Positions 1 to 64,000 of a stretch of 64,000 nt of DNA are shown here, in pieces (within the stretch, counting starts at the first letter, position 1; each line of letters starts with the position of its first letter). The position numbers and the translations under genes were made by a program. Source of the stretch: an uncultured Steroidobacter sp. (GTDB lineage Bacteria; Pseudomonadota; Gammaproteobacteria; Steroidobacterales; Steroidobacteraceae); NCBI GenBank assembly GCA_946478975.1, contig CAMLEO010000004.1:1-64000 (forward strand), given 5' to 3'. The notes under the pieces are model-generated. The model was given only the letters and a program-made list of their open reading frames with translations. It ran no database searches and was not told the DNA's origin.

Positions 1-859
1 TGATGTGGCGCTCGACCCGCAGTTCGCGACCAATCGCACCATCTACTGGAGCTTTGCCGAGCCTCGCGGCGATGAGGGCAACGGCACTGCGCTTGCCAAA
101 GGCGTGCTCAGTGCCGATGAAACCAGCGTCGAGCAGGTCAAGGTGATTTTCCATCAGATGCCGACGTTCAAATCCAACCTGCACTTCGGCGGGCGCATCG
201 TGTTCGCGCCGGACGGCAAATTGTTCCTGACGCTCGGCGAGCGCTCGATGCCCGAATCGCGCGTGCATGCCCAGGACTTGAACAGCCATTTCGGTAAAGT
301 GATTCGTTTGAATCCCGACGGCAGCGTGCCGGCCGACAATCCCTTCGTCGGTCGCAGCGACGCCAAGCCGGAGATCTGGTCGTACGGTCATCGTAACGTC
401 CAGGCCGCGACGTTCGACGGCAAGGGCAAGCTGTGGACCATCGAGCACGGTCCTCGCGGCGGTGATGAGCTGAATCATCCGGAAGCTGGCAAAAACTACG
501 GCTGGCCCGTGATCACTTACGGCATCGAATACGCCGGGCCGAAAATCGGCGACGGCATCACCCAGAAAGAAGGCATGGAGCAGCCGGTGTACTACTGGGA
601 TCCGGTCATTGCCCCGTCCGGCATGATCGTCTACGACGGCGCGATGTTTCCGGAATGGCAAGGCAACATCTTCGTCGGCGGCATGGCGAGCATGAAGCTG
701 GTGCGCCTGAAGATGGAGAACGACAAAGTGGTCGGCGAGGAATGGCTGCTGCGCGATCGCGGCCGCGTTCGCGACGTTCGTCAGGGTCCGGACGGCGCGA
801 TCTACGTGCTGCTGGAAGCGGCGGACGGTGCCATCCTGCGCATCGCCCGCAAGAGCTGA
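1..859 (+). CDS. PQQ-dependent sugar dehydrogenase (YliI/Asd type), 5' truncated
   Basis: The open frame runs in from the left edge (codons read ...D-V-A-L-D-P from base 2), so the N-terminus is missing. The remaining ~286 residues are the C-terminal part of a six-bladed beta-propeller glucose/sorbosone dehydrogenase. Visible signatures are LHFGGRIVFAPDG, WSYGHRNVQAA, the EHGPRGGDELN motif and GKNYGWPVITYG, all typical of soluble aldose sugar dehydrogenases that use PQQ and calcium in the periplasm. The family oxidises aldoses to lactones; the substrate cannot be told here. It is convergent with the PL26-like lyase, with a hairpin between them, and may belong to the same pectin-sugar locus. 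Confidence 0.9.
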   Translation, partial: DVALDPQFATNRTIYWSFAEPRGDEGNGTALAKGVLSADETSVEQVKVIFHQMPTFKSNLHFGGRIVFAPDGKLFLTLGERSMPESRVHAQDLNSHFGKVIRLNPDGSVPADNPFVGRSDAKPEIWSYGHRNVQAATFDGKGKLWTIEHGPRGGDELNHPEAGKNYGWPVITYGIEYAGPKIGDGITQKEGMEQPVYYWDPVIAPSGMIVYDGAMFPEWQGNIFVGGMASMKLVRLKMENDKVVGEEWLLRDRGRVRDVRQGPDGAIYVLLEAADGAILRIARKS

Positions 860-877
860 GTTATCTATGAACCTCTG

Positions 878-900
878 TGGGCCTACCTAGCGTAGGCCCA
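878..900. terminator. Convergent hairpin, possible bidirectional terminator
   Basis: A perfect 9-bp inverted repeat, TGGGCCTAC (878-886) and GTAGGCCCA (892-900), with a 5-nt loop, lies between the ends of two convergent genes. The last codons of the minus-strand lyase lie inside the right arm. No strong T-run follows on either strand, so efficient intrinsic termination is uncertain. Confidence 0.5.
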
Positions 901-3607
901 TAGATGCAAACGCCAGACATTCGATCGCAGCCAGCCCCCATTGCGACGCTGAGTTGGTAGACACCCAGGCCGCTTCATCGACGGGATTCAACACGTCGTG
1001 GCCGGCGATTCGCTGCGATTCAAAGCGCTGATTCGGTCCGAAGCCGGCGCCGCCCGCATGGAACTCTTCCCAGGCTCGACGCGCGATCGCCTCATCGTGC
1101 TTGGCGTGTGCCGCGTAGGCGGTCAGGCGTGCGTGGCCTTGCTGAAGATTCAATGTTCCCAAACTCTCACCCAGCTCGGCCCGCTGTTGCTCGGCGCTGG
1201 CGTTGTACAACACGCAGTACTGCACCCATGCCCGCTCGAACTCAGGAATCGCCAGTAACTGGATCAGCTCGGCACAGACTTCCGGCAGACCGAACGCCGC
1301 ACTCAAATGCGACACGCTGACCTTCGGATCTTTGGTCACATCGAATGCGCCGGTGCGCACATTCAAACGACCGCTGCCTGTGAAAAAGCCGCGAGGTTGA
1401 GCGGCGATGGTTCGCATGCTCGCCGCCAGTCTGTCGCGCATCACTGGCGAACGCGTGCGCTCCCATTCGGTGAGCCAGGCACCGGCAATCGAACCCCAGT
1501 CAGTTCCGAAACCTAAGCGTGCGTAGTCGCCATCGGTACTTTGTTTCGGCAGGTCTCGCGCGCCAGGAAGCTTTCGTTCCGGCATGATCGTGCGCAGAGT
1601 TCGCGCTGCCTCCACCTGCTCTTTCAACAAATCGCCGACCCGCTCATCCGCGGTGAGGAAATAGTAATAGCGACGGTTCAACGCAGTGCTGATGCGCAAC
1701 TGCTTGGCGCTGCACCCCCAATGCATCACGTTGTGCCGCGAGCCCAGCGGCGCGAATCGTCCCAAGTGATGAACGTCGACCTCGCCAGTATGACGAGTCA
1801 TCGCCTCGGCGAAACGAAACACCTCCGAGCGCCCGGTGCGCAGGAAATACAGCCATAGCCAGATGTCGGTCGACAGCTCCGAGTTGTCCCACGCAAAGCC
1901 GCCCACGTCGTAACGCCACACGTGACGATCGGCATCGTACGTGTGCATCACATCGCCGTAATTCCAGAAGCCGTACCAGCCGCGCTGTTCACGCTGCTTT
2001 TGATAGAAATCGAACAGCCAGTCCAGGCGATCCTCGATCTGCGCGCGCTTTTCGTCGGTTCGTTCCGGCAGCGAAAACGTGCCGCCAAACACGCCGGCTT
2101 CATGCAGCGTCTGCGGAGTTGCAACGAGAACTGCGGGCGCACTCGCCTCGTCTGCGAGCTGAGCAAAGCGCTCGCGACTCGGCGTCGACGGTAACAGCCA
2201 CAGGCTCATCTCGCTGGTGCGAGCGACACCGAGCGGCGTGCCGAAGCCGGGCTCGTAGTCCTCGTAAGTGATATTCAAGCCTTCCAGCTGTTTGTCGTAG
2301 GTGTCCTGCCCCAGGCCGTCGTGATAGAAGCGCAAGTCCATGGGCCGCGCGTCCGGCGCCCACAGCCACATCGTGACCGTCGCTTTCTCGTGGGTCGCGC
2401 CACGAATATCCAGCTGCGCGGGATGGCTCTGCCAGAAGTTACGAATGCCGAATGCAACGCCGCCGGACGGGCCGCCGACATAGCCGAGCCCGGTCGCACG
2501 TCCACCGCGCGCAGAATCCAACCAGGCATGGCCGGCGGCGGTGCGCTTGCGAATTTGAAACGAATCTGCGGTCGGCTGCAGCAGCGTGTAATCGCCGAAT
2601 GCCGGAATGAGATCGAGCGATTTTTCGACGACCGGCGCAATTGCACCGGCCGCCTGCCCTGCGACCTGAGCCTTGCGCGCATTCACACCTGCGTCGCGCC
2701 TCAAACCTGTAAGCGTTCGCATCGCTTCACCAAATACACCGCCGCCTTCGCCGGCAAACCGAATGTGACGATCGTGCATCGGATCCGTCAGTGGCGCATC
2801 GAAGCGCAAACCGATGCCGCGAATGAAATCGCGCGACTCGTCACCATCGAAAACAAACGTGTGCATCACTCGCACGTGCTCGCCGCCGGCGTAGAAATAC
2901 AGCCGCAGCGTAAATGGCAGCCATCGACGCCCCTCGCATTGACGGTGTCGACCGGTAATCTTGATCACGGCGCGCAGTGGCCCGCCGTGCTCGAGCTCGG
3001 CCTGCTCCACTTCGCCAGTGAATGTTTCTATTTTCACCGTCGCGTCGCCGTCGTCCAGCGGTGCGTCTTGCCGAACCAGCACCAACTTTGCCGCTTGTAA
3101 CGCCGGCCGGCCGGCGCGCTGTATCGATTCAATGACTGAGTTGCCACTGCGCGGCACGCGACACACGATCACACCGGTGTCTACTTCAATGAATGAATCG
3201 TTTTGTTTGATCGACAGAACCCTCGCAGGCTTGGAAGATGCGCGGCCCGGTACGACTTCGAGCAGTTCGCTGTTCGCTTGCGTGCCAGCGGCAATCGCGT
3301 GTGCGGTCCATTTCAAAGAACCGTCGGGCCAATACGCAATCGGCCAGCTCTGCACGGGCAGCAGCTGACCTTGCTCATCACGCAGAGCGAATTGAGTATT
3401 CGCGCGATGTTTGCCTCGCGCCCAAGGCATACCCCAGGTCGTTCCAGTCGCGACCGTTGGGTTGTGACCGTCCAGCCAACGGCACCAGGTCCCTGCTGTT
3501 TGTTGCTTGATTTGTGTCGCGGCCCCGCCGCTCGCAGTGCCAGCGAGCCCGGTCGATGCCAAAGCACTGGCCGCGATGAAACTTCGTCGAGTGATCCGGT
3601 TCGACAC
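887..3607 (-). CDS. Exo-rhamnogalacturonan lyase family protein (PL26/YetA-like), Tat-exported
   Basis: The protein has about 906 residues. The GTG at 3607 is preferred because an AAGGGGG stretch lies four bases upstream and the frame then opens directly on a twin-arginine signal, ITRRSFIAASALAS; the longer frame back to 3724 adds an unlikely leader. After the signal comes the RIFT-barrel N-terminal region typical of the PcRGLX/YetA family (motifs TWGMPWARGKH and YWPDGSLKWTAHA), then a large central and C-terminal region with many Trp/Tyr residues (GWYGFWNYGDVMHTYD). Family members cleave rhamnogalacturonan I exolytically by beta-elimination; I cannot place catalytic residues. It is divergent from the TonB receptor, and GH105 and RhaM lie beyond, which fits a rhamnogalacturonan locus. 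Confidence 0.8.
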   Translation of the reverse strand: MSNRITRRSFIAASALASTGLAGTASGGAATQIKQQTAGTWCRWLDGHNPTVATGTTWGMPWARGKHRANTQFALRDEQGQLLPVQSWPIAYWPDGSLKWTAHAIAAGTQANSELLEVVPGRASSKPARVLSIKQNDSFIEVDTGVIVCRVPRSGNSVIESIQRAGRPALQAAKLVLVRQDAPLDDGDATVKIETFTGEVEQAELEHGGPLRAVIKITGRHRQCEGRRWLPFTLRLYFYAGGEHVRVMHTFVFDGDESRDFIRGIGLRFDAPLTDPMHDRHIRFAGEGGGVFGEAMRTLTGLRRDAGVNARKAQVAGQAAGAIAPVVEKSLDLIPAFGDYTLLQPTADSFQIRKRTAAGHAWLDSARGGRATGLGYVGGPSGGVAFGIRNFWQSHPAQLDIRGATHEKATVTMWLWAPDARPMDLRFYHDGLGQDTYDKQLEGLNITYEDYEPGFGTPLGVARTSEMSLWLLPSTPSRERFAQLADEASAPAVLVATPQTLHEAGVFGGTFSLPERTDEKRAQIEDRLDWLFDFYQKQREQRGWYGFWNYGDVMHTYDADRHVWRYDVGGFAWDNSELSTDIWLWLYFLRTGRSEVFRFAEAMTRHTGEVDVHHLGRFAPLGSRHNVMHWGCSAKQLRISTALNRRYYYFLTADERVGDLLKEQVEAARTLRTIMPERKLPGARDLPKQSTDGDYARLGFGTDWGSIAGAWLTEWERTRSPVMRDRLAASMRTIAAQPRGFFTGSGRLNVRTGAFDVTKDPKVSVSHLSAAFGLPEVCAELIQLLAIPEFERAWVQYCVLYNASAEQQRAELGESLGTLNLQQGHARLTAYAAHAKHDEAIARRAWEEFHAGGAGFGPNQRFESQRIAGHDVLNPVDEAAWVSTNSASQWGLAAIECLAFASMGLR

Positions 3608-3682
3608 CTGTCCCCCTTGAGCTGCGCCCGCCATGCAGTTGCTTGCGACTGAAAATGACCGTACCGAGGGCAATTTTGCAGC

Positions 3683-3739
3683 GCAAATTCGTTCAAACAG
3701 ACAAATAATTGCAAATTCGATCAAAATAGAGCAAATATT
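3683..3739. repeat. Tandem imperfect direct repeat in divergent promoter
   Basis: Two abutting copies, 3683-3710 and 3711-3739, both begin GCAAATTCG, continue with TCAAA, and end with CAAAT-A-TT. The stretch is AT-rich in an otherwise GC-rich region. It lies between the minus-strand PL26-like lyase and the plus-strand TonB receptor. The position suggests an operator or activator site for the pectin locus; no regulator gene is adjacent. Confidence 0.5.
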
Positions 3740-3877
3740 AGCGGTCGGCTAGTGCGGCGCATCGGCCGGGTTGTTACCGGTGTCAGCGCCGCCCGCACGA
3801 CATTGAACGAGTACATCGAGCTGCCGGACCGTCCGCGGGCACCGGCAAGTGCGAACACATTTCGGATTGGGGGATTC

Positions 3878-6664
3878 ATGAGCAATTCTTACGGACGCGT
3901 CCGCTCGGGCTCCATCTCGCGTGCGGTGGCTGCTGCCCTGTTACTGGCTCAGGGGGCCATGATTCAGCAGGTGTATGCCGCCGACGCCAAGTCGACGGAG
4001 CTGGAAGAAGTCATCGTCACCGGCATTCGCGCCGGCCTGCGCTCTTCGATGGAGGTGAAGCGCGAAGCCATTCAAGTCGTGGACGCGATCTCCGCCGAAG
4101 ACATCGGCGACTTTCCCGACAAGAACCTCGGCGAAGCGCTCCAGCGCATCACCGGCGTGCAGATCAGCAGACAGGACGGCGAAGGCCGAGGCGTCAGCAT
4201 TCGCGGTGCCGAGCCGGGCCTCAATCGTGTGGAAATCAACGGCGTTACCGCGCTGTCGCTGACGGTCGGCGGCGGACGCGATGTGGACTTTCGCGACCTG
4301 CCGGTCGAGTTCGTATCGCGGCTGGAAGTTTATAAATCGTCGACGCCCGAGATGACCGAAGGCGGCGTCGGCGGCACCGTGCGCGTGGTCACTCGCCGCC
4401 CGCTCGACAATCCCGAACCGTATCTGGCGGGCTCGGCGCAGGGTGTCTACAGCAACCTGGCCGACGCATACGACCCGAAGTTCGCGCTCATCGGCAGCCG
4501 CACGTTCCTGGACAACAGACTCGGCGTGCTCGTCGCCGGCACGTATGAAGAACGTCACCTGGACAGTCACAACGCACGCACCACGGGTTGGCTGCGACGT
4601 GCACCGACTGCGACCGGCGCGGGAGCGACGCCGGGCCGGGGCACCGATATCAACAGCGACGGCACGCTGGATTGGATCCCGGAAATCCCCCGCTACATCA
4701 TCGATCGCCGCGTGACCAAGCGTCCGACGCTGATGAGCATCGTCGAGTGGGCCCCGGCCGATTCCGTGAAACTCTATGCCGAAGGGACTTATGCCAAAGG
4801 CAAGGAAGAAGTCAGCAGCATGCTGATGCAGTTGGGCGCCGCGTCCGGTTTGATCGACTATGCAAACAGCACTGTCGGCCCGGACAACACGGCTCAACAC
4901 CTGGAAGTAGTCAGCAGCTCCGCGTTTCCAATCGACCTCGCCTATCGCAACATCAATGGCTCGCTGGAGCGCGAGCAGTACACCACGGCGCTCGGCGGCA
5001 GCTGGGAGGTCGGCCAGTTCAAGCTCGACGGCCGCGTGACGTACGCGTCGGCCGAAGTTCAGAACGACGAGAAAAACTCGACCGCGACCATCTTCGGAGT
5101 GCCGCGCGCCGTCATCGATTACAACAACGGCCAGCGCGCGCCGAATATTTCGTTTCCTGGCCTGGACACGACCACCGGTCAATTGGTGAACAACCTGGCC
5201 GCGGTGTTCAATCCACGTAACAACTCGCAGGACGAAACCAGCGCGCAGTTCAACGTAGAGTACAAGCCGGAAAGCAACTGGCTGACGTCGATCAAGAGCG
5301 GCATCGACGTCCGCGAGCTGAACATGGACAGCCTGCTGTACCAGCGCACCATCCAGATCAGCAGTCGGACGCCGACGCCGGCCAGCTCCGGAGCGACGGT
5401 CACCGTGGCCGCCCCGCAATCGACGATTGCAAACATCGTGGACAGCTATTCGGGCGTCAACGACGTGGGCTTCTTTCATACCGGTGACTTGGGCTTTGGC
5501 GGCGGCCTGCGTTATTGGAACGACAACGGCGATGCCACTTACAACGCCACCATCGCGGCTGCCGGCCTCGGCCCGATGGACGTGTATGCGCGCAATCCCA
5601 ACACGCGCACCAACAACAGCTATCAAAATTTTCTCGACACCTGGAAGGTCGAAGAAAAGACGCGCGCCGCCTATGTACAGAGCTCGTTCGAGTTCCGCGA
5701 TCTGCCGGTGCCGATCAGCGGCACCTTCGGCGTTCGTTACGTCGATACCGAAACGCTTTCGAGCGGCTTCAATCGCATCCTGACCGCGACCGATGCGCTG
5801 TTCCCGCGAGCATCTAAAGAAGGCGGCTACACCAAGTGGCTGCCGTCGTTGAACCTGCGCTTCGATCTCACCGACGACCTGGTCGGACGCATGACAGCCG
5901 GCAAAGTGCTCGCGCGCCCCAATCCGAGCCAACTCGCGTTTCGCCGTTCGCTCGACAGCGTGGGTTTCACGGGTTCGCGCGGCAATCCGGACCTGAAGCC
6001 TTACGAAGCCACTCAATACGACCTGGGCCTGGAGTGGTACTTCTCGGACGACGGTTATGTGTCCGGCGCCTTGTTCCGCAAAGAGATCTCGTCGTTCGTG
6101 ACCAACACGTCACAACGCGAGGAGTTCGACGGCACGCCGGGCAACGGCGATTCGAACGACTACACCGTGAGCATTCCGATCAACGGCGATTCCAAGGTGA
6201 CGGTCAACGGCATCGAAGCCGGCGCGCAATACGCGTTCGATTTCCTGCCGCATCCGTTCAATGGTTTCGGCGCGCTGGCCAACGTGACCTATCAGGACGC
6301 TGACGGCTACAAGAACCAGAATCCGGTCACCGGCCAGATGATGCCGTTCCCCGGCTTGTCAAAACTAAGCTACAACTATTCGCTGTACTACGAAAACGAG
6401 CGCTTCAGCGTGCGGGCTTCTTACAACTGGCGCGAGAAGTGGCTGGTGAATCCGCTCGGACGCGGCTCGCTGCCCGAGTACACCGAAGATTTCGGCTCGC
6501 TCGACGGCTCGATCAGTGTCACCATCATTCCCGACGTCACGGTGTTCCTCGAAGCCATCAACCTGCTGGACGACGACCGCATCGAGAACAACAGCACGTA
6601 TCGCCGCATCGGCAACGAAACTTACGGACAGCGTTACTTCCTGGGAGTGCGCGCCAAGCTATGA
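3878..6664 (+). CDS. TonB-dependent receptor (Xanthomonas/Caulobacter type)
   Basis: Outer-membrane active transporter of 928 residues. The ATG at 3878 is chosen over the frame opening at 3752 because it starts a normal signal peptide (MSNSYGRV..., hydrophobic AVAAALLLAQGAM, cleavage near YAADA). The mature N-terminus carries a TonB box-like EEVIVTGIR, then a plug domain (EDIGDFPDKNLGEALQRITG, VSIRGAEPGLNRV) and a 22-strand-type barrel, ending in the aromatic terminus YGQRYFLGVRAKL. The receptor presumably imports rhamnogalacturonan-derived oligosaccharides, because it sits between a lyase and the rhaM-GH105-symporter operon. The ligand is inferred from context only. Confidence 0.92.
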   Translation: MSNSYGRVRSGSISRAVAAALLLAQGAMIQQVYAADAKSTELEEVIVTGIRAGLRSSMEVKREAIQVVDAISAEDIGDFPDKNLGEALQRITGVQISRQDGEGRGVSIRGAEPGLNRVEINGVTALSLTVGGGRDVDFRDLPVEFVSRLEVYKSSTPEMTEGGVGGTVRVVTRRPLDNPEPYLAGSAQGVYSNLADAYDPKFALIGSRTFLDNRLGVLVAGTYEERHLDSHNARTTGWLRRAPTATGAGATPGRGTDINSDGTLDWIPEIPRYIIDRRVTKRPTLMSIVEWAPADSVKLYAEGTYAKGKEEVSSMLMQLGAASGLIDYANSTVGPDNTAQHLEVVSSSAFPIDLAYRNINGSLEREQYTTALGGSWEVGQFKLDGRVTYASAEVQNDEKNSTATIFGVPRAVIDYNNGQRAPNISFPGLDTTTGQLVNNLAAVFNPRNNSQDETSAQFNVEYKPESNWLTSIKSGIDVRELNMDSLLYQRTIQISSRTPTPASSGATVTVAAPQSTIANIVDSYSGVNDVGFFHTGDLGFGGGLRYWNDNGDATYNATIAAAGLGPMDVYARNPNTRTNNSYQNFLDTWKVEEKTRAAYVQSSFEFRDLPVPISGTFGVRYVDTETLSSGFNRILTATDALFPRASKEGGYTKWLPSLNLRFDLTDDLVGRMTAGKVLARPNPSQLAFRRSLDSVGFTGSRGNPDLKPYEATQYDLGLEWYFSDDGYVSGALFRKEISSFVTNTSQREEFDGTPGNGDSNDYTVSIPINGDSKVTVNGIEAGAQYAFDFLPHPFNGFGALANVTYQDADGYKNQNPVTGQMMPFPGLSKLSYNYSLYYENERFSVRASYNWREKWLVNPLGRGSLPEYTEDFGSLDGSISVTIIPDVTVFLEAINLLDDDRIENNSTYRRIGNETYGQRYFLGVRAKL

Positions 6665-6688
6665 CCCGCTTGCCATGACCCGTCTGCT

Positions 6689-7003
6689 ATGACTACTCAC
6701 GCATTTCGCATGCAACTCAAACCCGGCATGGCGGCGGAATATCGCCGCCGCCATGACGAGATCTGGCCGGAGCTCGCGCAGGCGCTGCGCGAGGCCGGCA
6801 TCTACGACTATTCGATCTTCCTGGATCCGACCACGCTGCATTTGTTTGCGGTGCTGAAGCTGCGCCCCAACGACCGGCGCGAACAGCTGCCGCAGCTGCC
6901 GGTGATGCGCCGCTGGTGGGCGTACATGGCGGATATCATGGAGACCAACCCCGATCAGCGGCCGCGCGAATGGCCGCTGGAGCCGATGTTTCATTTGGAA
7001 TGA
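6689..7003 (+). CDS. rhaM: L-rhamnose mutarotase
   Basis: Small protein of 104 residues that matches the family length. It interconverts alpha and beta anomers of L-rhamnose. Family features seen are the N-terminal [23 protein letters not shown] (His and Glu of the active cleft), the SIFLDP strand, and the C-terminal [20 protein letters not shown] signature. It lies 24 bp after the receptor and just before GH105, so rhamnose released from rhamnogalacturonan is a logical substrate. No rhamnose kinase, isomerase or dehydrogenase is present in the window. Confidence 0.93.
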
Positions 7004-7017
7004 AGGAGACTGTTCTC

Positions 7018-8139
7018 GTGCCCGATCGCGTTCAAGACATCAGCGCCGCACAGATCCATGCCACGGAAATCCACAATGTCGTGCGGCGGCTGATCTCCAA
7101 CCTCGTAGACATCAAAGATGCCTCGGGCGAGTTTCTGTTGCGGCTCGACGATGGCCGCGTCATCGACACCAAAGGCTGGAACGACTGGGAATGGACGCAC
7201 GGCATCGGCCTGTACGGCATTCATCAGTACTACGCGCTGACAGGCGAGAAGCGCTGCCTGCAGATCATTCAAGATTGGTTCCGCGATCGCTTCCGCGCCG
7301 GCACGCCGACCAAGAACGTGAACACCATGGCGCCGTTCCTCACGCTCGCGAATCTTTACGAGGAATATCGCGACAGCACTTACCTGCCCTATCTCGACAC
7401 CTGGGCCGAGTGGGTCATGCACGACATGCCGCGCACCGAAGAAGGCGGCCTGCAGCACATTGTTTTCAACTCCGAGAATCCGCAGCAGCTGTGGGACGAC
7501 ACGTTGATGATGTCCGTGCTGCCGCTGGCTCGCATCGGCCAGGTGCTCGGGCGGCCGCAATACCTGGAAGAAGCACGGCGGCAGTTCATGCTGCACGTCA
7601 AATATTTGCAGGACAGCCGCACCGGCCTGTGGTTTCACGGCTGGACATTCGATGGCCGGCACAACTTCGCTAAAGCGCTCTGGGCCCGCGGCAACAGCTG
7701 GGTGACGATCGCCATTCCCGAATTCATCGAAATGCTCAACCTGCCGCCCGGCGACGGCTTGCGTGAGTTCCTGTTGGGCACGCTTGCCGCACAAGTGCGC
7801 ACCCTGGCGAAACATCAGGACGCGAGCGGCTTGTGGCACACGCTGATCGACGATCCGAAGTCATATCTGGAAGCGTCGGCCACCGCGGGATTTGCTTACG
7901 GGATTTTGAAGTCGGTGCGCAAGCGATATCTGCCAGCGAAGTATGCCGAAGTCGGCCTGCGGGCCGTGCAAGGCGTGCTGAACAACATCGGCGAGGACGG
8001 CGAGCTGAAGAATGTTTCTTTCGGCACCGCCATGGGCTCGGACCTGGACTTCTACCGCAAGATCCCGCTGACCTCGATGCCGTACGGCCAGTCGATGGCG
8101 ATGCTCGCGCTGTGTGAATTGCTCCGCAGCCGCATCTAG
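7018..8139 (+). CDS. Unsaturated rhamnogalacturonyl hydrolase (GH105, YteR/RhiN-like)
   Basis: Cytoplasmic (alpha/alpha)6-barrel enzyme of about 373 residues that removes the 4,5-unsaturated galacturonic acid left by rhamnogalacturonan lyases. Motifs: DWEWTHGIGLYG near the N-terminus, FLTLANLYEEY, the LWDDTLMM segment (Asp proposed as catalytic in YteR-type enzymes), WFHGWTFDGRHNFAKALWARGNSW and LTSMPYGQSMAM at the end. The GTG at 7018 is preferred because AAGGAG lies nine bases upstream; an in-frame ATG at 7000 overlapping the rhaM stop is the alternative. The next gene, a sugar symporter, starts two bases after the stop, so the three genes form an operon. Confidence 0.9.
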   Translation: MPDRVQDISAAQIHATEIHNVVRRLISNLVDIKDASGEFLLRLDDGRVIDTKGWNDWEWTHGIGLYGIHQYYALTGEKRCLQIIQDWFRDRFRAGTPTKNVNTMAPFLTLANLYEEYRDSTYLPYLDTWAEWVMHDMPRTEEGGLQHIVFNSENPQQLWDDTLMMSVLPLARIGQVLGRPQYLEEARRQFMLHVKYLQDSRTGLWFHGWTFDGRHNFAKALWARGNSWVTIAIPEFIEMLNLPPGDGLREFLLGTLAAQVRTLAKHQDASGLWHTLIDDPKSYLEASATAGFAYGILKSVRKRYLPAKYAEVGLRAVQGVLNNIGEDGELKNVSFGTAMGSDLDFYRKIPLTSMPYGQSMAMLALCELLRSRI

Positions 8140-8141
8140 TC

Positions 8142-9689
8142 ATGACGGCACGCACGGTTCGATTCGGCCACTACCTCGCCTACGGCTCCAACGATTTCCT
8201 GGGCGCCGGGGCGATGGCCGTGATCAGCGGCTGGATCCTGTTTTTCTACACCACGTTTTGTGGTTTGACCGCCGTGCAGGCGGCCGCGATCTTTGCCATC
8301 GCCAGGATGTTCGACGCGGTGGCAAGCCCCCTGATCGGATTCGTATCCGATCACTTCCACCGCACGCGTGCGGGGCGCCGATTCGGTCGGCGCCGATTTT
8401 TTATTCTCCTGGCCGTGCCGCTGCTGCCCAGCTTTGCGCTGATGTGGATCGACGGCATGACCTTCTGGTACTACCTGGTCACGTATGTGTTCTTCGAAGT
8501 CGTGTATGCGATGGAGTTGATCCCCTACGAAACGCTCGCCGCGGAAATGTCCTCGGACTATCGCGTGAAGGCCAAGTTTGCCGGCGCGCGCATCCTGTTC
8601 GGCCAGGTGTCCGCGATTCTCGCCGGCGTGCTGCCCGGACGCATCATCGAAGCGTTCGGCAAGAACTCGGCCGAAACATTCTTTTATCTCGGCGTGATCT
8701 TCTCGGTGATTTTCATGCTGGTGGCGCTGGCGGTGTTCACGTTCACTTGGGAGCGGCCGCGCGAGGAGATCGAAAGCATTGCGGCTGAACAGGGCGATTC
8801 GTCGGCACTGAGCCGCTTCAAACAACTGTATCGTGACTTGTTCGCCACGCTGCGGATCCGCGCGTTCCGTTTGCATCTTGGCATGTACCTCGGCGGTTAC
8901 ATCAGCCAGGACATCTTCAACGCGGCGTTCACTTACTTCGTGGTCTTCGCGCTCGGCAGCACGATGGTGATGGCCTCAAACTTCATGGGCACGATGGCGT
9001 TCGCTCAGCTGATCGCCGTGGCCGTGTTCATTCCCATGTGCCTGCGCCTGCACCCTGCTCCGTCCTATCGCATCGCTGTCGGGCTGTACGCCACCGCCGT
9101 GCTTGGTTTTCTAACGATCTATCTGTTGCAGCCCGCGCCCACCTGGTGGGCGTATGTTCCCGTGGTGATCGCCGGGCTCGGTCGCGGCGGGCTCAATTAC
9201 ATTCCCTGGAGCACCTACAACTACATGGCCGACGTCGACGAAATCGTCACTGGCCGCCGCCGCGAAGGTGCGTTCGCGGGCGTGATGACGTTCATTCGCA
9301 AGTTCTCGCAGGCGATTGCAGTGATGGGCGTCGGCATGCTGCTGGAGACCGGCGGCCTGGTCTCCGGCAACACCACTCAATCTGCGGACGCTGTGCGCAC
9401 CATCCTGCTCGTGATGACGCTCGGCACGCTGACGATGCTCGCGATCGGCTGGGTGGTCTCGTTACGATTCCGGCTCGATCGCAATACTCACGAAGTGTTG
9501 ATGAATGAGATCCGACGCTTCAAAGAACAGCCGGGCTCGGTCCCCGACGCGGACAGCCGCCGCATCGTCGAGGACCTCTCCGGCTGGCGTTACGAACAGC
9601 TGTGGGGCCGCGCTAGAGACCAAAAAGCTGACGGGCATTACCCGAAAGAATCTTGTTCGTCTCCTCCGCCGTCAGGCCCAGCCGCTTGA
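8142..9689 (+). CDS. MFS sugar:cation symporter (GPH/MelB-like)
   Basis: Integral inner-membrane transporter of 515 residues with about 12 hydrophobic segments. GPH-family traits are the N-terminal YGSNDFLGAGAMAV, the ARMFDAVASPLIGFVSDHF loop, the Arg-rich RTRAGRRFGRRRFF, and DEIVTGRRREGAFAGVMTF in the second half. It probably carries unsaturated or saturated rhamnogalacturonan disaccharides released by the neighbouring enzymes. The protein should end near GWRYEQLWGR; the last ~25 residues instead run antisense through the end of the convergent amidohydrolase (77-bp overlap). A TAG lies just out of frame after CTGTGGGGCCGCGC, so a short GC slippage may have extended the reading frame. Confidence 0.88.
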   Translation: MTARTVRFGHYLAYGSNDFLGAGAMAVISGWILFFYTTFCGLTAVQAAAIFAIARMFDAVASPLIGFVSDHFHRTRAGRRFGRRRFFILLAVPLLPSFALMWIDGMTFWYYLVTYVFFEVVYAMELIPYETLAAEMSSDYRVKAKFAGARILFGQVSAILAGVLPGRIIEAFGKNSAETFFYLGVIFSVIFMLVALAVFTFTWERPREEIESIAAEQGDSSALSRFKQLYRDLFATLRIRAFRLHLGMYLGGYISQDIFNAAFTYFVVFALGSTMVMASNFMGTMAFAQLIAVAVFIPMCLRLHPAPSYRIAVGLYATAVLGFLTIYLLQPAPTWWAYVPVVIAGLGRGGLNYIPWSTYNYMADVDEIVTGRRREGAFAGVMTFIRKFSQAIAVMGVGMLLETGGLVSGNTTQSADAVRTILLVMTLGTLTMLAIGWVVSLRFRLDRNTHEVLMNEIRRFKEQPGSVPDADSRRIVEDLSGWRYEQLWGRARDQKADGHYPKESCSSPPPSGPAA

Positions 9690-10452
9690 GCGCGTCGACC
9701 GTTTTGCCGAGCGGGAACTGCGGGTAGTCGGAGCCCAGCAGCACATGGTCGACGCCGACGTTGCGCACGGTCCAGACGAACTCCGCTTCGATCGGCGAGT
9801 CCGCCACCGCCACGACCGTTCCTGAAATGTCGAAATAGATGTTCTCGGCGAAGAAATGTTCGGCGGTGCGCGCCATCGGCAGGATGTTCCAGAACCGGAA
9901 GTTCATCGTGCCCATGTGAGCGAAAATGAACTTGGTCTTCGGTGCGTTGATCGCGAGATTGAACAGCTTCTCGCTGTCGCCCGGCAGGATGTTGGCGTTG
10001 TCCATCAGCACGATCAAGCCCAGCGCGCCCGCCTGCTTCACCAAGGTCAGCACGCGCGGATCGCTCTGATCGAACTTTTGAGTGTGAGGATGCAGCTTCA
10101 GCACCTTCACGCCGAGCCCCGCAACGCGTGAGACCTCGTCCAGCGCCGCCTGTCCGTCGTAGGGATGGACAGTGGCGATCGGCAGCATCTTCGGATACTT
10201 CTTCGCGAGCGCGAGGTGGGCATCGTTCGCTGCCCGCACCTTCGCAGGATCGCCTTGCAGGGCCATGTTCGGCCCGCCGAACCACATGCCGCCGAAGCCG
10301 AGCAGATTGATCTTCGACGCCGCAACGTCAGCTTCGTACTTGCGTAACGACGCTTCGCCCTCGTGCAGGTGGACATGAGAGTCGAATACCAGCTCTTCCG
10401 CAGAGACTGATTGGGCGAACAACAACAGGATCGCGAGAACTCGTAACGTCAC
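9613..10452 (-). CDS. Exported amidohydrolase-family protein (PF04909-like)
   Basis: TIM-barrel metal hydrolase of about 279 residues. The GTG at 10452 is preferred because GGAG lies eight bases upstream and it yields a signal peptide, TLRVLAILLLFAQSVSAEE. Barrel landmarks are DSHVHLHEG (HxH metal site), HPYDGQAAL, KLHPHTQKF, FAHMGTMNF and the late Asp in LLGSDYPQFPLG. Members of this superfamily include lactonases and decarboxylases; the substrate here is unknown. A periplasmic location beside PQQ dehydrogenases and pectin genes makes a sugar-lactone hydrolase worth considering, but that is inference. The 3' end overlaps the convergent symporter. Confidence 0.75.
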   Translation of the reverse strand: MTLRVLAILLLFAQSVSAEELVFDSHVHLHEGEASLRKYEADVAASKINLLGFGGMWFGGPNMALQGDPAKVRAANDAHLALAKKYPKMLPIATVHPYDGQAALDEVSRVAGLGVKVLKLHPHTQKFDQSDPRVLTLVKQAGALGLIVLMDNANILPGDSEKLFNLAINAPKTKFIFAHMGTMNFRFWNILPMARTAEHFFAENIYFDISGTVVAVADSPIEAEFVWTVRNVGVDHVLLGSDYPQFPLGKTVDALKRLGLTAEETNKILSGNARQLFGL

Positions 10453-10514
10453 GCCGGTCACTCCGTGATTGCGAAGCTCGCAAGTGTAGCCGAGGACGCA
10501 GTCACCCTGGCAGA

Positions 10515-12422
10515 TCAGATGTCGGTCTGGGCGCCGATCTCCAGCAGACGATGACTCGGCACACGAAAGTATTCGTATCCGACGCGTGTATTGCGTGCCA
10601 TCAGGACGAACAGGCGCTTGCGCCATTGCGCCAGTCCTTTTCTGCCGCTCACGATCGGGGTGGTGCGCCCCACGATGTAGTACGTCGTATCAGGAAAGTA
10701 TTCGATGCCCAGCCGCTCCGCGGCTCGCAATGCGCTCACCGTATCTGGCCGCTCCATGAAGCCATAGCGCGCCGTGAGCCGGTAAATCCCTTGAGCCAGG
10801 ATGTCGCAGCTCAACCGGGATTCGTTCGGTACGCGGGGATTCTCCGTGCGTGCAAACGTGAGGATGATGACCCGCTCATGCAGGAATCGATGAAAGCGCA
10901 ATTGTTGCACCAGTGAGGCGGGAATCGCGCTCGCTTCGTTCGTCAAATAGACGGCGGTCCCCTCGGCCCGCTCCGGCGGGGAATCGCTCAGCTGGCGCAG
11001 GAAATCATGGAGTGCGGGCTGCCGTCGACTGACGGTCCAATTGAGTTGCAGCCGACCTTCCCGCCACGTGGACATGATCAGGAACATTGCTGCCGCCAGC
11101 GTGATCGGTATCCAGCCGCCGTGCCAGGCACGCAGGATATTGGAGGAGAAAAACGCCAGGTCCATGAGGCTGATACCGATGAGCATCGGCACCAGCAGCG
11201 TGCGCGGCAGCCTCAATGGCGGCGGAGCGATCAGCACGAGCATGCCGGCGAGTAACATCGTCGCCGAAACGGCGATGCCATAAGCACTCGCCAGCGCATC
11301 GGAAGATTGAAAGCCCAGCACCAGCAGCACCGTGCCGGCAAACAAGACCCAGTTGGCCGCCGGCACATATACCTGGCCGATCGAGCTCTCGGATGACTGC
11401 AGGACGCGCAAGCGTGGCAGGTAGCCGAGGTTCATCGCCTGAGTCGCCACCGAAAACACACCCGAAATCACAGCCTGCGAAGCAATGATCGTCGCCGCCG
11501 TCGCCAGTACGATCAGCGGAACCAGAAACCAAGACGGCGCCATCAGATAAAACGGATTGCGGATCGCTTCGGGATCCTGCAATACCAGCGCCCCTTGCCC
11601 GAGATAGTTCAGCGTGAGCGCCGGGAAAACCACCTGCAGCCAGGTATTGCGTATCGGCACGCGGCCGAAATGACCCACGTCGGCATAGAGCGCTTCGCCG
11701 CCGGTGACGCACAGGAACACCGCCGACAGAATCACAAAGCCCTGCACGCCGTTGGCGATGAAGAAACGAACCGCGTACTCCGGATGCAGAGCCCACAACA
11801 CGTGAGGCGCTTGGGCGATGTGAACCAAGCCGAGGCAGGCCAACGCCAGGAACCAGACGATGATGATGGGGCCGAACAGTGCGCCGACTCTTTCCGTTCC
11901 CGTTCTTTGCACAGTGAACAATGCTGTAAGGATGAGCACGGTGATGGGAAGCACCCAGGCGCTGAACCGTGGAGCCGCAACGCTCAGACCCTCGACCGCG
12001 CTGAGCACGGATATGGCCGGCGTCAGCATGCCATCGCCAAAGAAGAGCGCCGCCCCCAGCATTCCCGCCGCCGAAATCGGCGTCCACAATTTCCAGTTGC
12101 GCGCGTGGGCACCGACCAAAGCGCTGAGTGCAAGCACGCCGCCTTCGCCGCGATTGTCCGCACGCAACATGATCGTCACGTACTTGACGGAGATCACCAG
12201 CACCAGCGACCAGAAGATCAAGGACAGGATTCCGAGCACGTTGGCTTCGTTCAGCGCGACGCCGTGCTCAGAAGTAAAACACTGCTTGAATGCATATAGC
12301 GGGCTCGTTCCGACGTCGCCGTAAACGACGCCGAGCGCACCGAGCATCAGCGCTCGCAGCCGTGGAGTAGAGCTTGCCGGCGTAGCGAGCGAATCGAGTT
12401 CGGCCGTGCGGTCTGAAGACAT
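10515..12422 (-). CDS. kup: Low-affinity potassium transporter Kup
   Basis: K+ uptake protein of 635 residues with 12 predicted membrane segments and a C-terminal cytoplasmic domain. The ATG at 12422 (MSSDRTAEL) is chosen because the upstream extension is not Kup-like. The diagnostic N-terminal LGALGVVYGDVGTSPLYAFK is present, along with ADNRGEGGVLALSAL and GGEALYADVGHFGR. E. coli Kup is 622 residues, so the length fits. The gene is divergent from a KdpD-like/KdpE-like pair, which suggests potassium- or turgor-linked control. The amidohydrolase follows 62 bp downstream on the same strand. Confidence 0.96.
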   Translation of the reverse strand: MSSDRTAELDSLATPASSTPRLRALMLGALGVVYGDVGTSPLYAFKQCFTSEHGVALNEANVLGILSLIFWSLVLVISVKYVTIMLRADNRGEGGVLALSALVGAHARNWKLWTPISAAGMLGAALFFGDGMLTPAISVLSAVEGLSVAAPRFSAWVLPITVLILTALFTVQRTGTERVGALFGPIIIVWFLALACLGLVHIAQAPHVLWALHPEYAVRFFIANGVQGFVILSAVFLCVTGGEALYADVGHFGRVPIRNTWLQVVFPALTLNYLGQGALVLQDPEAIRNPFYLMAPSWFLVPLIVLATAATIIASQAVISGVFSVATQAMNLGYLPRLRVLQSSESSIGQVYVPAANWVLFAGTVLLVLGFQSSDALASAYGIAVSATMLLAGMLVLIAPPPLRLPRTLLVPMLIGISLMDLAFFSSNILRAWHGGWIPITLAAAMFLIMSTWREGRLQLNWTVSRRQPALHDFLRQLSDSPPERAEGTAVYLTNEASAIPASLVQQLRFHRFLHERVIILTFARTENPRVPNESRLSCDILAQGIYRLTARYGFMERPDTVSALRAAERLGIEYFPDTTYYIVGRTTPIVSGRKGLAQWRKRLFVLMARNTRVGYEYFRVPSHRLLEIGAQTDI

Positions 12423-12537
12423 TCTATCGATCGTATTGATGCAAGACCGCCTGAAGAGTATGCCGACCGCGCATAAAGATTCCGCAAATATTTGGTCCAC
12501 CGATGCCTCGGCGGCCAAACGGCCTTAAGCTACTGGC

Positions 12538-13632
12538 ATGGCGATCAAAGATGCGAAACTCGCCGCCCACCGCCCAGGCTGGACCCGCTATGCAACTGCG
12601 CTCGTCATTGTCGCAGCCTGCACGGCCGTGAACTGGATTCTGGCGCGCTGGCTGGCGGTTACCGATCTGGCGATGATGTATCTGCTCGGCGTTGTTGTTG
12701 CGGCAACGTATCTGCCGGTGAGCGCTTCGATTGCCAGCGCCGTCCTGGCCTTCGTGTGTTTCGATTTCTTTTTCGTGCCGCCGCGATTCACGCTGCACTT
12801 TGCCGACAATCAACATCTGCTCACCGGCTTGATCTTGCTGACTGTAGGTCTCATCACCAGCGCGCTGGCCGGCGAGATGCGGCGCCAGACTCGCGCCGCG
12901 ACGCAGGCTGCGATCACTGCGCGCGAAGAACAACTTCGCAGCTCATTGTTGACGTCGATATCACATGATCTGCGTACGCCGCTGGCGGTGATCGCCGGCA
13001 GCGCAAGCACCTTGCGTGAGAATCGCGCTCGATTGAGCGCCGATCAGCAGGACGAATTGCTCCAGACGATATTCGATAGAGCGCGTGGCATGAGCGTGGA
13101 AGTGAGCGATGTGCTGGAGATGACTCAGCTGAGCATGGGAACTGTGAGGTTGAACCTCCAGTGGTATCCGCTCGAGGAGCTCATCGGCGCCGCCATCGAG
13201 CGCTGCAAAGAGAAGCTGGCGCTCCACGTCGTTTCCATCGACGCGCCATCCGATATGCCGCTGGTGCGAGTGGACGCGGTGCTGTTCGAAAAATTGCTGG
13301 TCAATCTGCTCGAAAACGCGGCTAGACATACGCCGCGAGCCTCGCACGTGCGCCTCGTGGTCGCACGATCGCCGAGTGCGCTTCAACTGCGCATCGAGGA
13401 CGACGGCCCTGGCCTGCCTGAACCAACGGCGGAGCGACTGTTCGAGAAGTTCGAGCATGGCGTCCCGGAAGGCGCAACTGCCGGCTCCGGCCTCGGTCTG
13501 ACGATCTGTCGCACCATCGCGCAACTGCATGGGATTGGCATCGCCGGTGAGAATCGCGCAGAAGGCGGTGCATGTTTCGTCATCACGATGCCTCACATTC
13601 AGGAGCCTGGATCCTGCCCGGAGAGCGAATGA
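12538..13632 (+). CDS. Short KdpD-like sensor histidine kinase
   Basis: Inner-membrane kinase of 364 residues. It begins with a DUF4118-type four-helix membrane domain (about residues 15-110, including FFFVPPRFTLHFADN), then a HisKA dimerisation helix with SISHDLRTPLAV (phospho-His near 143), and a HATPase domain with NLLENAARHTP, DDGPGLP and GSGLGLTICRTI. This matches the C-terminal half of KdpD; the ~400-residue N-terminal KdpD sensor and Usp-like region is absent. It is translationally coupled to the response regulator by an ATGA overlap. No kdpFABC genes lie in the window, and the nearest potassium gene is kup, divergent and 115 bp away. Confidence 0.9.
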   Translation: MAIKDAKLAAHRPGWTRYATALVIVAACTAVNWILARWLAVTDLAMMYLLGVVVAATYLPVSASIASAVLAFVCFDFFFVPPRFTLHFADNQHLLTGLILLTVGLITSALAGEMRRQTRAATQAAITAREEQLRSSLLTSISHDLRTPLAVIAGSASTLRENRARLSADQQDELLQTIFDRARGMSVEVSDVLEMTQLSMGTVRLNLQWYPLEELIGAAIERCKEKLALHVVSIDAPSDMPLVRVDAVLFEKLLVNLLENAARHTPRASHVRLVVARSPSALQLRIEDDGPGLPEPTAERLFEKFEHGVPEGATAGSGLGLTICRTIAQLHGIGIAGENRAEGGACFVITMPHIQEPGSCPESE

Positions 13633-14327
13633 GCGGCGAAGGTCCCCTGGTGCTGGTGGTCGACGACGAGCCGCAAATGCGTCGCTTGTTACGCATGACG
13701 CTCGAAAGCAACGGCATGCGCTGCACGGAGGCCACGACCGTTCGAGAAGCGATCGGTCGCGTGCGCAGCAGCCCGCCTGACGTCCTGTTCGTAGACCTCG
13801 GGCTTCCGGATAGAAATGGAGTCGAGTTGATCCGGGAAGCCAGACTCAGCTCCACCGCGCCGATCATCGTGCTTTCAGCGCGCTCCCAGGAGGCCGACAA
13901 GATTGCGGCACTCGATGCGGGAGCCGATGATTATGTGACCAAGCCATTCAGCGCTGGAGAACTGCTGGCACGGCTTCGCGTGGCCCTGAGGCACGCAGCG
14001 ATGCGCACGTCTTCGAACTCGTCGCAATCGTTTGCCGTGCGCGACCTGCATGTGGATCTGCTGCATCGTCGCGTCACAATGTGCGGCACCCAAGTGCATT
14101 TGACGCCGATCGAGTATCGCTTGCTGCAACGATTGGTCAGCAAGGCAGGTCAAGTCGTTACTCACGCCGACTTGATGACCGCCGGCTGGGGGCCGACCCG
14201 ATCGGATCAACAACACTATCTGCGCATCTACATGGCGGGCTTACGCAGGAAGCTGGAACAGGACGCCGCGAGACCCACCTACCTGCTCACCGAGACCGGT
14301 GTGGGTTATCGACTGGTCGATGAATGA
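13629..14327 (+). CDS. KdpE-like OmpR-family response regulator
   Basis: DNA-binding regulator of 232 residues, partner of the preceding kinase. The receiver domain has the acidic pair in VLVVDDEP (residues 12-13), the phospho-acceptor Asp near 56 in VLFVDLGLPD, and the conserved Lys in YVTKPFSAGELL. A winged-helix domain follows (LTPIEYRLLQRLVSKAGQVVTH and YLRIYMAGLRRKLE), ending in TETGVGYRLVDE as in KdpE. The ATG at 13629 overlaps the kinase stop. Likely targets are kup or a distant kdp operon. Confidence 0.92.
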   Translation: MSGEGPLVLVVDDEPQMRRLLRMTLESNGMRCTEATTVREAIGRVRSSPPDVLFVDLGLPDRNGVELIREARLSSTAPIIVLSARSQEADKIAALDAGADDYVTKPFSAGELLARLRVALRHAAMRTSSNSSQSFAVRDLHVDLLHRRVTMCGTQVHLTPIEYRLLQRLVSKAGQVVTHADLMTAGWGPTRSDQQHYLRIYMAGLRRKLEQDAARPTYLLTETGVGYRLVDE

Positions 14328-14344
14328 GCGCCTGAAGCGGCGTA

Positions 14345-14418
14345 TGGAGGCTCGGGCCGGAATCGAACCGGCGTAGACGGCTTTGCAGGCCGCTGCATAA
14401 CCACTTTGCTACCGAGCC
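14345..14418 (-). tRNA. tRNA-Cys (GCA)
   Basis: On the minus strand the sequence folds as a 74-nt cloverleaf with acceptor GGCTCGG pairing CCGAGCC, anticodon loop CTGCAAA (anticodon GCA), T-arm around GGTTCGATTCC, discriminator U and an encoded CCA. In E. coli tRNA-Cys follows tRNA-Gly in the uvrC-pgsA-glyW-cysT cluster; here it is about 7 kb from tRNA-Gly on the same strand. Confidence 0.97.
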
Positions 14419-14492
14419 AAAAGGGGTCGATCGGGGTTTACGGCCCGCGCATCGAGCGGCGAATTGTGGACTACTTGCGCCCGCCTGACAAC

Positions 14493-15299
14493 TCATGCCG
14501 GATGCGTCCGGACCATCATGCCGGCGATCTCCTTCAGCAGCTTGGTCGCCACCAGCGCGGTCATGTTGGAAAGATCACAACGCGGGTTGTACTCGACGAT
14601 GTCGGCGCCGACGATGGGCTGCTCGATGCTCTGGATCCAATCGATCACCTGCCGGGTCGACAAGCCACCGGGCTCTCGATGCGACACGCCGGGCGCGAAC
14701 GCGGGATCGAGGCCGTCGATGTCCATGGAAATATAAACCGGCGTCGCGATGTCGAGCCGGCGCAGGTCGCGGCACTGCGCAGCCTCGATGACTTCGACGC
14801 CGAAGCGCTTGGCTTGCGCACGATGCTCGTCGTTGTTGGTGCGAATGCCGACTTGAATCAGCCGGTCGGTGAGCCCCTCTTCCATGATTCGAGCGAACGG
14901 TGAGGCGTGCGAGCGCGGGTTGCCTTGATACGCGTCGTAGATGTCGCAGTGAGCATCGATGTGCAGGATCGTGAGCTTGGGATGTCGAGGGCGCACGCCA
15001 CGCAGGATCGGATAGGTGATCGCATGATCGCCGCCCAAACAAATCAGCGGTTGTCCGGCGCTCATCACACGCGCCACTTCACGCTCGATGAGCATCCAGG
15101 GATCGACAGTGCCATCGAATATCAGGTCGCCGTGATCGACCAGGCGACCCGCTGCGCCGAGATCGACGCCGGTCTCGGTCCACATGCTGTATGCGTCCGA
15201 GATCAATTCACGGCGAATCAGCGGCGGCGCTTCGGCCGGACCGCGGATGTATGAAGAATTCTCGTCGTGAGGAACACCCAGCAAAGCTATTTGGACCAT
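14493..15299 (-). CDS. Agmatinase/ureohydrolase family protein
   Basis: Binuclear manganese enzyme family that hydrolyses guanidino compounds to urea and an amine. The product has 268 residues, with the ATG at 15299 supported by a GGGAGG seven bases upstream. Metal-binding motifs are all present: CLGGDHAITYP, ILHIDAHCDIYD and ISMDIDGLDPAFAPG. It is shorter than E. coli SpeB (306). Agmatinase (putrescine synthesis) is the first guess, but guanidinobutyrase or arginase activity cannot be excluded. No arginine decarboxylase is nearby. Confidence 0.85.
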   Translation of the reverse strand: MVQIALLGVPHDENSSYIRGPAEAPPLIRRELISDAYSMWTETGVDLGAAGRLVDHGDLIFDGTVDPWMLIEREVARVMSAGQPLICLGGDHAITYPILRGVRPRHPKLTILHIDAHCDIYDAYQGNPRSHASPFARIMEEGLTDRLIQVGIRTNNDEHRAQAKRFGVEVIEAAQCRDLRRLDIATPVYISMDIDGLDPAFAPGVSHREPGGLSTRQVIDWIQSIEQPIVGADIVEYNPRCDLSNMTALVATKLLKEIAGMMVRTHPA

Positions 15300-15335
15300 C
15301 GTCGGCCTCCCGCCGTCATCGGCAAGCATGGTGGG

Positions 15336-16181
15336 TCATTGCGACTGCGGCTGCAACGTCCGCTTGATGAACTCGGGAAGCAGGATCAGCCCGCCCTGCT
15401 CGACCCTGTTGTGATCGAGCCCCGACATTTCGTGATACTCGATCGCGTTGTCGCCGAGACTGCGCAGCGTCGCTTCCATCAGCTGATTCTCCTCGGCGCG
15501 CGCCGCCATATCGAGCTTGCGATCGCCAGTGATCAGGCAGATCGGCGGCAGATCTTTGGTCACGTGATCGAACGGCGCGTACTCGTCGATGACCGGGTGC
15601 AGGCGTTCGCCCTTATCGCCGCGCAATTTTCGGATCGTCGCATGTGTGGTCATCTGGCCGCTGATCGCCAGCACGCCGGCCAGCTGCCGATTCGACAGCC
15701 CTTGGGCTGCGAGCCACTTTGGATCCATGGCAAGCATCGTGACCAGATAGGCGCCGGCGGAATGCCCCGCAATGAACACTTTCTTGGGATCGCCGCCGTA
15801 ACGTTCGACGTTTTTCAGCGTCCACGCGACCGCCGCTGCGCTGTCTTCGATGAATGCTGGCGTTTGAGCTTTCGGCGCGAGCCGATAATTCACGGCAACG
15901 ACTGCGATGCCTCGCTCTTTGAGCAATTCCGGAACGTAACGCTGACCCTCGGTGAGACCGCCGCCGTGAAACCACACCACGGTCGCGAACCCTTTGCTGC
16001 CCTTTGGATAATAAACATCGAGCTTGCAGCGCTCTTTCTGATACTCGTCGTGAGCATCGGCGTAGTAGCTGATGTTGTTCTCGGTCGCGTATTCGAGCTT
16101 CGCGGCCGCCGGTTCGGCGTGTATCGCGAAGCTGCTCACGAGGCTCATCACCATTACGATGAAGCCGAGTCGAAAACTCAT
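15336..16181 (-). CDS. Secreted alpha/beta-hydrolase esterase (BD-FAE/lipase-like)
   Basis: Exported serine hydrolase of 281 residues with an N-terminal signal peptide (LGFIVMVMSLVSSFAIHAEP). The oxyanion motif WFHGGG is at 71-75, the nucleophile Ser 141 is in FIAGHSAGAYL, and the late ITGDRKLDM and SGLDHNR supply candidate Asp and His. This architecture is common in carbohydrate esterases and hormone-sensitive-lipase-like enzymes. It is divergent from the GH2 glycosidase, so deacylation of plant polysaccharide is plausible. The substrate is not determined. Confidence 0.82.
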   Translation of the reverse strand: MSFRLGFIVMVMSLVSSFAIHAEPAAAKLEYATENNISYYADAHDEYQKERCKLDVYYPKGSKGFATVVWFHGGGLTEGQRYVPELLKERGIAVVAVNYRLAPKAQTPAFIEDSAAAVAWTLKNVERYGGDPKKVFIAGHSAGAYLVTMLAMDPKWLAAQGLSNRQLAGVLAISGQMTTHATIRKLRGDKGERLHPVIDEYAPFDHVTKDLPPICLITGDRKLDMAARAEENQLMEATLRSLGDNAIEYHEMSGLDHNRVEQGGLILLPEFIKRTLQPQSQ

Positions 16182-16295
16182 GCGCTGCTCCTGCTTGCTG
16201 GCGTTTTTCCCCGCGCGAGTATGCCATCGCCGCGATTTAGACGTTGGCGCATTTGTCTGAGATAATGCCTGGGCTTGGTTTCCAGGGATTCGTCA

Positions 16296-19001
16296 ATGCG
16301 AAATGTCTTCCGTCGGCTGCGCAGCCTGCGTGAGTGGATGGTTTTTGCCCTATTGATCGCGGCGCCTGCCGCGCTGGACGCGCAAACGACTGCGCCGGGC
16401 GAGCGAATATTGATCAATGAAGGCTGGCGCTTTCAGATGGGCGACCCGCCGGATGCCAAGGCGCCGCTGTTCTACGACGTGCGGCCGGAAGTCATCATCA
16501 CGGAAGACGGCAAGCCTGCGGACGCCCCTCCCGATGAGGCTGCGAAACTGGCAGCGTCGAAGCTGCGAGTGCTGAAGCCGTGGATTCTTCCTTCCGGCAA
16601 CGCCTTCATCAAAGATCCCTCGCGGCGATACAAACGTCCGGACGGCGATCCGGGCAGCGATGTTTCCTACCTGCAAGCTCGCTTCGACGACAGCAGCTGG
16701 CGCCCCGTGACCTTGCCGCACGATTGGGCGATTACCGGTCCGTTCATCGCGGACGGTCCTTACGGCGGCATGGGCCGGCTGCCGAGCTGGGGCATCGGTT
16801 GGTATCGCAAGCAGCTGCAGATTCCCGCCAGCGACCGCGGCCGCTCGATCTTTTTAGATATCGACGGTGCGATGGCATACGCAGCGGTGTGGCTCAACGG
16901 CAAGCTGGTCGGCGGCTGGCCGTACGGCTACAACTCGTTCCGTCTCGATCTCACACCGTATGTGATTCCCGGCGGCGTCAATCAACTTGCCATTCGGCTC
17001 GACAATCCGCCGCATTCGGCGCGCTGGTATCCCGGCGGTGGCTTGTATCGCAACGTGTGGCTCACCAAGACCAACAGAATTCACGTCAGCCACTGGGGCA
17101 CGCAAGCAACGACGCCCCAAGTCTCCAAAGCGTCGGCGACCGTCGAGCTCGCAGTATCGATCGACAACGACTCCCAAGCGGCATCGTCAGTGGATGTCAC
17201 AACCGACATTTACGCGCTCGATGCGATGGGCAAACGGATTGGCAAAGTCGTCGCGAAGATCAAGCCGGCCAGCGTGCAAGTGGCCGCAGGCAGCAGCGCA
17301 CGAGTGCAAGGCTCGACGACGATCACCAATCCACGTTTGTGGGGACCGCGGCCGACGCAAACGCCGAATCGCTACGTCGCCGTGACGACCGTGTCGAGCA
17401 AAGGCAAAGCCGTCGATCGTTACGAAACGCGCTTTGGCATTCGCTCCATCCGTCTCGATCCCAACTCTGGCGTGTACGTCAACGACGAGCACATTCCCAT
17501 CTACGGCACCAACAACCATCACGATCTCGGCGCTCTCGGCGCGGCGTTCAACGTGCGAGCCGCCGAACGTCAGCTAGAAATGCTGCAGGAGATGGGCTCG
17601 AACGCGCTGCGCATGAGTCACAACCCGCCGGCGCCGGAGCTGCTGGAACTCGCGGACCGCATGGGCTTCCTGGTGATGGACGAAGTGTTCGATGTGTGGG
17701 AGCGCAAGAAGACGCCGCTGGACTTTCATTTGATCTTCCCCGACTGGCACGAGCAGGATCTGCGCGCGATGCTGCGGCGGGATCGCAATCATCCTTCCAT
17801 CATCATGTGGAGCGTCGGCAACGAGGTCGGCGAGCAATACACCGGCGAAGAAGGCGCGAACATCGCTCGCAAGCTGGTCAACATCGTGCGCGAGGAAGAT
17901 ACAACCCGCCTTGCAACGACCGCGATGAATTGGGCCAAGGCCGACATGCCCTTGCCAGCCGCCGTCGATGTGATCAGCCTCAATTACCAAGGCTCGGGCA
18001 TTCGCAGCTTGCCGGGTCAATTCCCCGCGTTCCGCGCTCGCTTTCCAGGCAAAGTGATTCTCCACAGCGAAAGCGCGTCGGCGCTCAGCAGCCGCGGCGA
18101 ATATCAGTTCCCGGTTCCCGGCACCACCAGCGGGCCGGTGCGCCCCGGATCGGGCGGCGATCCGAAGACGCGACAGGTCAGCGCCTATGAATTGTTCGCC
18201 GCCGATTTCGGCTCGTCCGCGGACCGCTCGTTCGCATCGCTGGATCAGAACCCGTACACCGCCGGCGAATTCATCTGGACCGGTTGGGATTATCTGGGCG
18301 AGCCGACGCCCTACTACACCTCGCGCAGCTCCTACTCCGGCATCATCGATCTCGCGGGCTTCAAGAAGGATCGGTTTTATATCTATCAGGCGCGCTGGCG
18401 CCCGGACCTGCCGATGGCGCACCTGCTGCCGCATTGGACCTGGCCGGGCCGCGAGGGCGAAGTCACGCCGATACATTTGTTCACCTCCGGCGATGAGGCC
18501 GAGGTGTTCGTCAACGGCAAGTCACAAGGCCGCAAAAAGAAAGGTCCGTACGAATATCGCTTCCGTTGGGATTACGTGACGTACGAGCCCGGTGAAGTGC
18601 GCGCGGTGACATACAAGGACGGCAAGGAATGGGCAACGGCGGTGATGCGAACCGCAAATGCGCCGGCCAGGCTGGAGCTCACACCGGATCGAGCGAACAT
18701 TCGCGGCGACGGCCTGGATCTGTCGTTCGTCACATTGCGCGTTCTCGATGACAAGGGTGTGCCCGCACCGACAGCGAAGAATCCGATCCGCTTCAGCGTC
18801 GACGGCCCTGGCGAAATCGTCGCCACGGACAATGGCGACCCGACCAGCCTGGTGTCGTTTCAATCGCCCGAGCGCGAGGCGTTCAACGGATTGTGCCTGG
18901 TGATCGTGCGGGGCAAGCCCGGCACTTCAGGAAAGATCACGCTGCGTGCCGAGTCGCCGACGCTGGCAACGGCCAGCGTGGGTCTGAACAGCACGCCCTG
19001 A
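16296..19001 (+). CDS. Glycoside hydrolase family 2 beta-galactosidase-like enzyme
   Basis: Secreted enzyme of about 901 residues. The ATG at 16296 (AGGG eight bases upstream) opens a signal peptide ending near AALDAQTT. Domain order: GH2 sugar-binding jelly roll with LPHDWAITGPF and YPGGGLYRNVWL; immunoglobulin-like domain; TIM barrel with the acid/base Glu 510 in MWSVGNEVGE and the likely nucleophile Glu 592 in ILHSESASA; GEFIWTGWDYLGEPTPYY; a DUF4982-type domain (HLFTSGDEAEVFVNGKSQG); and a C-terminal GH2 beta-sandwich. Exo-acting beta-galactosidase on pectic or hemicellulosic side chains is the best guess. Its last 142 bp are antisense to the S41 gene's reading frame. Confidence 0.9.
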   Translation: MRNVFRRLRSLREWMVFALLIAAPAALDAQTTAPGERILINEGWRFQMGDPPDAKAPLFYDVRPEVIITEDGKPADAPPDEAAKLAASKLRVLKPWILPSGNAFIKDPSRRYKRPDGDPGSDVSYLQARFDDSSWRPVTLPHDWAITGPFIADGPYGGMGRLPSWGIGWYRKQLQIPASDRGRSIFLDIDGAMAYAAVWLNGKLVGGWPYGYNSFRLDLTPYVIPGGVNQLAIRLDNPPHSARWYPGGGLYRNVWLTKTNRIHVSHWGTQATTPQVSKASATVELAVSIDNDSQAASSVDVTTDIYALDAMGKRIGKVVAKIKPASVQVAAGSSARVQGSTTITNPRLWGPRPTQTPNRYVAVTTVSSKGKAVDRYETRFGIRSIRLDPNSGVYVNDEHIPIYGTNNHHDLGALGAAFNVRAAERQLEMLQEMGSNALRMSHNPPAPELLELADRMGFLVMDEVFDVWERKKTPLDFHLIFPDWHEQDLRAMLRRDRNHPSIIMWSVGNEVGEQYTGEEGANIARKLVNIVREEDTTRLATTAMNWAKADMPLPAAVDVISLNYQGSGIRSLPGQFPAFRARFPGKVILHSESASALSSRGEYQFPVPGTTSGPVRPGSGGDPKTRQVSAYELFAADFGSSADRSFASLDQNPYTAGEFIWTGWDYLGEPTPYYTSRSSYSGIIDLAGFKKDRFYIYQARWRPDLPMAHLLPHWTWPGREGEVTPIHLFTSGDEAEVFVNGKSQGRKKKGPYEYRFRWDYVTYEPGEVRAVTYKDGKEWATAVMRTANAPARLELTPDRANIRGDGLDLSFVTLRVLDDKGVPAPTAKNPIRFSVDGPGEIVATDNGDPTSLVSFQSPEREAFNGLCLVIVRGKPGTSGKITLRAESPTLATASVGLNSTP

Positions 19002-20677
19002 GGAGTGGTACACGGCGGGCTGGGGAGTGGGCAGCCCGCCCTGCTCGGTAAGTCGAGCTGTTGAGGCGCGTTGAGAATCCGGATCCGAGTCGCCGATCTG
19101 GGCGGCTCGTACGGACCGTCGCGAAGAATGCGGTTCTGACGCATCGGCGACTTCAGCAGCAAGCCATCTGGCATTTCGCCGCGCGCACTCTTCAATTGCA
19201 CATCCGGCGCAAACGCGGTGGCGGCAGGACACGTCTGATTGTTACTTGCACGGTACGCCAGCGCCGCTTTGAGCCGAGCCTCATTGGGATCGCCCAAGGC
19301 CAGCGAGAAGTCATCCGCGACGGCACAACCGTTCAACCGAGCCGTGCTGGTATTGGTCGAGTTGGTCGGCGTGAAGCCATCGGCGTAGTCGCCGAAACCC
19401 GCCGCGTTCAATCCCTGGAACTGGATCGAAAAGTACGTCGTGCCGCAGTTGTTCTGGGGATAGAAACCATACGGCTTGCCGCACGTGGTCGAGCCGATCT
19501 GATAAACATCCACACCGACGCCGCGCAGGCTGTTGATGATGGATTCGCTGGCCGAGCACGTGTTGCCGCCGGTGATCACATAAACGCGGTTCAAATTGAG
19601 CGTCGGCAACGCGGTTCCGCGAGCGACATTGAAGCCCTGCGCCGTCGTATGAAAATCCGTCGGCGTCAGCGGCTGCCCGGTAATGGGATTGGTGCTCGGA
19701 TTCTTGTCGTTGAACACCAGGCGCTCGAACACCTGGCCGCTGGTGCGTGCGCTGCCGGCAATCATGTAGGCCAGCTCGCTCGCGATGTCCAGGTAACCGC
19801 CGCCGTTGTAACGCAGGTCGAGCACCAGGTCCTGCACGTTCGCTGCGCGCAGCTGATTGATCGAATCGATCAGCGCCGACTCCGCGGTCGCGATGTGATC
19901 GTGGAAGACCAGGTAACCGACGCGAGCGCCGGTCGGATCGAGCACCGTCGTCAACGGCACCGGATCGTGCGTGACTGCGATCGGCGTCATGGTCACATCG
20001 CGGACCGTGCCGTTCAGCTCACGAATTCGAAACGTATGTGCCGTGCCTTGCGTATCGGGAAACAACGCGGCGTTGATCGTATCCACCGCCGTTTGCGTGT
20101 TGGCGTTGACGATGTCCACGCCATCGGCCATCACCACCTCTTCGCCTCGCGACAGATTCGCAGACGCCGCCGTCGACGGCGTGTTGGGCTCGACGTATGC
20201 GATCTTGATCTGGCGCGGCGGCCGGCTGGCAAGAACCACCCATTGCGCGCCATAGCCGAGTTCGATGCCCGACCGCGACAGGTTCTCCCAAACATCGGTG
20301 GGATACGTAAAATGAAACTGATCCTTGGCGCGACCGGAGGCCGTCGTCAGCGGCGTTTTCAACACGTCGCTGAAATAGGAAGCGGTCGTGAACCCGGTGG
20401 GGTCGCGGTCCGGAACGTCGCGATACCAGAGATACAGCTCGTTGGTCCACGAGCGTAGAAACATATTTTCAGTGAACGCACTTCCGGTGCGGTCGCTGGT
20501 GCCGGCGCGAGGTGACGCGCACTGGTTGGCGAACGTCGACGAGGCAGCATACAGACCTGCGGTATAGCCGCTGTTGCCGCTCGGTGGGCTGTTCGGCATA
20601 CCGCCGCCACCCCCGCCGCCGCAGCCCGCAAGCACACTCAATGCGACTGCCACCAATGCTCGCGTCGCGAACGCCAT
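18860..20677 (-). CDS. S41-family (CtpA-like) peptidase lipoprotein
   Basis: Predicted lipoprotein of 605 residues: lipobox SVLAGC followed by a Gly-rich linker, so probably anchored in the periplasm. The middle holds a degenerate PDZ-like region (SRSGIELGYGAQWV) and the S41 core LVLDLRYNGGGYLDIAS, with the likely catalytic Ser in TGGNTCSASESIINSLRG. Its role may be envelope protein turnover. The frame ends 142 bp inside the convergent GH2 gene and crosses a perfect hairpin at 19014-19040, so the last ~65 residues may be a stop-loss extension beyond an ancestral end near RILNAPQQLDL. Confidence 0.85.
   Translation of the reverse strand: MAFATRALVAVALSVLAGCGGGGGGGMPNSPPSGNSGYTAGLYAASSTFANQCASPRAGTSDRTGSAFTENMFLRSWTNELYLWYRDVPDRDPTGFTTASYFSDVLKTPLTTASGRAKDQFHFTYPTDVWENLSRSGIELGYGAQWVVLASRPPRQIKIAYVEPNTPSTAASANLSRGEEVVMADGVDIVNANTQTAVDTINAALFPDTQGTAHTFRIRELNGTVRDVTMTPIAVTHDPVPLTTVLDPTGARVGYLVFHDHIATAESALIDSINQLRAANVQDLVLDLRYNGGGYLDIASELAYMIAGSARTSGQVFERLVFNDKNPSTNPITGQPLTPTDFHTTAQGFNVARGTALPTLNLNRVYVITGGNTCSASESIINSLRGVGVDVYQIGSTTCGKPYGFYPQNNCGTTYFSIQFQGLNAAGFGDYADGFTPTNSTNTSTARLNGCAVADDFSLALGDPNEARLKAALAYRASNNQTCPAATAFAPDVQLKSARGEMPDGLLLKSPMRQNRILRDGPYEPPRSATRIRILNAPQQLDLPSRAGCPLPSPPCTTPQGVLFRPTLAVASVGDSARSVIFPEVPGLPRTITRHNPLNASRSGD
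19014..19040. terminator. Hairpin at convergent GH2/S41 ends
   Basis: A perfect 8-bp inverted repeat GGCGGGCT (19014-19021) / AGCCCGCC (19033-19040) with an 11-nt loop lies 12 bp after the GH2 stop. It could terminate GH2 transcripts, though no T-run follows. It lies within the extended reading frame of the S41 gene. Confidence 0.45.
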
Positions 20678-20797
20678 GAAAAGAAATCTCCCTGTTCGAA
20701 CTGATTTCGGTTGTACTACGTTACAAACACACGACGCAACCGAGCGCTGCGCGAGTCAGCTGGCGTTCAGCCTCAGGTCGCAAAAAACAGGAACCTC

Positions 20798-21328
20798 ATG
20801 ATCATTGTCCCCGCCGCTCGCAGCGACCTCGACGACATTCTGACCTTGGTCAACGCCGCCTACCGCGGCATCGGCGCCAAAGCCGGCTGGACCAGTGAGA
20901 ATGGAATCGTCAGCGGCACGCGAGTGGATGCAAACAGCATCGAATCCTTACTCGCACAACAGGGCACCGCGATCCTGCTGCTGCGGCGAGAGGCCGGCGC
21001 GCGACCGGTCGGCTGCATCGTCGTGAGATTGGATGAAGATGCAACGTGCGAGCTGTCGATGTTTGCGATTCACCCCGACGAGCAAGCCGGCGGTCTCGGC
21101 AGAACCTTGCTCACGGCGGCTGAAACATATGCCTATCGCCATGGCGCGCGTCTCGCTGAGCTGACGGTAGTTCACGTGCGCGACACGCTGATCGCCTGGT
21201 ACGAGCGTCAGGGCTATCGACGTACGGGCGCGACCAAGGCGTTCCCTTATCACGACCCGAGTCTCGGCCAACCGCTGCGCGACGATCTGCACTTCGTGGT
21301 GCTGACGAAAACGCTGAGTGCGGCTTAG
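20798..21328 (+). CDS. GNAT-family N-acetyltransferase
   Basis: Single-domain acetyltransferase of 176 residues. The ATG at 20798 is preferred (AGGA just upstream) over the longer frame from 20711. The acetyl-CoA-binding motif A is FAIHPDEQAGGLGRTLL, followed by motif B in LIAWYERQGYRRTG. The acceptor substrate is unknown. It stands alone, divergent from the S41 gene and convergent with tRNA-Gly. A GC-rich hairpin (21345-21365) without a T-run follows. Confidence 0.85.
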   Translation: MIIVPAARSDLDDILTLVNAAYRGIGAKAGWTSENGIVSGTRVDANSIESLLAQQGTAILLLRREAGARPVGCIVVRLDEDATCELSMFAIHPDEQAGGLGRTLLTAAETYAYRHGARLAELTVVHVRDTLIAWYERQGYRRTGATKAFPYHDPSLGQPLRDDLHFVVLTKTLSAA

Positions 21329-21393
21329 GCCGACACGGCGCTCGGGCAGTCCCGTAGGGGCTGCCGGTAACTATCGAGGATGGAAGGAGATTT

Positions 21394-21469
21394 TGGAGCG
21401 GGAAACGAGGCTCGAACTCGCGACCTCAACCTTGGCAAGGTTGCGCTCTACCAACTGAGCTATTCCCGC
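21394..21469 (-). tRNA. tRNA-Gly (GCC)
   Basis: Minus-strand 76-nt cloverleaf: acceptor GCGGGAA with its complement, D-arm AGCTCAGTTGGTAGAGC, anticodon loop TTGCCAA (GCC), T-arm with GGTTCGAG-like GAGTTCGAGCCTC, discriminator U and encoded CCA. It follows pgsA by 87 bp, as glyW does in E. coli. Confidence 0.97.
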
Positions 21470-21556
21470 TTCGGATCCGGCGTGACCCGCCGGAAGAGCG
21501 CGCTATTGTAGGGTGGGACTCAAAACTGTCAAGGCAGTTTGTGCACTCTGTGACGG

Positions 21557-22153
21557 CTAACGTGAAGTCGAGCGCATCAGGTCGGGCCAGGCTGCCCGCA
21601 GATACACGATCATCGACCACAAAGTCAGCGCCGCCGCGGCGACCAGGCAGTAAAAGCCCAGCTCGAACGCCGGAATGAACCACACGTCCTCGCGGAACAG
21701 CAGCATCGACAGGCCGGTCATCTGGAAGATCGTCTTGATCTTGCCGATGGACGAGACCGCCACCTTGGCCCTCGCCCCCACTTCCGCCATCCATTCGCGC
21801 AGCGCGGAGATGGTGATCTCGCGGCCGACGATCACCGCCGCGGCCAGTGTGATCGCGACATGCGGATCGAACACGAACATCTTCAACGACGGCGGGTCGT
21901 AGCTCACCAGCAGGATCAGCGCCACCGCGACCATCAGCTTGTCCGCGACCGGATCGAGAAATGCGCCGAGCGCCGAGGTCTGGCCGAGCTTGCGCGCCAG
22001 GTAACCGTCGAGCGAATCGGTGATGGCGGCAAGGATGAAGACCCACGCCGTCGCCGCCTTGGCCCACGGCTCCGGCATGTAGAAAAGGACGACGACCAGC
22101 GGAATCATGATGATCCGCGCCAGCGTCAGGATATTCGCGATGGGAAAAGTCAC
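21557..22153 (-). CDS. pgsA: CDP-diacylglycerol-glycerol-3-phosphate 3-phosphatidyltransferase
   Basis: Inner-membrane enzyme making phosphatidylglycerophosphate, the committed step to phosphatidylglycerol and cardiolipin. The GTG at 22153 gives TFPIANILTLARI, matching the family N-terminus (TFNIPNILTLLRV in E. coli), and a 198-residue product; upstream starts overlap uvrC. The CDP-alcohol phosphotransferase signature is intact: DSLDGYLARKLG...GAFLDPVADK. Several hydrophobic helices follow. It is 22 bp downstream of uvrC and upstream of tRNA-Gly, the same order as in E. coli. Confidence 0.93.
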   Translation of the reverse strand: MTFPIANILTLARIIMIPLVVVLFYMPEPWAKAATAWVFILAAITDSLDGYLARKLGQTSALGAFLDPVADKLMVAVALILLVSYDPPSLKMFVFDPHVAITLAAAVIVGREITISALREWMAEVGARAKVAVSSIGKIKTIFQMTGLSMLLFREDVWFIPAFELGFYCLVAAAALTLWSMIVYLRAAWPDLMRSTSR

Positions 22154-22175
22154 CGGCGCAAATTGTACGGGCTTT

Positions 22176-23996
22176 TCAACCGTTCGCGTGTAATGTGTCA
22201 TAGATCGATTGGGCCAGCTTGCGACTGATGCCGTGGACCTTGGCAAGGTCGTCCACACCGGCTCGGCTCACCCCTTGAAGACCCCCGAACTGCCTCAGCA
22301 GTTCCCGCCGTTTGCGCGGCCCGAGCCCGGGAACGGTCTCCAGCACCGATTGCGTGCGCGCTTTGGCGCGACGGGCACGATGTCCGGTGATTGCGAATCG
22401 ATGCGCCTCGTCACGGACGCGTTGTATCAAATGTAACGCCGGCGAGTCCGGCGGCAGTATCGTGGGCAACTCGTGCCCGGGCAGGAACAGTCGCTCTTGA
22501 CCCGGCCGCCGGTCCGCACCTTTGGCGACGCCGACCAGGGTCACACCTTCGATCTCCATGCCGTTGAGCACTTCGATCGCCTGTGCCAGCTGCCCCGGGC
22601 CGCCGTCGATGAGCAGCACGTCCGGCATCGGCGCTTCACCTTTCTTGATCCTGGCGTAGCGGCGGGACAGCGCCTGTCGCATCGCCCCGTAGTCGTCGCC
22701 GGGCGCGAGCCCATCGATGTTGAAACGACGATAGTCGCTCTTCAGCGGACCTTCGGCGCCAAACACGACGCACGACGCGACGGTGCGTTCGCCCATGGTG
22801 TGACTGATGTCGAAACACTCGATGCGTCCGGGAGGATTCGGCAGCCCGAACACTTCCTGCATGGCTTGCAGCTGCTCGACGCTCGTCGCCTCCGTGGCTC
22901 GACGCATCTTCACGCCGAGCTCCGCGTTGGTCCGCGCCATCTCCAGCCATCGGGCGCGCACGCCTCGAACGTTGGGGCGAATACGCACCGTGCGTTCCAT
23001 GCGCTCGCTCAGCGCCTGCTCCAATGTATCGGCGTCTTCGATTTGTTCGTTGATCAGAATCTCGCCGGGCGCCTCGCGGCCGAGGTAGTACTGCGCCAGG
23101 AAGCCGGACAACAACTCCCCTGCTTCGGCGATGCCCGGACGCGGAAAGAAATTGCTGCTGCCCAGATTGCGGCCGCCACGCACGAACACGATCGACACGC
23201 AGTGATCGCTGCCATGGGACACGAGCGCCACCGCATCGATGTCTTCGGTCGCGTTGCGCGTCACCGATTGCGTGGAGTGAATGGCCTTGATGCCATTGAT
23301 CTGATCGCGCAGACGGGCCGCCCGCTCGAATTCGAGCTCCTGCGACGCCTGCTCCATGCGTTGCGCCAGGTCGTCGATCAGCTCGGCGCCCTTGCCTTCC
23401 AGCACCTTGATCGCATCGTTCACATCCTGCCGATATTCCTCGGGCGAGATCAGCCGCACGCACGGCCCCGAACAGCGCTTGATCTGATGCTGCAGGCACG
23501 GGCGCGAGCGATTGGCGAAAAACGAATCGCTGCACGGACGCAGCAGGAACAGCTTCTGTAGCAGCAGAATCGTTTCACGCGTCGCGCGTGCGTTCGGATA
23601 CGGACCGAAAAAACGCCCCGGCAGCTTGCGGCTGCCGCGATAGAAACTGATGCGCGGATATTCGTCTTCGGTCGTGACGTAGAGATACGGAAAGCTCTTG
23701 TCGTCACGCAGAGTGACGTTGTAACGCGGCCGGTGCCGCTTGATCAGGTTGTATTCGAGCAGCAGCGCTTCGGTTTCCGACGCCGTCACCGTCACTTCGA
23801 CATTGGCGACCTGCGAGACCATCGCCATGGTCTTGGCCGCCTGCGCCTTGCCGACAAAATAACTCGTGAGCCGGTTCTTGAGATTGCGCGCCTTGCCGAC
23901 GTACAGCACCTCGCCGTCGGCGCCGATCATGCGATACACGCCCGGGCGCTGGCTGACGTTGGCCAGGAACAGTTTGGAATCGAACGCTGCGCTCAT
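22176..23996 (-). CDS. uvrC: Excinuclease ABC subunit C
   Basis: Dual-incision nuclease of nucleotide excision repair, 606 residues (E. coli 610). N-terminal GIY-YIG domain (RPGVYRMIGADGEVLYVGKARNL), cysteine cluster (LRPCSDSFF, RPCLQHQIKRCSGPC), UvrB-binding UVR motif (ELEFERAARLRDQI), RNase H-like 5' nuclease domain (IECFDISHTMGERTVAS, DVLLIDGGPGQL), and C-terminal HhH motifs (VPGLGPRKRRELLRQFG, VHGISRKLAQSIY). Acts with UvrA and UvrB at other loci. Confidence 0.98.
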   Translation of the reverse strand: MSAAFDSKLFLANVSQRPGVYRMIGADGEVLYVGKARNLKNRLTSYFVGKAQAAKTMAMVSQVANVEVTVTASETEALLLEYNLIKRHRPRYNVTLRDDKSFPYLYVTTEDEYPRISFYRGSRKLPGRFFGPYPNARATRETILLLQKLFLLRPCSDSFFANRSRPCLQHQIKRCSGPCVRLISPEEYRQDVNDAIKVLEGKGAELIDDLAQRMEQASQELEFERAARLRDQINGIKAIHSTQSVTRNATEDIDAVALVSHGSDHCVSIVFVRGGRNLGSSNFFPRPGIAEAGELLSGFLAQYYLGREAPGEILINEQIEDADTLEQALSERMERTVRIRPNVRGVRARWLEMARTNAELGVKMRRATEATSVEQLQAMQEVFGLPNPPGRIECFDISHTMGERTVASCVVFGAEGPLKSDYRRFNIDGLAPGDDYGAMRQALSRRYARIKKGEAPMPDVLLIDGGPGQLAQAIEVLNGMEIEGVTLVGVAKGADRRPGQERLFLPGHELPTILPPDSPALHLIQRVRDEAHRFAITGHRARRAKARTQSVLETVPGLGPRKRRELLRQFGGLQGVSRAGVDDLAKVHGISRKLAQSIYDTLHANG

Positions 23997-24026
23997 CTGA
24001 AGCTCGAAGTTTAACAGTCGTCCCTG

Positions 24027-24785
24027 TCAGCGACGGTCGGCTTTGCCGACCAGCTCCCGGGCGCGCTTGAACACCGCTTCGAACATCTCTTCCGTCAGGC
24101 GGCGCGTGTTGGTGTTGTAGCGGCTGCAATGATACGAATCGATCAGCCGCTGCCCGCCAGGAAGCTGAAACTCCGCCGCGTGGGCGAACTTGTACTCGCT
24201 CACTCTCAGCCCGAGCGTGCGCAAACAGGCGTTATGCGCAATCGAACCGAGCGCCAGCAGCACCACATCCTTCGGCGCCTGGGCCAACTCAGCCTGTAAA
24301 TAGTGATTGCAGGTCGCGATCTCAACCGGCAGCGGCTTGTTCTCCGGCGGCACACATTTAACGGCGTTGCTGATGCGCGCGCCGATCAGTTGCAGCCCGT
24401 CGTTTCGATGGGTCGATACCGGCGCGCTGGCGAAGCCGAACCGATGCAGCGTCTTGTACAACAGCTCGCCGGCGTAATCGCCGGTAAACGGCCGCCCGCT
24501 CGCATTCGCCCCGTGAAATCCGGGCGCGAGGCCGATGATGATCAGCTTCGCATGGCGATCGCCGAACGGCGCGACCGGGGCACAGTAGTAGTCGGGAAAT
24601 TGCTTGCGGCCCTCTTCGAGGAACGTCGCCAGTCGCGGGCAGTCCGTGCAAGTGCGATCGAACACCTCGCCATCCGAAGGCCACAAACCGTTCGCGGCGC
24701 CCACGTCATCCAGCGCCGCTTGATGAACCGTTACCTGCTTGGTGGTGCGAGGAAGGGAAATCTTTGGGGCGGATGACTTGCTCAT
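24027..24785 (-). CDS. Uracil-DNA glycosylase, family 5 (UdgB-like)
   Basis: Iron-sulfur uracil-DNA glycosylase of 252 residues that excises uracil and other deaminated bases. The ATG at 24785 (MSKSSAPK) is chosen because the longer frame is antisense-like through aceA. Family-5 signatures: motif 1 IGLAPGFHGANASGRPFTGD and cysteines at TCTDCP plus two later (AVKCVPP, ATCNHY) for a [4Fe-4S] cluster; motif 2 is around DSYHCSRYNTNT. It lies 20 bp downstream of aceA and 30 bp upstream of uvrC, giving a short DNA-repair pair. Confidence 0.88.
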   Translation of the reverse strand: MSKSSAPKISLPRTTKQVTVHQAALDDVGAANGLWPSDGEVFDRTCTDCPRLATFLEEGRKQFPDYYCAPVAPFGDRHAKLIIIGLAPGFHGANASGRPFTGDYAGELLYKTLHRFGFASAPVSTHRNDGLQLIGARISNAVKCVPPENKPLPVEIATCNHYLQAELAQAPKDVVLLALGSIAHNACLRTLGLRVSEYKFAHAAEFQLPGGQRLIDSYHCSRYNTNTRRLTEEMFEAVFKRARELVGKADRR

Positions 24786-24805
24786 CCGCCCATTGTACCG
24801 GCGCC

Positions 24806-26092
<1,287 letters not shown>

Positions 26093-26128
26093 AAAAACCT
26101 CTGAGTAATCGAACTGGCCAAAAAACAA

Positions 26129-27745
<1,617 letters not shown>

Positions 27746-27824
27746 TGCCGCTCCCCATCGGTGAATTGAGAACTACGTTAGTGGTTTGGACCCCGCAGGT
27801 AAAATATATGGTGAGTTAGATCTC

Positions 27825-27841
27825 GATATCTGATAGATATC
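27825..27841. promoter_or_regulatory. Perfect inverted repeat, candidate LysR operator
   Basis: GATATCT-GAT-AGATATC, a 7-bp perfect palindrome with a 3-nt spacer, ends four bases before the ATG of the LysR gene. Outer arms GAGTT (27813-27817) and AACTC (27850-27854) are nearly concentric. It occupies the ribosome-binding region of the regulator, so binding there would be expected to repress it, while the region also faces aceB. Assignment as operator is inference. Confidence 0.5.
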
Positions 27842-27845
27842 TCGT

Positions 27846-28760
27846 ATGGAACTCAGGCACTTGCGCTACTTCGTTGCCGTTGCTGAAGAAAAGCACATGA
27901 CCCGTGCTGCGGAGCGGCTGGGGATCCAGCAACCCCCTTTGAGCATGCAGATCCGCAGCCTGGAGCAGGAACTGGACGTTCAGCTGTTCCGGCGGCAACC
28001 CCGAGGCATGGAATTGACCGAGGCCGGCGCTGCGTTTTTGGACCGGGCGCGAGTCATCCTCGACGAGGTCGATCGGGCGGTCGCGACCACGCGCCGAACG
28101 GCTCGCGGGGAGGAAGGTCGCGTCGTGGTCGGCTTCACCAGTTCGGCGCCGTTTCATCCGTTCGTGCCGAGAGTGTTGCGAGCGTTTCGGGATGCCGCCC
28201 CGCTGGTGTCGTTGGTGCTGGAAGAAAGCGGCAGCAGCGAACTGGTGCAGGGTCTGCACAACGAAGACATCGACGCGGCGTTTATTCGTTCGCCGGTGGC
28301 GGATGTGGTCGGGCTCACGGTGCGAACGATCCTGGAAGAAAAGATGCTGGTTGCGTTGCCGACCGGTCATATGTTTGCCCGGCGCAGCAGCTTCAGTCGC
28401 GCGATGCTGTTGCCGTTGAAGGAACTGGCGAAAGAAACATTCGTGCTCTACAAGCGGCCCGGCGGCCCCGGCCTCTACGACACCATCATCGCCGCGTGCC
28501 GAAGCGCTGGCTTCAGTCCCCGCGTCGGGCAGGAAGCGCCGCGGATCATTTCGACGTTGAACCTGGTTGCAGCCGGCATCGGTGTGTCGATCGTTCCCGC
28601 GTCGCTGCAGCGACTGCAAATGGACGGCATCGTGTATCGCAAGCTCGAAGACATGCCCGAGCTCACCGCACCGTTGATTCTTGCGTGCCGACATGGCGAA
28701 AACGCCGCCGCCGTGCAACGCTTCCTCGAACTGGTCCACACCAGCGCCGCGCAGCTGTAG
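27846..28760 (+). CDS. LysR-family transcriptional regulator
   Basis: Regulator of 304 residues: N-terminal winged HTH (MELRHLRYFVAVAEEKHMTRAAERLGIQ split around the first 28 residues, then PPLSMQIRSLEQELDVQLF), and a periplasmic-binding-like effector domain (VVGFTSSAPFHPFVPRVLRAF) resembling the BenM/CatM group. Divergent from aceBA by 100 bp, so glyoxylate-shunt control is the natural inference. The effector is unknown. No clear Shine-Dalgarno precedes the ATG; the palindrome sits there instead. Confidence 0.9.
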   Translation: MELRHLRYFVAVAEEKHMTRAAERLGIQQPPLSMQIRSLEQELDVQLFRRQPRGMELTEAGAAFLDRARVILDEVDRAVATTRRTARGEEGRVVVGFTSSAPFHPFVPRVLRAFRDAAPLVSLVLEESGSSELVQGLHNEDIDAAFIRSPVADVVGLTVRTILEEKMLVALPTGHMFARRSSFSRAMLLPLKELAKETFVLYKRPGGPGLYDTIIAACRSAGFSPRVGQEAPRIISTLNLVAAGIGVSIVPASLQRLQMDGIVYRKLEDMPELTAPLILACRHGENAAAVQRFLELVHTSAAQL

Positions 28761-28769
28761 CCAACGACG

Positions 28770-29378
28770 ATGCCTCTGCCCTCTTTGCTCCTGCTCAACA
28801 AACCTTTCCGCGTGCTCACTCAGTTCACGAGTGAGGACGGGAAAGCGACGTTGCGCGATTACGTGCACGCGCCGGGCATGCGGCCAGCGGGCCGGCTCGA
28901 TTACGACAGCGAGGGGTTGGTGTTGCTGACGGACTCGGGCGCGCTGCAGACGCAGCTCGCCGATCCGCGTTGGAAACAAGGTAAGACGTATTTCGTGCAG
29001 GTCGAAGGTGAGATCGACGAAGCGGCGCTCGCAAGCTTGCGTCGTGGTGTTACGTTGAACGACGGCCCGACCTTACCGGCCGAAGCCGAACGCGTCGATG
29101 AGCCCGAATGGCTCTGGCCCCGCGATCCGCCAATTCGCTTTCGCAAGGAGATTCCGACGAGCTGGCTGAAGCTCACGATCCGCGAAGGTCGCAACCGCCA
29201 GGTCCGGCGCATGACCGCGGCCGTCAACTACCCAACATTGCGCTTGATCCGCTACGCCGTCGGACCATGGACGTTGGCCGGCCTCGCCCCCGGCGAGTCA
29301 CGCCAGGTCCCTGTCACCGAGGTCGAAAAGTTTATGTTCCAGTATCGACCAGGCGCTTCTCGCGCATCACGACGATGA
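28770..29378 (+). CDS. rluE: 23S rRNA pseudouridine synthase, RluE type
   Basis: RsuA/RluB/E/F-family enzyme of 202 residues without an S4 domain, as in RluE, which modifies helix 89 of 23S rRNA (U2457 in E. coli). N-terminal [19 protein letters not shown], catalytic-Asp motif [19 protein letters not shown], and the [20 protein letters not shown] motif are clear. Starts 9 bp after the LysR stop. Its last 47 bp overlap the convergent EamA gene. Confidence 0.9.
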
Positions 29379-30243
29379 ACACTCCGATCAGCGTCACCGC
29401 GCCGCCAACCAGCATGCGCGGCGTCAGCTGATCGTGCAGCAGCGTCACACCGAACAACACACCAAACAGTGGCGACAGCAGCGTAATCGGCGACAAGCTC
29501 GTCACCGGATATTTGCTGACCAGGTAATACCACGCCGTATGCGCCACCATGCTCGACATCAGCGCGGTGAAAGCCAGCGAACCCCAGCCATGCCAGTCGG
29601 CAGTCTGGACCGCACTCCACTGCCCCGTCTCCAGCGCCAGGCTCAGCAACATCAACGTCGACCCACCGACCACAGCGATCCACGCCTGCAGCTCCAGCGC
29701 TTTGATGTCATGCAGCCGCTTGACGAAGATCAACCCCAGCGAAGCGAAGAAACACGACAGCACCACCAGCGCGAGACCTTCCCAATACTGCAGCACTCGC
29801 GGATCGAAGCTGATGATCGCCATGCCGCCGAACGCGAGCGTAATGCCGAGCCTGCGACGCCAACGAATCGTTTCGCCGAGCAGCCAGATCGACAGCAAGG
29901 TCGAAAACGGCACGCCCATTTGATTCGCGATCGCCACTGTCGCCGCATCCTCCGCCTTCGACACACCGACAAACAGCAGCGAGAACGCCGCCGGCCCCGT
30001 CAGCATCGCGGCCCAAAACAAATTCTTCATCTGGCCGCGATGAATCTTCAGCAGCGGCAATAGAAACAACGCCAGCGAGCCGAAGCGCATCGCCGTAAAG
30101 AAGATCGGTGGGAACTGGCCGACGCCGATCTTGGAGGCGATGAGATTCAACCCCCAGATCAGGTTCATGAACACCAGCAGCGCCAGGTGCCGGCCCGCGA
30201 TCGAGCCGGAGTCATCGACAGTGGAAGAGCTTGCGACCATCAA
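29332..30243 (-). CDS. EamA/DMT-family transporter
   Basis: Ten-helix inner-membrane protein of 303 residues with two EamA repeats; typical elements are [17 protein letters not shown] in helix 1, the second-repeat start near [19 protein letters not shown], and the end [30 protein letters not shown]. Substrate unknown; relatives export amino acids or metabolites. It follows the M17 aminopeptidase by 13 bp, suggesting co-transcription. Confidence 0.88.
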
Positions 30244-30256
30244 TCAACGCCATCGA

Positions 30257-31642
30257 TCAACGCGCATAGCGCTGCTTGAGAAAGGCATATAACGCACGAA
30301 CCGTCTGCGGTTCCGCACCCACCGGCCGGCCCGGCCGCTCTTTGCCATTCCAGGCATAAAGGTCCAGGTGCATCCACGCACGCGCATTGCTTACAAACCG
30401 GCGCAGGAACAGCGCCGCGATGATGGAGCCGGAAAAGCCCGACGTCGACACGTTGTTGAGATCGGCGATCTTGCTGGAGAGCTCATCGTCATAGCCCTGC
30501 CACAACGGCAGGCGCCACATCGGATCGGACTCGGCAGCAGCGACGCGCAATACTTCCTCCGCAAGCGCATCTTCCGTTGTGAACAACGCGGGCAACTCGG
30601 GACCGAGCGCGACGCGCGCAGCGCCGGTCAACGTCGCCGTATCGATCAACAGATCCGGCTGCTCTTCATCCGCCAGTGCCAGCGCGTCGCACAGGATGAG
30701 CCGGCCTTCGGCGTCGGTGTTGCCGACTTCAACCGACAACCCCTTGCGAGTGCCCAACACATCGCCCGGTCGAAATGCATTGCCGGAGATCGAGTTCTCG
30801 ACCATCGGCAGCAGCACGCGCAAACGCACCGGCAGCTTTGCATCCATGATGGTCTGCGCGAGTGCCAACGCGACGGCGGCGCCGCCCATATCTTTTTTCA
30901 TCAGCAGCATCGACGCGCCCGGTTTGATATCCAAGCCGCCGGTGTCGAAGCACACGCCTTTGCCGACGAGTGTGACTTTGGGCCGCGACGCGTCGCCCCA
31001 CTCGATATCAACCAATCGCGGCGCCACTGCGGCCGCGCGGCCGACGGCATGCACCGCCGGCAAACGTTCCTTCAACAAATCGTCGCCGATGATCACGCGA
31101 TGACGCGCTCCATAGCGACGAGCGACTTCCACCGCAGCCTGCGCCAGCGCCTCGGGCGACATATCGTTTGCAGGCGTATTGACCAGGTCGCGCGCCAGCG
31201 ATGTTGCCGATTTCAATCTCTCCACCTCGGAGGAATCGACGCCATCGGGCAACTGCAGATGCACCGAACGCTGCGGCCCACCGCGGCGATAACGTTCGAA
31301 ACGATACTGACCGTAGGCCCAACCAATCGCGAACTGAGTAGCAGCGCGCGCCGGCAGCGCTTCAGCAAGATGATATTGACCGTCCGGCAGACGATCGCCG
31401 ATCGCAGCGCCGATCCAGCAGCTCACATCTTCGCGCGGGTTGCGCTTGCCGAGCCCGGCGACGACGGCGACGGGACGACCGTTCGATCCGGGCACCAGCA
31501 GCAGCTTGTTGCGCTCGGCTTTGAAGCTGTTGGTCGCGGCCCAGTTGCGAGCGACTTCGCTCTGCGCAGTGCGCCACTGCTCGAAGTCATCTTCATGGAC
31601 CAGATGTATGGGAATGGAGCTCGAGAGGGGGGAAGCAGTCAT
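30257..31642 (-). CDS. M17 leucyl aminopeptidase family protein
   Basis: Cytosolic metallo-exopeptidase of 461 residues. The ATG at 31642 (MTASPLSSS) is chosen; the longer frame would extend through the ilvC leader region. The two-metal centre is evident in LVGKGVCFDTGGLDIKPG and the signature NTDAEGRLILCDAL, with MLLMKKDMGGAA supplying the other ligands. Closer to the PepB-like short form than to E. coli PepA (503). Divergent from the ilvC leader. Confidence 0.93.
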   Translation of the reverse strand: MTASPLSSSIPIHLVHEDDFEQWRTAQSEVARNWAATNSFKAERNKLLLVPGSNGRPVAVVAGLGKRNPREDVSCWIGAAIGDRLPDGQYHLAEALPARAATQFAIGWAYGQYRFERYRRGGPQRSVHLQLPDGVDSSEVERLKSATSLARDLVNTPANDMSPEALAQAAVEVARRYGARHRVIIGDDLLKERLPAVHAVGRAAAVAPRLVDIEWGDASRPKVTLVGKGVCFDTGGLDIKPGASMLLMKKDMGGAAVALALAQTIMDAKLPVRLRVLLPMVENSISGNAFRPGDVLGTRKGLSVEVGNTDAEGRLILCDALALADEEQPDLLIDTATLTGAARVALGPELPALFTTEDALAEEVLRVAAAESDPMWRLPLWQGYDDELSSKIADLNNVSTSGFSGSIIAALFLRRFVSNARAWMHLDLYAWNGKERPGRPVGAEPQTVRALYAFLKQRYAR

Positions 31643-31730
31643 TGATGCAGAGTACCGCAGCTTGACAAGTTGCGCAGCCGTGTGGTGCCATTCGCGGGCT
31701 TTATTACACGGTTCCGCATTCACACAGCTC

Positions 31731-31844
31731 ATGTCTGCAGCCACGCACGCTTCTGCCGAACTCGGCGCCACGACGATCGTCGTAGCCAAGCGTGTAGTCG
31801 TATCCGGCCTGCTGCGGCGGGCGGGGTGCGGGATCGGCGTCTGA
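31731..31844 (+). CDS. Putative ilvC leader peptide (attenuator)
   Basis: A 37-codon open frame (ATG 31731, TGA 31842-31844) encodes MSAATHASAELG then ATTIVVAKRVVVSGLL then RRAGCGIGV. Between codons 16 and 28, eight of thirteen residues are Ile, Val or Leu, including V-V, V-V-V and L-L runs. It ends 29 bp before a strong intrinsic terminator and 95 bp before ilvC. This is the classical make-up of a branched-chain amino acid leader peptide. No clear Shine-Dalgarno precedes the ATG, which lowers confidence in the exact start. Confidence 0.6.
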   Translation: MSAATHASAELGATTIVVAKRVVVSGLLRRAGCGIGV

Positions 31845-31916
31845 TTCAATCTTAGGAACGCGAATCGCCACACGAACCCCGCCTCGGCCAGACCGGTGCG
31901 GGGTTCGTTCGTTTTT
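31820..31916 (+). promoter_or_regulatory. ilvC transcription attenuator (antiterminator/terminator)
   Basis: Terminator: CGAACCCCGC (31873-31882) pairs perfectly with GCGGGGTTCG (31898-31907), followed by TTCGTTTTT (31908-31916). Antiterminator: GGCGGGGT (31820-31827), inside the leader peptide just after the Val/Leu codons, is complementary to ACCCCGCC (31876-31883), so the two folds exclude each other. A ribosome stalled at the Val codons (31794-31802) would leave 31820-31827 free; one that reaches the stop codon would mask it and let the terminator form. The mechanism is inferred; the complementarity is directly visible. Confidence 0.7.
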
Positions 31917-31939
31917 AAACCACGCTTTTAGGAGCGCAC

Positions 31940-32935
<996 letters not shown>

Positions 32936-32944
32936 GTTGGTACG

Positions 32945-32975
32945 CGGCCCGGTGAGAAACACCGGGCCGTTTTTT
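32945..32975 (+). terminator. Intrinsic terminator after ilvC
   Basis: Perfect 10-bp stem CGGCCCGGTG (32945-32954) / CACCGGGCCG (32960-32969) with loop AGAAA and a TTTTTT tail. It lies between ilvC and ilvE, only 22 bp before the ilvE start. Confidence 0.92.
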
Positions 32976-32996
32976 CATCAGTAGACAGGAGGCACT

Positions 32997-33959
32997 ATGC
33001 CCATCAATGCAGCGAAGCACATCTGGTACAACGGTAAGCTGGTCCCTTGGGAAAAGGCGACGGTACACGTACTGGCGCACGCGCTGCATTACGGCTCGAC
33101 GGTATTCGAGGGTGTGCGCGCTTATGGCACGCCGCAGGGGCCGGTGATCTTTCGTTTGCAGGATCACACGCGACGGCTGTTCGATTCGGCGAAGATCTAT
33201 CGCATCGATATTCCCTACTCGCCGGACGAGATCAACACCGCGTGCAAGGAGATCATCAACGTCAACGGGCTGACGAAGGGCGCATACATGCGGCCGTTCG
33301 CATTCCGTGGCTATGGTGAGATCGGCGTCGCGCCGAAGAACATGCCGCCCATCGACACCGTGATCGCGGCGTTCGAATGGGGTGCGTACCTGGGCGCGGA
33401 AGGATTGGAGAACGGCATCGATGTGTGCGTGTCTTCGTGGCAGCGCCTCGCGCCGAACACCATTCCCTCACTCGGCAAGGCCGCGGGAAATTACCTGTCG
33501 AGTCAGCTGATCAGCATGGAAGCCAAGCGCATGGGCTTCGCGGAAGGCATCGGCCTCGGCGTCGATGGCACGATCAGCGAAGGTGCCGGCGAGAATCTGT
33601 TCCTGGTCCGAGATGGTGTGATCTACACGCCGGGGCTCGCGAACTCGATCCTCCAGGGCATCACGCGCGATACGGTCATCACGCTGGCGCGAGCGCATGG
33701 ATTCGAAGTGCGTGAGCAGCCGATTCCGCGTGAGTTCCTGTACCTGGCGGATGAGATGTTCCTCACTGGCACGGCGGCGGAAGTCACGCCGGTACGGTCG
33801 GTGGACAAAATCACCGTCGGTGCTGGCAAGCGCGGTCCGGTGACGGAAGCCATTCAGGCAGCGTTCTTCGGCTTGTTCACCGGGAAGACCGAGGACAAGT
33901 GGCGCTGGCTCGAATCGTGCGAGACCAGCACGCCGACCGCAGTCGCCGGCGCAGCCTAG
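32997..33959 (+). CDS. ilvE: Branched-chain amino acid aminotransferase
   Basis: Class-IV PLP aminotransferase of 320 residues that makes Val, Leu and Ile from their keto acids. Motifs: [25 protein letters not shown], the PLP-lysine region [31 protein letters not shown], and [23 protein letters not shown] precedes the start. Because a strong terminator sits just upstream, it needs readthrough or a compact promoter overlapping that region. Confidence 0.96.
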
Positions 33960-33976
33960 CGCCTTCAGGACACTCC

Positions 33977-34005
33977 GGGGGTCATCGCTCTACACGATGG
34001 CCCCC
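33977..34005 (+). other. Hairpin between ilvE and leuC
   Basis: An 11-bp stem GGGGGTCATCG (33977-33987) / CGATGGCCCCC (33995-34005) with one G-T wobble and a 7-nt loop. No T-run follows, so it may be an mRNA-processing or weak termination structure. Confidence 0.45.
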
Positions 34006-34078
34006 TGAGCAATCGTCACCCCGCTCCCGCATCGCCGCTGGCATGCTACGGCCTTCGTCACTGCCGACGGCCCCCAGC

Positions 34079-35494
34079 ATGACAAGCCAGTCCCCACGCA
34101 CCCTGTTTGAAAAAGTTTGGGAACAGCACGAAGTCGTTCCCGAAAGCGCCGACACTCCGGCGGTGCTGTACATCGACCTGCACCTGGTGCACGAAGTCAC
34201 CTCGCCGCAAGCGTTCCAGGTCCTGCGCTCGCAGAACCTGAAAGTCCGCCGCCCCGAGCGCGTGCTCGCGACGATGGATCACTCCACCCCGACCGATCCC
34301 GACGAAGTGTTCGGCCGCGTGCCGATCAAAGTCGAATCCGCCGCGCGCCAGGTGAAAGAGTTCGAAAAGAACTGCCGTGAGTTCGGCGTCGAGCTCATGG
34401 GCCTCGGCAGCGAATATCGCGGCATCGTGCACGTCATCGGCCCCGAGCTGGGCGCGACTCAACCGGGCAAGACCATCGTGTGCGGCGACAGTCACACCGC
34501 CACGCACGGCGCATTCGGCGCCCTCGCCTTCGGCATCGGCACGACTGAAGTCGGCCACGTGCTCGCAACTGAGTGCCTGCTGCAGCGTCGGCCGAAAACG
34601 CTTGCGATCGAAGTCACCGGCAAACTGCGCCCCGGCGTCACCGCGAAAGATTTAATTCTCGCGATCATCGGCGAGATCGGCGTCTCCGGCGGCACCGGCT
34701 ACGTAATCGAATATCGCGGCTCCGCCATCGAAGCGTTGTCGATGGAAGAGCGCATGACGGTTTGCAATATGTCCATCGAAGCAGGCGCGCGCGCCGGCAT
34801 GATCGCGCCGGATGAAACAACGTTCGCGTATCTCAAAGGCCGTCGCTTTGCTCCGCAAGGCGCGAACTGGGATAAAGCCGTTGCACGTTGGCGCGAGCTG
34901 AAAACCGATCCTGGCGCGCGCTTCGATCGCGTCGTCACCATCGACGCCAACGAGCTCGAACCGATGATCAGCTACGGCACGCACCCCGGCATGGTCGTAC
35001 CGATCACCGGCAAAGTGCCGACGGTCGCCAACGATCCGGTGCACACCAAGGCGCTGACCTACATGGGCCTGACCGGCGGCGAAGCGCTGGTCGGCAAGCC
35101 GATCCAGGTCGTCTTCATCGGCAGCTGCACCAACGGCAGATTGTCGGACCTGGTGCTGGCGGCGAACGTGCTCAAAGGTCGCAAAGTCGCGAGCGGCGTT
35201 CGTATGCTGGTCGTGCCTGGCTCACAGCAAGTGAAGCGCGAAGCCGAAAAGCGCGGCCTCGACAAGATCTTCACCGAAGCCGGCGCTGAGTGGCGCGAGT
35301 CTGGATGTTCCATGTGCATCGGCATGAACGGCGACACCGCCGGGCGTGGCCAATACACGGTCAGCACCAGCAATCGCAACTTCGAAGGCCGCCAGGGTGC
35401 CGGCGCTCGCACGTTGCTCGCGAGCCCAGCAACAGCCGCCGCCGCGGCCATCCACGGCAAGATTGCCGATCCTCGTGAATTTCTGTCGCACTAA
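34079..35494 (+). CDS. leuC: 3-isopropylmalate dehydratase large subunit
   Basis: Aconitase-family [4Fe-4S] subunit of 471 residues. The ATG at 34079 ([19 protein letters not shown]) matches the family N-terminus. Cluster cysteines are in [10 protein letters not shown] and [11 protein letters not shown]; other signatures are [20 protein letters not shown] and [10 protein letters not shown]. Forms the isomerase with LeuD, encoded 11 bp downstream, then leuB. leuA is not in the window. Confidence 0.98.
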
Positions 35495-35505
35495 AGAGCC
35501 CGACC

Positions 35506-36087
35506 ATGCAACCCATTCGCACGATCGAGTCTCGCACCGTCGTTCTGCCGTTCACCAACATCGATACGGACCAGATCATCCCTGCCCGCTTTCTTACGAC
35601 GACCACGCGTGAAGGCCTGGGCAAACAAGCGTTCGCCGACTGGCGCTACGACGCGAGCGGCGCGCCCAAAGCGGATTTTCCCTTGAACAAGCCGGAAGCG
35701 AACGGCTGCACGATTCTGGTCGCCGGCCGCAACTTCGGCTGCGGCTCTTCACGCGAGCACGCGCCCTGGGCGCTGCTCGACTTCGGTCTGAAAGCGGTCA
35801 TCAGCACCGAGATCGCCGACATCTTTCGTAACAACTCGCTCAAGAACGGCCTGCTGCCCATTGTCGTCGACGAAGGCACGCATGCCTGGCTGATGAGCAA
35901 TCCTGGTGCACAGGTGAAGATCGATCTTGCGGCCACCTCGCTCACGCTGCCCAACGGCGCCAGCGCGAAATTTCCCATCGAGGGCTTCGCGCGTTATTGT
36001 TTGATGAACGGCGTCGACGAGCTCGGTTACCTGTTGAAACAGGCGCCCGCCATCGAGCGTTACGAAGCGGCGCATCCTGCGCTGTAA
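35506..36087 (+). CDS. leuD: 3-isopropylmalate dehydratase small subunit
   Basis: Swivel-domain subunit of 193 residues (E. coli 201). Signatures: [17 protein letters not shown] near the N-terminus and [21 protein letters not shown]. Eleven bases after leuC and 39 before leuB. Confidence 0.98.
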
Positions 36088-36126
36088 TTTCCTCCCTCAT
36101 TCGCCCGTATTTGTTATCTGGCACCT

Positions 36127-37191
36127 ATGACACAAGCAAGCATCGTCGTGCTCGGCGGCGACGGCATCGGCCCGGAAGTCACGGAACAAGGCACGCGCGT
36201 GCTGGAGGCGGTGGCAACCCGCTTCGGTCATGATTTTCGCTTCGAGAATCACCTGATCGGCGGCGCAGCGATCGATGCGACACAGAGCGCTCTGCCCGCG
36301 CAAACCACATCTGCGTGCGGCACGGCCGACGCAGTGCTGCTCGGCGCTGTCGGTGGGCCGAAGTGGTCCGATCCGAATGCGAAGGTGCGCCCCGAGCAAG
36401 GGCTGCTTGCGATTCGCAAGGCACTCAATCTGTTCGCAAACCTGCGCCCGGTGTCGCTGCATGCGGAGCTATACGATGCATCGCCGTTGAAAGCCGATGT
36501 ATTGAAAGGCACGGACATCATGGTCGTGCGCGAGCTCACCGGCGGCATCTATTTCGGCGAGAAGAAGCGCACCGAAAACTCCGCCAGCGATCTGTGCACC
36601 TATACCGTCGAAGAAATCCAACGCGTCACCCGCGTGGCGGGCAATCTCGCGCGCGGTCGTCGCAAATTCATCACATCGGTCGACAAAGCGAACGTATTGG
36701 AAACATCGCGCCTGTGGCGCAGCACCGTCGAGACAGTGCTGCGTGAAGAGTTTCCCGATGTGAAGTTCGAGCACATGCTGGTCGACTCGGCGGCGATGCA
36801 TCTGATTCGCAAGCCGTCGAGCTTCGACGTGATCCTCACCGAAAATATGTTTGGCGACATCCTCACCGACGAAGCATCGATGCTCGCGGGCTCGCTCGGT
36901 TTGTTGCCGTCTGCATCGCTCGGTGCCGGCAAGTTAGGTTTGTATGAACCGATTCATGGCTCGGCGCCGGATATCGCCGGCAAGGGCATCGCGAATCCCT
37001 ACGGCACCATCCTCAGCGTTGCGATGCTGCTGAGACATTCGCTGGGCCTGAATGAAGAGGCGCTCATGGTCGAAAAAGCCGTCCAGCAGGCGATCGCGGA
37101 CGGGGTCCGGACGGCCGATATTGCCGCCGGAGCCAAGGCGGCGAGCACCGCCGAGGCCGGCGAGGCGGTCGTGGCCAAAATCCTGCGCTGA
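36127..37191 (+). CDS. leuB: 3-isopropylmalate dehydrogenase
   Basis: NAD-dependent oxidative decarboxylase of leucine synthesis, 354 residues. Motifs: [57 protein letters not shown], the metal-binding [20 protein letters not shown], and [19 protein letters not shown]. Last gene of leuCDB; followed by a 438-bp stretch without a protein gene. Confidence 0.98.
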
Positions 37192-37261
37192 TCCGCTAAC
37201 CCGTTGATTTCTGTCATATTTGACCCGCCACCAAAAGAAATTATCCGGTCGCAGAATAATC

Positions 37262-37292
37262 TTGACCACAGCCCGGCCGAACCGGTTATGAT
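37262..37292 (+). promoter_or_regulatory. Candidate sigma-70 promoter downstream of leuB
   Basis: TTGACC (37262-37267) and TATGAT (37287-37292) are separated by 19 bp. Transcription would start near 37299 and run into the terminator at 37487-37514, giving an RNA of about 215 nt with no convincing open frame. Confidence 0.4.
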
Positions 37293-37298
37293 CTGCCC

Positions 37299-37514
37299 CG
37301 AGCGCGCAGGTTCGATCTCTCCCGCCGCTTCAGCCTTCGGGCAAATCTCCATGTCTCGACCACTACGGTCGAGGTGTCTTTGGTGGAAACGGGACTCGTG
37401 TCGGGTTAGTCCCCAAGGTCGGCGTCGGCCCCAGTTATTACGACGGGCCGGCACCGCCACGACAGAGGTTCTAAGTTGCCACATCCCAGGCCGGCCTAGC
37501 GCCGGCCTGTTTTT
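37299..37514 (+). ncRNA. Candidate structured small RNA, family not recognised
   Basis: This gene-free stretch has a promoter-like element before it and an intrinsic terminator at its end. Internal hairpins are visible: GCC-TTCG-GGC (about 37334-37343), CTCGACC/GGTCGAG with a short loop, and GGGACT/AGTCCC. I compared it by eye with 6S, 4.5S, RNase P, tmRNA and common riboswitches and found no match. It could instead be the leuB 3' untranslated region. The rest of 37192-37629 shows nothing else. Confidence 0.35.
37487..37514 (+). terminator. Intrinsic terminator
   Basis: Perfect 9-bp stem CAGGCCGGC (37487-37495) / GCCGGCCTG (37501-37509), loop CTAGC, then TTTTT. It would end leuCDB transcripts or the candidate small RNA. 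Confidence 0.88.
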
Positions 37515-37629
37515 GTCCGCCGGTTTTATCGCGTCTCCTGGCCCGTTCATGAATATCCGGGCCAGCGATTCCCGCGCGTCAACAATCCCAGCCCTGTAAA
37601 TCTTGCCGACTCCTCGGTAATCCGCGCCC

Positions 37630-38607
<978 letters not shown>

Positions 38608-38643
38608 TTACACGTGCGCGCATGAAATCTGCGAAGAATGTGA

Positions 38644-39810
38644 TTACTGCACAGCAGTCGCGCGATCGAGACCGGCGCGCAGATCCTGAAGCAGATCTTC
38701 CACGGCTTCGATGCCAACTGAAATTCGCAGCAGCGTCTCGCTGATGCCGGCGGCACGCTGAGCTTCGGCATCCATCGCAGCGTGAGTCATCGACGCCGGG
38801 TGAGCGACCAAACTTTCCACGCCGCCGAGCGATTCGGCGAGCGAAAACGCCTTCAATCCTTCGAGGAACGCACAAACGTTCGGCACGCCGCCTCGCAATT
38901 CGAAGCTCAGCATCGCACCGAAGCCGGTTTGCTGACGCTTGGCGAGCTCGTGTTGAGGATGCGACGGCAAGCCCGGGTAATAAACTCTCTTGACTGCTGG
39001 ATGATCGTTAAGAGCTTGCGCGATCCGCATTGCGTTCTCGCCATGAACGCGCAGTCGAGCATGCAAAGTTCGCAGCCCACGCAAAGTCATGAAGCTGTCG
39101 AACGGGGCGCCCGTCACGCCGATGCAATTCGCCCACCACACCATGCGCTCGTGCAGCTCGGATGTGGCCGACACAACGGCGCCGCCGACGACATCGCTGT
39201 GACCGTTCAAATATTTCGTCGTCGAATGCAACACGAAGTCCGCACCCAACGACAGCGGCTGCTGCCACGCCGGCGAAAGGAACGTGTTGTCCGCGAGCAG
39301 CCATGCGCCGATCGCATGCGCCTTCTCGGCAACCTTGCGAATGTCGACGACGCGAAGGAGCGGATTGCTCGGCGTTTCCACCCACACCAGCTTCGGCTTG
39401 CGCGCCAGCGCGGCTGACAACGCGGCTTCATTGGTCTGATCGACGAACTCGACGCGCAACTGCCCTCGCCGCGCCAGGTTGGTAAACAATCGATGCGTGC
39501 CGCCGTAACAGTCGTGAGGCGCGATCAGCAAATCATCATGGGACAGCAGCTGACACGCGAGGTGCACAGCCGACATGCCGGATGAAGTAACGACGGCGCC
39601 TGCGCCACCTTCGAGCGATGCAATCGCTTCGCCGAGCGCATCACGGGTGGGATTGCCGGAGCGCGTGTAATCGTAGCTGCGCTTCTCGCCGAAACATTTG
39701 AACGAAAAGGTGGAGCTCAAGTGCAGCGGCGGTACGACGGCGCCGTGCTGAGTATCCGATTCGAGCGCGGCGCGGACGGCGCGAGTCGCCGGCGAAGGTT
39801 CCCAACTCAT
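38644..39810 (-). CDS. metB: Cystathionine gamma-synthase / homoserine-ester sulfhydrylase family
   Basis: Cys/Met-metabolism PLP enzyme of 388 residues, starting MSWEPSPATRAVRAAL. The PLP lysine is in HSTTKYLNGHSDVVGG; other family motifs are YDYTRSGNPTRDALGEA, SSGMSAVHLACQLL and VWVETPSNPLLRVVDI. It joins the activated homoserine made by MetX to cysteine (or sulfide). Its ATG overlaps the metX stop (ATGA), so the two are co-translated behind the SAM-I riboswitch. Confidence 0.92.
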   Translation of the reverse strand: MSWEPSPATRAVRAALESDTQHGAVVPPLHLSSTFSFKCFGEKRSYDYTRSGNPTRDALGEAIASLEGGAGAVVTSSGMSAVHLACQLLSHDDLLIAPHDCYGGTHRLFTNLARRGQLRVEFVDQTNEAALSAALARKPKLVWVETPSNPLLRVVDIRKVAEKAHAIGAWLLADNTFLSPAWQQPLSLGADFVLHSTTKYLNGHSDVVGGAVVSATSELHERMVWWANCIGVTGAPFDSFMTLRGLRTLHARLRVHGENAMRIAQALNDHPAVKRVYYPGLPSHPQHELAKRQQTGFGAMLSFELRGGVPNVCAFLEGLKAFSLAESLGGVESLVAHPASMTHAAMDAEAQRAAGISETLLRISVGIEAVEDLLQDLRAGLDRATAVQ

Positions 39811-40814
39811 TTCACATCTCCAGACAGCGCACGCGTAAACACCTGGCGCAGCACCTGCGCCTCTTTCAAGAAAGCGTCGTGCCCGTACAGCGACGACAGC
39901 TCCACCAACTCGACCGGGCCGCCGAGGCTCTGTTTGAGCGCTCGCATATCGGACAGCGGCACCAACTGATCTTCGATCACTGCGACCAGCGAAGTGGGAA
40001 CACGAATGTTCGCCGGCTCGACCTGGTGCAGATCGATGGATTCGGACAGACACACGAACGCCTCGGGAATATATGCAGCGGCGTATGCATCGCCACGTGC
40101 GAGCAGATAAGACTCGACCGGGAATTGGAACCGGCCGTCGACGCGGGTCGCGGGACCGGGAAAGCGCTGCTCGAATTCAGCCGAGCTGCGATACGTCGCC
40201 ATCGCCAGCGCGCGCGCCAATCGCAAACCTTCAGGGCCCTCGCCTTTTTGAGCCGCATATCGCACGACGGCCCGTTGCACGCTGCGCCAGGCTGTCGACA
40301 TGGGATGCGTGCGATGAGCGGCGCTGATCACGACGATGTGCTCGACCAGCTGCGGGAAGCGCTCGGCAAACGCCAACGCGACCATGCCGCCATATGAAGC
40401 GCCGACGATCGCGGCCAGCGACTCGATCTCGATGTGCTGCATGACCCGACGCAGGAGCTCGGCCTGGTCGTGCGAAGCAATCGTAGGGAAGTCAGTCTGG
40501 CCAGCTCGCGGGCCGGTGGTGCCGCCGCTGCCGCCGAGAAAGTCGATGCCGAGAATTCGATAACGGTCGCTGTCCAGCGCACGGCCCGGGCCGATGATGT
40601 CGCTCCACCAGCCTTTGTTGCCGGCGTGATCGGTCACCGCGCGCCCGGCGGAAATGCCACCCAACGCCGCCACGACCGGCGCTGCTGGATCGCCGAGCAG
40701 TCGCCAGGCGACGCGCACATTGGTCAACTCGCCGCCAAAGCGCAGCGGTAACGGGCTAGGCAGCTCCAGCACGCCCTCGAAGGCGCCGAGAGGCTGCTCG
40801 GGCACAGCATTCAT
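39807..40814 (-). CDS. metX: Homoserine O-acyltransferase (MetX family)
   Basis: Alpha/beta-hydrolase enzyme of 335 residues that activates homoserine for methionine synthesis. The ATG at 40814 (MNAVPEQPLG) is chosen; a longer frame would read into riboswitch sequence. The nucleophile Ser is in VGASYGGMVALAFAERFP, with the catalytic Asp in IEDQLVPLSDM and His in YGHDAFLKE. It is shorter than typical MetX. In related Xanthomonadales the MetX fold is reported to use succinyl-CoA, so acetyl versus succinyl specificity is open. Confidence 0.92.
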   Translation of the reverse strand: MNAVPEQPLGAFEGVLELPSPLPLRFGGELTNVRVAWRLLGDPAAPVVAALGGISAGRAVTDHAGNKGWWSDIIGPGRALDSDRYRILGIDFLGGSGGTTGPRAGQTDFPTIASHDQAELLRRVMQHIEIESLAAIVGASYGGMVALAFAERFPQLVEHIVVISAAHRTHPMSTAWRSVQRAVVRYAAQKGEGPEGLRLARALAMATYRSSAEFEQRFPGPATRVDGRFQFPVESYLLARGDAYAAAYIPEAFVCLSESIDLHQVEPANIRVPTSLVAVIEDQLVPLSDMRALKQSLGGPVELVELSSLYGHDAFLKEAQVLRQVFTRALSGDVK

Positions 40815-40825
40815 GAATCGAATCA

Positions 40826-40896
40826 CTCCGTGTCGCTCCAGCGCCCGGAATCGGGCAGGCTGGACAGGTTTCGCACATCGCAGAAACCCCACGGAG
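40826..40896 (-). promoter_or_regulatory. SAM riboswitch expression platform (putative SD-sequestering stem)
   Basis: On the minus strand CTCCGTG (40896-40890) is complementary to CACGGAG (40832-40826), the latter containing the GGAG ahead of the metX ATG. Two smaller hairpins (GGTTTC/GAAACC and CCAGC/GCTGG) fit inside the closed stem. No U-tract terminator was found, so translational control is favoured. Confidence 0.5.
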
Positions 40897-40960
40897 GTCC
40901 GTAGAGGCAGGTCGCCGTGACCGACCGCCCCAGCACGCAGCCAAGGCAGCTTCACAGCAA

Positions 40961-41081
40961 CTCATCTGTCGGGGCCCGCTGTTGAGCGAGCTCCCCGCAG
41001 GAGTTGGCACCTTTTCGAGATGGTTAGTCTCGACGGTTGCCCCGGCTTCAAAGGGCCTGACCCTCAGCCGGTCTCGATGAG
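40961..41081 (-). promoter_or_regulatory. SAM-I (S-box) riboswitch aptamer upstream of metX
   Basis: Read on the minus strand, the sequence has the S-box core: P1 CTCATC (41081-41076) closing with GATGAG (40966-40961); P2 with GAGGGTCAGGCCCTTTGAA and GCCGGGGCAACC; P3 CGAGA/TCTCG; the conserved AAAAGGTGCCAACTCCTGC; and P4 CGGGG/CCCCG. All four helices and the invariant internal loops are present in the right order. It precedes metX-metB, the expected targets; binding of S-adenosylmethionine should turn them off. Confidence 0.95.
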
Positions 41082-41089
41082 CGTCGGGA

Positions 41090-41119
41090 AGTCTAGGGTC
41101 TGGGCGTTCGCCAGGTCAA
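41090..41119 (-). promoter_or_regulatory. Sigma-70-like promoter of metX riboswitch transcript
   Basis: Minus strand TTGACC (41119-41114) and TAGACT (41095-41090) with an 18-bp spacer. The predicted start, near 41083, coincides with the 5' edge of the aptamer. Confidence 0.6.
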
Positions 41120-41151
41120 GCAACTTGCCGCGGCCGCTCTAATGTATTAAC

Positions 41152-41169
41152 GTACTAGCACACTATTAC
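41152..41169. promoter_or_regulatory. trp-operator-like palindrome, candidate site for the TrpR-like protein
   Basis: GTACTAG-CACA-CTATTAC is an inverted repeat with 7-bp arms, one mismatch and a 4-nt spacer. The arms and spacing copy the E. coli trp operator layout (GTACTAG-TTAA-CTAGTAC). It ends 11 bp before the TrpR-like ATG. A second, overlapping imperfect palindrome spans 41139-41158. Both suggest autoregulation of the gene and the his operon. Confidence 0.6.
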
Positions 41170-41180
41170 AGCAGATCTCC

Positions 41181-41513
41181 ATGAAAGAGCATCGGGCATT
41201 GACGCCACGCCAGGAGGCGCTGGCGGAACGGGCGCTGTTCAGCGCCATCCTGACGTTACGTAGCATCGACGAATGCCGCGCGTTCTTTCGTGACCTGTGT
41301 ACGCCGGCCGAGCTGCAGGCCCTGGCTGACCGCTGGGCGGTCGTCGCCCTGCTCCAGCAAGGGGTGCCGTACCGGGAAATTCACAAGCAGACTGGCGTCA
41401 GCGTCACGACCATCGGCCGCGTCGCCCGTTATCTGCTCAATGGCAACGGCGGCTATACGCTGGCTGCCGAACGCATGAAGGAATCCAATGACTCAGGGCG
41501 CGCGCGACCATGA
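41181..41513 (+). CDS. TrpR/YerC-family regulator heading the his operon
   Basis: Small all-helical DNA-binding protein of 110 residues. The region from CTPAELQALADRWAVVALLQ through GVPYREIHKQTGVS to TTIGRVARYLLNGNGGY aligns with the TrpR core and the YerC/YecD family, whose members often end in a GNGGY-like motif. It overlaps the hisG start (ATGA), so it is translationally coupled to the his operon. A histidine-responsive repressor is the attractive reading; the co-repressor is unknown. There is no clear Shine-Dalgarno before its ATG. Confidence 0.85.
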   Translation: MKEHRALTPRQEALAERALFSAILTLRSIDECRAFFRDLCTPAELQALADRWAVVALLQQGVPYREIHKQTGVSVTTIGRVARYLLNGNGGYTLAAERMKESNDSGRARP

Positions 41514-42412
41514 TCGATAAAGCCACCCGTTTGAAGGTCGCCCTGCAAAAGTCCGGGCGCCTGACCGAAAACTCGCTGGACCTGATGGTCCGCTGCGGCT
41601 TGAAGTACAGCCGCGGCAAGGACCAGCTGATGTGTTACGGCGAAAACATGCCGCTCGACCTGCTGTTCGTGCGCGATGACGACATTCCGGACCTGGTGCA
41701 GCAGGACGTCTGCGACCTCGGCATCGTCGGTCTGAACGTGATCGAAGAAAAACGCCTCGCTTTCCAGGCTCGCGGCGTGCAACCGTTGTTCGAACAGCTG
41801 ATGACGCTCGACTACGGCCGCTGTCGTTTATCGATCGCCGTGCCGGACGGCGTCGAGTACAAAGATGCGCGATCGCTGCACGGCAAGCGCATTGCCACCA
41901 CTTATCCAAACATCCTCGCCCGCTACCTGCGGCAACGCGACGTGCAGGCGGAGATTGTGACTTTGTCCGGTGCAGTTGAAATCGCTCCGCGCCTGGGCCG
42001 CGCCGATTTCATTTGCGACCTGGTCTCGACCGGCTCGACGCTGCTCGCAAATCACTTGTGGGAAGCGGAAACGATCCTGGAAAGCCAGGCGGCGATCATC
42101 GCCACACCGGTGCCGGTGTCGCCGGAGAAACAGGATTGGATCCATCGCCTGAGCATGCGCATCGACGGTGTGCAGCAGGTGAAGGAAAGCAAATACATCA
42201 TGCTGCACGCTCCGCGGTCCAAGCTCGCCGACATTCGCAAGCTGTTACCCGGCAGCGAGTCGCCGACCATCGTGCCGCTCGACGGCACCGGCGACAAAGT
42301 CGCCGTGCATGCGGTGTGCAGAGAGAACGTGTTCTGGGAGACCCTGGAAAGTCTCAAGGGCGCCGGCGCCAGCGCCATCCTGGTGCTGCCGGTGGAGAAG
42401 ATGCTGGCGTGA
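41510..42412 (+). CDS. hisG: ATP phosphoribosyltransferase (long form)
   Basis: First enzyme of histidine synthesis, 300 residues, the long form with a C-terminal ACT-like regulatory domain (E. coli 299), hence probably histidine-feedback-inhibited and independent of HisZ. Motifs: LKVALQKSGRLTENSLDL at the start, VRDDDIPDLVQQDVCDLGIVG, and the PRPP loop region FICDLVSTGSTLLANHL. Overlaps the regulator by four bases. Confidence 0.98.
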   Translation: MIDKATRLKVALQKSGRLTENSLDLMVRCGLKYSRGKDQLMCYGENMPLDLLFVRDDDIPDLVQQDVCDLGIVGLNVIEEKRLAFQARGVQPLFEQLMTLDYGRCRLSIAVPDGVEYKDARSLHGKRIATTYPNILARYLRQRDVQAEIVTLSGAVEIAPRLGRADFICDLVSTGSTLLANHLWEAETILESQAAIIATPVPVSPEKQDWIHRLSMRIDGVQQVKESKYIMLHAPRSKLADIRKLLPGSESPTIVPLDGTGDKVAVHAVCRENVFWETLESLKGAGASAILVLPVEKMLA

Positions 42413-43734
42413 GTAAAGCGATGCAGCTGGCGATATTGGATTGGGCAACGTTGTCGCAGACCGAGCGGCGGAGCGCCTTGCGGCGTCCGGCGCAAACGGG
42501 TGCAGACACTTTGCATCAACGCGTCAGCGAAATCATCAAAGCCGTCCGCGAGCAAGGAGACGAAGCGCTGCTCGACTTCACGCGTCGCTTCGATGGCGTG
42601 TCATTGACGTCGCTCGAAGTGAGTGCCGCTGAGTTCGCCGCCGCCGAGCACGCGTTGACGATGGAGCAACGTGCAGCTCTCGAACGTGCGATCGGCAACG
42701 TGCGTCGTTTCCACCAAGCCCAGTTGAGCGACCCGCTGCGCGTCGAGACCTCGCCCGGCGTGATCTGCGAACGTCACTTCCGCCCCGTCGATGCCGTGGG
42801 TTTGTATGCTCCCGCGGGCGTCGCTCCCCTGCCCTCGACAATTGTGATGCTTGGAGTACCCGCCAGCATCGCAGGCTGCCCGACGCGCATCGTTTGCACG
42901 CCGCCGCGAAAGGATGGCACTGCAGATCCTGCAGTGTTGGTCGCCGCAAAGCTGTGCGGCGTACATCGCGTGTTCAAGGTCGGCGGAGCGCAAGCGATTG
43001 CGGCGATGGCCTATGGCACAGCGAGCATTCCCAAAGTCGACAAGGTGTTTGGCCCTGGCAATTCCTGGGTCACAGCCGCGAAAATCCTGGTGGCCAACGA
43101 TCCGGATGGCGCCGCATTGGATTTGCCTGCCGGCCCGTCGGAAGTGCTGGTCATTGCCGATGACACCGCGAACGCGGAGTTCGTGGCGGCGGACCTGCTC
43201 GCGCAAGCCGAACACAGCGCCGACGCACAAGCCATACTAGTCACCACATCGCGTGCGCTCGCCGAAGCAACGCTCGATCAGCTCGAATCCCAGATGCAAC
43301 ACCTCGGCCGTGAGAGCACGCTGCGAGAGTCGATCAATCACGCTCGTTTGTTTGTTGTCGATTCGTTGCAAGCGGCGTTCGAACTGAGCAACGCGTATGC
43401 GCCTGAGCACCTGATCGTGCAAGTTTCCAAAGCGCGCGACTGGCTGCCGCACATTCGCAACGCCGGCTCGGTGTTTCTCGGCGCGTGGACTCCCGAAACG
43501 ATGGGCGACTACTGCAGCGGCACGAACCACGTTCTGCCAACGTATGGCTTCGCCCGCGCGTACAGCGGTCTGTCGCTGGTCGATTTTCAGAAACGTATGA
43601 CGGTGCAAGAGCTGAGCGCCGACGGTCTGCGCGACCTCGGCCCGACAGCGATCACTATTGCAGGCCTGGAAGGCCTGGATGCGCACGCGAACGCAGTTCA
43701 AGTTCGTTTGCGCCAACTCGCGACTTCATCATGA
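42409..43734 (+). CDS. hisD: Histidinol dehydrogenase
   Basis: Zn/NAD enzyme for the last two steps of histidine synthesis; 441 residues from the GTG at 42409, which overlaps the hisG stop (GTGA) and has GGAG upstream. ATG 42421 is an alternative (437 residues). Motifs: GLYAPAGVAPLPSTIVML, KVGGAQAIAAMAYGT, KVFGPGNSWVTAAK, LPAGPSEVLVIAD and GDYCSGTNHVLPTYGFAR (catalytic His). Confidence 0.97.
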   Translation: MSKAMQLAILDWATLSQTERRSALRRPAQTGADTLHQRVSEIIKAVREQGDEALLDFTRRFDGVSLTSLEVSAAEFAAAEHALTMEQRAALERAIGNVRRFHQAQLSDPLRVETSPGVICERHFRPVDAVGLYAPAGVAPLPSTIVMLGVPASIAGCPTRIVCTPPRKDGTADPAVLVAAKLCGVHRVFKVGGAQAIAAMAYGTASIPKVDKVFGPGNSWVTAAKILVANDPDGAALDLPAGPSEVLVIADDTANAEFVAADLLAQAEHSADAQAILVTTSRALAEATLDQLESQMQHLGRESTLRESINHARLFVVDSLQAAFELSNAYAPEHLIVQVSKARDWLPHIRNAGSVFLGAWTPETMGDYCSGTNHVLPTYGFARAYSGLSLVDFQKRMTVQELSADGLRDLGPTAITIAGLEGLDAHANAVQVRLRQLATSS

Positions 43735-44807
43735 CTCCTATTTTGCAGCTGGCCCGGCCGGAGATCCTTTCCCTGCAGCCGTATCAACACGCGGCGTGGG
43801 AGCCGACGCTCGAACGCATGCACGCCAACGAGATGCCGTGGCGCGCGGACGGCGATGCCACGCACGCCGGTTTGAATCGTTATCCGGAGCCTCAGCCCGA
43901 AGAACTGATTCAGCACCTCGCGCAGCTTTACGGCGTGGCGCCGAAGAATGTGCTCGCCGGACGCGGCAGCGATGAGGGCATCGATCTGCTCGTGCGTGCG
44001 TTTTGTCGCGCGGGTGTGGACAGCGTGCTCATCTGCCCGCCCACGTTCGGCATGTATAAAGTGTCGGCGAAGATTCAGGGCGCCGGCGTGATCGAAGTGC
44101 CGCTGATCAAAGAGCGCGGCTTCGAGCTGGATGTGCAGCGAGTGCTGGCCGCCTGGAACGAGAACGTCAAACTCGTCTTCATCTGCACGCCCAACAATCC
44201 CACCGGCAATCTCCTGGAGCGTGCCGCGATCGAAGTGTTGTGCGGACAGCTCAGCGACAAGTCTTTGATCGTCGTCGACGAGGCTTATATCGAATTCGCC
44301 GGCGTGCCCAGCCTCGCGAGCGAATTGGAACGCTTCCCGAACCTCGTCATCCTGCGCACGCTGTCCAAGGCATATGCACTGGCTGGTGCGCGTTGTGGTG
44401 CGCTGCTCGCGCACGAAGACATTGTGAGTTTGCTCGCGCGCGTCATTACTCCTTATTCGCTGCCGACCCAGACGATCGAAGCGGTCCTGAAGTTCACCGA
44501 CGATCAACACGTCGCGGAGTCCAAGGAGCGCATCGCGTCGATCCTGAGCGAACGCACGCGACTGATCGAGCAGCTCGGCTCGCTGCCGCTGATCCGGCAC
44601 GTGTGGAGCAGCGACTCCAATTTCATTCTGGTCGATTGCTTCGATGCCGATGCGGTGCTGCGTGCGGCGATGACAGCAGGTCTGATCATCCGCGACCCAC
44701 GCTCGCAGCTGGGCTTGAGCACCTGCCTGCGAATCTCGGTCGGCACGCCAGAGCAAAACAATCGCCTGCTCGAAGGCATCGAGGCAGCATCGGGAGCAGC
44801 GGCATGA
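43731..44807 (+). CDS. hisC: Histidinol-phosphate aminotransferase
   Basis: Class-II PLP aminotransferase of 358 residues. Signatures: ANEMPWRADGD, VLAGRGSDEGIDLL, FICTPNNPTGNLL, VVDEAYIEFAG, and the PLP lysine in LRTLSKAYALAGARCG. ATG overlaps hisD and its stop overlaps hisB, both by four bases. Confidence 0.97.
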   Translation: MTPILQLARPEILSLQPYQHAAWEPTLERMHANEMPWRADGDATHAGLNRYPEPQPEELIQHLAQLYGVAPKNVLAGRGSDEGIDLLVRAFCRAGVDSVLICPPTFGMYKVSAKIQGAGVIEVPLIKERGFELDVQRVLAAWNENVKLVFICTPNNPTGNLLERAAIEVLCGQLSDKSLIVVDEAYIEFAGVPSLASELERFPNLVILRTLSKAYALAGARCGALLAHEDIVSLLARVITPYSLPTQTIEAVLKFTDDQHVAESKERIASILSERTRLIEQLGSLPLIRHVWSSDSNFILVDCFDADAVLRAAMTAGLIIRDPRSQLGLSTCLRISVGTPEQNNRLLEGIEAASGAAA

Positions 44808-45880
44808 GCGGCCAGCGCGTTCTATTCATCGATCGCGACGGCACGATCATCGTCGAGCCGGCGGACAAGCAGATCGACAGCCTGCAAAAGTTTCGGCTGG
44901 TGCCGGATGTGATCGCCGGTTTACAGCGACTGCGCGACGCCGGTTACACACTGATCATGGTGAGCAACCAGGACGGCCTGGGCACCGCCAGCTTCCCCGA
45001 ACCGACGTTCCGTGAACCGCACGACTTCCTGCGCGACCTGCTGGCTTCGCAAGGCATCACGTTCGCCGCCGAGTTCATTTGTCCGCATACGCCCGCCGAC
45101 GGCTGCAATTGCCGCAAGCCGAAGACCGGTTTGTTAGATGACTACCTGCGTGCCAATCCCATCGACAAGCAACGCAGCTTTGTGATCGGCGACCGCGAGA
45201 CCGATCTCGAACTCGCCCGGAATCTCGGCATTCAAGGCATTCGCGTGCGCACCGAGGAAACACCGGGAGACACGTGGCCGGAGATCGTGGCTCGGCTGGC
45301 GAGCTCTGCTCGCGTGGCCTCCGTGGTTCGCAAGACCAAGGAAACGGACATCAAAGTCGACGTCAACCTGGATCGCGAGTTGCCGATCCACATCGAGACC
45401 GGGTTGGGCTTTTTCGATCACATGCTGGAGCAGATCGCCAAACACGGCGGCTTCTCTCTGCAACTCACCTGCAAGGGCGATTTGCACATCGACGAGCATC
45501 ACACCGTCGAAGACTGCGCGCTCGCTTTGGGACAAGCGCTCAAACAAGCGCTCGGCGACAAGCGCGGCATTCATCGCTACGGTTTTCTGTTGCCGATGGA
45601 CGAGGCGCTCGCGCAAGTCGCTATCGATCTGTCGGGCCGGCCGTATTTCGTGTTCGAAGGCCAGTTCGGCCGCGACAGCGTCGGCCAGCTGCCCACCGAA
45701 CTGGTGCCTCACTTTTTCCGCTCGCTCGCCGAGACGCTGGGCGCGGCCATCAACATCAAGGTCAACGGCGAGAATACGCATCACATGATCGAAGCCTGTT
45801 TCAAAGGCGTCGGCCGCACATTGCGCCAGGCATTCCGCATCACCGACACCGAGCTTCCCAGCACCAAGGGTGCGCTCTAA
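44804..45880 (+). CDS. hisB: Bifunctional histidinol-phosphatase / imidazoleglycerol-phosphate dehydratase
   Basis: Fused enzyme of 358 residues as in enterics. N-terminal HAD phosphatase (residues about 1-165) with FIDRDGTIIVEP, MVSNQDGLG, a zinc-site HTPADGCNCRKPK and GDRETDLELARN. C-terminal IGPD domain with ETGLGFFDHMLEQIAKHGG, IDEHHTVEDCALALGQAL and GENTHHMIEACFKGVGR, whose His/Glu residues bind two Mn ions. Confidence 0.98.
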   Translation: MSGQRVLFIDRDGTIIVEPADKQIDSLQKFRLVPDVIAGLQRLRDAGYTLIMVSNQDGLGTASFPEPTFREPHDFLRDLLASQGITFAAEFICPHTPADGCNCRKPKTGLLDDYLRANPIDKQRSFVIGDRETDLELARNLGIQGIRVRTEETPGDTWPEIVARLASSARVASVVRKTKETDIKVDVNLDRELPIHIETGLGFFDHMLEQIAKHGGFSLQLTCKGDLHIDEHHTVEDCALALGQALKQALGDKRGIHRYGFLLPMDEALAQVAIDLSGRPYFVFEGQFGRDSVGQLPTELVPHFFRSLAETLGAAINIKVNGENTHHMIEACFKGVGRTLRQAFRITDTELPSTKGAL

Positions 45881-46479
45881 TGCGACTCGTCATCATCGAC
45901 AGCGGCGGCGCCAACATCGCTTCCTTGCGATACGCGATCGACCGTCTCGGCGCAGCCTCGGAGCTCACCACCGATCCGGACAAAGTTCGCGCAGCGACCC
46001 ATGTGATTCTGCCCGGCGTCGGCGCCGCGGCCGATTGCATGACCCGCCTGCAACGCACGCCGGGCCTGGTGGATACGATTCGTAATCTGCGTCAGCCCAT
46101 GCTCGGCATTTGCGTGGGCATGCAGCTGCTGTTCGAATCTTCCGAAGAAGGCGAAGTGCCTTGCCTCGGTTTGCTGCCGGGACGCGTGCGTCGTTTTGCC
46201 GATCGCGACGATCTGCCGGTGCCGCACATGGGCTGGAATCAACTGGAGTTCGATCCTGGCGCCTCGGCGTTGTTGAAAGACATTGCACCGGGCGATCATG
46301 TTTATTTCGTGCACAGCTATTCCGCGCCCGTCAGCCCGCTGACCCTGGCGACCAGCACGTATGGCGAGCCGTTCTCCGCGCTCGTTCAGAGCGGCAACGT
46401 GTTCGGCGCGCAGTTTCATCCCGAACGTTCGGCACGCATCGGCTCGTTGCTGCTGCGTAACTTCATTCAGTTGCAATAG
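45880..46479 (+). CDS. hisH: Imidazole glycerol phosphate synthase, glutaminase subunit
   Basis: Class-I amidotransferase of 199 residues with the nucleophile Cys in LGICVGMQLLFESSEEG and the His-Glu pair in AQFHPERSARIG. Works with HisF. The start overlaps the hisB stop by one base (TAATG). Confidence 0.97.
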   Translation: MRLVIIDSGGANIASLRYAIDRLGAASELTTDPDKVRAATHVILPGVGAAADCMTRLQRTPGLVDTIRNLRQPMLGICVGMQLLFESSEEGEVPCLGLLPGRVRRFADRDDLPVPHMGWNQLEFDPGASALLKDIAPGDHVYFVHSYSAPVSPLTLATSTYGEPFSALVQSGNVFGAQFHPERSARIGSLLLRNFIQLQ

Positions 46480-46485
46480 ACGACC

Positions 46486-47244
46486 ATGGAGCTGATCCCA
46501 GCCATCGATCTCAAGGACGGCCGCTGCGTGCGCCTGTTCAAAGGCGACTTCGCAGCCGAGACCGTTTATTCCAACGATCCTGCGGAAATTCTGCAGCGTT
46601 ATCGCGACCTCGGCGCGCGCCGCATTCACGTCGTCGACCTCGACGGCGCCAAGGACGGCACGCAGGCCAACCGCGATGCCATTTTGAAACTCGCGTCCGA
46701 CCGCTCGGTGAAGCTGCAAGTCGGCGGCGGTTTGCGTTCGCTCTCGCGCGTGCAATCGTTGTTAGAAAGCGGTGTCGAACGCGCGGTGATCGGCAGTGTT
46801 GCGATCAACTCGCCCGATGAAGTCATTCCCTGGTTCCAGCAGGTCGATCCGGCTCGGATCGTGCTGGCGCTGGATGTGAGACTCGATGCAGCGGGTGTGC
46901 CCATGCTCACGACGCATGGCTGGCAGCAGACGAGCGGCGTCGTGTTGTGGAGCGCAGTTGAACGTTTCCTGCGATCCGGTTTGACTCACGTTCTGTGCAC
47001 CGATGTCGCGCGCGACGGCGCACTCACCGGTCCGAACTGCGAGCTTTATGCAGAAGCCGTGCGCCGTTTTCCGGAGCTGCAATGGCAGGCCTCCGGCGGT
47101 GTCGCGACGGCTCGTGATCTGACGGCGCTGCGCGATTGCGGTGTCGCTGCCGTGATCAGCGGCAAAGCGCTGTTGGAAAACAAAATCTCATCTCAGGAGT
47201 TGCGGCCATTCTTGCCAAACGCATCATCCCTTGCCTCGATGTAA
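46486..47244 (+). CDS. hisA: ProFAR isomerase
   Basis: TIM-barrel enzyme of 252 residues: [59 protein letters not shown] and [11 protein letters not shown] are the barrel and phosphate-binding motifs. The C-terminal [13 protein letters not shown] is encoded by bases that also encode the start of hisF (37-bp overlap). Confidence 0.97.
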
Positions 47245-47975
47245 GAGACGGGCAGGTCGTCAAGGGCGTGCGCTTCCGCGATCACGTGGTCGTGGGCGAC
47301 ATTCTCGAACTGGCGACGCGCTACCGTGACGAAGGGGCCGACGAGCTGGTGTTCTACGACATCACCGCGAGCCCGCATGGCCGCTCGGTCGATCGCACCT
47401 GGATTCGCCGTATCGCGCGCATCCTGGATATTCCTTTCTGCGTGGCCGGCGGCATTCGCAGCGTCGCCGACGCCGAAGAAGTCCTGGGCGAAGGCGCGGA
47501 GAAAGTTTCCATCAACTCCCCTGCCCTGGCCGATCCCGAGTTGATCGGCCGGCTCAACGCACGCTTCGGCGCTCAGTGCGTGGTCGTCGGCATCGACAGC
47601 CAGACGGTCGATGGCAACTACTATGTTTATCAGTTCACGGGCGATCCGGAGCGGACTCGCAACACGGCGCGCAAGACCTTGGACTGGGTTCGTGAGGTGC
47701 AAGAGCGCGGCGCCGGCGAGATTGTTTTGAATTGCATGGCGAGCGACGGCGTGCGTCAGGGCTATGACATCGCCCAGCTGTCCGCGGTCCGTGCGCAGTG
47801 TCGTGTGCCGTTGATCGCATCGGGCGGCGCCGGCAACAGCGATCATTTCGCGACCGTGTTCAACGAAGCCAAAGTCGACGGCGCACTCGCTGCCAGTGTG
47901 TTTCACACCGGCGCACTGCTGATTCCCGATCTGAAGAGCTACCTGCGCGGCCGCGGGGTCGAGGTCCGGCCATGA
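47208..47975 (+). CDS. hisF: Imidazole glycerol phosphate synthase, cyclase subunit (AUU start)
   Basis: TIM-barrel cyclase of 255 residues. The conserved N-terminus [19 protein letters not shown] is preceded exactly where Met should be by ATT (47208), with a CAGGAG Shine-Dalgarno ending eight bases upstream. No ATG, GTG or TTG lies in frame nearby; the next is TTG 47136, which would add 24 atypical residues and lacks this spacing. Other motifs: [48 protein letters not shown] and [12 protein letters not shown]. Translation from AUU, or a base error, are the two explanations. Confidence 0.93.
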
Positions 47976-48601
47976 AATTGGAACGAGTCGAATCGCTCGA
48001 CTGGAGCAAAGGCGATGGTCTGCTGCCCGCCGTCGTCCAGGATGCGCGCACTGGCAAAGTGCTGATGCTCGGCTATATGAACCGCGAAGCGTTGCGCTCG
48101 ACGTTGGGCGAGAAGCGCGTGACGTTCTACAGCCGTAGCAAACAACGCCTGTGGACCAAGGGCGAAACCTCCGGCAACTTCTTGCATTTGGTCGACGCCG
48201 TTGCCGATTGTGACAACGACACGATCCTGGTCACTGCCACTCCGGACGGCCCCACTTGTCACGACGGCACCGACAGCTGCTTCGGCGACGAGGTCGGCAC
48301 CACGGCCTCGAAGCTCTCATTTCTCTCGCAGCTCGAATCCGTGATCGAGCAGCGCGTCAGCGCCCGCCCCGAAGGCAGCTACACCGCTCGCTTGTGGGCC
48401 GAGGGCCCGACGCGAATGGCGCAGAAAGTCGGCGAAGAAGGCGTCGAAGTCGCCCTGGCCGCCGTCACCCAGACGCCCGACAAGTTGATCGGCGAAGCTG
48501 CCGACCTGCTGTTCCATCTCACATTGCTGCTCAAGAGCCGCCAGCTCTCTCTATCTGATGTCGTCGCTGAGTTGGAGCGTCGCCACGCCGCCAAGCGGTA
48601 A
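47972..48601 (+). CDS. hisI: Phosphoribosyl-AMP cyclohydrolase / phosphoribosyl-ATP pyrophosphatase
   Basis: HisIE fusion of 209 residues. N-terminal cyclohydrolase: [34 protein letters not shown] and the zinc/Mg DCDNDTILV and [10 protein letters not shown] motifs. C-terminal pyrophosphatase: [22 protein letters not shown] and [14 protein letters not shown]. Overlaps hisF by four bases and closes the operon. No terminator was recognised in 48602-48723. Confidence 0.97.
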
Positions 48602-48723
48602 CGCGCGATTGCGCTGACAGCGTGTCGGACGAGCCTTAGCCCGAGACCGCGGTAGTCCTTCCGCAGGAACCCCGCCTCCGCAATTTCGTTACGTGGGAAC
48701 TCACTTCATTGCGAGGGCTTCCC

Positions 48724-49263
48724 ATGGACTCGTTTGCTTCGAAGATCATCCCGGTGGGCGTGGCCTGCATTCTGTGCGGGATCGCGCTGGCCGGCGGCAG
48801 CAAAGACGATCACATGAAAATGATGGACACCAACGGCGACGGCAAAGTCACCGAGGCCGAGCATGCCGCGGCCTGCAAACAGATGTTCACCAAGATGGAC
48901 GCGAACGGCGATGGACGCGTGACGGCCGCGGAAATGGATGCGGCGAATCCGATGATGAAACATCACATGGATCACAAGGACGCAACCACCGCACGTAACG
49001 AAGACGGCCACGACAAGGAGAACGCCGCGGACAAGTCGTATGGTCAAAGCGGCCAGGCCGACAGCAAGATGCACGGCAGGATGATGTCCTCCAGCGAGAA
49101 GATCGCGATGATGGACACCAATGGCGATGGCCAGCTCACCGCCGCGGAATACGAGGCTGGTGCGAAGAAGATGTTCAGCAAGATGGACAAGGACGGCGAT
49201 GGGACGCTGACCGCACAGGAATTGCGGGAAGGCCATCGCATGATGATGGCGAACGAAGAGTGA
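48724..49263 (+). CDS. Exported EF-hand calcium-binding protein
   Basis: Protein of 179 residues with a signal peptide (VGVACILCGIALAGG) and four canonical EF-hand loops: DTNGDGKVTEAE (35-46), DANGDGRVTAAE (59-70), DTNGDGQLTAAE (131-142) and DKDGDGTLTAQE (155-166), arranged as two pairs around a His/Met/Lys-rich linker. Likely binds calcium in the periplasm; role unknown. GAGGG precedes the ATG at 48724. Followed by its own terminator. Confidence 0.88.
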   Translation: MDSFASKIIPVGVACILCGIALAGGSKDDHMKMMDTNGDGKVTEAEHAAACKQMFTKMDANGDGRVTAAEMDAANPMMKHHMDHKDATTARNEDGHDKENAADKSYGQSGQADSKMHGRMMSSSEKIAMMDTNGDGQLTAAEYEAGAKKMFSKMDKDGDGTLTAQELREGHRMMMANEE

Positions 49264-49294
49264 CCGCGCCAGGCGGCGGTTGACGAGCAAACCT

Positions 49295-49321
49295 GCGGGC
49301 CCCACGGGCCCGCTTTCGTTT
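49295..49321 (+). terminator. Intrinsic terminator after EF-hand gene
   Basis: Perfect 8-bp stem GCGGGCCC (49295-49302) / GGGCCCGC (49306-49313) with a CAC loop, followed by TTTCGTTT. Confidence 0.8.
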
Positions 49322-49364
49322 GACGAGTCCACGGTCGCGCGAGCTGCTAGAATTCTCACCAGCG

Positions 49365-51872
49365 ATGAACTCACAGCGCTGGCAACAAATCAAACGGGTC
49401 TTCGCGGCCACGCTCGAGCATCCGGCGGAAGAACGCATCGGTTATCTGCGCCTCGCCTGCGGCGCGGACGACGAATTATTGGCGGAAGTGTGCTCGCTGC
49501 TGGAAGCCGAAGCCCGCACCAGCGGCTTCACCCAACCCAGCGACCAGGAGCCCTCGTCCGTAGAGTGGAAAGGCCGACGCCTCGGCTCTTATCGCATCGT
49601 CAGCGAGATCGGCCGCGGCGGCATGAGCCACGTCTACAAGGCGGTTCGCGACGACGATCAGTATCACAAGCGAGTCGCGATCAAACTGCTGCGGCCAGGC
49701 TTGCACACGCAATCACTGCTGCAACGGTTTCGCGCCGAACGGCAGATGCTCGCGGAGCTCAGCCATCCGAACATCGCGCAGTTGCTGGACGGCGGCGTCA
49801 CCGACACGCAGGCGCCGTACCTGGTGATGGAGTACATCGAAGGCCGCCCCATCGATTCCTATTGCGAAGAACGCTCGATCGGCATTCGCAAACGGCTGGA
49901 GCTGATGCGCACGCTGTGCGGCGCTGTTCACTACGTGCACCAGCACCTGGTGGTTCACGGCGATCTCAAAGGCAACAACATCCTGGTGACCGACAACGGC
50001 GTCGTGAAATTGCTGGACTTCGGCATCGCCAAGCTGTTGAACGCCAATCCCAGCGACAATGTGGTCGGCACCATGCTGACCTGGATCGCGCTCACGCCCG
50101 AATACGCGAGCCCGGAACAAGTGCGCGGCGAGGCGATCACGACCGCTAGCGATGTGTACTCGCTCGGTGTGCTGTTATATCGATTGCTGGCAGGTGCGTT
50201 GCCCTTCGATACCTCTCGCGACTCTTTCATCACCGACATTGCCGACGAGCGCACTTATCGCGAGCCGCGCTTGCCCAGTGAAAAGGCTGCTAAGGGCAAC
50301 GCCTTCTATCAGCAAGCGGTTCGCCAGGTCCGCGGCGATCTGGATGCAATCGTGATGAAAGCATTGCGGCCGGAGCCCAACGATCGCTACGGCTCGGCCG
50401 AGCACTTGGCGGAAGATCTCACTCGCTACTTACGCGGCTTGCCGGTGCAGGCGAGATCGAGCACGCCGACGTATCGACTCACGAAGTTCGTGCAGCGTCA
50501 CCTGGCTGCGTCGATCTCCACCAGCCTGCTGGCGGTCGCGATGATGACGGGCGTCATCGCAACCGGTTGGCAGACTCACGTCGCACGTGTCGAGCGTGCT
50601 CGCGCCGAGCGACACCTGCGTGAAGTTCGCGAGCTGACGAACACCTATTTGCGAGATGTTTACGACGCGGCCACGAACCTGCCGGGTGCGACCGCCGTTC
50701 GCAAACTGCTGGTGGAAAACTCGCTCAAGCACATCTCGGCGCTGGAAAGCGAGGCCAACGATTCGATCGAGTTCCAGCGCGATCTGGCGTGGGCGTATCA
50801 AAAATTTGGTGATGTCCAGGGCGACTATCTCGGCGCGAACCTCGGCGACACGCAAGGCGCTGTCGAGAGTTATCGTCGCGCCCTCCGCCTGCGGCAAAAG
50901 ATCGCCGCGCGAACTGACGACCGGGCGGACAAAGCGCAACTCCTTCGCAGCCACGTGGCACTGAGCGAGCTGCTCTCGGCACAAAGCCAGGTTGTCGAGT
51001 CGATCGAACATGCCGAGTCGGCGGTGCGCATTGGCGAGCAACTCGCTCCAATGCCGCACGCCACTGATGCTGATCGTGAGTTGCTCGCGGTCGCGTACAC
51101 AACGCTCGGCAGTGCCTTGGGTCCGGTCGATACAAAACGTGCGCTGACTGCCCTCGAAAGCGGCCGCTCGCTGTTCGAGAGCCTCGCCAAGTCACAGCCG
51201 AACGATCCAGCCGCTCGGCGCGATCTCGCGCTCGTTTACGGCCGCACCGGGCAAGTGCTCATGCAGGAGGCGCGGCAGCCGCGAGAAGCTCTGCCCTATT
51301 ACTTGCGCGCGTCCGACATTGCCGAGGACTTGCTGCGTGGGAACCCTTTGAGCGCCGAGATTCAGCGCGCGTCGTCATTCATCCACAGCACGCTTGCCGA
51401 GATCTATAACGAACTGCGCGAGCCGGAAACTGCGCTGACGCACGCGAACACAGCCCTGGCACGATTGGAAGCATTACGTCAGGCCGATCCTGCCAACGAG
51501 CAGGCGCCGCTCGCCGTGGCGTATGTACTGAATCAGCTCGGCGCGAGTTATTTGCTCACCGGCAAATTGGATGAGGCGCTGACACATCTGCAGCGCGCCG
51601 ACGGATTGATTGCGAAAGCGTCGCCGGCGAAACCGACCGACATTGCTGAAGTACGTTTGCTACCGGGCGCAACGGCGCTACGTCTCGGCAAGACGCACGC
51701 CTTGCTGGCAAAGCGCGAACAAAAGCGGCGAGCACAACATCAGCAGGATGCAGTCGCGCAGCTGGAAAAGAGCGTCACCAGCCTGCGCCAGCTCAAAACC
51801 GATCCAGTCATCGGCCGCCAGGCAGCGCAGCTCAGCACCGAGGCTGAGCTGCTGCTGCAAACATTGAGTTAA
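49365..51872 (+). CDS. Membrane Ser/Thr protein kinase with C-terminal TPR-like region
   Basis: Protein of 835 residues. Cytoplasmic kinase domain (about 75-340): glycine loop IGRGGMSHVYKA, Lys 107 in VAIKLLR, catalytic loop HGDLKGNN (198-205), DFG 218-220, and LTPEYASPEQVRGE. One membrane helix near 380-401 (ISTSLLAVAMMTGVIATGW) precedes an Ala/Leu-rich extracytoplasmic part that looks like degenerate TPR repeats (for example LTHANTALARLEALRQADP). The usual HRD is HGD and the usual DLKPxN is DLKGNN, so it is a non-RD kinase. Signal and substrates unknown; no partner sigma factor is adjacent. Confidence 0.88.
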   Translation: MNSQRWQQIKRVFAATLEHPAEERIGYLRLACGADDELLAEVCSLLEAEARTSGFTQPSDQEPSSVEWKGRRLGSYRIVSEIGRGGMSHVYKAVRDDDQYHKRVAIKLLRPGLHTQSLLQRFRAERQMLAELSHPNIAQLLDGGVTDTQAPYLVMEYIEGRPIDSYCEERSIGIRKRLELMRTLCGAVHYVHQHLVVHGDLKGNNILVTDNGVVKLLDFGIAKLLNANPSDNVVGTMLTWIALTPEYASPEQVRGEAITTASDVYSLGVLLYRLLAGALPFDTSRDSFITDIADERTYREPRLPSEKAAKGNAFYQQAVRQVRGDLDAIVMKALRPEPNDRYGSAEHLAEDLTRYLRGLPVQARSSTPTYRLTKFVQRHLAASISTSLLAVAMMTGVIATGWQTHVARVERARAERHLREVRELTNTYLRDVYDAATNLPGATAVRKLLVENSLKHISALESEANDSIEFQRDLAWAYQKFGDVQGDYLGANLGDTQGAVESYRRALRLRQKIAARTDDRADKAQLLRSHVALSELLSAQSQVVESIEHAESAVRIGEQLAPMPHATDADRELLAVAYTTLGSALGPVDTKRALTALESGRSLFESLAKSQPNDPAARRDLALVYGRTGQVLMQEARQPREALPYYLRASDIAEDLLRGNPLSAEIQRASSFIHSTLAEIYNELREPETALTHANTALARLEALRQADPANEQAPLAVAYVLNQLGASYLLTGKLDEALTHLQRADGLIAKASPAKPTDIAEVRLLPGATALRLGKTHALLAKREQKRRAQHQQDAVAQLEKSVTSLRQLKTDPVIGRQAAQLSTEAELLLQTLS

Positions 51873-51891
51873 CGGGTACAGGAAGTACCCG

Positions 51892-51912
51892 CGCCGCCAT
51901 CGGCGGCGTTTT
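51892..51912 (+). terminator. Intrinsic terminator between kinase and lysC-lysA
   Basis: CGCCGCC (51892-51898) / GGCGGCG (51902-51908) with an ATC loop and TTTT. A second hairpin, GGGTAC/GTACCC (51874-51890), sits immediately upstream. Confidence 0.7.
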
Positions 51913-51915
51913 AGA

Positions 51916-54525
51916 TCAGATCAGAAACTCCGGCGCCGGATCACGCAGGTTGTAACGTGAGCTCATCGCGCGGCCGTACGCACCGGCGGTCGCGATCAGC
52001 AGCACATCGCCCTCTTGAGTCGGCGGCAGCAAACGATCGGTGCCGAGCTGATCGCCCGACTCGCAAATCGGGCCGACGATGTTCACGATTTCGGTCGGCA
52101 GATCGTCGAGGCGCGACAAGTTGACGATCTCGTGATGCGCGCCGTACAAGGCCGGGCGGATCAGCGAGTTCATGCCGGTGGCGACGCCGACGTAGTGCAC
52201 CTCGCCCTTGCCTTTGAGCTGCGTGACTTGCGCCAGCAGCACGCCAGCCTCGGCGACCAGGTAACGACCTGGCTCGATCCACAGCGCCAGCTTCGGATGC
52301 GCCGCCTTCAAGCCGGCGAGAATTTCGCCGAACTCTGACAGCACCACCCCCGGCTGACCCAACCGCTCGGGCACGCCGAGACCGCCGCCCACATCGACGA
52401 TACGCACATCTTTGAAACGCTGCGTGAGCGCAGTGAGCGTGTCGCCAACAGTCTTCCAATTGTCGACGCTGAACACACCGCTGCCCGTGTGCGCGTGAAG
52501 GCCGATAACCTTCGCACCCGCAGCTTTGATCAAACGTTCCAGTTCATCCATCTCGAACAACGGCACGCCGAACTTCGAATGCACGCCGGCCGTGCGGACC
52601 TTGTCGTGATGGCCGCGGCCGTAGCCGGTGTCGATGCGAATGAACACTTCGCGATTCTTGAACAGCTCCGGCCAGGCCTTGAGCGGATGCAAGTTATCGA
52701 GCGTCACGTAGATTCCCTGGCTCAAGCCCCACACGTACTCATCGCGCGGCGCGAAGTTCGGCGTGAACAGGATCTTGTGCTTCTCGATCGAAGGCACCGC
52801 CTTCATCACGTGCTCGACCTCACCGCGCGAGACGCACTCGAAGCCCAGCCCTTCGGCATGGAACAGCTTGATGATTTCGGGGTGCCAATTGGCTTTGAGC
52901 GCGTAGAACACGCCTTCGATGCCCGGCAGCGCGCGCAGCGCCTTCGCCTTCTTGGTCAATGTCGCGCGGTCATAAACAAACGCGGCGCCGTGCTCACGAC
53001 CGAGCGAAACCAGGTCGTCACGCCGATCGTGCCACCACTGCTTCAGATCGTTGGCGGCCTTGTCCTTTGGCCCATACAACTCTTCCCACGTCGGGCCGAG
53101 CACTCGATCCGCGGTCATCTTCTGGATCGCGATGTCGTGCAGGCGCGAGACCAGGCGGTCGCCCTGCGCTTCATCGATCACAAAAGTGATATTGAGATCG
53201 TTGGCCGCCTGCGTGACCAGGTAGATCTTCTGTTCTTCGAACAGCTCCAGCGCGTCGCCGAGCCGATGCAGAATGGCGCGAATGTTTCTTCCGACCAGGC
53301 TCACCGCCGCGCACGGTCCGATGACTTCGACTCGGCACAGCTTGCCGAGATCGACCACCAGCGCATCGAGCGTCGGCTTGTCCAGCGTATTCGCTGCCGG
53401 ATCCAGCGACACAGTGACGCTGGTCTCCGAAGTCGACACCAGATCGACCGACAGGCCGTGATCCTTGAACACCTGGAACGCATCGGCCAGGAAGCCGACC
53501 GAATGCCACATGCCGACGGTTTCCATCGACACCAGCGTGATGTTCTTTTTGATCGTGACGGCCTTCACCTGCGCTGCGACGTTGCCGCCGTGCGTGGTGA
53601 TGACGGTGCCTTCGAGCTTCGGCGTCTGCGTCGCGTACACGTACAGCGGGATGCCGTACTGCTTCACCGGCATGATGCAGCGAGGATGTAGAACTTTGGC
53701 GCCGCTGCTGGCGATTTCCTGCGCTTCGTCATATTCGAGCGCACGTAACAAACGCGCCGTCGGCACCGAACGCGGATTGGCGCTGAACATGCCGGGCACG
53801 TCGGTCCAGATTTCCAAGCGGCGCGCACGCAGCTTCGCGGCGAAGTAACTTCCGGAAGTATCCGAGCCGCCGCGACCGAGCAGCACGGTGTCGCCATGAT
53901 CGTCGCTGGCAATGAAGCCCTGCGTGATCCACACCGTGCCCTGCGACGACCAGCGTCGTTGCAATTCGAGATCGGGCTCGTAATTACACGTTGCAGACAG
54001 ATAGCTCGAACGCACGTTCGCGTTACGCAGCGCTTGCGCCTTGAGCACGGTGCGCGCGTCGACCCATTGCGTATCCAAGCCTTGAGCGTTGAGGAACGCA
54101 GCACCGAGCCGCGTCGCCATCAATTCGCCTTGCGCCATCACGCGAGCACGCAAACGTTCGCTGACTTCGCCGACCAGCGCGATGCCGGCCGCGATCTGTC
54201 GCAATCGTTTGAACTGTTCTTCCAGATCCTGGCTGGGCGTCACGCCGAGATCACGCGCCAGGTCGCGATGGCGCTGCTCGATCTGATTCATCACCGCCTG
54301 CGCTTCGTTGCTCTGGGTGTCGAGCGACAGCGCGAGCAGTTGCTCCAGGCGATCGGTAATGCCGGACAGCGCGGAATGAACAATGACAGGTTTGAGCCCT
54401 TCGGCCAGCCGGTCGCGGACGACCGCCGCAATGTTTTTCCAATTGGCGACCGAGGAAACACTAGTGCCGCCGAACTTCAGGACCACCCACGGCGACGCCG
54501 CGGGCGTGGAATCAGCCATCGTCAT
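51916..54525 (-). CDS. Bifunctional aspartate kinase / diaminopimelate decarboxylase
   Basis: Fusion of 869 residues joining the first and last enzymes of lysine synthesis. N-terminal aspartokinase: VVLKFGGTSVSSVANW, GFIASDDHGDTVLLGRGGSD, ALEYDEAQEIASSGAKVLHP; then two ACT domains (about 310-450). C-terminal fold-III PLP decarboxylase from about 490: PLP Lys 544 in YALKANWHPEI, the GHHDKVRTAGVHSKFG segment, IGLHAHTGSGVF, VDVGGGLGVPE, and the CESGDQLG motif. Such LysC-LysA fusions are known in Xanthomonas relatives. Fusion may couple flux or feedback by lysine. No lysine riboswitch was recognised in 54526-54717. Confidence 0.95.
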   Translation of the reverse strand: MTMADSTPAASPWVVLKFGGTSVSSVANWKNIAAVVRDRLAEGLKPVIVHSALSGITDRLEQLLALSLDTQSNEAQAVMNQIEQRHRDLARDLGVTPSQDLEEQFKRLRQIAAGIALVGEVSERLRARVMAQGELMATRLGAAFLNAQGLDTQWVDARTVLKAQALRNANVRSSYLSATCNYEPDLELQRRWSSQGTVWITQGFIASDDHGDTVLLGRGGSDTSGSYFAAKLRARRLEIWTDVPGMFSANPRSVPTARLLRALEYDEAQEIASSGAKVLHPRCIMPVKQYGIPLYVYATQTPKLEGTVITTHGGNVAAQVKAVTIKKNITLVSMETVGMWHSVGFLADAFQVFKDHGLSVDLVSTSETSVTVSLDPAANTLDKPTLDALVVDLGKLCRVEVIGPCAAVSLVGRNIRAILHRLGDALELFEEQKIYLVTQAANDLNITFVIDEAQGDRLVSRLHDIAIQKMTADRVLGPTWEELYGPKDKAANDLKQWWHDRRDDLVSLGREHGAAFVYDRATLTKKAKALRALPGIEGVFYALKANWHPEIIKLFHAEGLGFECVSRGEVEHVMKAVPSIEKHKILFTPNFAPRDEYVWGLSQGIYVTLDNLHPLKAWPELFKNREVFIRIDTGYGRGHHDKVRTAGVHSKFGVPLFEMDELERLIKAAGAKVIGLHAHTGSGVFSVDNWKTVGDTLTALTQRFKDVRIVDVGGGLGVPERLGQPGVVLSEFGEILAGLKAAHPKLALWIEPGRYLVAEAGVLLAQVTQLKGKGEVHYVGVATGMNSLIRPALYGAHHEIVNLSRLDDLPTEIVNIVGPICESGDQLGTDRLLPPTQEGDVLLIATAGAYGRAMSSRYNLRDPAPEFLI

Positions 54526-54717
54526 TGCGCAACTCTGTATTTATGTTGAGGGGGCCAGGAACGCGTCAGGATCGGCCGAGGGTTCGGCCAGTTCTCAGTT
54601 GGGGTCGCCGCATGACTGCGCGCACCGCGTCCTGGCTCGCCGGCCTCGTGTTGCGCAGGCTCGGGAGCAGACAGGGAATCAGAGCGCGACGCCTCGGACG
54701 GCCCGCGCGGAACCTTA

Positions 54718-54939
54718 CTATTCTTCCTCGAAGTCGTTCAGCTCTTTCTTCAGGCGTCGGTCGGCCAATACGTCCTCGAGCTTGCTCCAGGCCGCTTTGC
54801 CTTTCTTCGCCGCGGCGGCGGCACTCGGCCGAGCGCGACGGGCGCCCGCGTCGATGAACTTCTCGTAATTCTGGTCCTCGTCGCTTTCGGCGACGAAGTC
54901 ATCATCGAGATCGAAGTGATCGTCGTCTCTCTCCATCAT
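54718..54939 (-). CDS. Small acidic protein, PA3496-like
   Basis: A 73-residue protein starting MMERDDDHFDLDDD (AGGA upstream of 54939), with an acidic N-terminal half, an Ala/Lys-rich middle and a C-terminal helix WSKLEDVLADRRLKKELNDF. That C-terminus resembles the PA3496 family of small gammaproteobacterial proteins, linked by annotation to envelope integrity. Soluble, no signal peptide. A good promoter lies 66 bp upstream. Function unproven. Confidence 0.7.
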   Translation of the reverse strand: MMERDDDHFDLDDDFVAESDEDQNYEKFIDAGARRARPSAAAAAKKGKAAWSKLEDVLADRRLKKELNDFEEE

Positions 54940-55004
54940 GGCTTTCCTGAAAAATTCCAGCCGAATCAATTACATCGGGAACCGGCAGGGCCCGAAGCCT
55001 GCGG

Positions 55005-55032
55005 ACTATATACGATGCACGGCGGTTTTCAA
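55005..55032 (-). promoter_or_regulatory. Sigma-70 promoter of the PA3496-like gene
   Basis: Minus strand TTGAAA (55032-55027), a 16-bp spacer, and TATAGT (55010-55005). It would give a leader of about 60 nt. Confidence 0.6.
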
Positions 55033-55104
55033 TGGCTTGGAGGGGCGCGCCTGCAAATAGTTCGACACGGCGCAGGGCGCAAAGAACAGGCAGTTAACCG
55101 TCCA

Positions 55105-55908
55105 TTAACCGGGGTTAGTGACGATGACCGGAGCCCCCCGGCCCAGCCCCAGCGCCTCGGCCGCGCTCTGCTCCGCACGGGCGATTTCGACGACGCCGAA
55201 GGAGTTGACCAGGGCCAGGAACTCGCCCGGGCTCACGTCCCCGTAGGTGCGTCTCAGCGCAAACGTGTGGCCGCCGGTCTTGACCATCGGCCGGCTGAAC
55301 GGCTCGATCAGGGCGGCGTCGATGTTGGTGATCAGGTTGCCGAAATGATCGCTCGTCATCACCACCCCCGCGACCTGATCCGCGGCGACCGACGGCTCGT
55401 CGACCCAGGAAGGCACGATGTCGTGAGTCCGCGGCCCCAGGTCCGCCGGGCTGGCGCGTCGGCCGGCCATCTCCGCGGCCAACGGCGCGAAAATGTCCCG
55501 CCCGTGGAAGGTCGCGCTGGCCGGCGGCAGTTTGAACCGCTTGCCCGCCTGCGTGGCGTCGAAGCGGTAGATCTCCGCCGCTGGCACCTTGCTGACGATG
55601 GGCGCGAGCAGCCCGTTGTCCGGCGCCAGGAACGCATGGCCGTTCGCGACCACCGCAATGATGTCGCGCTTGGTGCCGACGCCCGGGTCGACCACGGCCA
55701 CGTGCACCGATCCTTCCGGGAAGTAGTTGTAGGCGCGCGCGAGCCAGAAACCCGCCTCCGCCGGCCAGTACACCGGCACATCGTGAGTCACATCGATGAT
55801 GCGCGCCTCGGGCAGGCGCGTCAGGATGCGACCTTTCATGGTCGCGACGAACGGGCCCTGGGGACCGAAGTCGGTGGTCAGCGTGATGACGCCGCAAGCT
55901 GCAAACAT
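55105..55908 (-). CDS. SAM hydroxide adenosyltransferase (DUF62) family protein
   Basis: Protein of 267 residues of the fluorinase/chlorinase-like fold. Family motifs: ITLTTDFGPQGPFVATMKG, VHVAVVDPGVGT, LAPDNGLL, FHGRDIFAPLAA and DHFGNLITNID. Most bacterial members hydrolyse S-adenosylmethionine to adenosine and methionine; halogenases carry a chloride pocket insert that I cannot identify here. It follows the MaoC-like gene by 9 bp on the same strand. Confidence 0.88.
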   Translation of the reverse strand: MFAACGVITLTTDFGPQGPFVATMKGRILTRLPEARIIDVTHDVPVYWPAEAGFWLARAYNYFPEGSVHVAVVDPGVGTKRDIIAVVANGHAFLAPDNGLLAPIVSKVPAAEIYRFDATQAGKRFKLPPASATFHGRDIFAPLAAEMAGRRASPADLGPRTHDIVPSWVDEPSVAADQVAGVVMTSDHFGNLITNIDAALIEPFSRPMVKTGGHTFALRRTYGDVSPGEFLALVNSFGVVEIARAEQSAAEALGLGRGAPVIVTNPG

Positions 55909-55917
55909 GATGTGAAC

Positions 55918-56787
55918 CTATATCCGAAACTCGCAGCGACCGAAGTCCTGAACGATGGTGCCGCGATCGCTGGCGACAACTCGAAATGACGCATCACCGG
56001 CGCCGATGTTCCAAATCTCCAGCCGCAGCGGCTCGCCGGGAAACACCGGGCTGGTGAAGCGCGTGTCGAGCCGGGCCAGTTGCGATGCGTCGTCACCACA
56101 CAGCGCTTTGATCAATGCTCGCCCGGCCATGCCGTAATGACACAGGCCATGCAGGATCGGCCGATCGAAACCGGCGACGCCGGCGACTTCCGGATCGATG
56201 TGCAGCGGGTTGTAGTCGCCGGACAAACGATAGATCAATGCTTGATTGAGCGTGGACGGCAGTTCCATCGTCATATCGGCGGGACGATCGGCCGGCACGG
56301 CACGCGGCTTCGGTGCACCCTCGCTCTTGCCGCCGAATCCGCCGTCGCCGCGCAGAAAAGAAACAATCCCCAATGTGACCAGCAGATCCCCGGACGCCGT
56401 GTCGAACAGCTTGCGCGTCATATATAGAATCGCGCCCTTCTCCGCGCCCTTGTCGTAAATCTCGTCGATAGAGATTTCGCTCATCACCGTGCCTTCGACC
56501 GGCAGTGGCTCGTGCAACAACAACGACTGCTCCGCGTGCAGCAGCATTCGATAGTTGATGCCGAACTCCGGCTGCGCCAACAACATCGCACCGGCCGCCA
56601 GCGTCACCGCTTGCATCGGCAGCGTGACCAGTGATTTCTCATACACATATTTGAGATCGCCAGGGTCGATGGGATTTGTCGCGCCGACGCCCAGGCCGAG
56701 CGCGTACAGCATGGTGTCACGCCGGGTATAGGTGTGACGCACCGGCTCGATCTTCATGTTCTTGAGCTTGTCGTAGTCGATGGCCAT
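55918..56787 (-). CDS. MaoC-family (hydratase 2-like) dehydratase
   Basis: Double hot-dog protein of 289 residues resembling eukaryotic-type hydratase 2, which hydrates trans-2-enoyl-CoA to (R)-3-hydroxyacyl-CoA. N-terminal hot dog: RRDTMLYALGLGVGATNP. C-terminal catalytic hot dog: YRLSGDYNPLHIDPEVA with the Asp/His dyad, then GFDRPILHGLC. Possible role in fatty acid or sterol side-chain beta-oxidation. Divergent from glyA. Confidence 0.88.
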   Translation of the reverse strand: MAIDYDKLKNMKIEPVRHTYTRRDTMLYALGLGVGATNPIDPGDLKYVYEKSLVTLPMQAVTLAAGAMLLAQPEFGINYRMLLHAEQSLLLHEPLPVEGTVMSEISIDEIYDKGAEKGAILYMTRKLFDTASGDLLVTLGIVSFLRGDGGFGGKSEGAPKPRAVPADRPADMTMELPSTLNQALIYRLSGDYNPLHIDPEVAGVAGFDRPILHGLCHYGMAGRALIKALCGDDASQLARLDTRFTSPVFPGEPLRLEIWNIGAGDASFRVVASDRGTIVQDFGRCEFRI

Positions 56788-56884
56788 GACGCGCGCCGCT
56801 CCTTAACTTACGCGCAGCAATTGTACGCCAACGGCTTGCGTGCCAGCTTGCAGTCTCCGAAATCGTTAGCGTAGGATCCGCTCC

Positions 56885-56967
56885 GCGCATGTGACTGGCG
56901 TCAGATGGAGCACACCATCGGGAAGCATGCGTGCGGGATCCAACCCGCTGCGGCCGCTCGCCTGGGC
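56885..56967 (+). promoter_or_regulatory. ZTP (pfl) riboswitch upstream of glyA
   Basis: P1 GCGCATG (56885-56891) pairs with CATGCGT (56926-56932); P2 GATGG/CCATC follows the conserved GTGACTGGCG; ATCGGGAAG is the junction; P3 GCGGG/CCCGC (56933-56948); then the conserved 3' CGCCTGGGC (56959-56967), whose CGCC can pair with GGCG (56897-56900) as the pseudoknot. Downstream, CCTT-CTCG-AAGG (56978-56989) can hide the AAGGAG of glyA, suggesting translational control. The aptamer senses ZTP/ZMP, a sign of folate shortage; glyA is a known target class. Confidence 0.9.
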
Positions 56968-56998
56968 ACCACGTCCACCTTCTCGAAGGAGCGCCGCC

Positions 56999-58261
56999 AT
57001 GCAGATCTCATTCGACTTACTCCGCTCGTCCGACCCCGATGTCTACGCCGCCGTGATCGGCGAAGAGCAACGCCAGCGCGAGGGGCTCGAGCTCATTCCG
57101 TCCGAGAACTACGCCTTTCCCGAGGTGTACGCCACCAACGGCTCCGTGTTCGCCAACAAATACTCCGAGGGCTACGTCGGCCGGCGCTACTACGGCGGCC
57201 AGCAGTTCACCGATCGCATCGAATCGCTCGCGATCGAACGCGCCAGGCAATTGTTCCGCGCCGAGCACGTCAACGTGCAGCCGCTCAGCGGTTCGCCGAT
57301 GAATCAAGCGGCGTACATGGCGTGCCTTGCGCCCGGCGACACCGTGCTCGCAATGGACCTGTCGCACGGCGGCCATCTCACTCATGGCGCGCCGGTGTCG
57401 TGCATGGGGCGGATATTCAACTTCGTACGTTACAAGACCGTCGCGCCGGAAGGTTATATCGACTACGACGCCGTGCTCGCCACCGCCCGCCAAGTACGGC
57501 CGAAGATTGTTCTCTGCGGCCACTCATCCTATCCACGCGAAGTGGATTACGCGCGCTTTCGAGCGATTGCCGATGACGTCGGCGCGCTCTGCATGGCGGA
57601 CGTTTCGCACGTCGGCGGCCTCATCGCGGGCGGTGCGCTCACCAATCCGGTGGACGCCGGCTTCGACATCGTCACAACCACAACTCACAAATCGCTGCGC
57701 GGACCGCGCGGCGGAATGATTCTGTGCAAGTCGTCGCTCGCACAGAAGATCGATGCTGCCGTGTTTCCGGGCATGCAAGGCGGCCCGCACATGAATGCGG
57801 TCGCCGGCATCGCGGTGACGATGAAGCTCGCGGCCCAACCTGAATTCAAAGCTTACGCGCAGCAAGTCGTGCGTAACGCTCGGACCTTAGCCGATGAGCT
57901 GCTGAAGCGCGGCTGCAGCCTCATCACCGGCGGCACGGAAAATCATCTGATCGTCATCGACGTGGTGCGTTCATTCGACATCGACGGACGTGTCGCGGAG
58001 ACGGCGCTCGATCTCGCCGGCCTCACCGTAAACAAACAAGTGATCCCTGACGACCCGCGGCCGCCGTTGAAGCCCAGCGGCATCCGACTCGGCACGCCGG
58101 CAATGACCACGCGCGGATTGAAAGAGCCGCAGATGACACAAGTCGCGGAGTGGATCGTGCAAGCGCTGCGATCTCACGACGACTCCGCCAGGCTGCGCAG
58201 CTTGCATGAAGAAGTTCGCGCACTTTGCCAAGCCTTTCCGGTGCCCGGACTCGGCGAGTAG
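56999..58261 (+). CDS. glyA: Serine hydroxymethyltransferase
   Basis: PLP enzyme of 420 residues that converts serine and tetrahydrofolate to glycine and methylene-THF. ATG 56999 has AAGGAG nine bases upstream. PLP Lys 231 is in TTTTHKSLRGPRGG; other motifs: ELIPSENYAFPEV, YSEGYVGRRYYGGQQF, NVQPLSGSPMNQAAY, GGTENHLIVIDV. Behind a ZTP riboswitch. Abuts the convergent metallo-hydrolase with no gap. Confidence 0.97.
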   Translation: MQISFDLLRSSDPDVYAAVIGEEQRQREGLELIPSENYAFPEVYATNGSVFANKYSEGYVGRRYYGGQQFTDRIESLAIERARQLFRAEHVNVQPLSGSPMNQAAYMACLAPGDTVLAMDLSHGGHLTHGAPVSCMGRIFNFVRYKTVAPEGYIDYDAVLATARQVRPKIVLCGHSSYPREVDYARFRAIADDVGALCMADVSHVGGLIAGGALTNPVDAGFDIVTTTTHKSLRGPRGGMILCKSSLAQKIDAAVFPGMQGGPHMNAVAGIAVTMKLAAQPEFKAYAQQVVRNARTLADELLKRGCSLITGGTENHLIVIDVVRSFDIDGRVAETALDLAGLTVNKQVIPDDPRPPLKPSGIRLGTPAMTTRGLKEPQMTQVAEWIVQALRSHDDSARLRSLHEEVRALCQAFPVPGLGE

Positions 58262-59107
58262 TTATTTTTGTTCCCAGTCCATCCAGGCCCCTGGCTGCAG
58301 AGGCTGGATGGACAGGGATCGATCTTGCGCCGCCTTGCGTAAGCGGCCGATCGGATCCTCGACTTCAACGTACTCATCGCCCAGCCCTGAGACGCCGTAG
58401 TGGATCGGAACGATGCGTCGCGCGCCGAGAATCGTTGCGGCGGCCACCGCCTGCTCCGGTGTGAGCACGCCTGGCTGACCGCTCACTGGTTTGCGCCAAC
58501 CGAACTTCGCACCGTTCACCGGGAGGCAGGCAACGTCGAAGGGACCGAACTGACGGCCAATGCGCCACCAGAATCCATGCCACAGCGTGTCGCCGCCGTG
58601 AAAGATGCGACGACCGCCGGCCGAGATCACCCACGAAACTTGCGGATCACCATAGCCGTCCGCCGCAGGTACCGCCGTGGCCGTGAAGTCGCCAAGCAGT
58701 TGCGGTTCCCACAACGCAGCCGCTCGTGCTCGCGCTCCTTGTGGAACAGGCAGCGGGTTCGTTCCTGCCGGATAGATCAGCGTCCCACCTTTGCTCAGCG
58801 CTTGCGCCGCCGCTTTCGGATCAAAATGATCCGGATGCGTGTGAGTAACCAAAACAAACGTATCGCCTACGGCATCGCCGACTGGAATCATGGAATCTGC
58901 GAGCGCAGGTCCCCAGGAATCAGGATCGATCAGCGGATCGATGAACAACGTGGCCTGCGGAAGCTGCAGGCGAATGCCTGCCCACGCGAGCCGCTGAATT
59001 CGCAGGCCGTCTGTGGGTGCGGTTGCTGCAAACACTCGTGTGCTCGAAAGCACGGTGGCCGCCGACACACCGCACGCGACCAAGAATTCTCGTCGACGCA
59101 TGTTCAT
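58262..59107 (-). CDS. Tat-exported metallo-beta-lactamase-fold hydrolase (UlaG-like)
   Basis: Protein of 281 residues. Twin-arginine signal MRRREFLVACGVSAATVLSS, then an MBL fold with the zinc motif LVTHTHPDHFDPKAA, FHGGDTLWHGF and IPIHYGVSG. Resembles L-ascorbate-6-phosphate lactonase-like and NAPE-PLD-like MBL proteins; substrate unknown. The ATG at 59107 overlaps the stop of the upstream MBL gene (ATGA) with GAGAGG upstream, so the two are an operon. Confidence 0.85.
   Translation of the reverse strand: MNMRRREFLVACGVSAATVLSSTRVFAATAPTDGLRIQRLAWAGIRLQLPQATLFIDPLIDPDSWGPALADSMIPVGDAVGDTFVLVTHTHPDHFDPKAAAQALSKGGTLIYPAGTNPLPVPQGARARAAALWEPQLLGDFTATAVPAADGYGDPQVSWVISAGGRRIFHGGDTLWHGFWWRIGRQFGPFDVACLPVNGAKFGWRKPVSGQPGVLTPEQAVAAATILGARRIVPIHYGVSGLGDEYVEVEDPIGRLRKAAQDRSLSIQPLQPGAWMDWEQK
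58277..58313. repeat. Perfect inverted repeat at convergent glyA/MBL ends
   Basis: GTCCATCCAG (58277-58286) and CTGGATGGAC (58304-58313), a perfect 10-bp stem with a 17-nt loop, lies in the last codons of the MBL gene, 15 bp past the glyA stop. It may act as a terminator or mRNA 3'-end stabiliser; no T-run follows. Confidence 0.5.
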
Positions 59108-59928
59108 GCGCGAACCTCTCGTGATGCGATTGATGCGTCGAGCGCGAAGATCGATTGCGCGAGGATCACCTCGAGATTGTTTTGATGCCATTCGCGTTCG
59201 AACGGCTTAGGCTCGACGTTCGGCGCCAGGCACGACTCGATGCGAATCGCACCGATGCCTTCATCAACCTCGCGCGGCGACGCATTGGCACGAATGTCGA
59301 CCACCGCTTCGCACAGCCGGTCCAAGTAATGAATCGCATTGTCCAGCGTGGTTGCTGGAAACCGCCCCATGTGCCCGCCGATCACGGCGCTGCGACCGAA
59401 CTGACGCATGCGAACGATTGCGGCACGCAGGGCAATCGGATCCGCTTTGGACAGGTAGACGATGTTTCCAACGATGTTGTCGCCGGCGCAAAGCAGATCG
59501 GCGGTCGGCACATCGACGCTGACGTGATCCACGGTCTTGCCGGGATTGTGAATGAAGTTCAGCTGGTGCTGCCCCCAGCGCAGTGTCATCGCGCTGTCGA
59601 ACGTCACTTGCGGCTCGCGATAGAACTCGTCGACACGCTCGTTCTGCGACAGGAATGTATGCCTGTAGTGGCGCTGAGCGATGGTTAGCGCGTTCGGAAA
59701 CAGCGCCAGGCCAGCCATGTGGTCGGACATAAAATGAGTCGCCGCGACCACTCGAACCGTCTTGCCCATGTCTTCGCACAAGACTCGACGCAGCCACTGC
59801 GCGTCCTCCATGCAGCCGAGCGAGTCGACCAACAGCACGTCGTCGCCATCGATGAACGCCGTCGCGACAGACTCGTGGTCATCGCCGACAAACATCAGTA
59901 CATTGGCAGCCAGCTCTTCGAATCGCAC
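59104..59928 (-). CDS. Metallo-beta-lactamase-fold protein with atypical metal motif
   Basis: Cytoplasmic MBL-fold protein of 274 residues (no signal). The usual HxHxDH is HFMSDH in VVAATHFMSDHMAGLALFP, so one zinc-ligand His is Met. Later motifs: IHNPGKTVDHVSVDVP, LLCAGDNIVGN and VIGGHMGRFP. Such a change may leave a mononuclear or altered metal site. Co-transcribed with the Tat MBL protein and divergent from a GcvA-like regulator. Confidence 0.8.
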   Translation of the reverse strand: MRFEELAANVLMFVGDDHESVATAFIDGDDVLLVDSLGCMEDAQWLRRVLCEDMGKTVRVVAATHFMSDHMAGLALFPNALTIAQRHYRHTFLSQNERVDEFYREPQVTFDSAMTLRWGQHQLNFIHNPGKTVDHVSVDVPTADLLCAGDNIVGNIVYLSKADPIALRAAIVRMRQFGRSAVIGGHMGRFPATTLDNAIHYLDRLCEAVVDIRANASPREVDEGIGAIRIESCLAPNVEPKPFEREWHQNNLEVILAQSIFALDASIASREVRA

Positions 59929-60008
59929 CGTCCACTCCCGTCGTTTCGACGGCAGCCATGGTTGTCGAGACCGGCGAGCGCGACAAACGAGATCTTTTGA
60001 TCGATCGC

Positions 60009-60935
60009 ATGAGAAAAAGTAAGCCGAGCCAGATCGTGAAGTCCCGCCGCCCCGCGCCGCTCAATGCCCTCCGCGCTTTCGAGGCAGCGGCCCGGTGCCT
60101 CAGTTTCCAGGCGGCGGCCGCACAGCTGTTCGTTACGCCGGCCGCAGTCAGCCACCAGGTGAAGCAACTGGAGGCTTACCTCGGAGTGAAGCTGTTCAAT
60201 CGCGGCAACCGTTCGATCGCGCTGACGGATGAAGGAGCAGCGTTGGCTGCATCGCTGAGCGAGTTATTTGGGTTGCTCGAACTGGCGCTCGATCGGGCCA
60301 CTGCGCCGGCCGCGGCAAATCTACGCGTCAGCACGATGGAATCGTTCGCTGCCAAATGGCTCGCACCCCGGCTGCATCGTTTCCATCGCGATCATCCCGA
60401 TCTCAAAGTGCGCGTACAGACAGGAAATGAGCTGGCCGATATTGCTCGCGGCGATGTCGATGTCGCAGTTCGCTATGGGCCCGGTGGTTACGCCGGCGTT
60501 GCTTTGGAACGGCTCATGGACGCACCGGTCTTCCCGGTCTGCGCTCCTGCTCTGAATCTCACCAGCCTGGAGGACCTGCGACATCACACCTTGCTTCACG
60601 ATGAAAGCGCGACGGGCCGCCCGGGCGTGCCGGACTGGTCGGCTTGGTTGAAAGCGTCCGGCGCGACACGCATCGATGCGGCGCGCGGCCCGGTGTTCGC
60701 GAGTATTTATCTGGCCCAGGAAGCAGCGGTTGCCGGGCACGGCGTGGCATTGGGCGTCGCGCCGCTCGTCGAGGAAGATTTACAACGCGGTCGGTTGATC
60801 CGGCCGTTCAAACATTCCCTGCCGAATGCTTACGCTTTTTGGATCGTTCGTCGCCACGGCTCCGAAGCAACTCCGGCTGTCGACGCTTTCTGCCGTTGGC
60901 TGCGTAAGGAAGCCACTGACGCAGCGTCGATCTGA
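60009..60935 (+). CDS. LysR-family regulator, GcvA-like
   Basis: Regulator of 308 residues. HTH region: LNALRAFEAAARCLSFQAAA, then LFVTPAAVSHQVKQLEAYLG, as in GcvA/TrpI-type LysR proteins; the effector domain includes STMESFAAKWLAPRLHRF and GDVDVAVRYGPGGYAG. ATG 60009 is chosen from the family N-terminus; a longer frame starts at 59958. Divergent from the two MBL genes, which it probably controls. Effector unknown. Confidence 0.88.
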   Translation: MRKSKPSQIVKSRRPAPLNALRAFEAAARCLSFQAAAAQLFVTPAAVSHQVKQLEAYLGVKLFNRGNRSIALTDEGAALAASLSELFGLLELALDRATAPAAANLRVSTMESFAAKWLAPRLHRFHRDHPDLKVRVQTGNELADIARGDVDVAVRYGPGGYAGVALERLMDAPVFPVCAPALNLTSLEDLRHHTLLHDESATGRPGVPDWSAWLKASGATRIDAARGPVFASIYLAQEAAVAGHGVALGVAPLVEEDLQRGRLIRPFKHSLPNAYAFWIVRRHGSEATPAVDAFCRWLRKEATDAASI

Positions 60936-61075
60936 CAACACTTGTGTATCGGGCCCGCGGAGCGAAACAAACATCCATAAAACATTGTGGTCAAGTTGTG
61001 GGAACGAACCTGACGCATGGGGCGTAGCACTTACGGAATTGCGGGCGAGCGTTAAATAAGTACGAGGAAGCCCCC

Positions 61076-63382
61076 ATGCCTCTGGCCAGGTGCGCAACCG
61101 GGATGTTGTTGTCGTTTGCTGTACTGATCGCTGGCTGTCATGGCGGCGGTGGCGGCGACGGTGGAGCAGCCGTGCAAGAGCCTCCACCCAGCTCACCTGG
61201 GCCGCCGTCTCAACCCGATCCGCCGCAGCCTCCGCCGACGCCGCCACCATCGACGCCGACGGTCGGCCTCGATCAACGCCCCAGCAATCCAACGTGCATC
61301 GCGCCAGCTCGTGCGACGGGCGGCGCCAGCATCGCCACGCAGCGAGTGTTTCCAAATCTTTCGTTCAAGGATCCGGTGACCAAGAGCAGCCGGAATCCCC
61401 TGCTCATGATCCAGGCGCCGCACGATTCCAGCCGCTGGTTCGTGGTCGAACGCTTCGGCACCGTGCGCGTGTTTGAAAACAATCCGGCCGTCGCCGCCTC
61501 CTCCTTGTTTGTAGATATCGCCGCGCGAGTGCAATCCACCTGCGCCGAATGCGGCCTGCTCGGCATGGCATTTCATCCGGACTTCCCGACGACACCGCGC
61601 GTGTACCTGGTTTACACCAGTTTAGATACCAACGGCGGCGGACCGGACACTCATCTTTCCCAATTCACGTCGCCCGACGGCGGCCTGACGCTCGATCCCG
61701 CGTCCGAGCGCGTGCTCATGACCATCTGGAAACCGAATGTGCATCATCACGGCGGCAACATCATCGTGGGCCGCGACGGTTATCTCTATTTCGGGACCGG
61801 CGACGGCAATACTTCAACCCGCAACCACGCTCAGGATCTGAAAACATTGCTCGGCAAGATCCTGCGCATCGATATTCGCGGCACGACAGCTTCCACGCCC
61901 TATGGCATTCCCGCCGATAATCCCTACGCTTCCAGTACCGGCCTGTGCAACGGCAACGGCACCGGGACGCAAACCTGTCCCGAGATCTGGGCGTGGGGCT
62001 TCCGCAATCCCTGGCGCTGGAGCTTCGATCGGCAGACCGGTGAGATCTGGCTGGGTGACGTCGGCGAAAGCACCATCGAAGAAGTCGATCGCGTGGTACG
62101 CAGCGGCAACTACGGCTGGCGCTGCTACGAAGGTACGCAAAACACAGGCAGAAGCTGCGGCACGCCCGTGGGTACGTTCCTGCCGCCGATCGCTCAATAC
62201 ACACATTCGCTCGGCCAGGCAGTCACCGGCGGTTATGTGTATCGCGGCTCGGCGATTCCCGGCCTGGTCGGCCAATATCTGTTTGCCGATTTCGTCAGCG
62301 GGCGCATCTGGAACATTCCCAACGACACCGCGCCGACCATGAACATGGATGCCGGCTACGACTCCGGCTTGAATGTTTCTTCATTCGCCGAAGACCAGGA
62401 CGGCGAAGTGTATGTCGTGAACATGCGCGGCGATCTGCACAAGATCACCGGTTCAGGCGGCGCATCGGGAGGCGTCGCCACGCAACTCTCCGCGACCGGC
62501 TGCGTCGACTCGGCGAACCCGACGCAGCCAGCAGGCGGGCTCATTCCTTACACCCCGAGCGCGCCCTTCTGGTCCGACGGTGCCGCCAAAGAGCGCTGGA
62601 TCGCTCTTCCGGACGGACAGAACATCACTATCGGGGCCGACGGCGATTGGGACTTCCCCAATGGCACGGTGCTGATGAAGAACTTCCGCCTCGACAATCG
62701 TCTGATCGAGACGCGGCTGTTCATGCGTCACCCGGACGGCGTGTGGGCGGGCTACAGCTATGAATGGAATGCGCAAGGCACGGACGCGACGCTGGTTCGC
62801 GGCGGCAAGCAAGTGACGATCGGCAGCCAGACGTGGATCTATCCGAGCGAAGCTCAGTGCATGCAGTGTCACACCGAAGCTGCCGGCCGATCGCTCGGCT
62901 TGGAGAACAAACAACTCGCAACCAATATCACCTATCCACAGACCGGCCGCGACGCGCATCAGCTGCTGACGTTGAATTCGATCAATGTGCTGTCGCCGCC
63001 GATCGCCGATCCGTCGGCTGAAGTGGCCTATCCCAATCCGACCGGAACGGCTGGCTCACTCAACGAGCGAGCTCGCGCGTATCTGCACACGAACTGCTCG
63101 CAATGCCATCGTCCGGGCGGCCCGACGACAGCGAACATGGATCTGCGTTATTCGACGCCGCTCGCGAATACGAATGCTTGCGACGCCGCGCCCACGCTCG
63201 GTGATCTCGGCATCGCCAATGCTCGGCTCATCGCGCCGGGCTCGGCCGATCGGTCCGTGATCCCGACGCGCATGAACTCGCGAGGAACTCCGAATGCGAT
63301 GCCGCCGATCGGCGCCCGAGTCGACACCGACGGACTGCAGTTGATCCGCGATTGGATCAACTCGCTGTCGAGTTGCAACTAA
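61076..63382 (+). CDS. PQQ-type sugar dehydrogenase/cytochrome c lipoprotein
   Basis: Protein of 768 residues: lipobox VLIAGC, a Pro/Gly-rich linker (about 25-65), a glucose/sorbosone dehydrogenase beta-propeller (NPLLMIQAPHDSSRWFVVER, ECGLLGMAFHPDFP, PNVHHHGGNIIVGRDGYLYFGTGDG, WAWGFRNPWRWSFD), and a C-terminal part with two heme-binding motifs, CMQCH at 595 and CSQCH at 674. An enzyme that oxidises a sugar and passes electrons through its own hemes is the likely reading. GAGGAAG lies just upstream of the ATG. Its stop overlaps the convergent pectate-lyase-like gene by four bases. Confidence 0.88.
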   Translation: MPLARCATGMLLSFAVLIAGCHGGGGGDGGAAVQEPPPSSPGPPSQPDPPQPPPTPPPSTPTVGLDQRPSNPTCIAPARATGGASIATQRVFPNLSFKDPVTKSSRNPLLMIQAPHDSSRWFVVERFGTVRVFENNPAVAASSLFVDIAARVQSTCAECGLLGMAFHPDFPTTPRVYLVYTSLDTNGGGPDTHLSQFTSPDGGLTLDPASERVLMTIWKPNVHHHGGNIIVGRDGYLYFGTGDGNTSTRNHAQDLKTLLGKILRIDIRGTTASTPYGIPADNPYASSTGLCNGNGTGTQTCPEIWAWGFRNPWRWSFDRQTGEIWLGDVGESTIEEVDRVVRSGNYGWRCYEGTQNTGRSCGTPVGTFLPPIAQYTHSLGQAVTGGYVYRGSAIPGLVGQYLFADFVSGRIWNIPNDTAPTMNMDAGYDSGLNVSSFAEDQDGEVYVVNMRGDLHKITGSGGASGGVATQLSATGCVDSANPTQPAGGLIPYTPSAPFWSDGAAKERWIALPDGQNITIGADGDWDFPNGTVLMKNFRLDNRLIETRLFMRHPDGVWAGYSYEWNAQGTDATLVRGGKQVTIGSQTWIYPSEAQCMQCHTEAAGRSLGLENKQLATNITYPQTGRDAHQLLTLNSINVLSPPIADPSAEVAYPNPTGTAGSLNERARAYLHTNCSQCHRPGGPTTANMDLRYSTPLANTNACDAAPTLGDLGIANARLIAPGSADRSVIPTRMNSRGTPNAMPPIGARVDTDGLQLIRDWINSLSSCN

Positions 63383-64000
63383 CGCTGGGTGAGCGTCGGC
63401 GCTGCGGGCCCTTTGCGCGAGCGGCCTTCGACATCGGCCGCCATGTCGTGCAGCCACAGTTCGAGGTTCGTGTAACCGCTCGCTGTGACTCCATTCGGGT
63501 CGGCGGGCAACGTGAGCGCGCGACGGTTCTCAGGCACCGAAGGCCAACCGCCGCCGTTTCGACTACAACGTGCCGTGCCGTTCGGCGCGACGCAGTTGAT
63601 GATGCGGCCAGTGCGATTACGCACCTGCTCGATGATGCGACTATCAACTGTGTCGCGATCAGCCGGCCGTGCGCCTGCGTTCTTCAGCACGCGATTGAGC
63701 ACCACATCGTTCGAGCTCGGCAGCGTCGTCATGCCCGCGGGCCAAGCCAGCGGCGAGTTGGATTTAAAGTTCGTGAGCTGCAGCGAGCCATAGATTGAAC
63801 CCGCCAGCGACCACGGATCGGAGGTCGACTCCTGTCCATGATTGTCTAAAAGAAACACTTTGGCGCCGGGCCGCAGCGTGGTTGAGTCCGCACGCAATCC
63901 GATCGGCGCCGCCTCGCCCGCCGTGTCCGGGCCACGCAGGAACACGTTGCCCACGACCGAGTTCTGAGTCACCGCGCCGTGACTTTGCAGATCGACCGCC
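63379..64000 (-). CDS. Pectate-lyase-like protein, 5' end beyond window
   Basis: Only the C-terminal ~207 residues are present; the frame is open to the right edge (...AVDLQSHGAVTQNSVVGNVF). The parallel-beta-helix style segments (NSVVGNVFLRGPDT, KVFLLDNHGQESTS) and the C-terminal IIEQVRNRTGRIINC...GYTNLELWLHDM resemble PL1-type secreted pectate lyases, in which a GGWP element and a final GYTNLEEYLN-like helix are usual. Catalytic residues lie outside the window. Its presence suggests a second pectin-degradation cluster to the right. Confidence 0.75.
   Translation of the reverse strand, partial: AVDLQSHGAVTQNSVVGNVFLRGPDTAGEAAPIGLRADSTTLRPGAKVFLLDNHGQESTSDPWSLAGSIYGSLQLTNFKSNSPLAWPAGMTTLPSSNDVVLNRVLKNAGARPADRDTVDSRIIEQVRNRTGRIINCVAPNGTARCSRNGGGWPSVPENRRALTLPADPNGVTASGYTNLELWLHDMAADVEGRSRKGPAAPTLTQR

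Follow-up and report, generated by a model that had tools for sequence, protein, structure and literature searches.

A probable ribosome-mediated attenuator with a valine-rich leader peptide upstream of ilvC in Steroidobacter, compared with the ilvC leaders of relatives

How might Steroidobacter adjust the synthesis of branched-chain amino acids (BCAA) to their supply? The question is raised by 64,000 nucleotides of an uncultured Steroidobacter sp. (contig CAMLEO010000004.1; the whole stretch is hereafter called the window), in which a short reading frame rich in valine and leucine codons lies before a gene that the original prediction took for ilvC. Profile searches bear out this assignment, and ilvC is followed by ilvE, leuC, leuD and leuB (Table 1). 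Judging from sequence and folding models, we consider it very probable that a ribosome-mediated transcription attenuator precedes this ilvC-ilvE-leuCDB operon. The attenuation mechanism and this type of leader are textbook knowledge, and classical ribosome-mediated attenuation, i.e. a known mechanism, is our best reading of the ilvC leader. Its elements are a promoter recognisable by sequence upstream of the leader, a leader frame (with predicted translation) containing clustered codons for the products of the operon, an intrinsic terminator between the leader and the first gene, whose U-tract is interrupted in the window, and an antiterminator that is mutually exclusive with this terminator.

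Table 1. Features of the ilvC leader region and the downstream operon (positions in the window).
Feature	Position	Strand	Remark
Promoter: TTGACA, 18-nt spacer, TGCCAT	31662..31691	+	predicted; -10 box matches the consensus at 3/6
Leader peptide ORF	31731..31844	+	37 codons, MSAATHASAELGATTIVVAKRVVVSGLLRRAGCGIGV then stop; without Shine-Dalgarno
Possible control codons Ile16 Val17 Val18 (ATC GTC GTA)	31776..31784	+	
Control codons Val22-24 (GTA GTC GTA)	31794..31802	+	V-V-V in 6/6 Steroidobacter-type leaders
Predicted 1:2 (pause/protector) hairpin	31799-31805/31824-31830 and 31807-31812/31817-31822	+	RNAfold, 30 C
Leu27 Leu28 (CTG CTG)	31809..31814	+	Leu positions -6/-5 of the ilvC leader family
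Antiterminator 5' arm GGGCGGGGT	31819..31827	+	within the leader frame
Cys33 Gly34 (TGC GGG)	31827..31832	+	conserved antiterminator core in the ilvC leader family
Intrinsic terminator hairpin	31872..31908	+	antiterminator arm pairs with its 5' side, 31876-31884
Terminator T-run	31912..31916	+	
Shine-Dalgarno AGGAG of ilvC	31930..31934	+	
ilvC, ketol-acid reductoisomerase	31940..32935	+	TIGR00465, 428.7 bits
ilvE, branched-chain aminotransferase	32997..33959	+	profile search
leuC, isopropylmalate dehydratase large subunit	34079..35494	+	scanned from 34076; ATG start by inspection
leuD, isopropylmalate dehydratase small subunit	35506..36087	+	profile search
leuB, 3-isopropylmalate dehydrogenase	36127..37191	+	TIGR00169, 491.5 bits

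Within the window, the proposed anatomy could be retraced letter by letter. The 37-codon frame with its I-V-V, V-V-V and L-L runs lies where it had been placed, and the perfect 10-bp terminator stem (31873-31882/31898-31907; 11 bp including 31872/31908) begins 29 nt past the leader stop, its U-tract being imperfect in that TTCG separates the 10-bp stem from the T-run. A generic terminator scan limited to loops of 3-8 did not list this hairpin. The claimed 8-bp pairing of 31820-31827 with 31876-31883 is exact and lengthens to nine pairs (31819-31827 with 31876-31884), including a G-U at 31819/31884. When the terminator was held fixed and ∼200 nt upstream of it were shuffled 3000 times with dinucleotides kept, an ORF with 10 or more Ile/Leu/Val among its last 26 codons appeared in 20 shuffles, an unbroken pairing of 8 bp or more in 26, and an Ile/Leu/Val-rich ORF together with the pairing in one; a joint chance origin of leader and antiterminator pairing is unlikely. 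What did not hold was the notion that placing the antiterminator arm within the leader frame makes for an unusually compact design, because Escherichia coli ilvL has its TGC GGG arm in frame (CCG TGC GGG); in thrL, too, an arm lies within the frame. More distinctive are the Shine-Dalgarno-free starts and predicted leaderless leaders described below, and also the apparent exchange of the inner arms of the window terminator.

A riboswitch, a T-box or another Rfam element was ruled out as the identity of the ilvC leader: of the Rfam leader and riboswitch families none reached its cut-off in the attenuator region, where mir-278 was the only match (18.1 bits, cut-off 55; E 0.11). Elsewhere in the window, a SAM riboswitch (40959-41083, minus strand, 79.9 bits) and a ZMP/ZTP riboswitch (56881-56974, plus strand, 55.8 bits) score above their Rfam cut-offs. 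Besides, a YerC/YecD family TrpR-related protein (TIGR02531, 77.8 bits) is encoded at 41181-41513, overlapping hisG at 41510; lying directly before hisG, it may regulate the his operon.

The region upstream of ilvC was compared across 80 loci from named genomes, taken as the top-scoring ones among at least 578 (of which L001-L003 are Steroidobacter, with 89-91% identity), and across 150 genomes of the family to which one of these belongs. Of the 150, 136 had ilvC, and regions from 130 were used. The counts below refer to 129 genomes plus the window, i.e. 130 regions; L193 is outside all counts, and its region (L228) has both terminator and leader. A terminator was found in 118 of the 130 regions and, as anticipated for orthologous loci, leader frame and terminator are kept together in 95, with a leader defined by at least six Ile/Leu/Val in its last 26 codons. 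This threshold is crude: it admits doubtful frames (e.g. L089, L114, L137, L155), and omits Cys-Gly leaders with five Ile/Leu/Val (L159, L163, L167). It was reached in 18.8% of 7080 terminator-anchored shuffles of the 118 regions, as against 95/118 real ones. Combined with a 7-bp antiterminator, it was reached by 75/118 real regions versus 0.9% of shuffles.

Other layouts also occur. Seven loci (L009, L012, L016, L104, L124, L131, L138) share a promoter-like block that reads TTGCATCATAAGAGATTCTGTGGTGCTATT or nearly so and comes with an imperfect inverted repeat; they have no evident leader ORF, and five of them (not L104 and L124) have a terminator. At these seven loci, a DNA-binding regulator may have replaced attenuation. 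Three alphaproteobacterial ilvC loci (L036, L046 and L062, titled Sphingosinicella, Sphingomonas and Oceanicaulis) have BCAA-rich leaders in which an arm GGGAGCGG or similar pairs with the terminator CCGCTCCC, the layout being alike and the letters different. A second, Val/Ile-type leader with a GTG start, reading ATC AAC GTC GTA GTA CCG GTC GTA GCC ATC (L226, L227, L225; reverse strand), lies ∼150-230 nt ahead of a gene for the large subunit of acetolactate synthase and is accompanied by a GC-rich hairpin and a T-run. It was present in all three close genomes examined, namely G001 (Steroidobacter agaridevorans), G130 (same place as Steroidobacter contig L002) and G075 (92% IlvC identity), and counts in favour of the attenuator reading of the ilvC leader.

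Near their end, 63 of the 95 leaders contain Cys-Gly (TGC GGG). In leaders aligned on this motif, position -6 is Leu in 62/63 (CTG 27, CTC 20, CTT 11, CTA 2, others) and position -5 in 50/63, where CTT is the commonest codon (34). Since the synonymous codons vary, it is the amino acid at these positions that looks selected. The competing pairing predicted for orthologous regions is conserved as well: across 89 alignable loci, the family arm GGTGCGGG pairs with CCCGCACC in 72% of alignment cells in register, compared with 34-53% when slid by 1-4 nt. Two-sided changes in the eight core pairs, T-A to G-C in three loci (L189 and, doubtfully, L114 and L137) and G-C to C-G in one (L111), are few because the arm is nearly invariant. 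Protector complementarity to this arm showed no excess over shuffles in 84 loci (mean z -0.12 for the 5' UTR and 0.06 for the control region), in a test that also missed the protectors of seven E. coli attenuators.

A transcript start upstream of 31731, on which the attenuator depends, is predicted at ∼31698 from the promoter-like sequence, which would leave a 5' UTR of ∼33 nt in the window. Its -35 element is conserved in relatives, with a perfect TTGACA upstream in 90 of the 95 leader-bearing regions and a match of at least 5/6 in 94. While a Shine-Dalgarno sequence of -4 kcal/mol or better precedes 94/94 ilvC starts, the same threshold was reached by 5 of 78 leaders with a usable ATG, 21 of 282 random positions and two of seven E. 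coli leaders. Assuming an 18-nt spacer, the leader ATG lies 4-10 nt past the -10 box in 19/78, and in 11 of the 12 outgroup loci with a promoter found (L027-L060) the first in-frame ATG follows the promoter by 6-10 nt. Part of the relatives' leaders are therefore predicted to reside on leaderless mRNA.

Which amino acid the leader senses is suggested by codon usage. Leu is the commonest of Ile/Leu/Val in 79 of the 95 leaders, Val in 15 and Ile in one. VVV within the last 26 codons occurs in nine, namely the six Steroidobacter-type leaders (the window, L082-L085 and L087) plus L172, L197 and L198. In non-Steroidobacter-type leaders, the rare codon CTT makes up 24% of 634 Leu codons, as opposed to 2% of 1005 in 30 ilvC genes, and GTA 24% of 209 Val codons, as opposed to 4% of 759. 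The six Steroidobacter-type leaders have no CTT among 17 Leu codons, and GTA accounts for 38% of their 45 Val codons; therefore, the rare codon is now one for Val and no longer one for Leu. In the window leader itself, GTA represents three of six Val codons versus 6% in four of the operon genes (probability 0.004). By sequence, leucine seems to have given way to valine as the sensed amino acid.

The window also departs from its neighbours in the terminator. Its arms are CCCCGCCTCGG (5') and CCGGTGCGGGG (3'); L082-L085 and L087, which have the leaders closest to that of the window, carry CCCCGCACCGG and CCGAGGCGGGG. It looks as though the inner arms had changed places, a single case and maybe a coincidence. 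Inversion of the whole hairpin was rejected: the arms would fit a flip, but the centre of the loop is oriented as before, which is why we speak of an apparent exchange. The old core GGTGCGGG no longer pairs fully in the window; GGGCGGGGT pairs over 9 bp instead, and with the terminator arm CCCCGCCTCGG the pairing therefore lies ∼6 nt further upstream. In L083, the closest relative, GCT stands in place of the window's GCG (both Ala), and by inspection its T would face C in a window-type helix. A fuller history may be drawn, in which a leucine attenuator of ilvC, common to the whole family, turned valine-sensing within one genus by gaining rare Val and losing rare Leu codons; the exchange of the inner arms in the window lineage would have moved the antiterminator those few nucleotides upstream, where a Leu- but not a Val-stalled ribosome would now mask it, and the leaders would be Shine-Dalgarno-free and partly leaderless. 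As a whole, this history is tentative and somewhat doubtful.

Folding models bear on whether stalling at the Val codons, but not completion of the peptide, frees the arm, as the original prediction held. In the masking model with a ribosome at Val22-24, the terminator core paired with the leader at 0.88-0.97 across footprints of +10, +12 and +14 (0.95-0.97 at +14), compared with 0.43 without ribosome and 0.00 at the stop codon, a value that scores only pairing downstream of the ribosome. An exact count of the 9-bp helix at 30 C yielded 0.10 at Val22, 0.75 at Val23 and 0.80 at Val24. These two models fit the claim, but a looser measure showed weak contrast in the window (0.40 without ribosome, 0.62 at Val23, 0.36 at the stop), and the E. 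coli ilvL control was poorly reproduced, with ∼0 at the Val15-17 stalls and high values only at codons 7-12 and 18-19 (+12 footprint). By the looser measure, untranslated family leaders had a median of 0.69 (at least 0.5 in 82/95) and, with a ribosome at the stop codon, of 0.49 (below 0.3 in only 23/95); E. coli trpL, leuL, hisL, pheL, thrL and ilvL scored 0.03-0.43 without ribosome and ivbL 0.52. This looser measure hints that the relatives may have a three-segment design that is on by default, but the window itself has a predicted 1:2 hairpin. In masking medians of other Cys-Gly leaders, the last stall to free the arm falls, according to the footprint chosen, at -5 or -4 and adjoins the conserved Leu, a matter of modelled geometry and not proof. 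At equilibrium, the finished terminator was favoured at every stall position tried, and the switch must therefore be kinetic, as is taken to hold for attenuators generally.

On the observed and conserved anatomy of the leader we infer stalling, capture during transcription and which amino acid serves as the signal as follows. Transcription would begin at ∼31698 and a ribosome would translate the leader. When charged tRNA-Val is scarce, it would stall at Val22-24, perhaps also at Ile16-Val18, and open the predicted 1:2 hairpin, leaving 31819-31827 free to capture the emerging 5' side of the terminator, so that the polymerase would read into ilvC. When valine is plentiful, the ribosome would cover the arm, the terminator would form and transcription would end. 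Valine would rank first as a signal, with isoleucine and leucine mattering less.

That the window attenuator mainly senses leucine through Leu27-28, with the Val codons secondary, would agree with the conservation of Leu at -6 and -5 despite varied synonymous codons and with the presence of leuCDB in the operon, and masking-model stalls at Leu27/Leu28 also free the arm with footprints of +10 (0.98/0.97) and +12 (0.90/0.80). However, at +14 the values fall to 0.17/0.51, against the high values for Val22-24, and by the exact helix count they are 0.05 and 0.00, followed by 0.00 up to the stop codon. Leu27-28 are, moreover, the common CTG, in a clade whose leaders lack CTT, and Pro replaces the Leu28 position in L087. 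We regard leucine sensing as unlikely; valine is the likeliest signal in the window because rare Val codons replace rare Leu codons in the Steroidobacter clade.

Two readings would deny the leader any sensing role. Sister lineages do show decay: L090, L091, L093 and L094 keep the terminator and have no BCAA-rich leader, no terminator was found in L092, and L088 and L089 exceed the leader threshold with frames that look degraded, probably decaying too. Given the interrupted U-tract and the missing Shine-Dalgarno, the window leader might likewise be a relic whose terminator sets a constant read-through. Yet Val22-24 and the codons flanking the arm are nearly invariant across the six Steroidobacter-type leaders, and the window has kept a 9-bp antiterminator despite its altered terminator arm, which makes decay improbable. 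Still further from the data is a leader ORF arisen by chance beside an ordinary terminator or a protein-binding leader. Regions without a terminator (12/130), those with a terminator and without such an ORF (23/118) and the subset that uses a different conserved promoter, most of which has a terminator but lacks an evident leader ORF, would fit it, but it is contradicted by the shuffle tests, by the bias in codon usage, by the peptide alignment and by the register of the antiterminator. Nor does the upstream gene need a terminator there, since it is divergent (leucyl aminopeptidase family; best 340.6 bits, below the model cut-off of 432). We deem this explanation very improbable and retain the valine-responsive attenuator.

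Among known systems, E. coli ilvL (ilvGMEDA) resembles the window in its BCAA-rich leader, its pathway and the TGC GGG core of its antiterminator, which lies within the reading frame. Its terminator arm CCCCGCACCG is that of most relatives, whereas the window has CCCCGCCTCGG; moreover, ilvL precedes ilvGMEDA and the window leader ilvC, with Val GTA as the window's rare control codons. E. coli ivbL (ilvBN) shares the run of Val codons and, with the family, the high no-ribosome score, but belongs to another operon and has longer Val runs. In Corynebacterium glutamicum ilvBNC, the control codons CUU (Leu) and GUA (Val) are the very rare codons enriched here, and the attenuator is discussed as a leaderless mRNA; it differs in its actinobacterial host, three overlapping hairpins and another gene order (PMC11857589). 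Several attenuator leader peptides of Streptomyces lividans are reported as leaderless (PMC8079986); they resemble the predicted leaderless part of the ilvC family, though in a different phylum, and the window has a predicted 5' UTR of ∼33 nt. Further attenuator literature was compared (PMC2965389, PMC1262725, PMC10272879, PMC13236596). Leaderless attenuator leaders are reported in Actinobacteria; no gammaproteobacterial case appeared among the matches listed. No title or abstract among the matches listed concerned the ilvC leader studied here, and an earlier description is possible; Vitreschak et al. 2004 would be the likeliest place for one.

In summary, the present work adds a well-sampled branched-chain attenuator family outside the enterobacteria, at a site without an Rfam match in the window. 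These ilvC leaders make it possible to trace the evolution of amino-acid specificity, of codon choice, of pairing and of the spacing between ribosome and arm. The selective-charging theory of control-codon choice by Elf and Ehrenberg (PMC1183508) could be tested on a natural Leu-to-Val switch, and leaders that are leaderless or Shine-Dalgarno-free would also be informative about the synchronisation of ribosome and polymerase.
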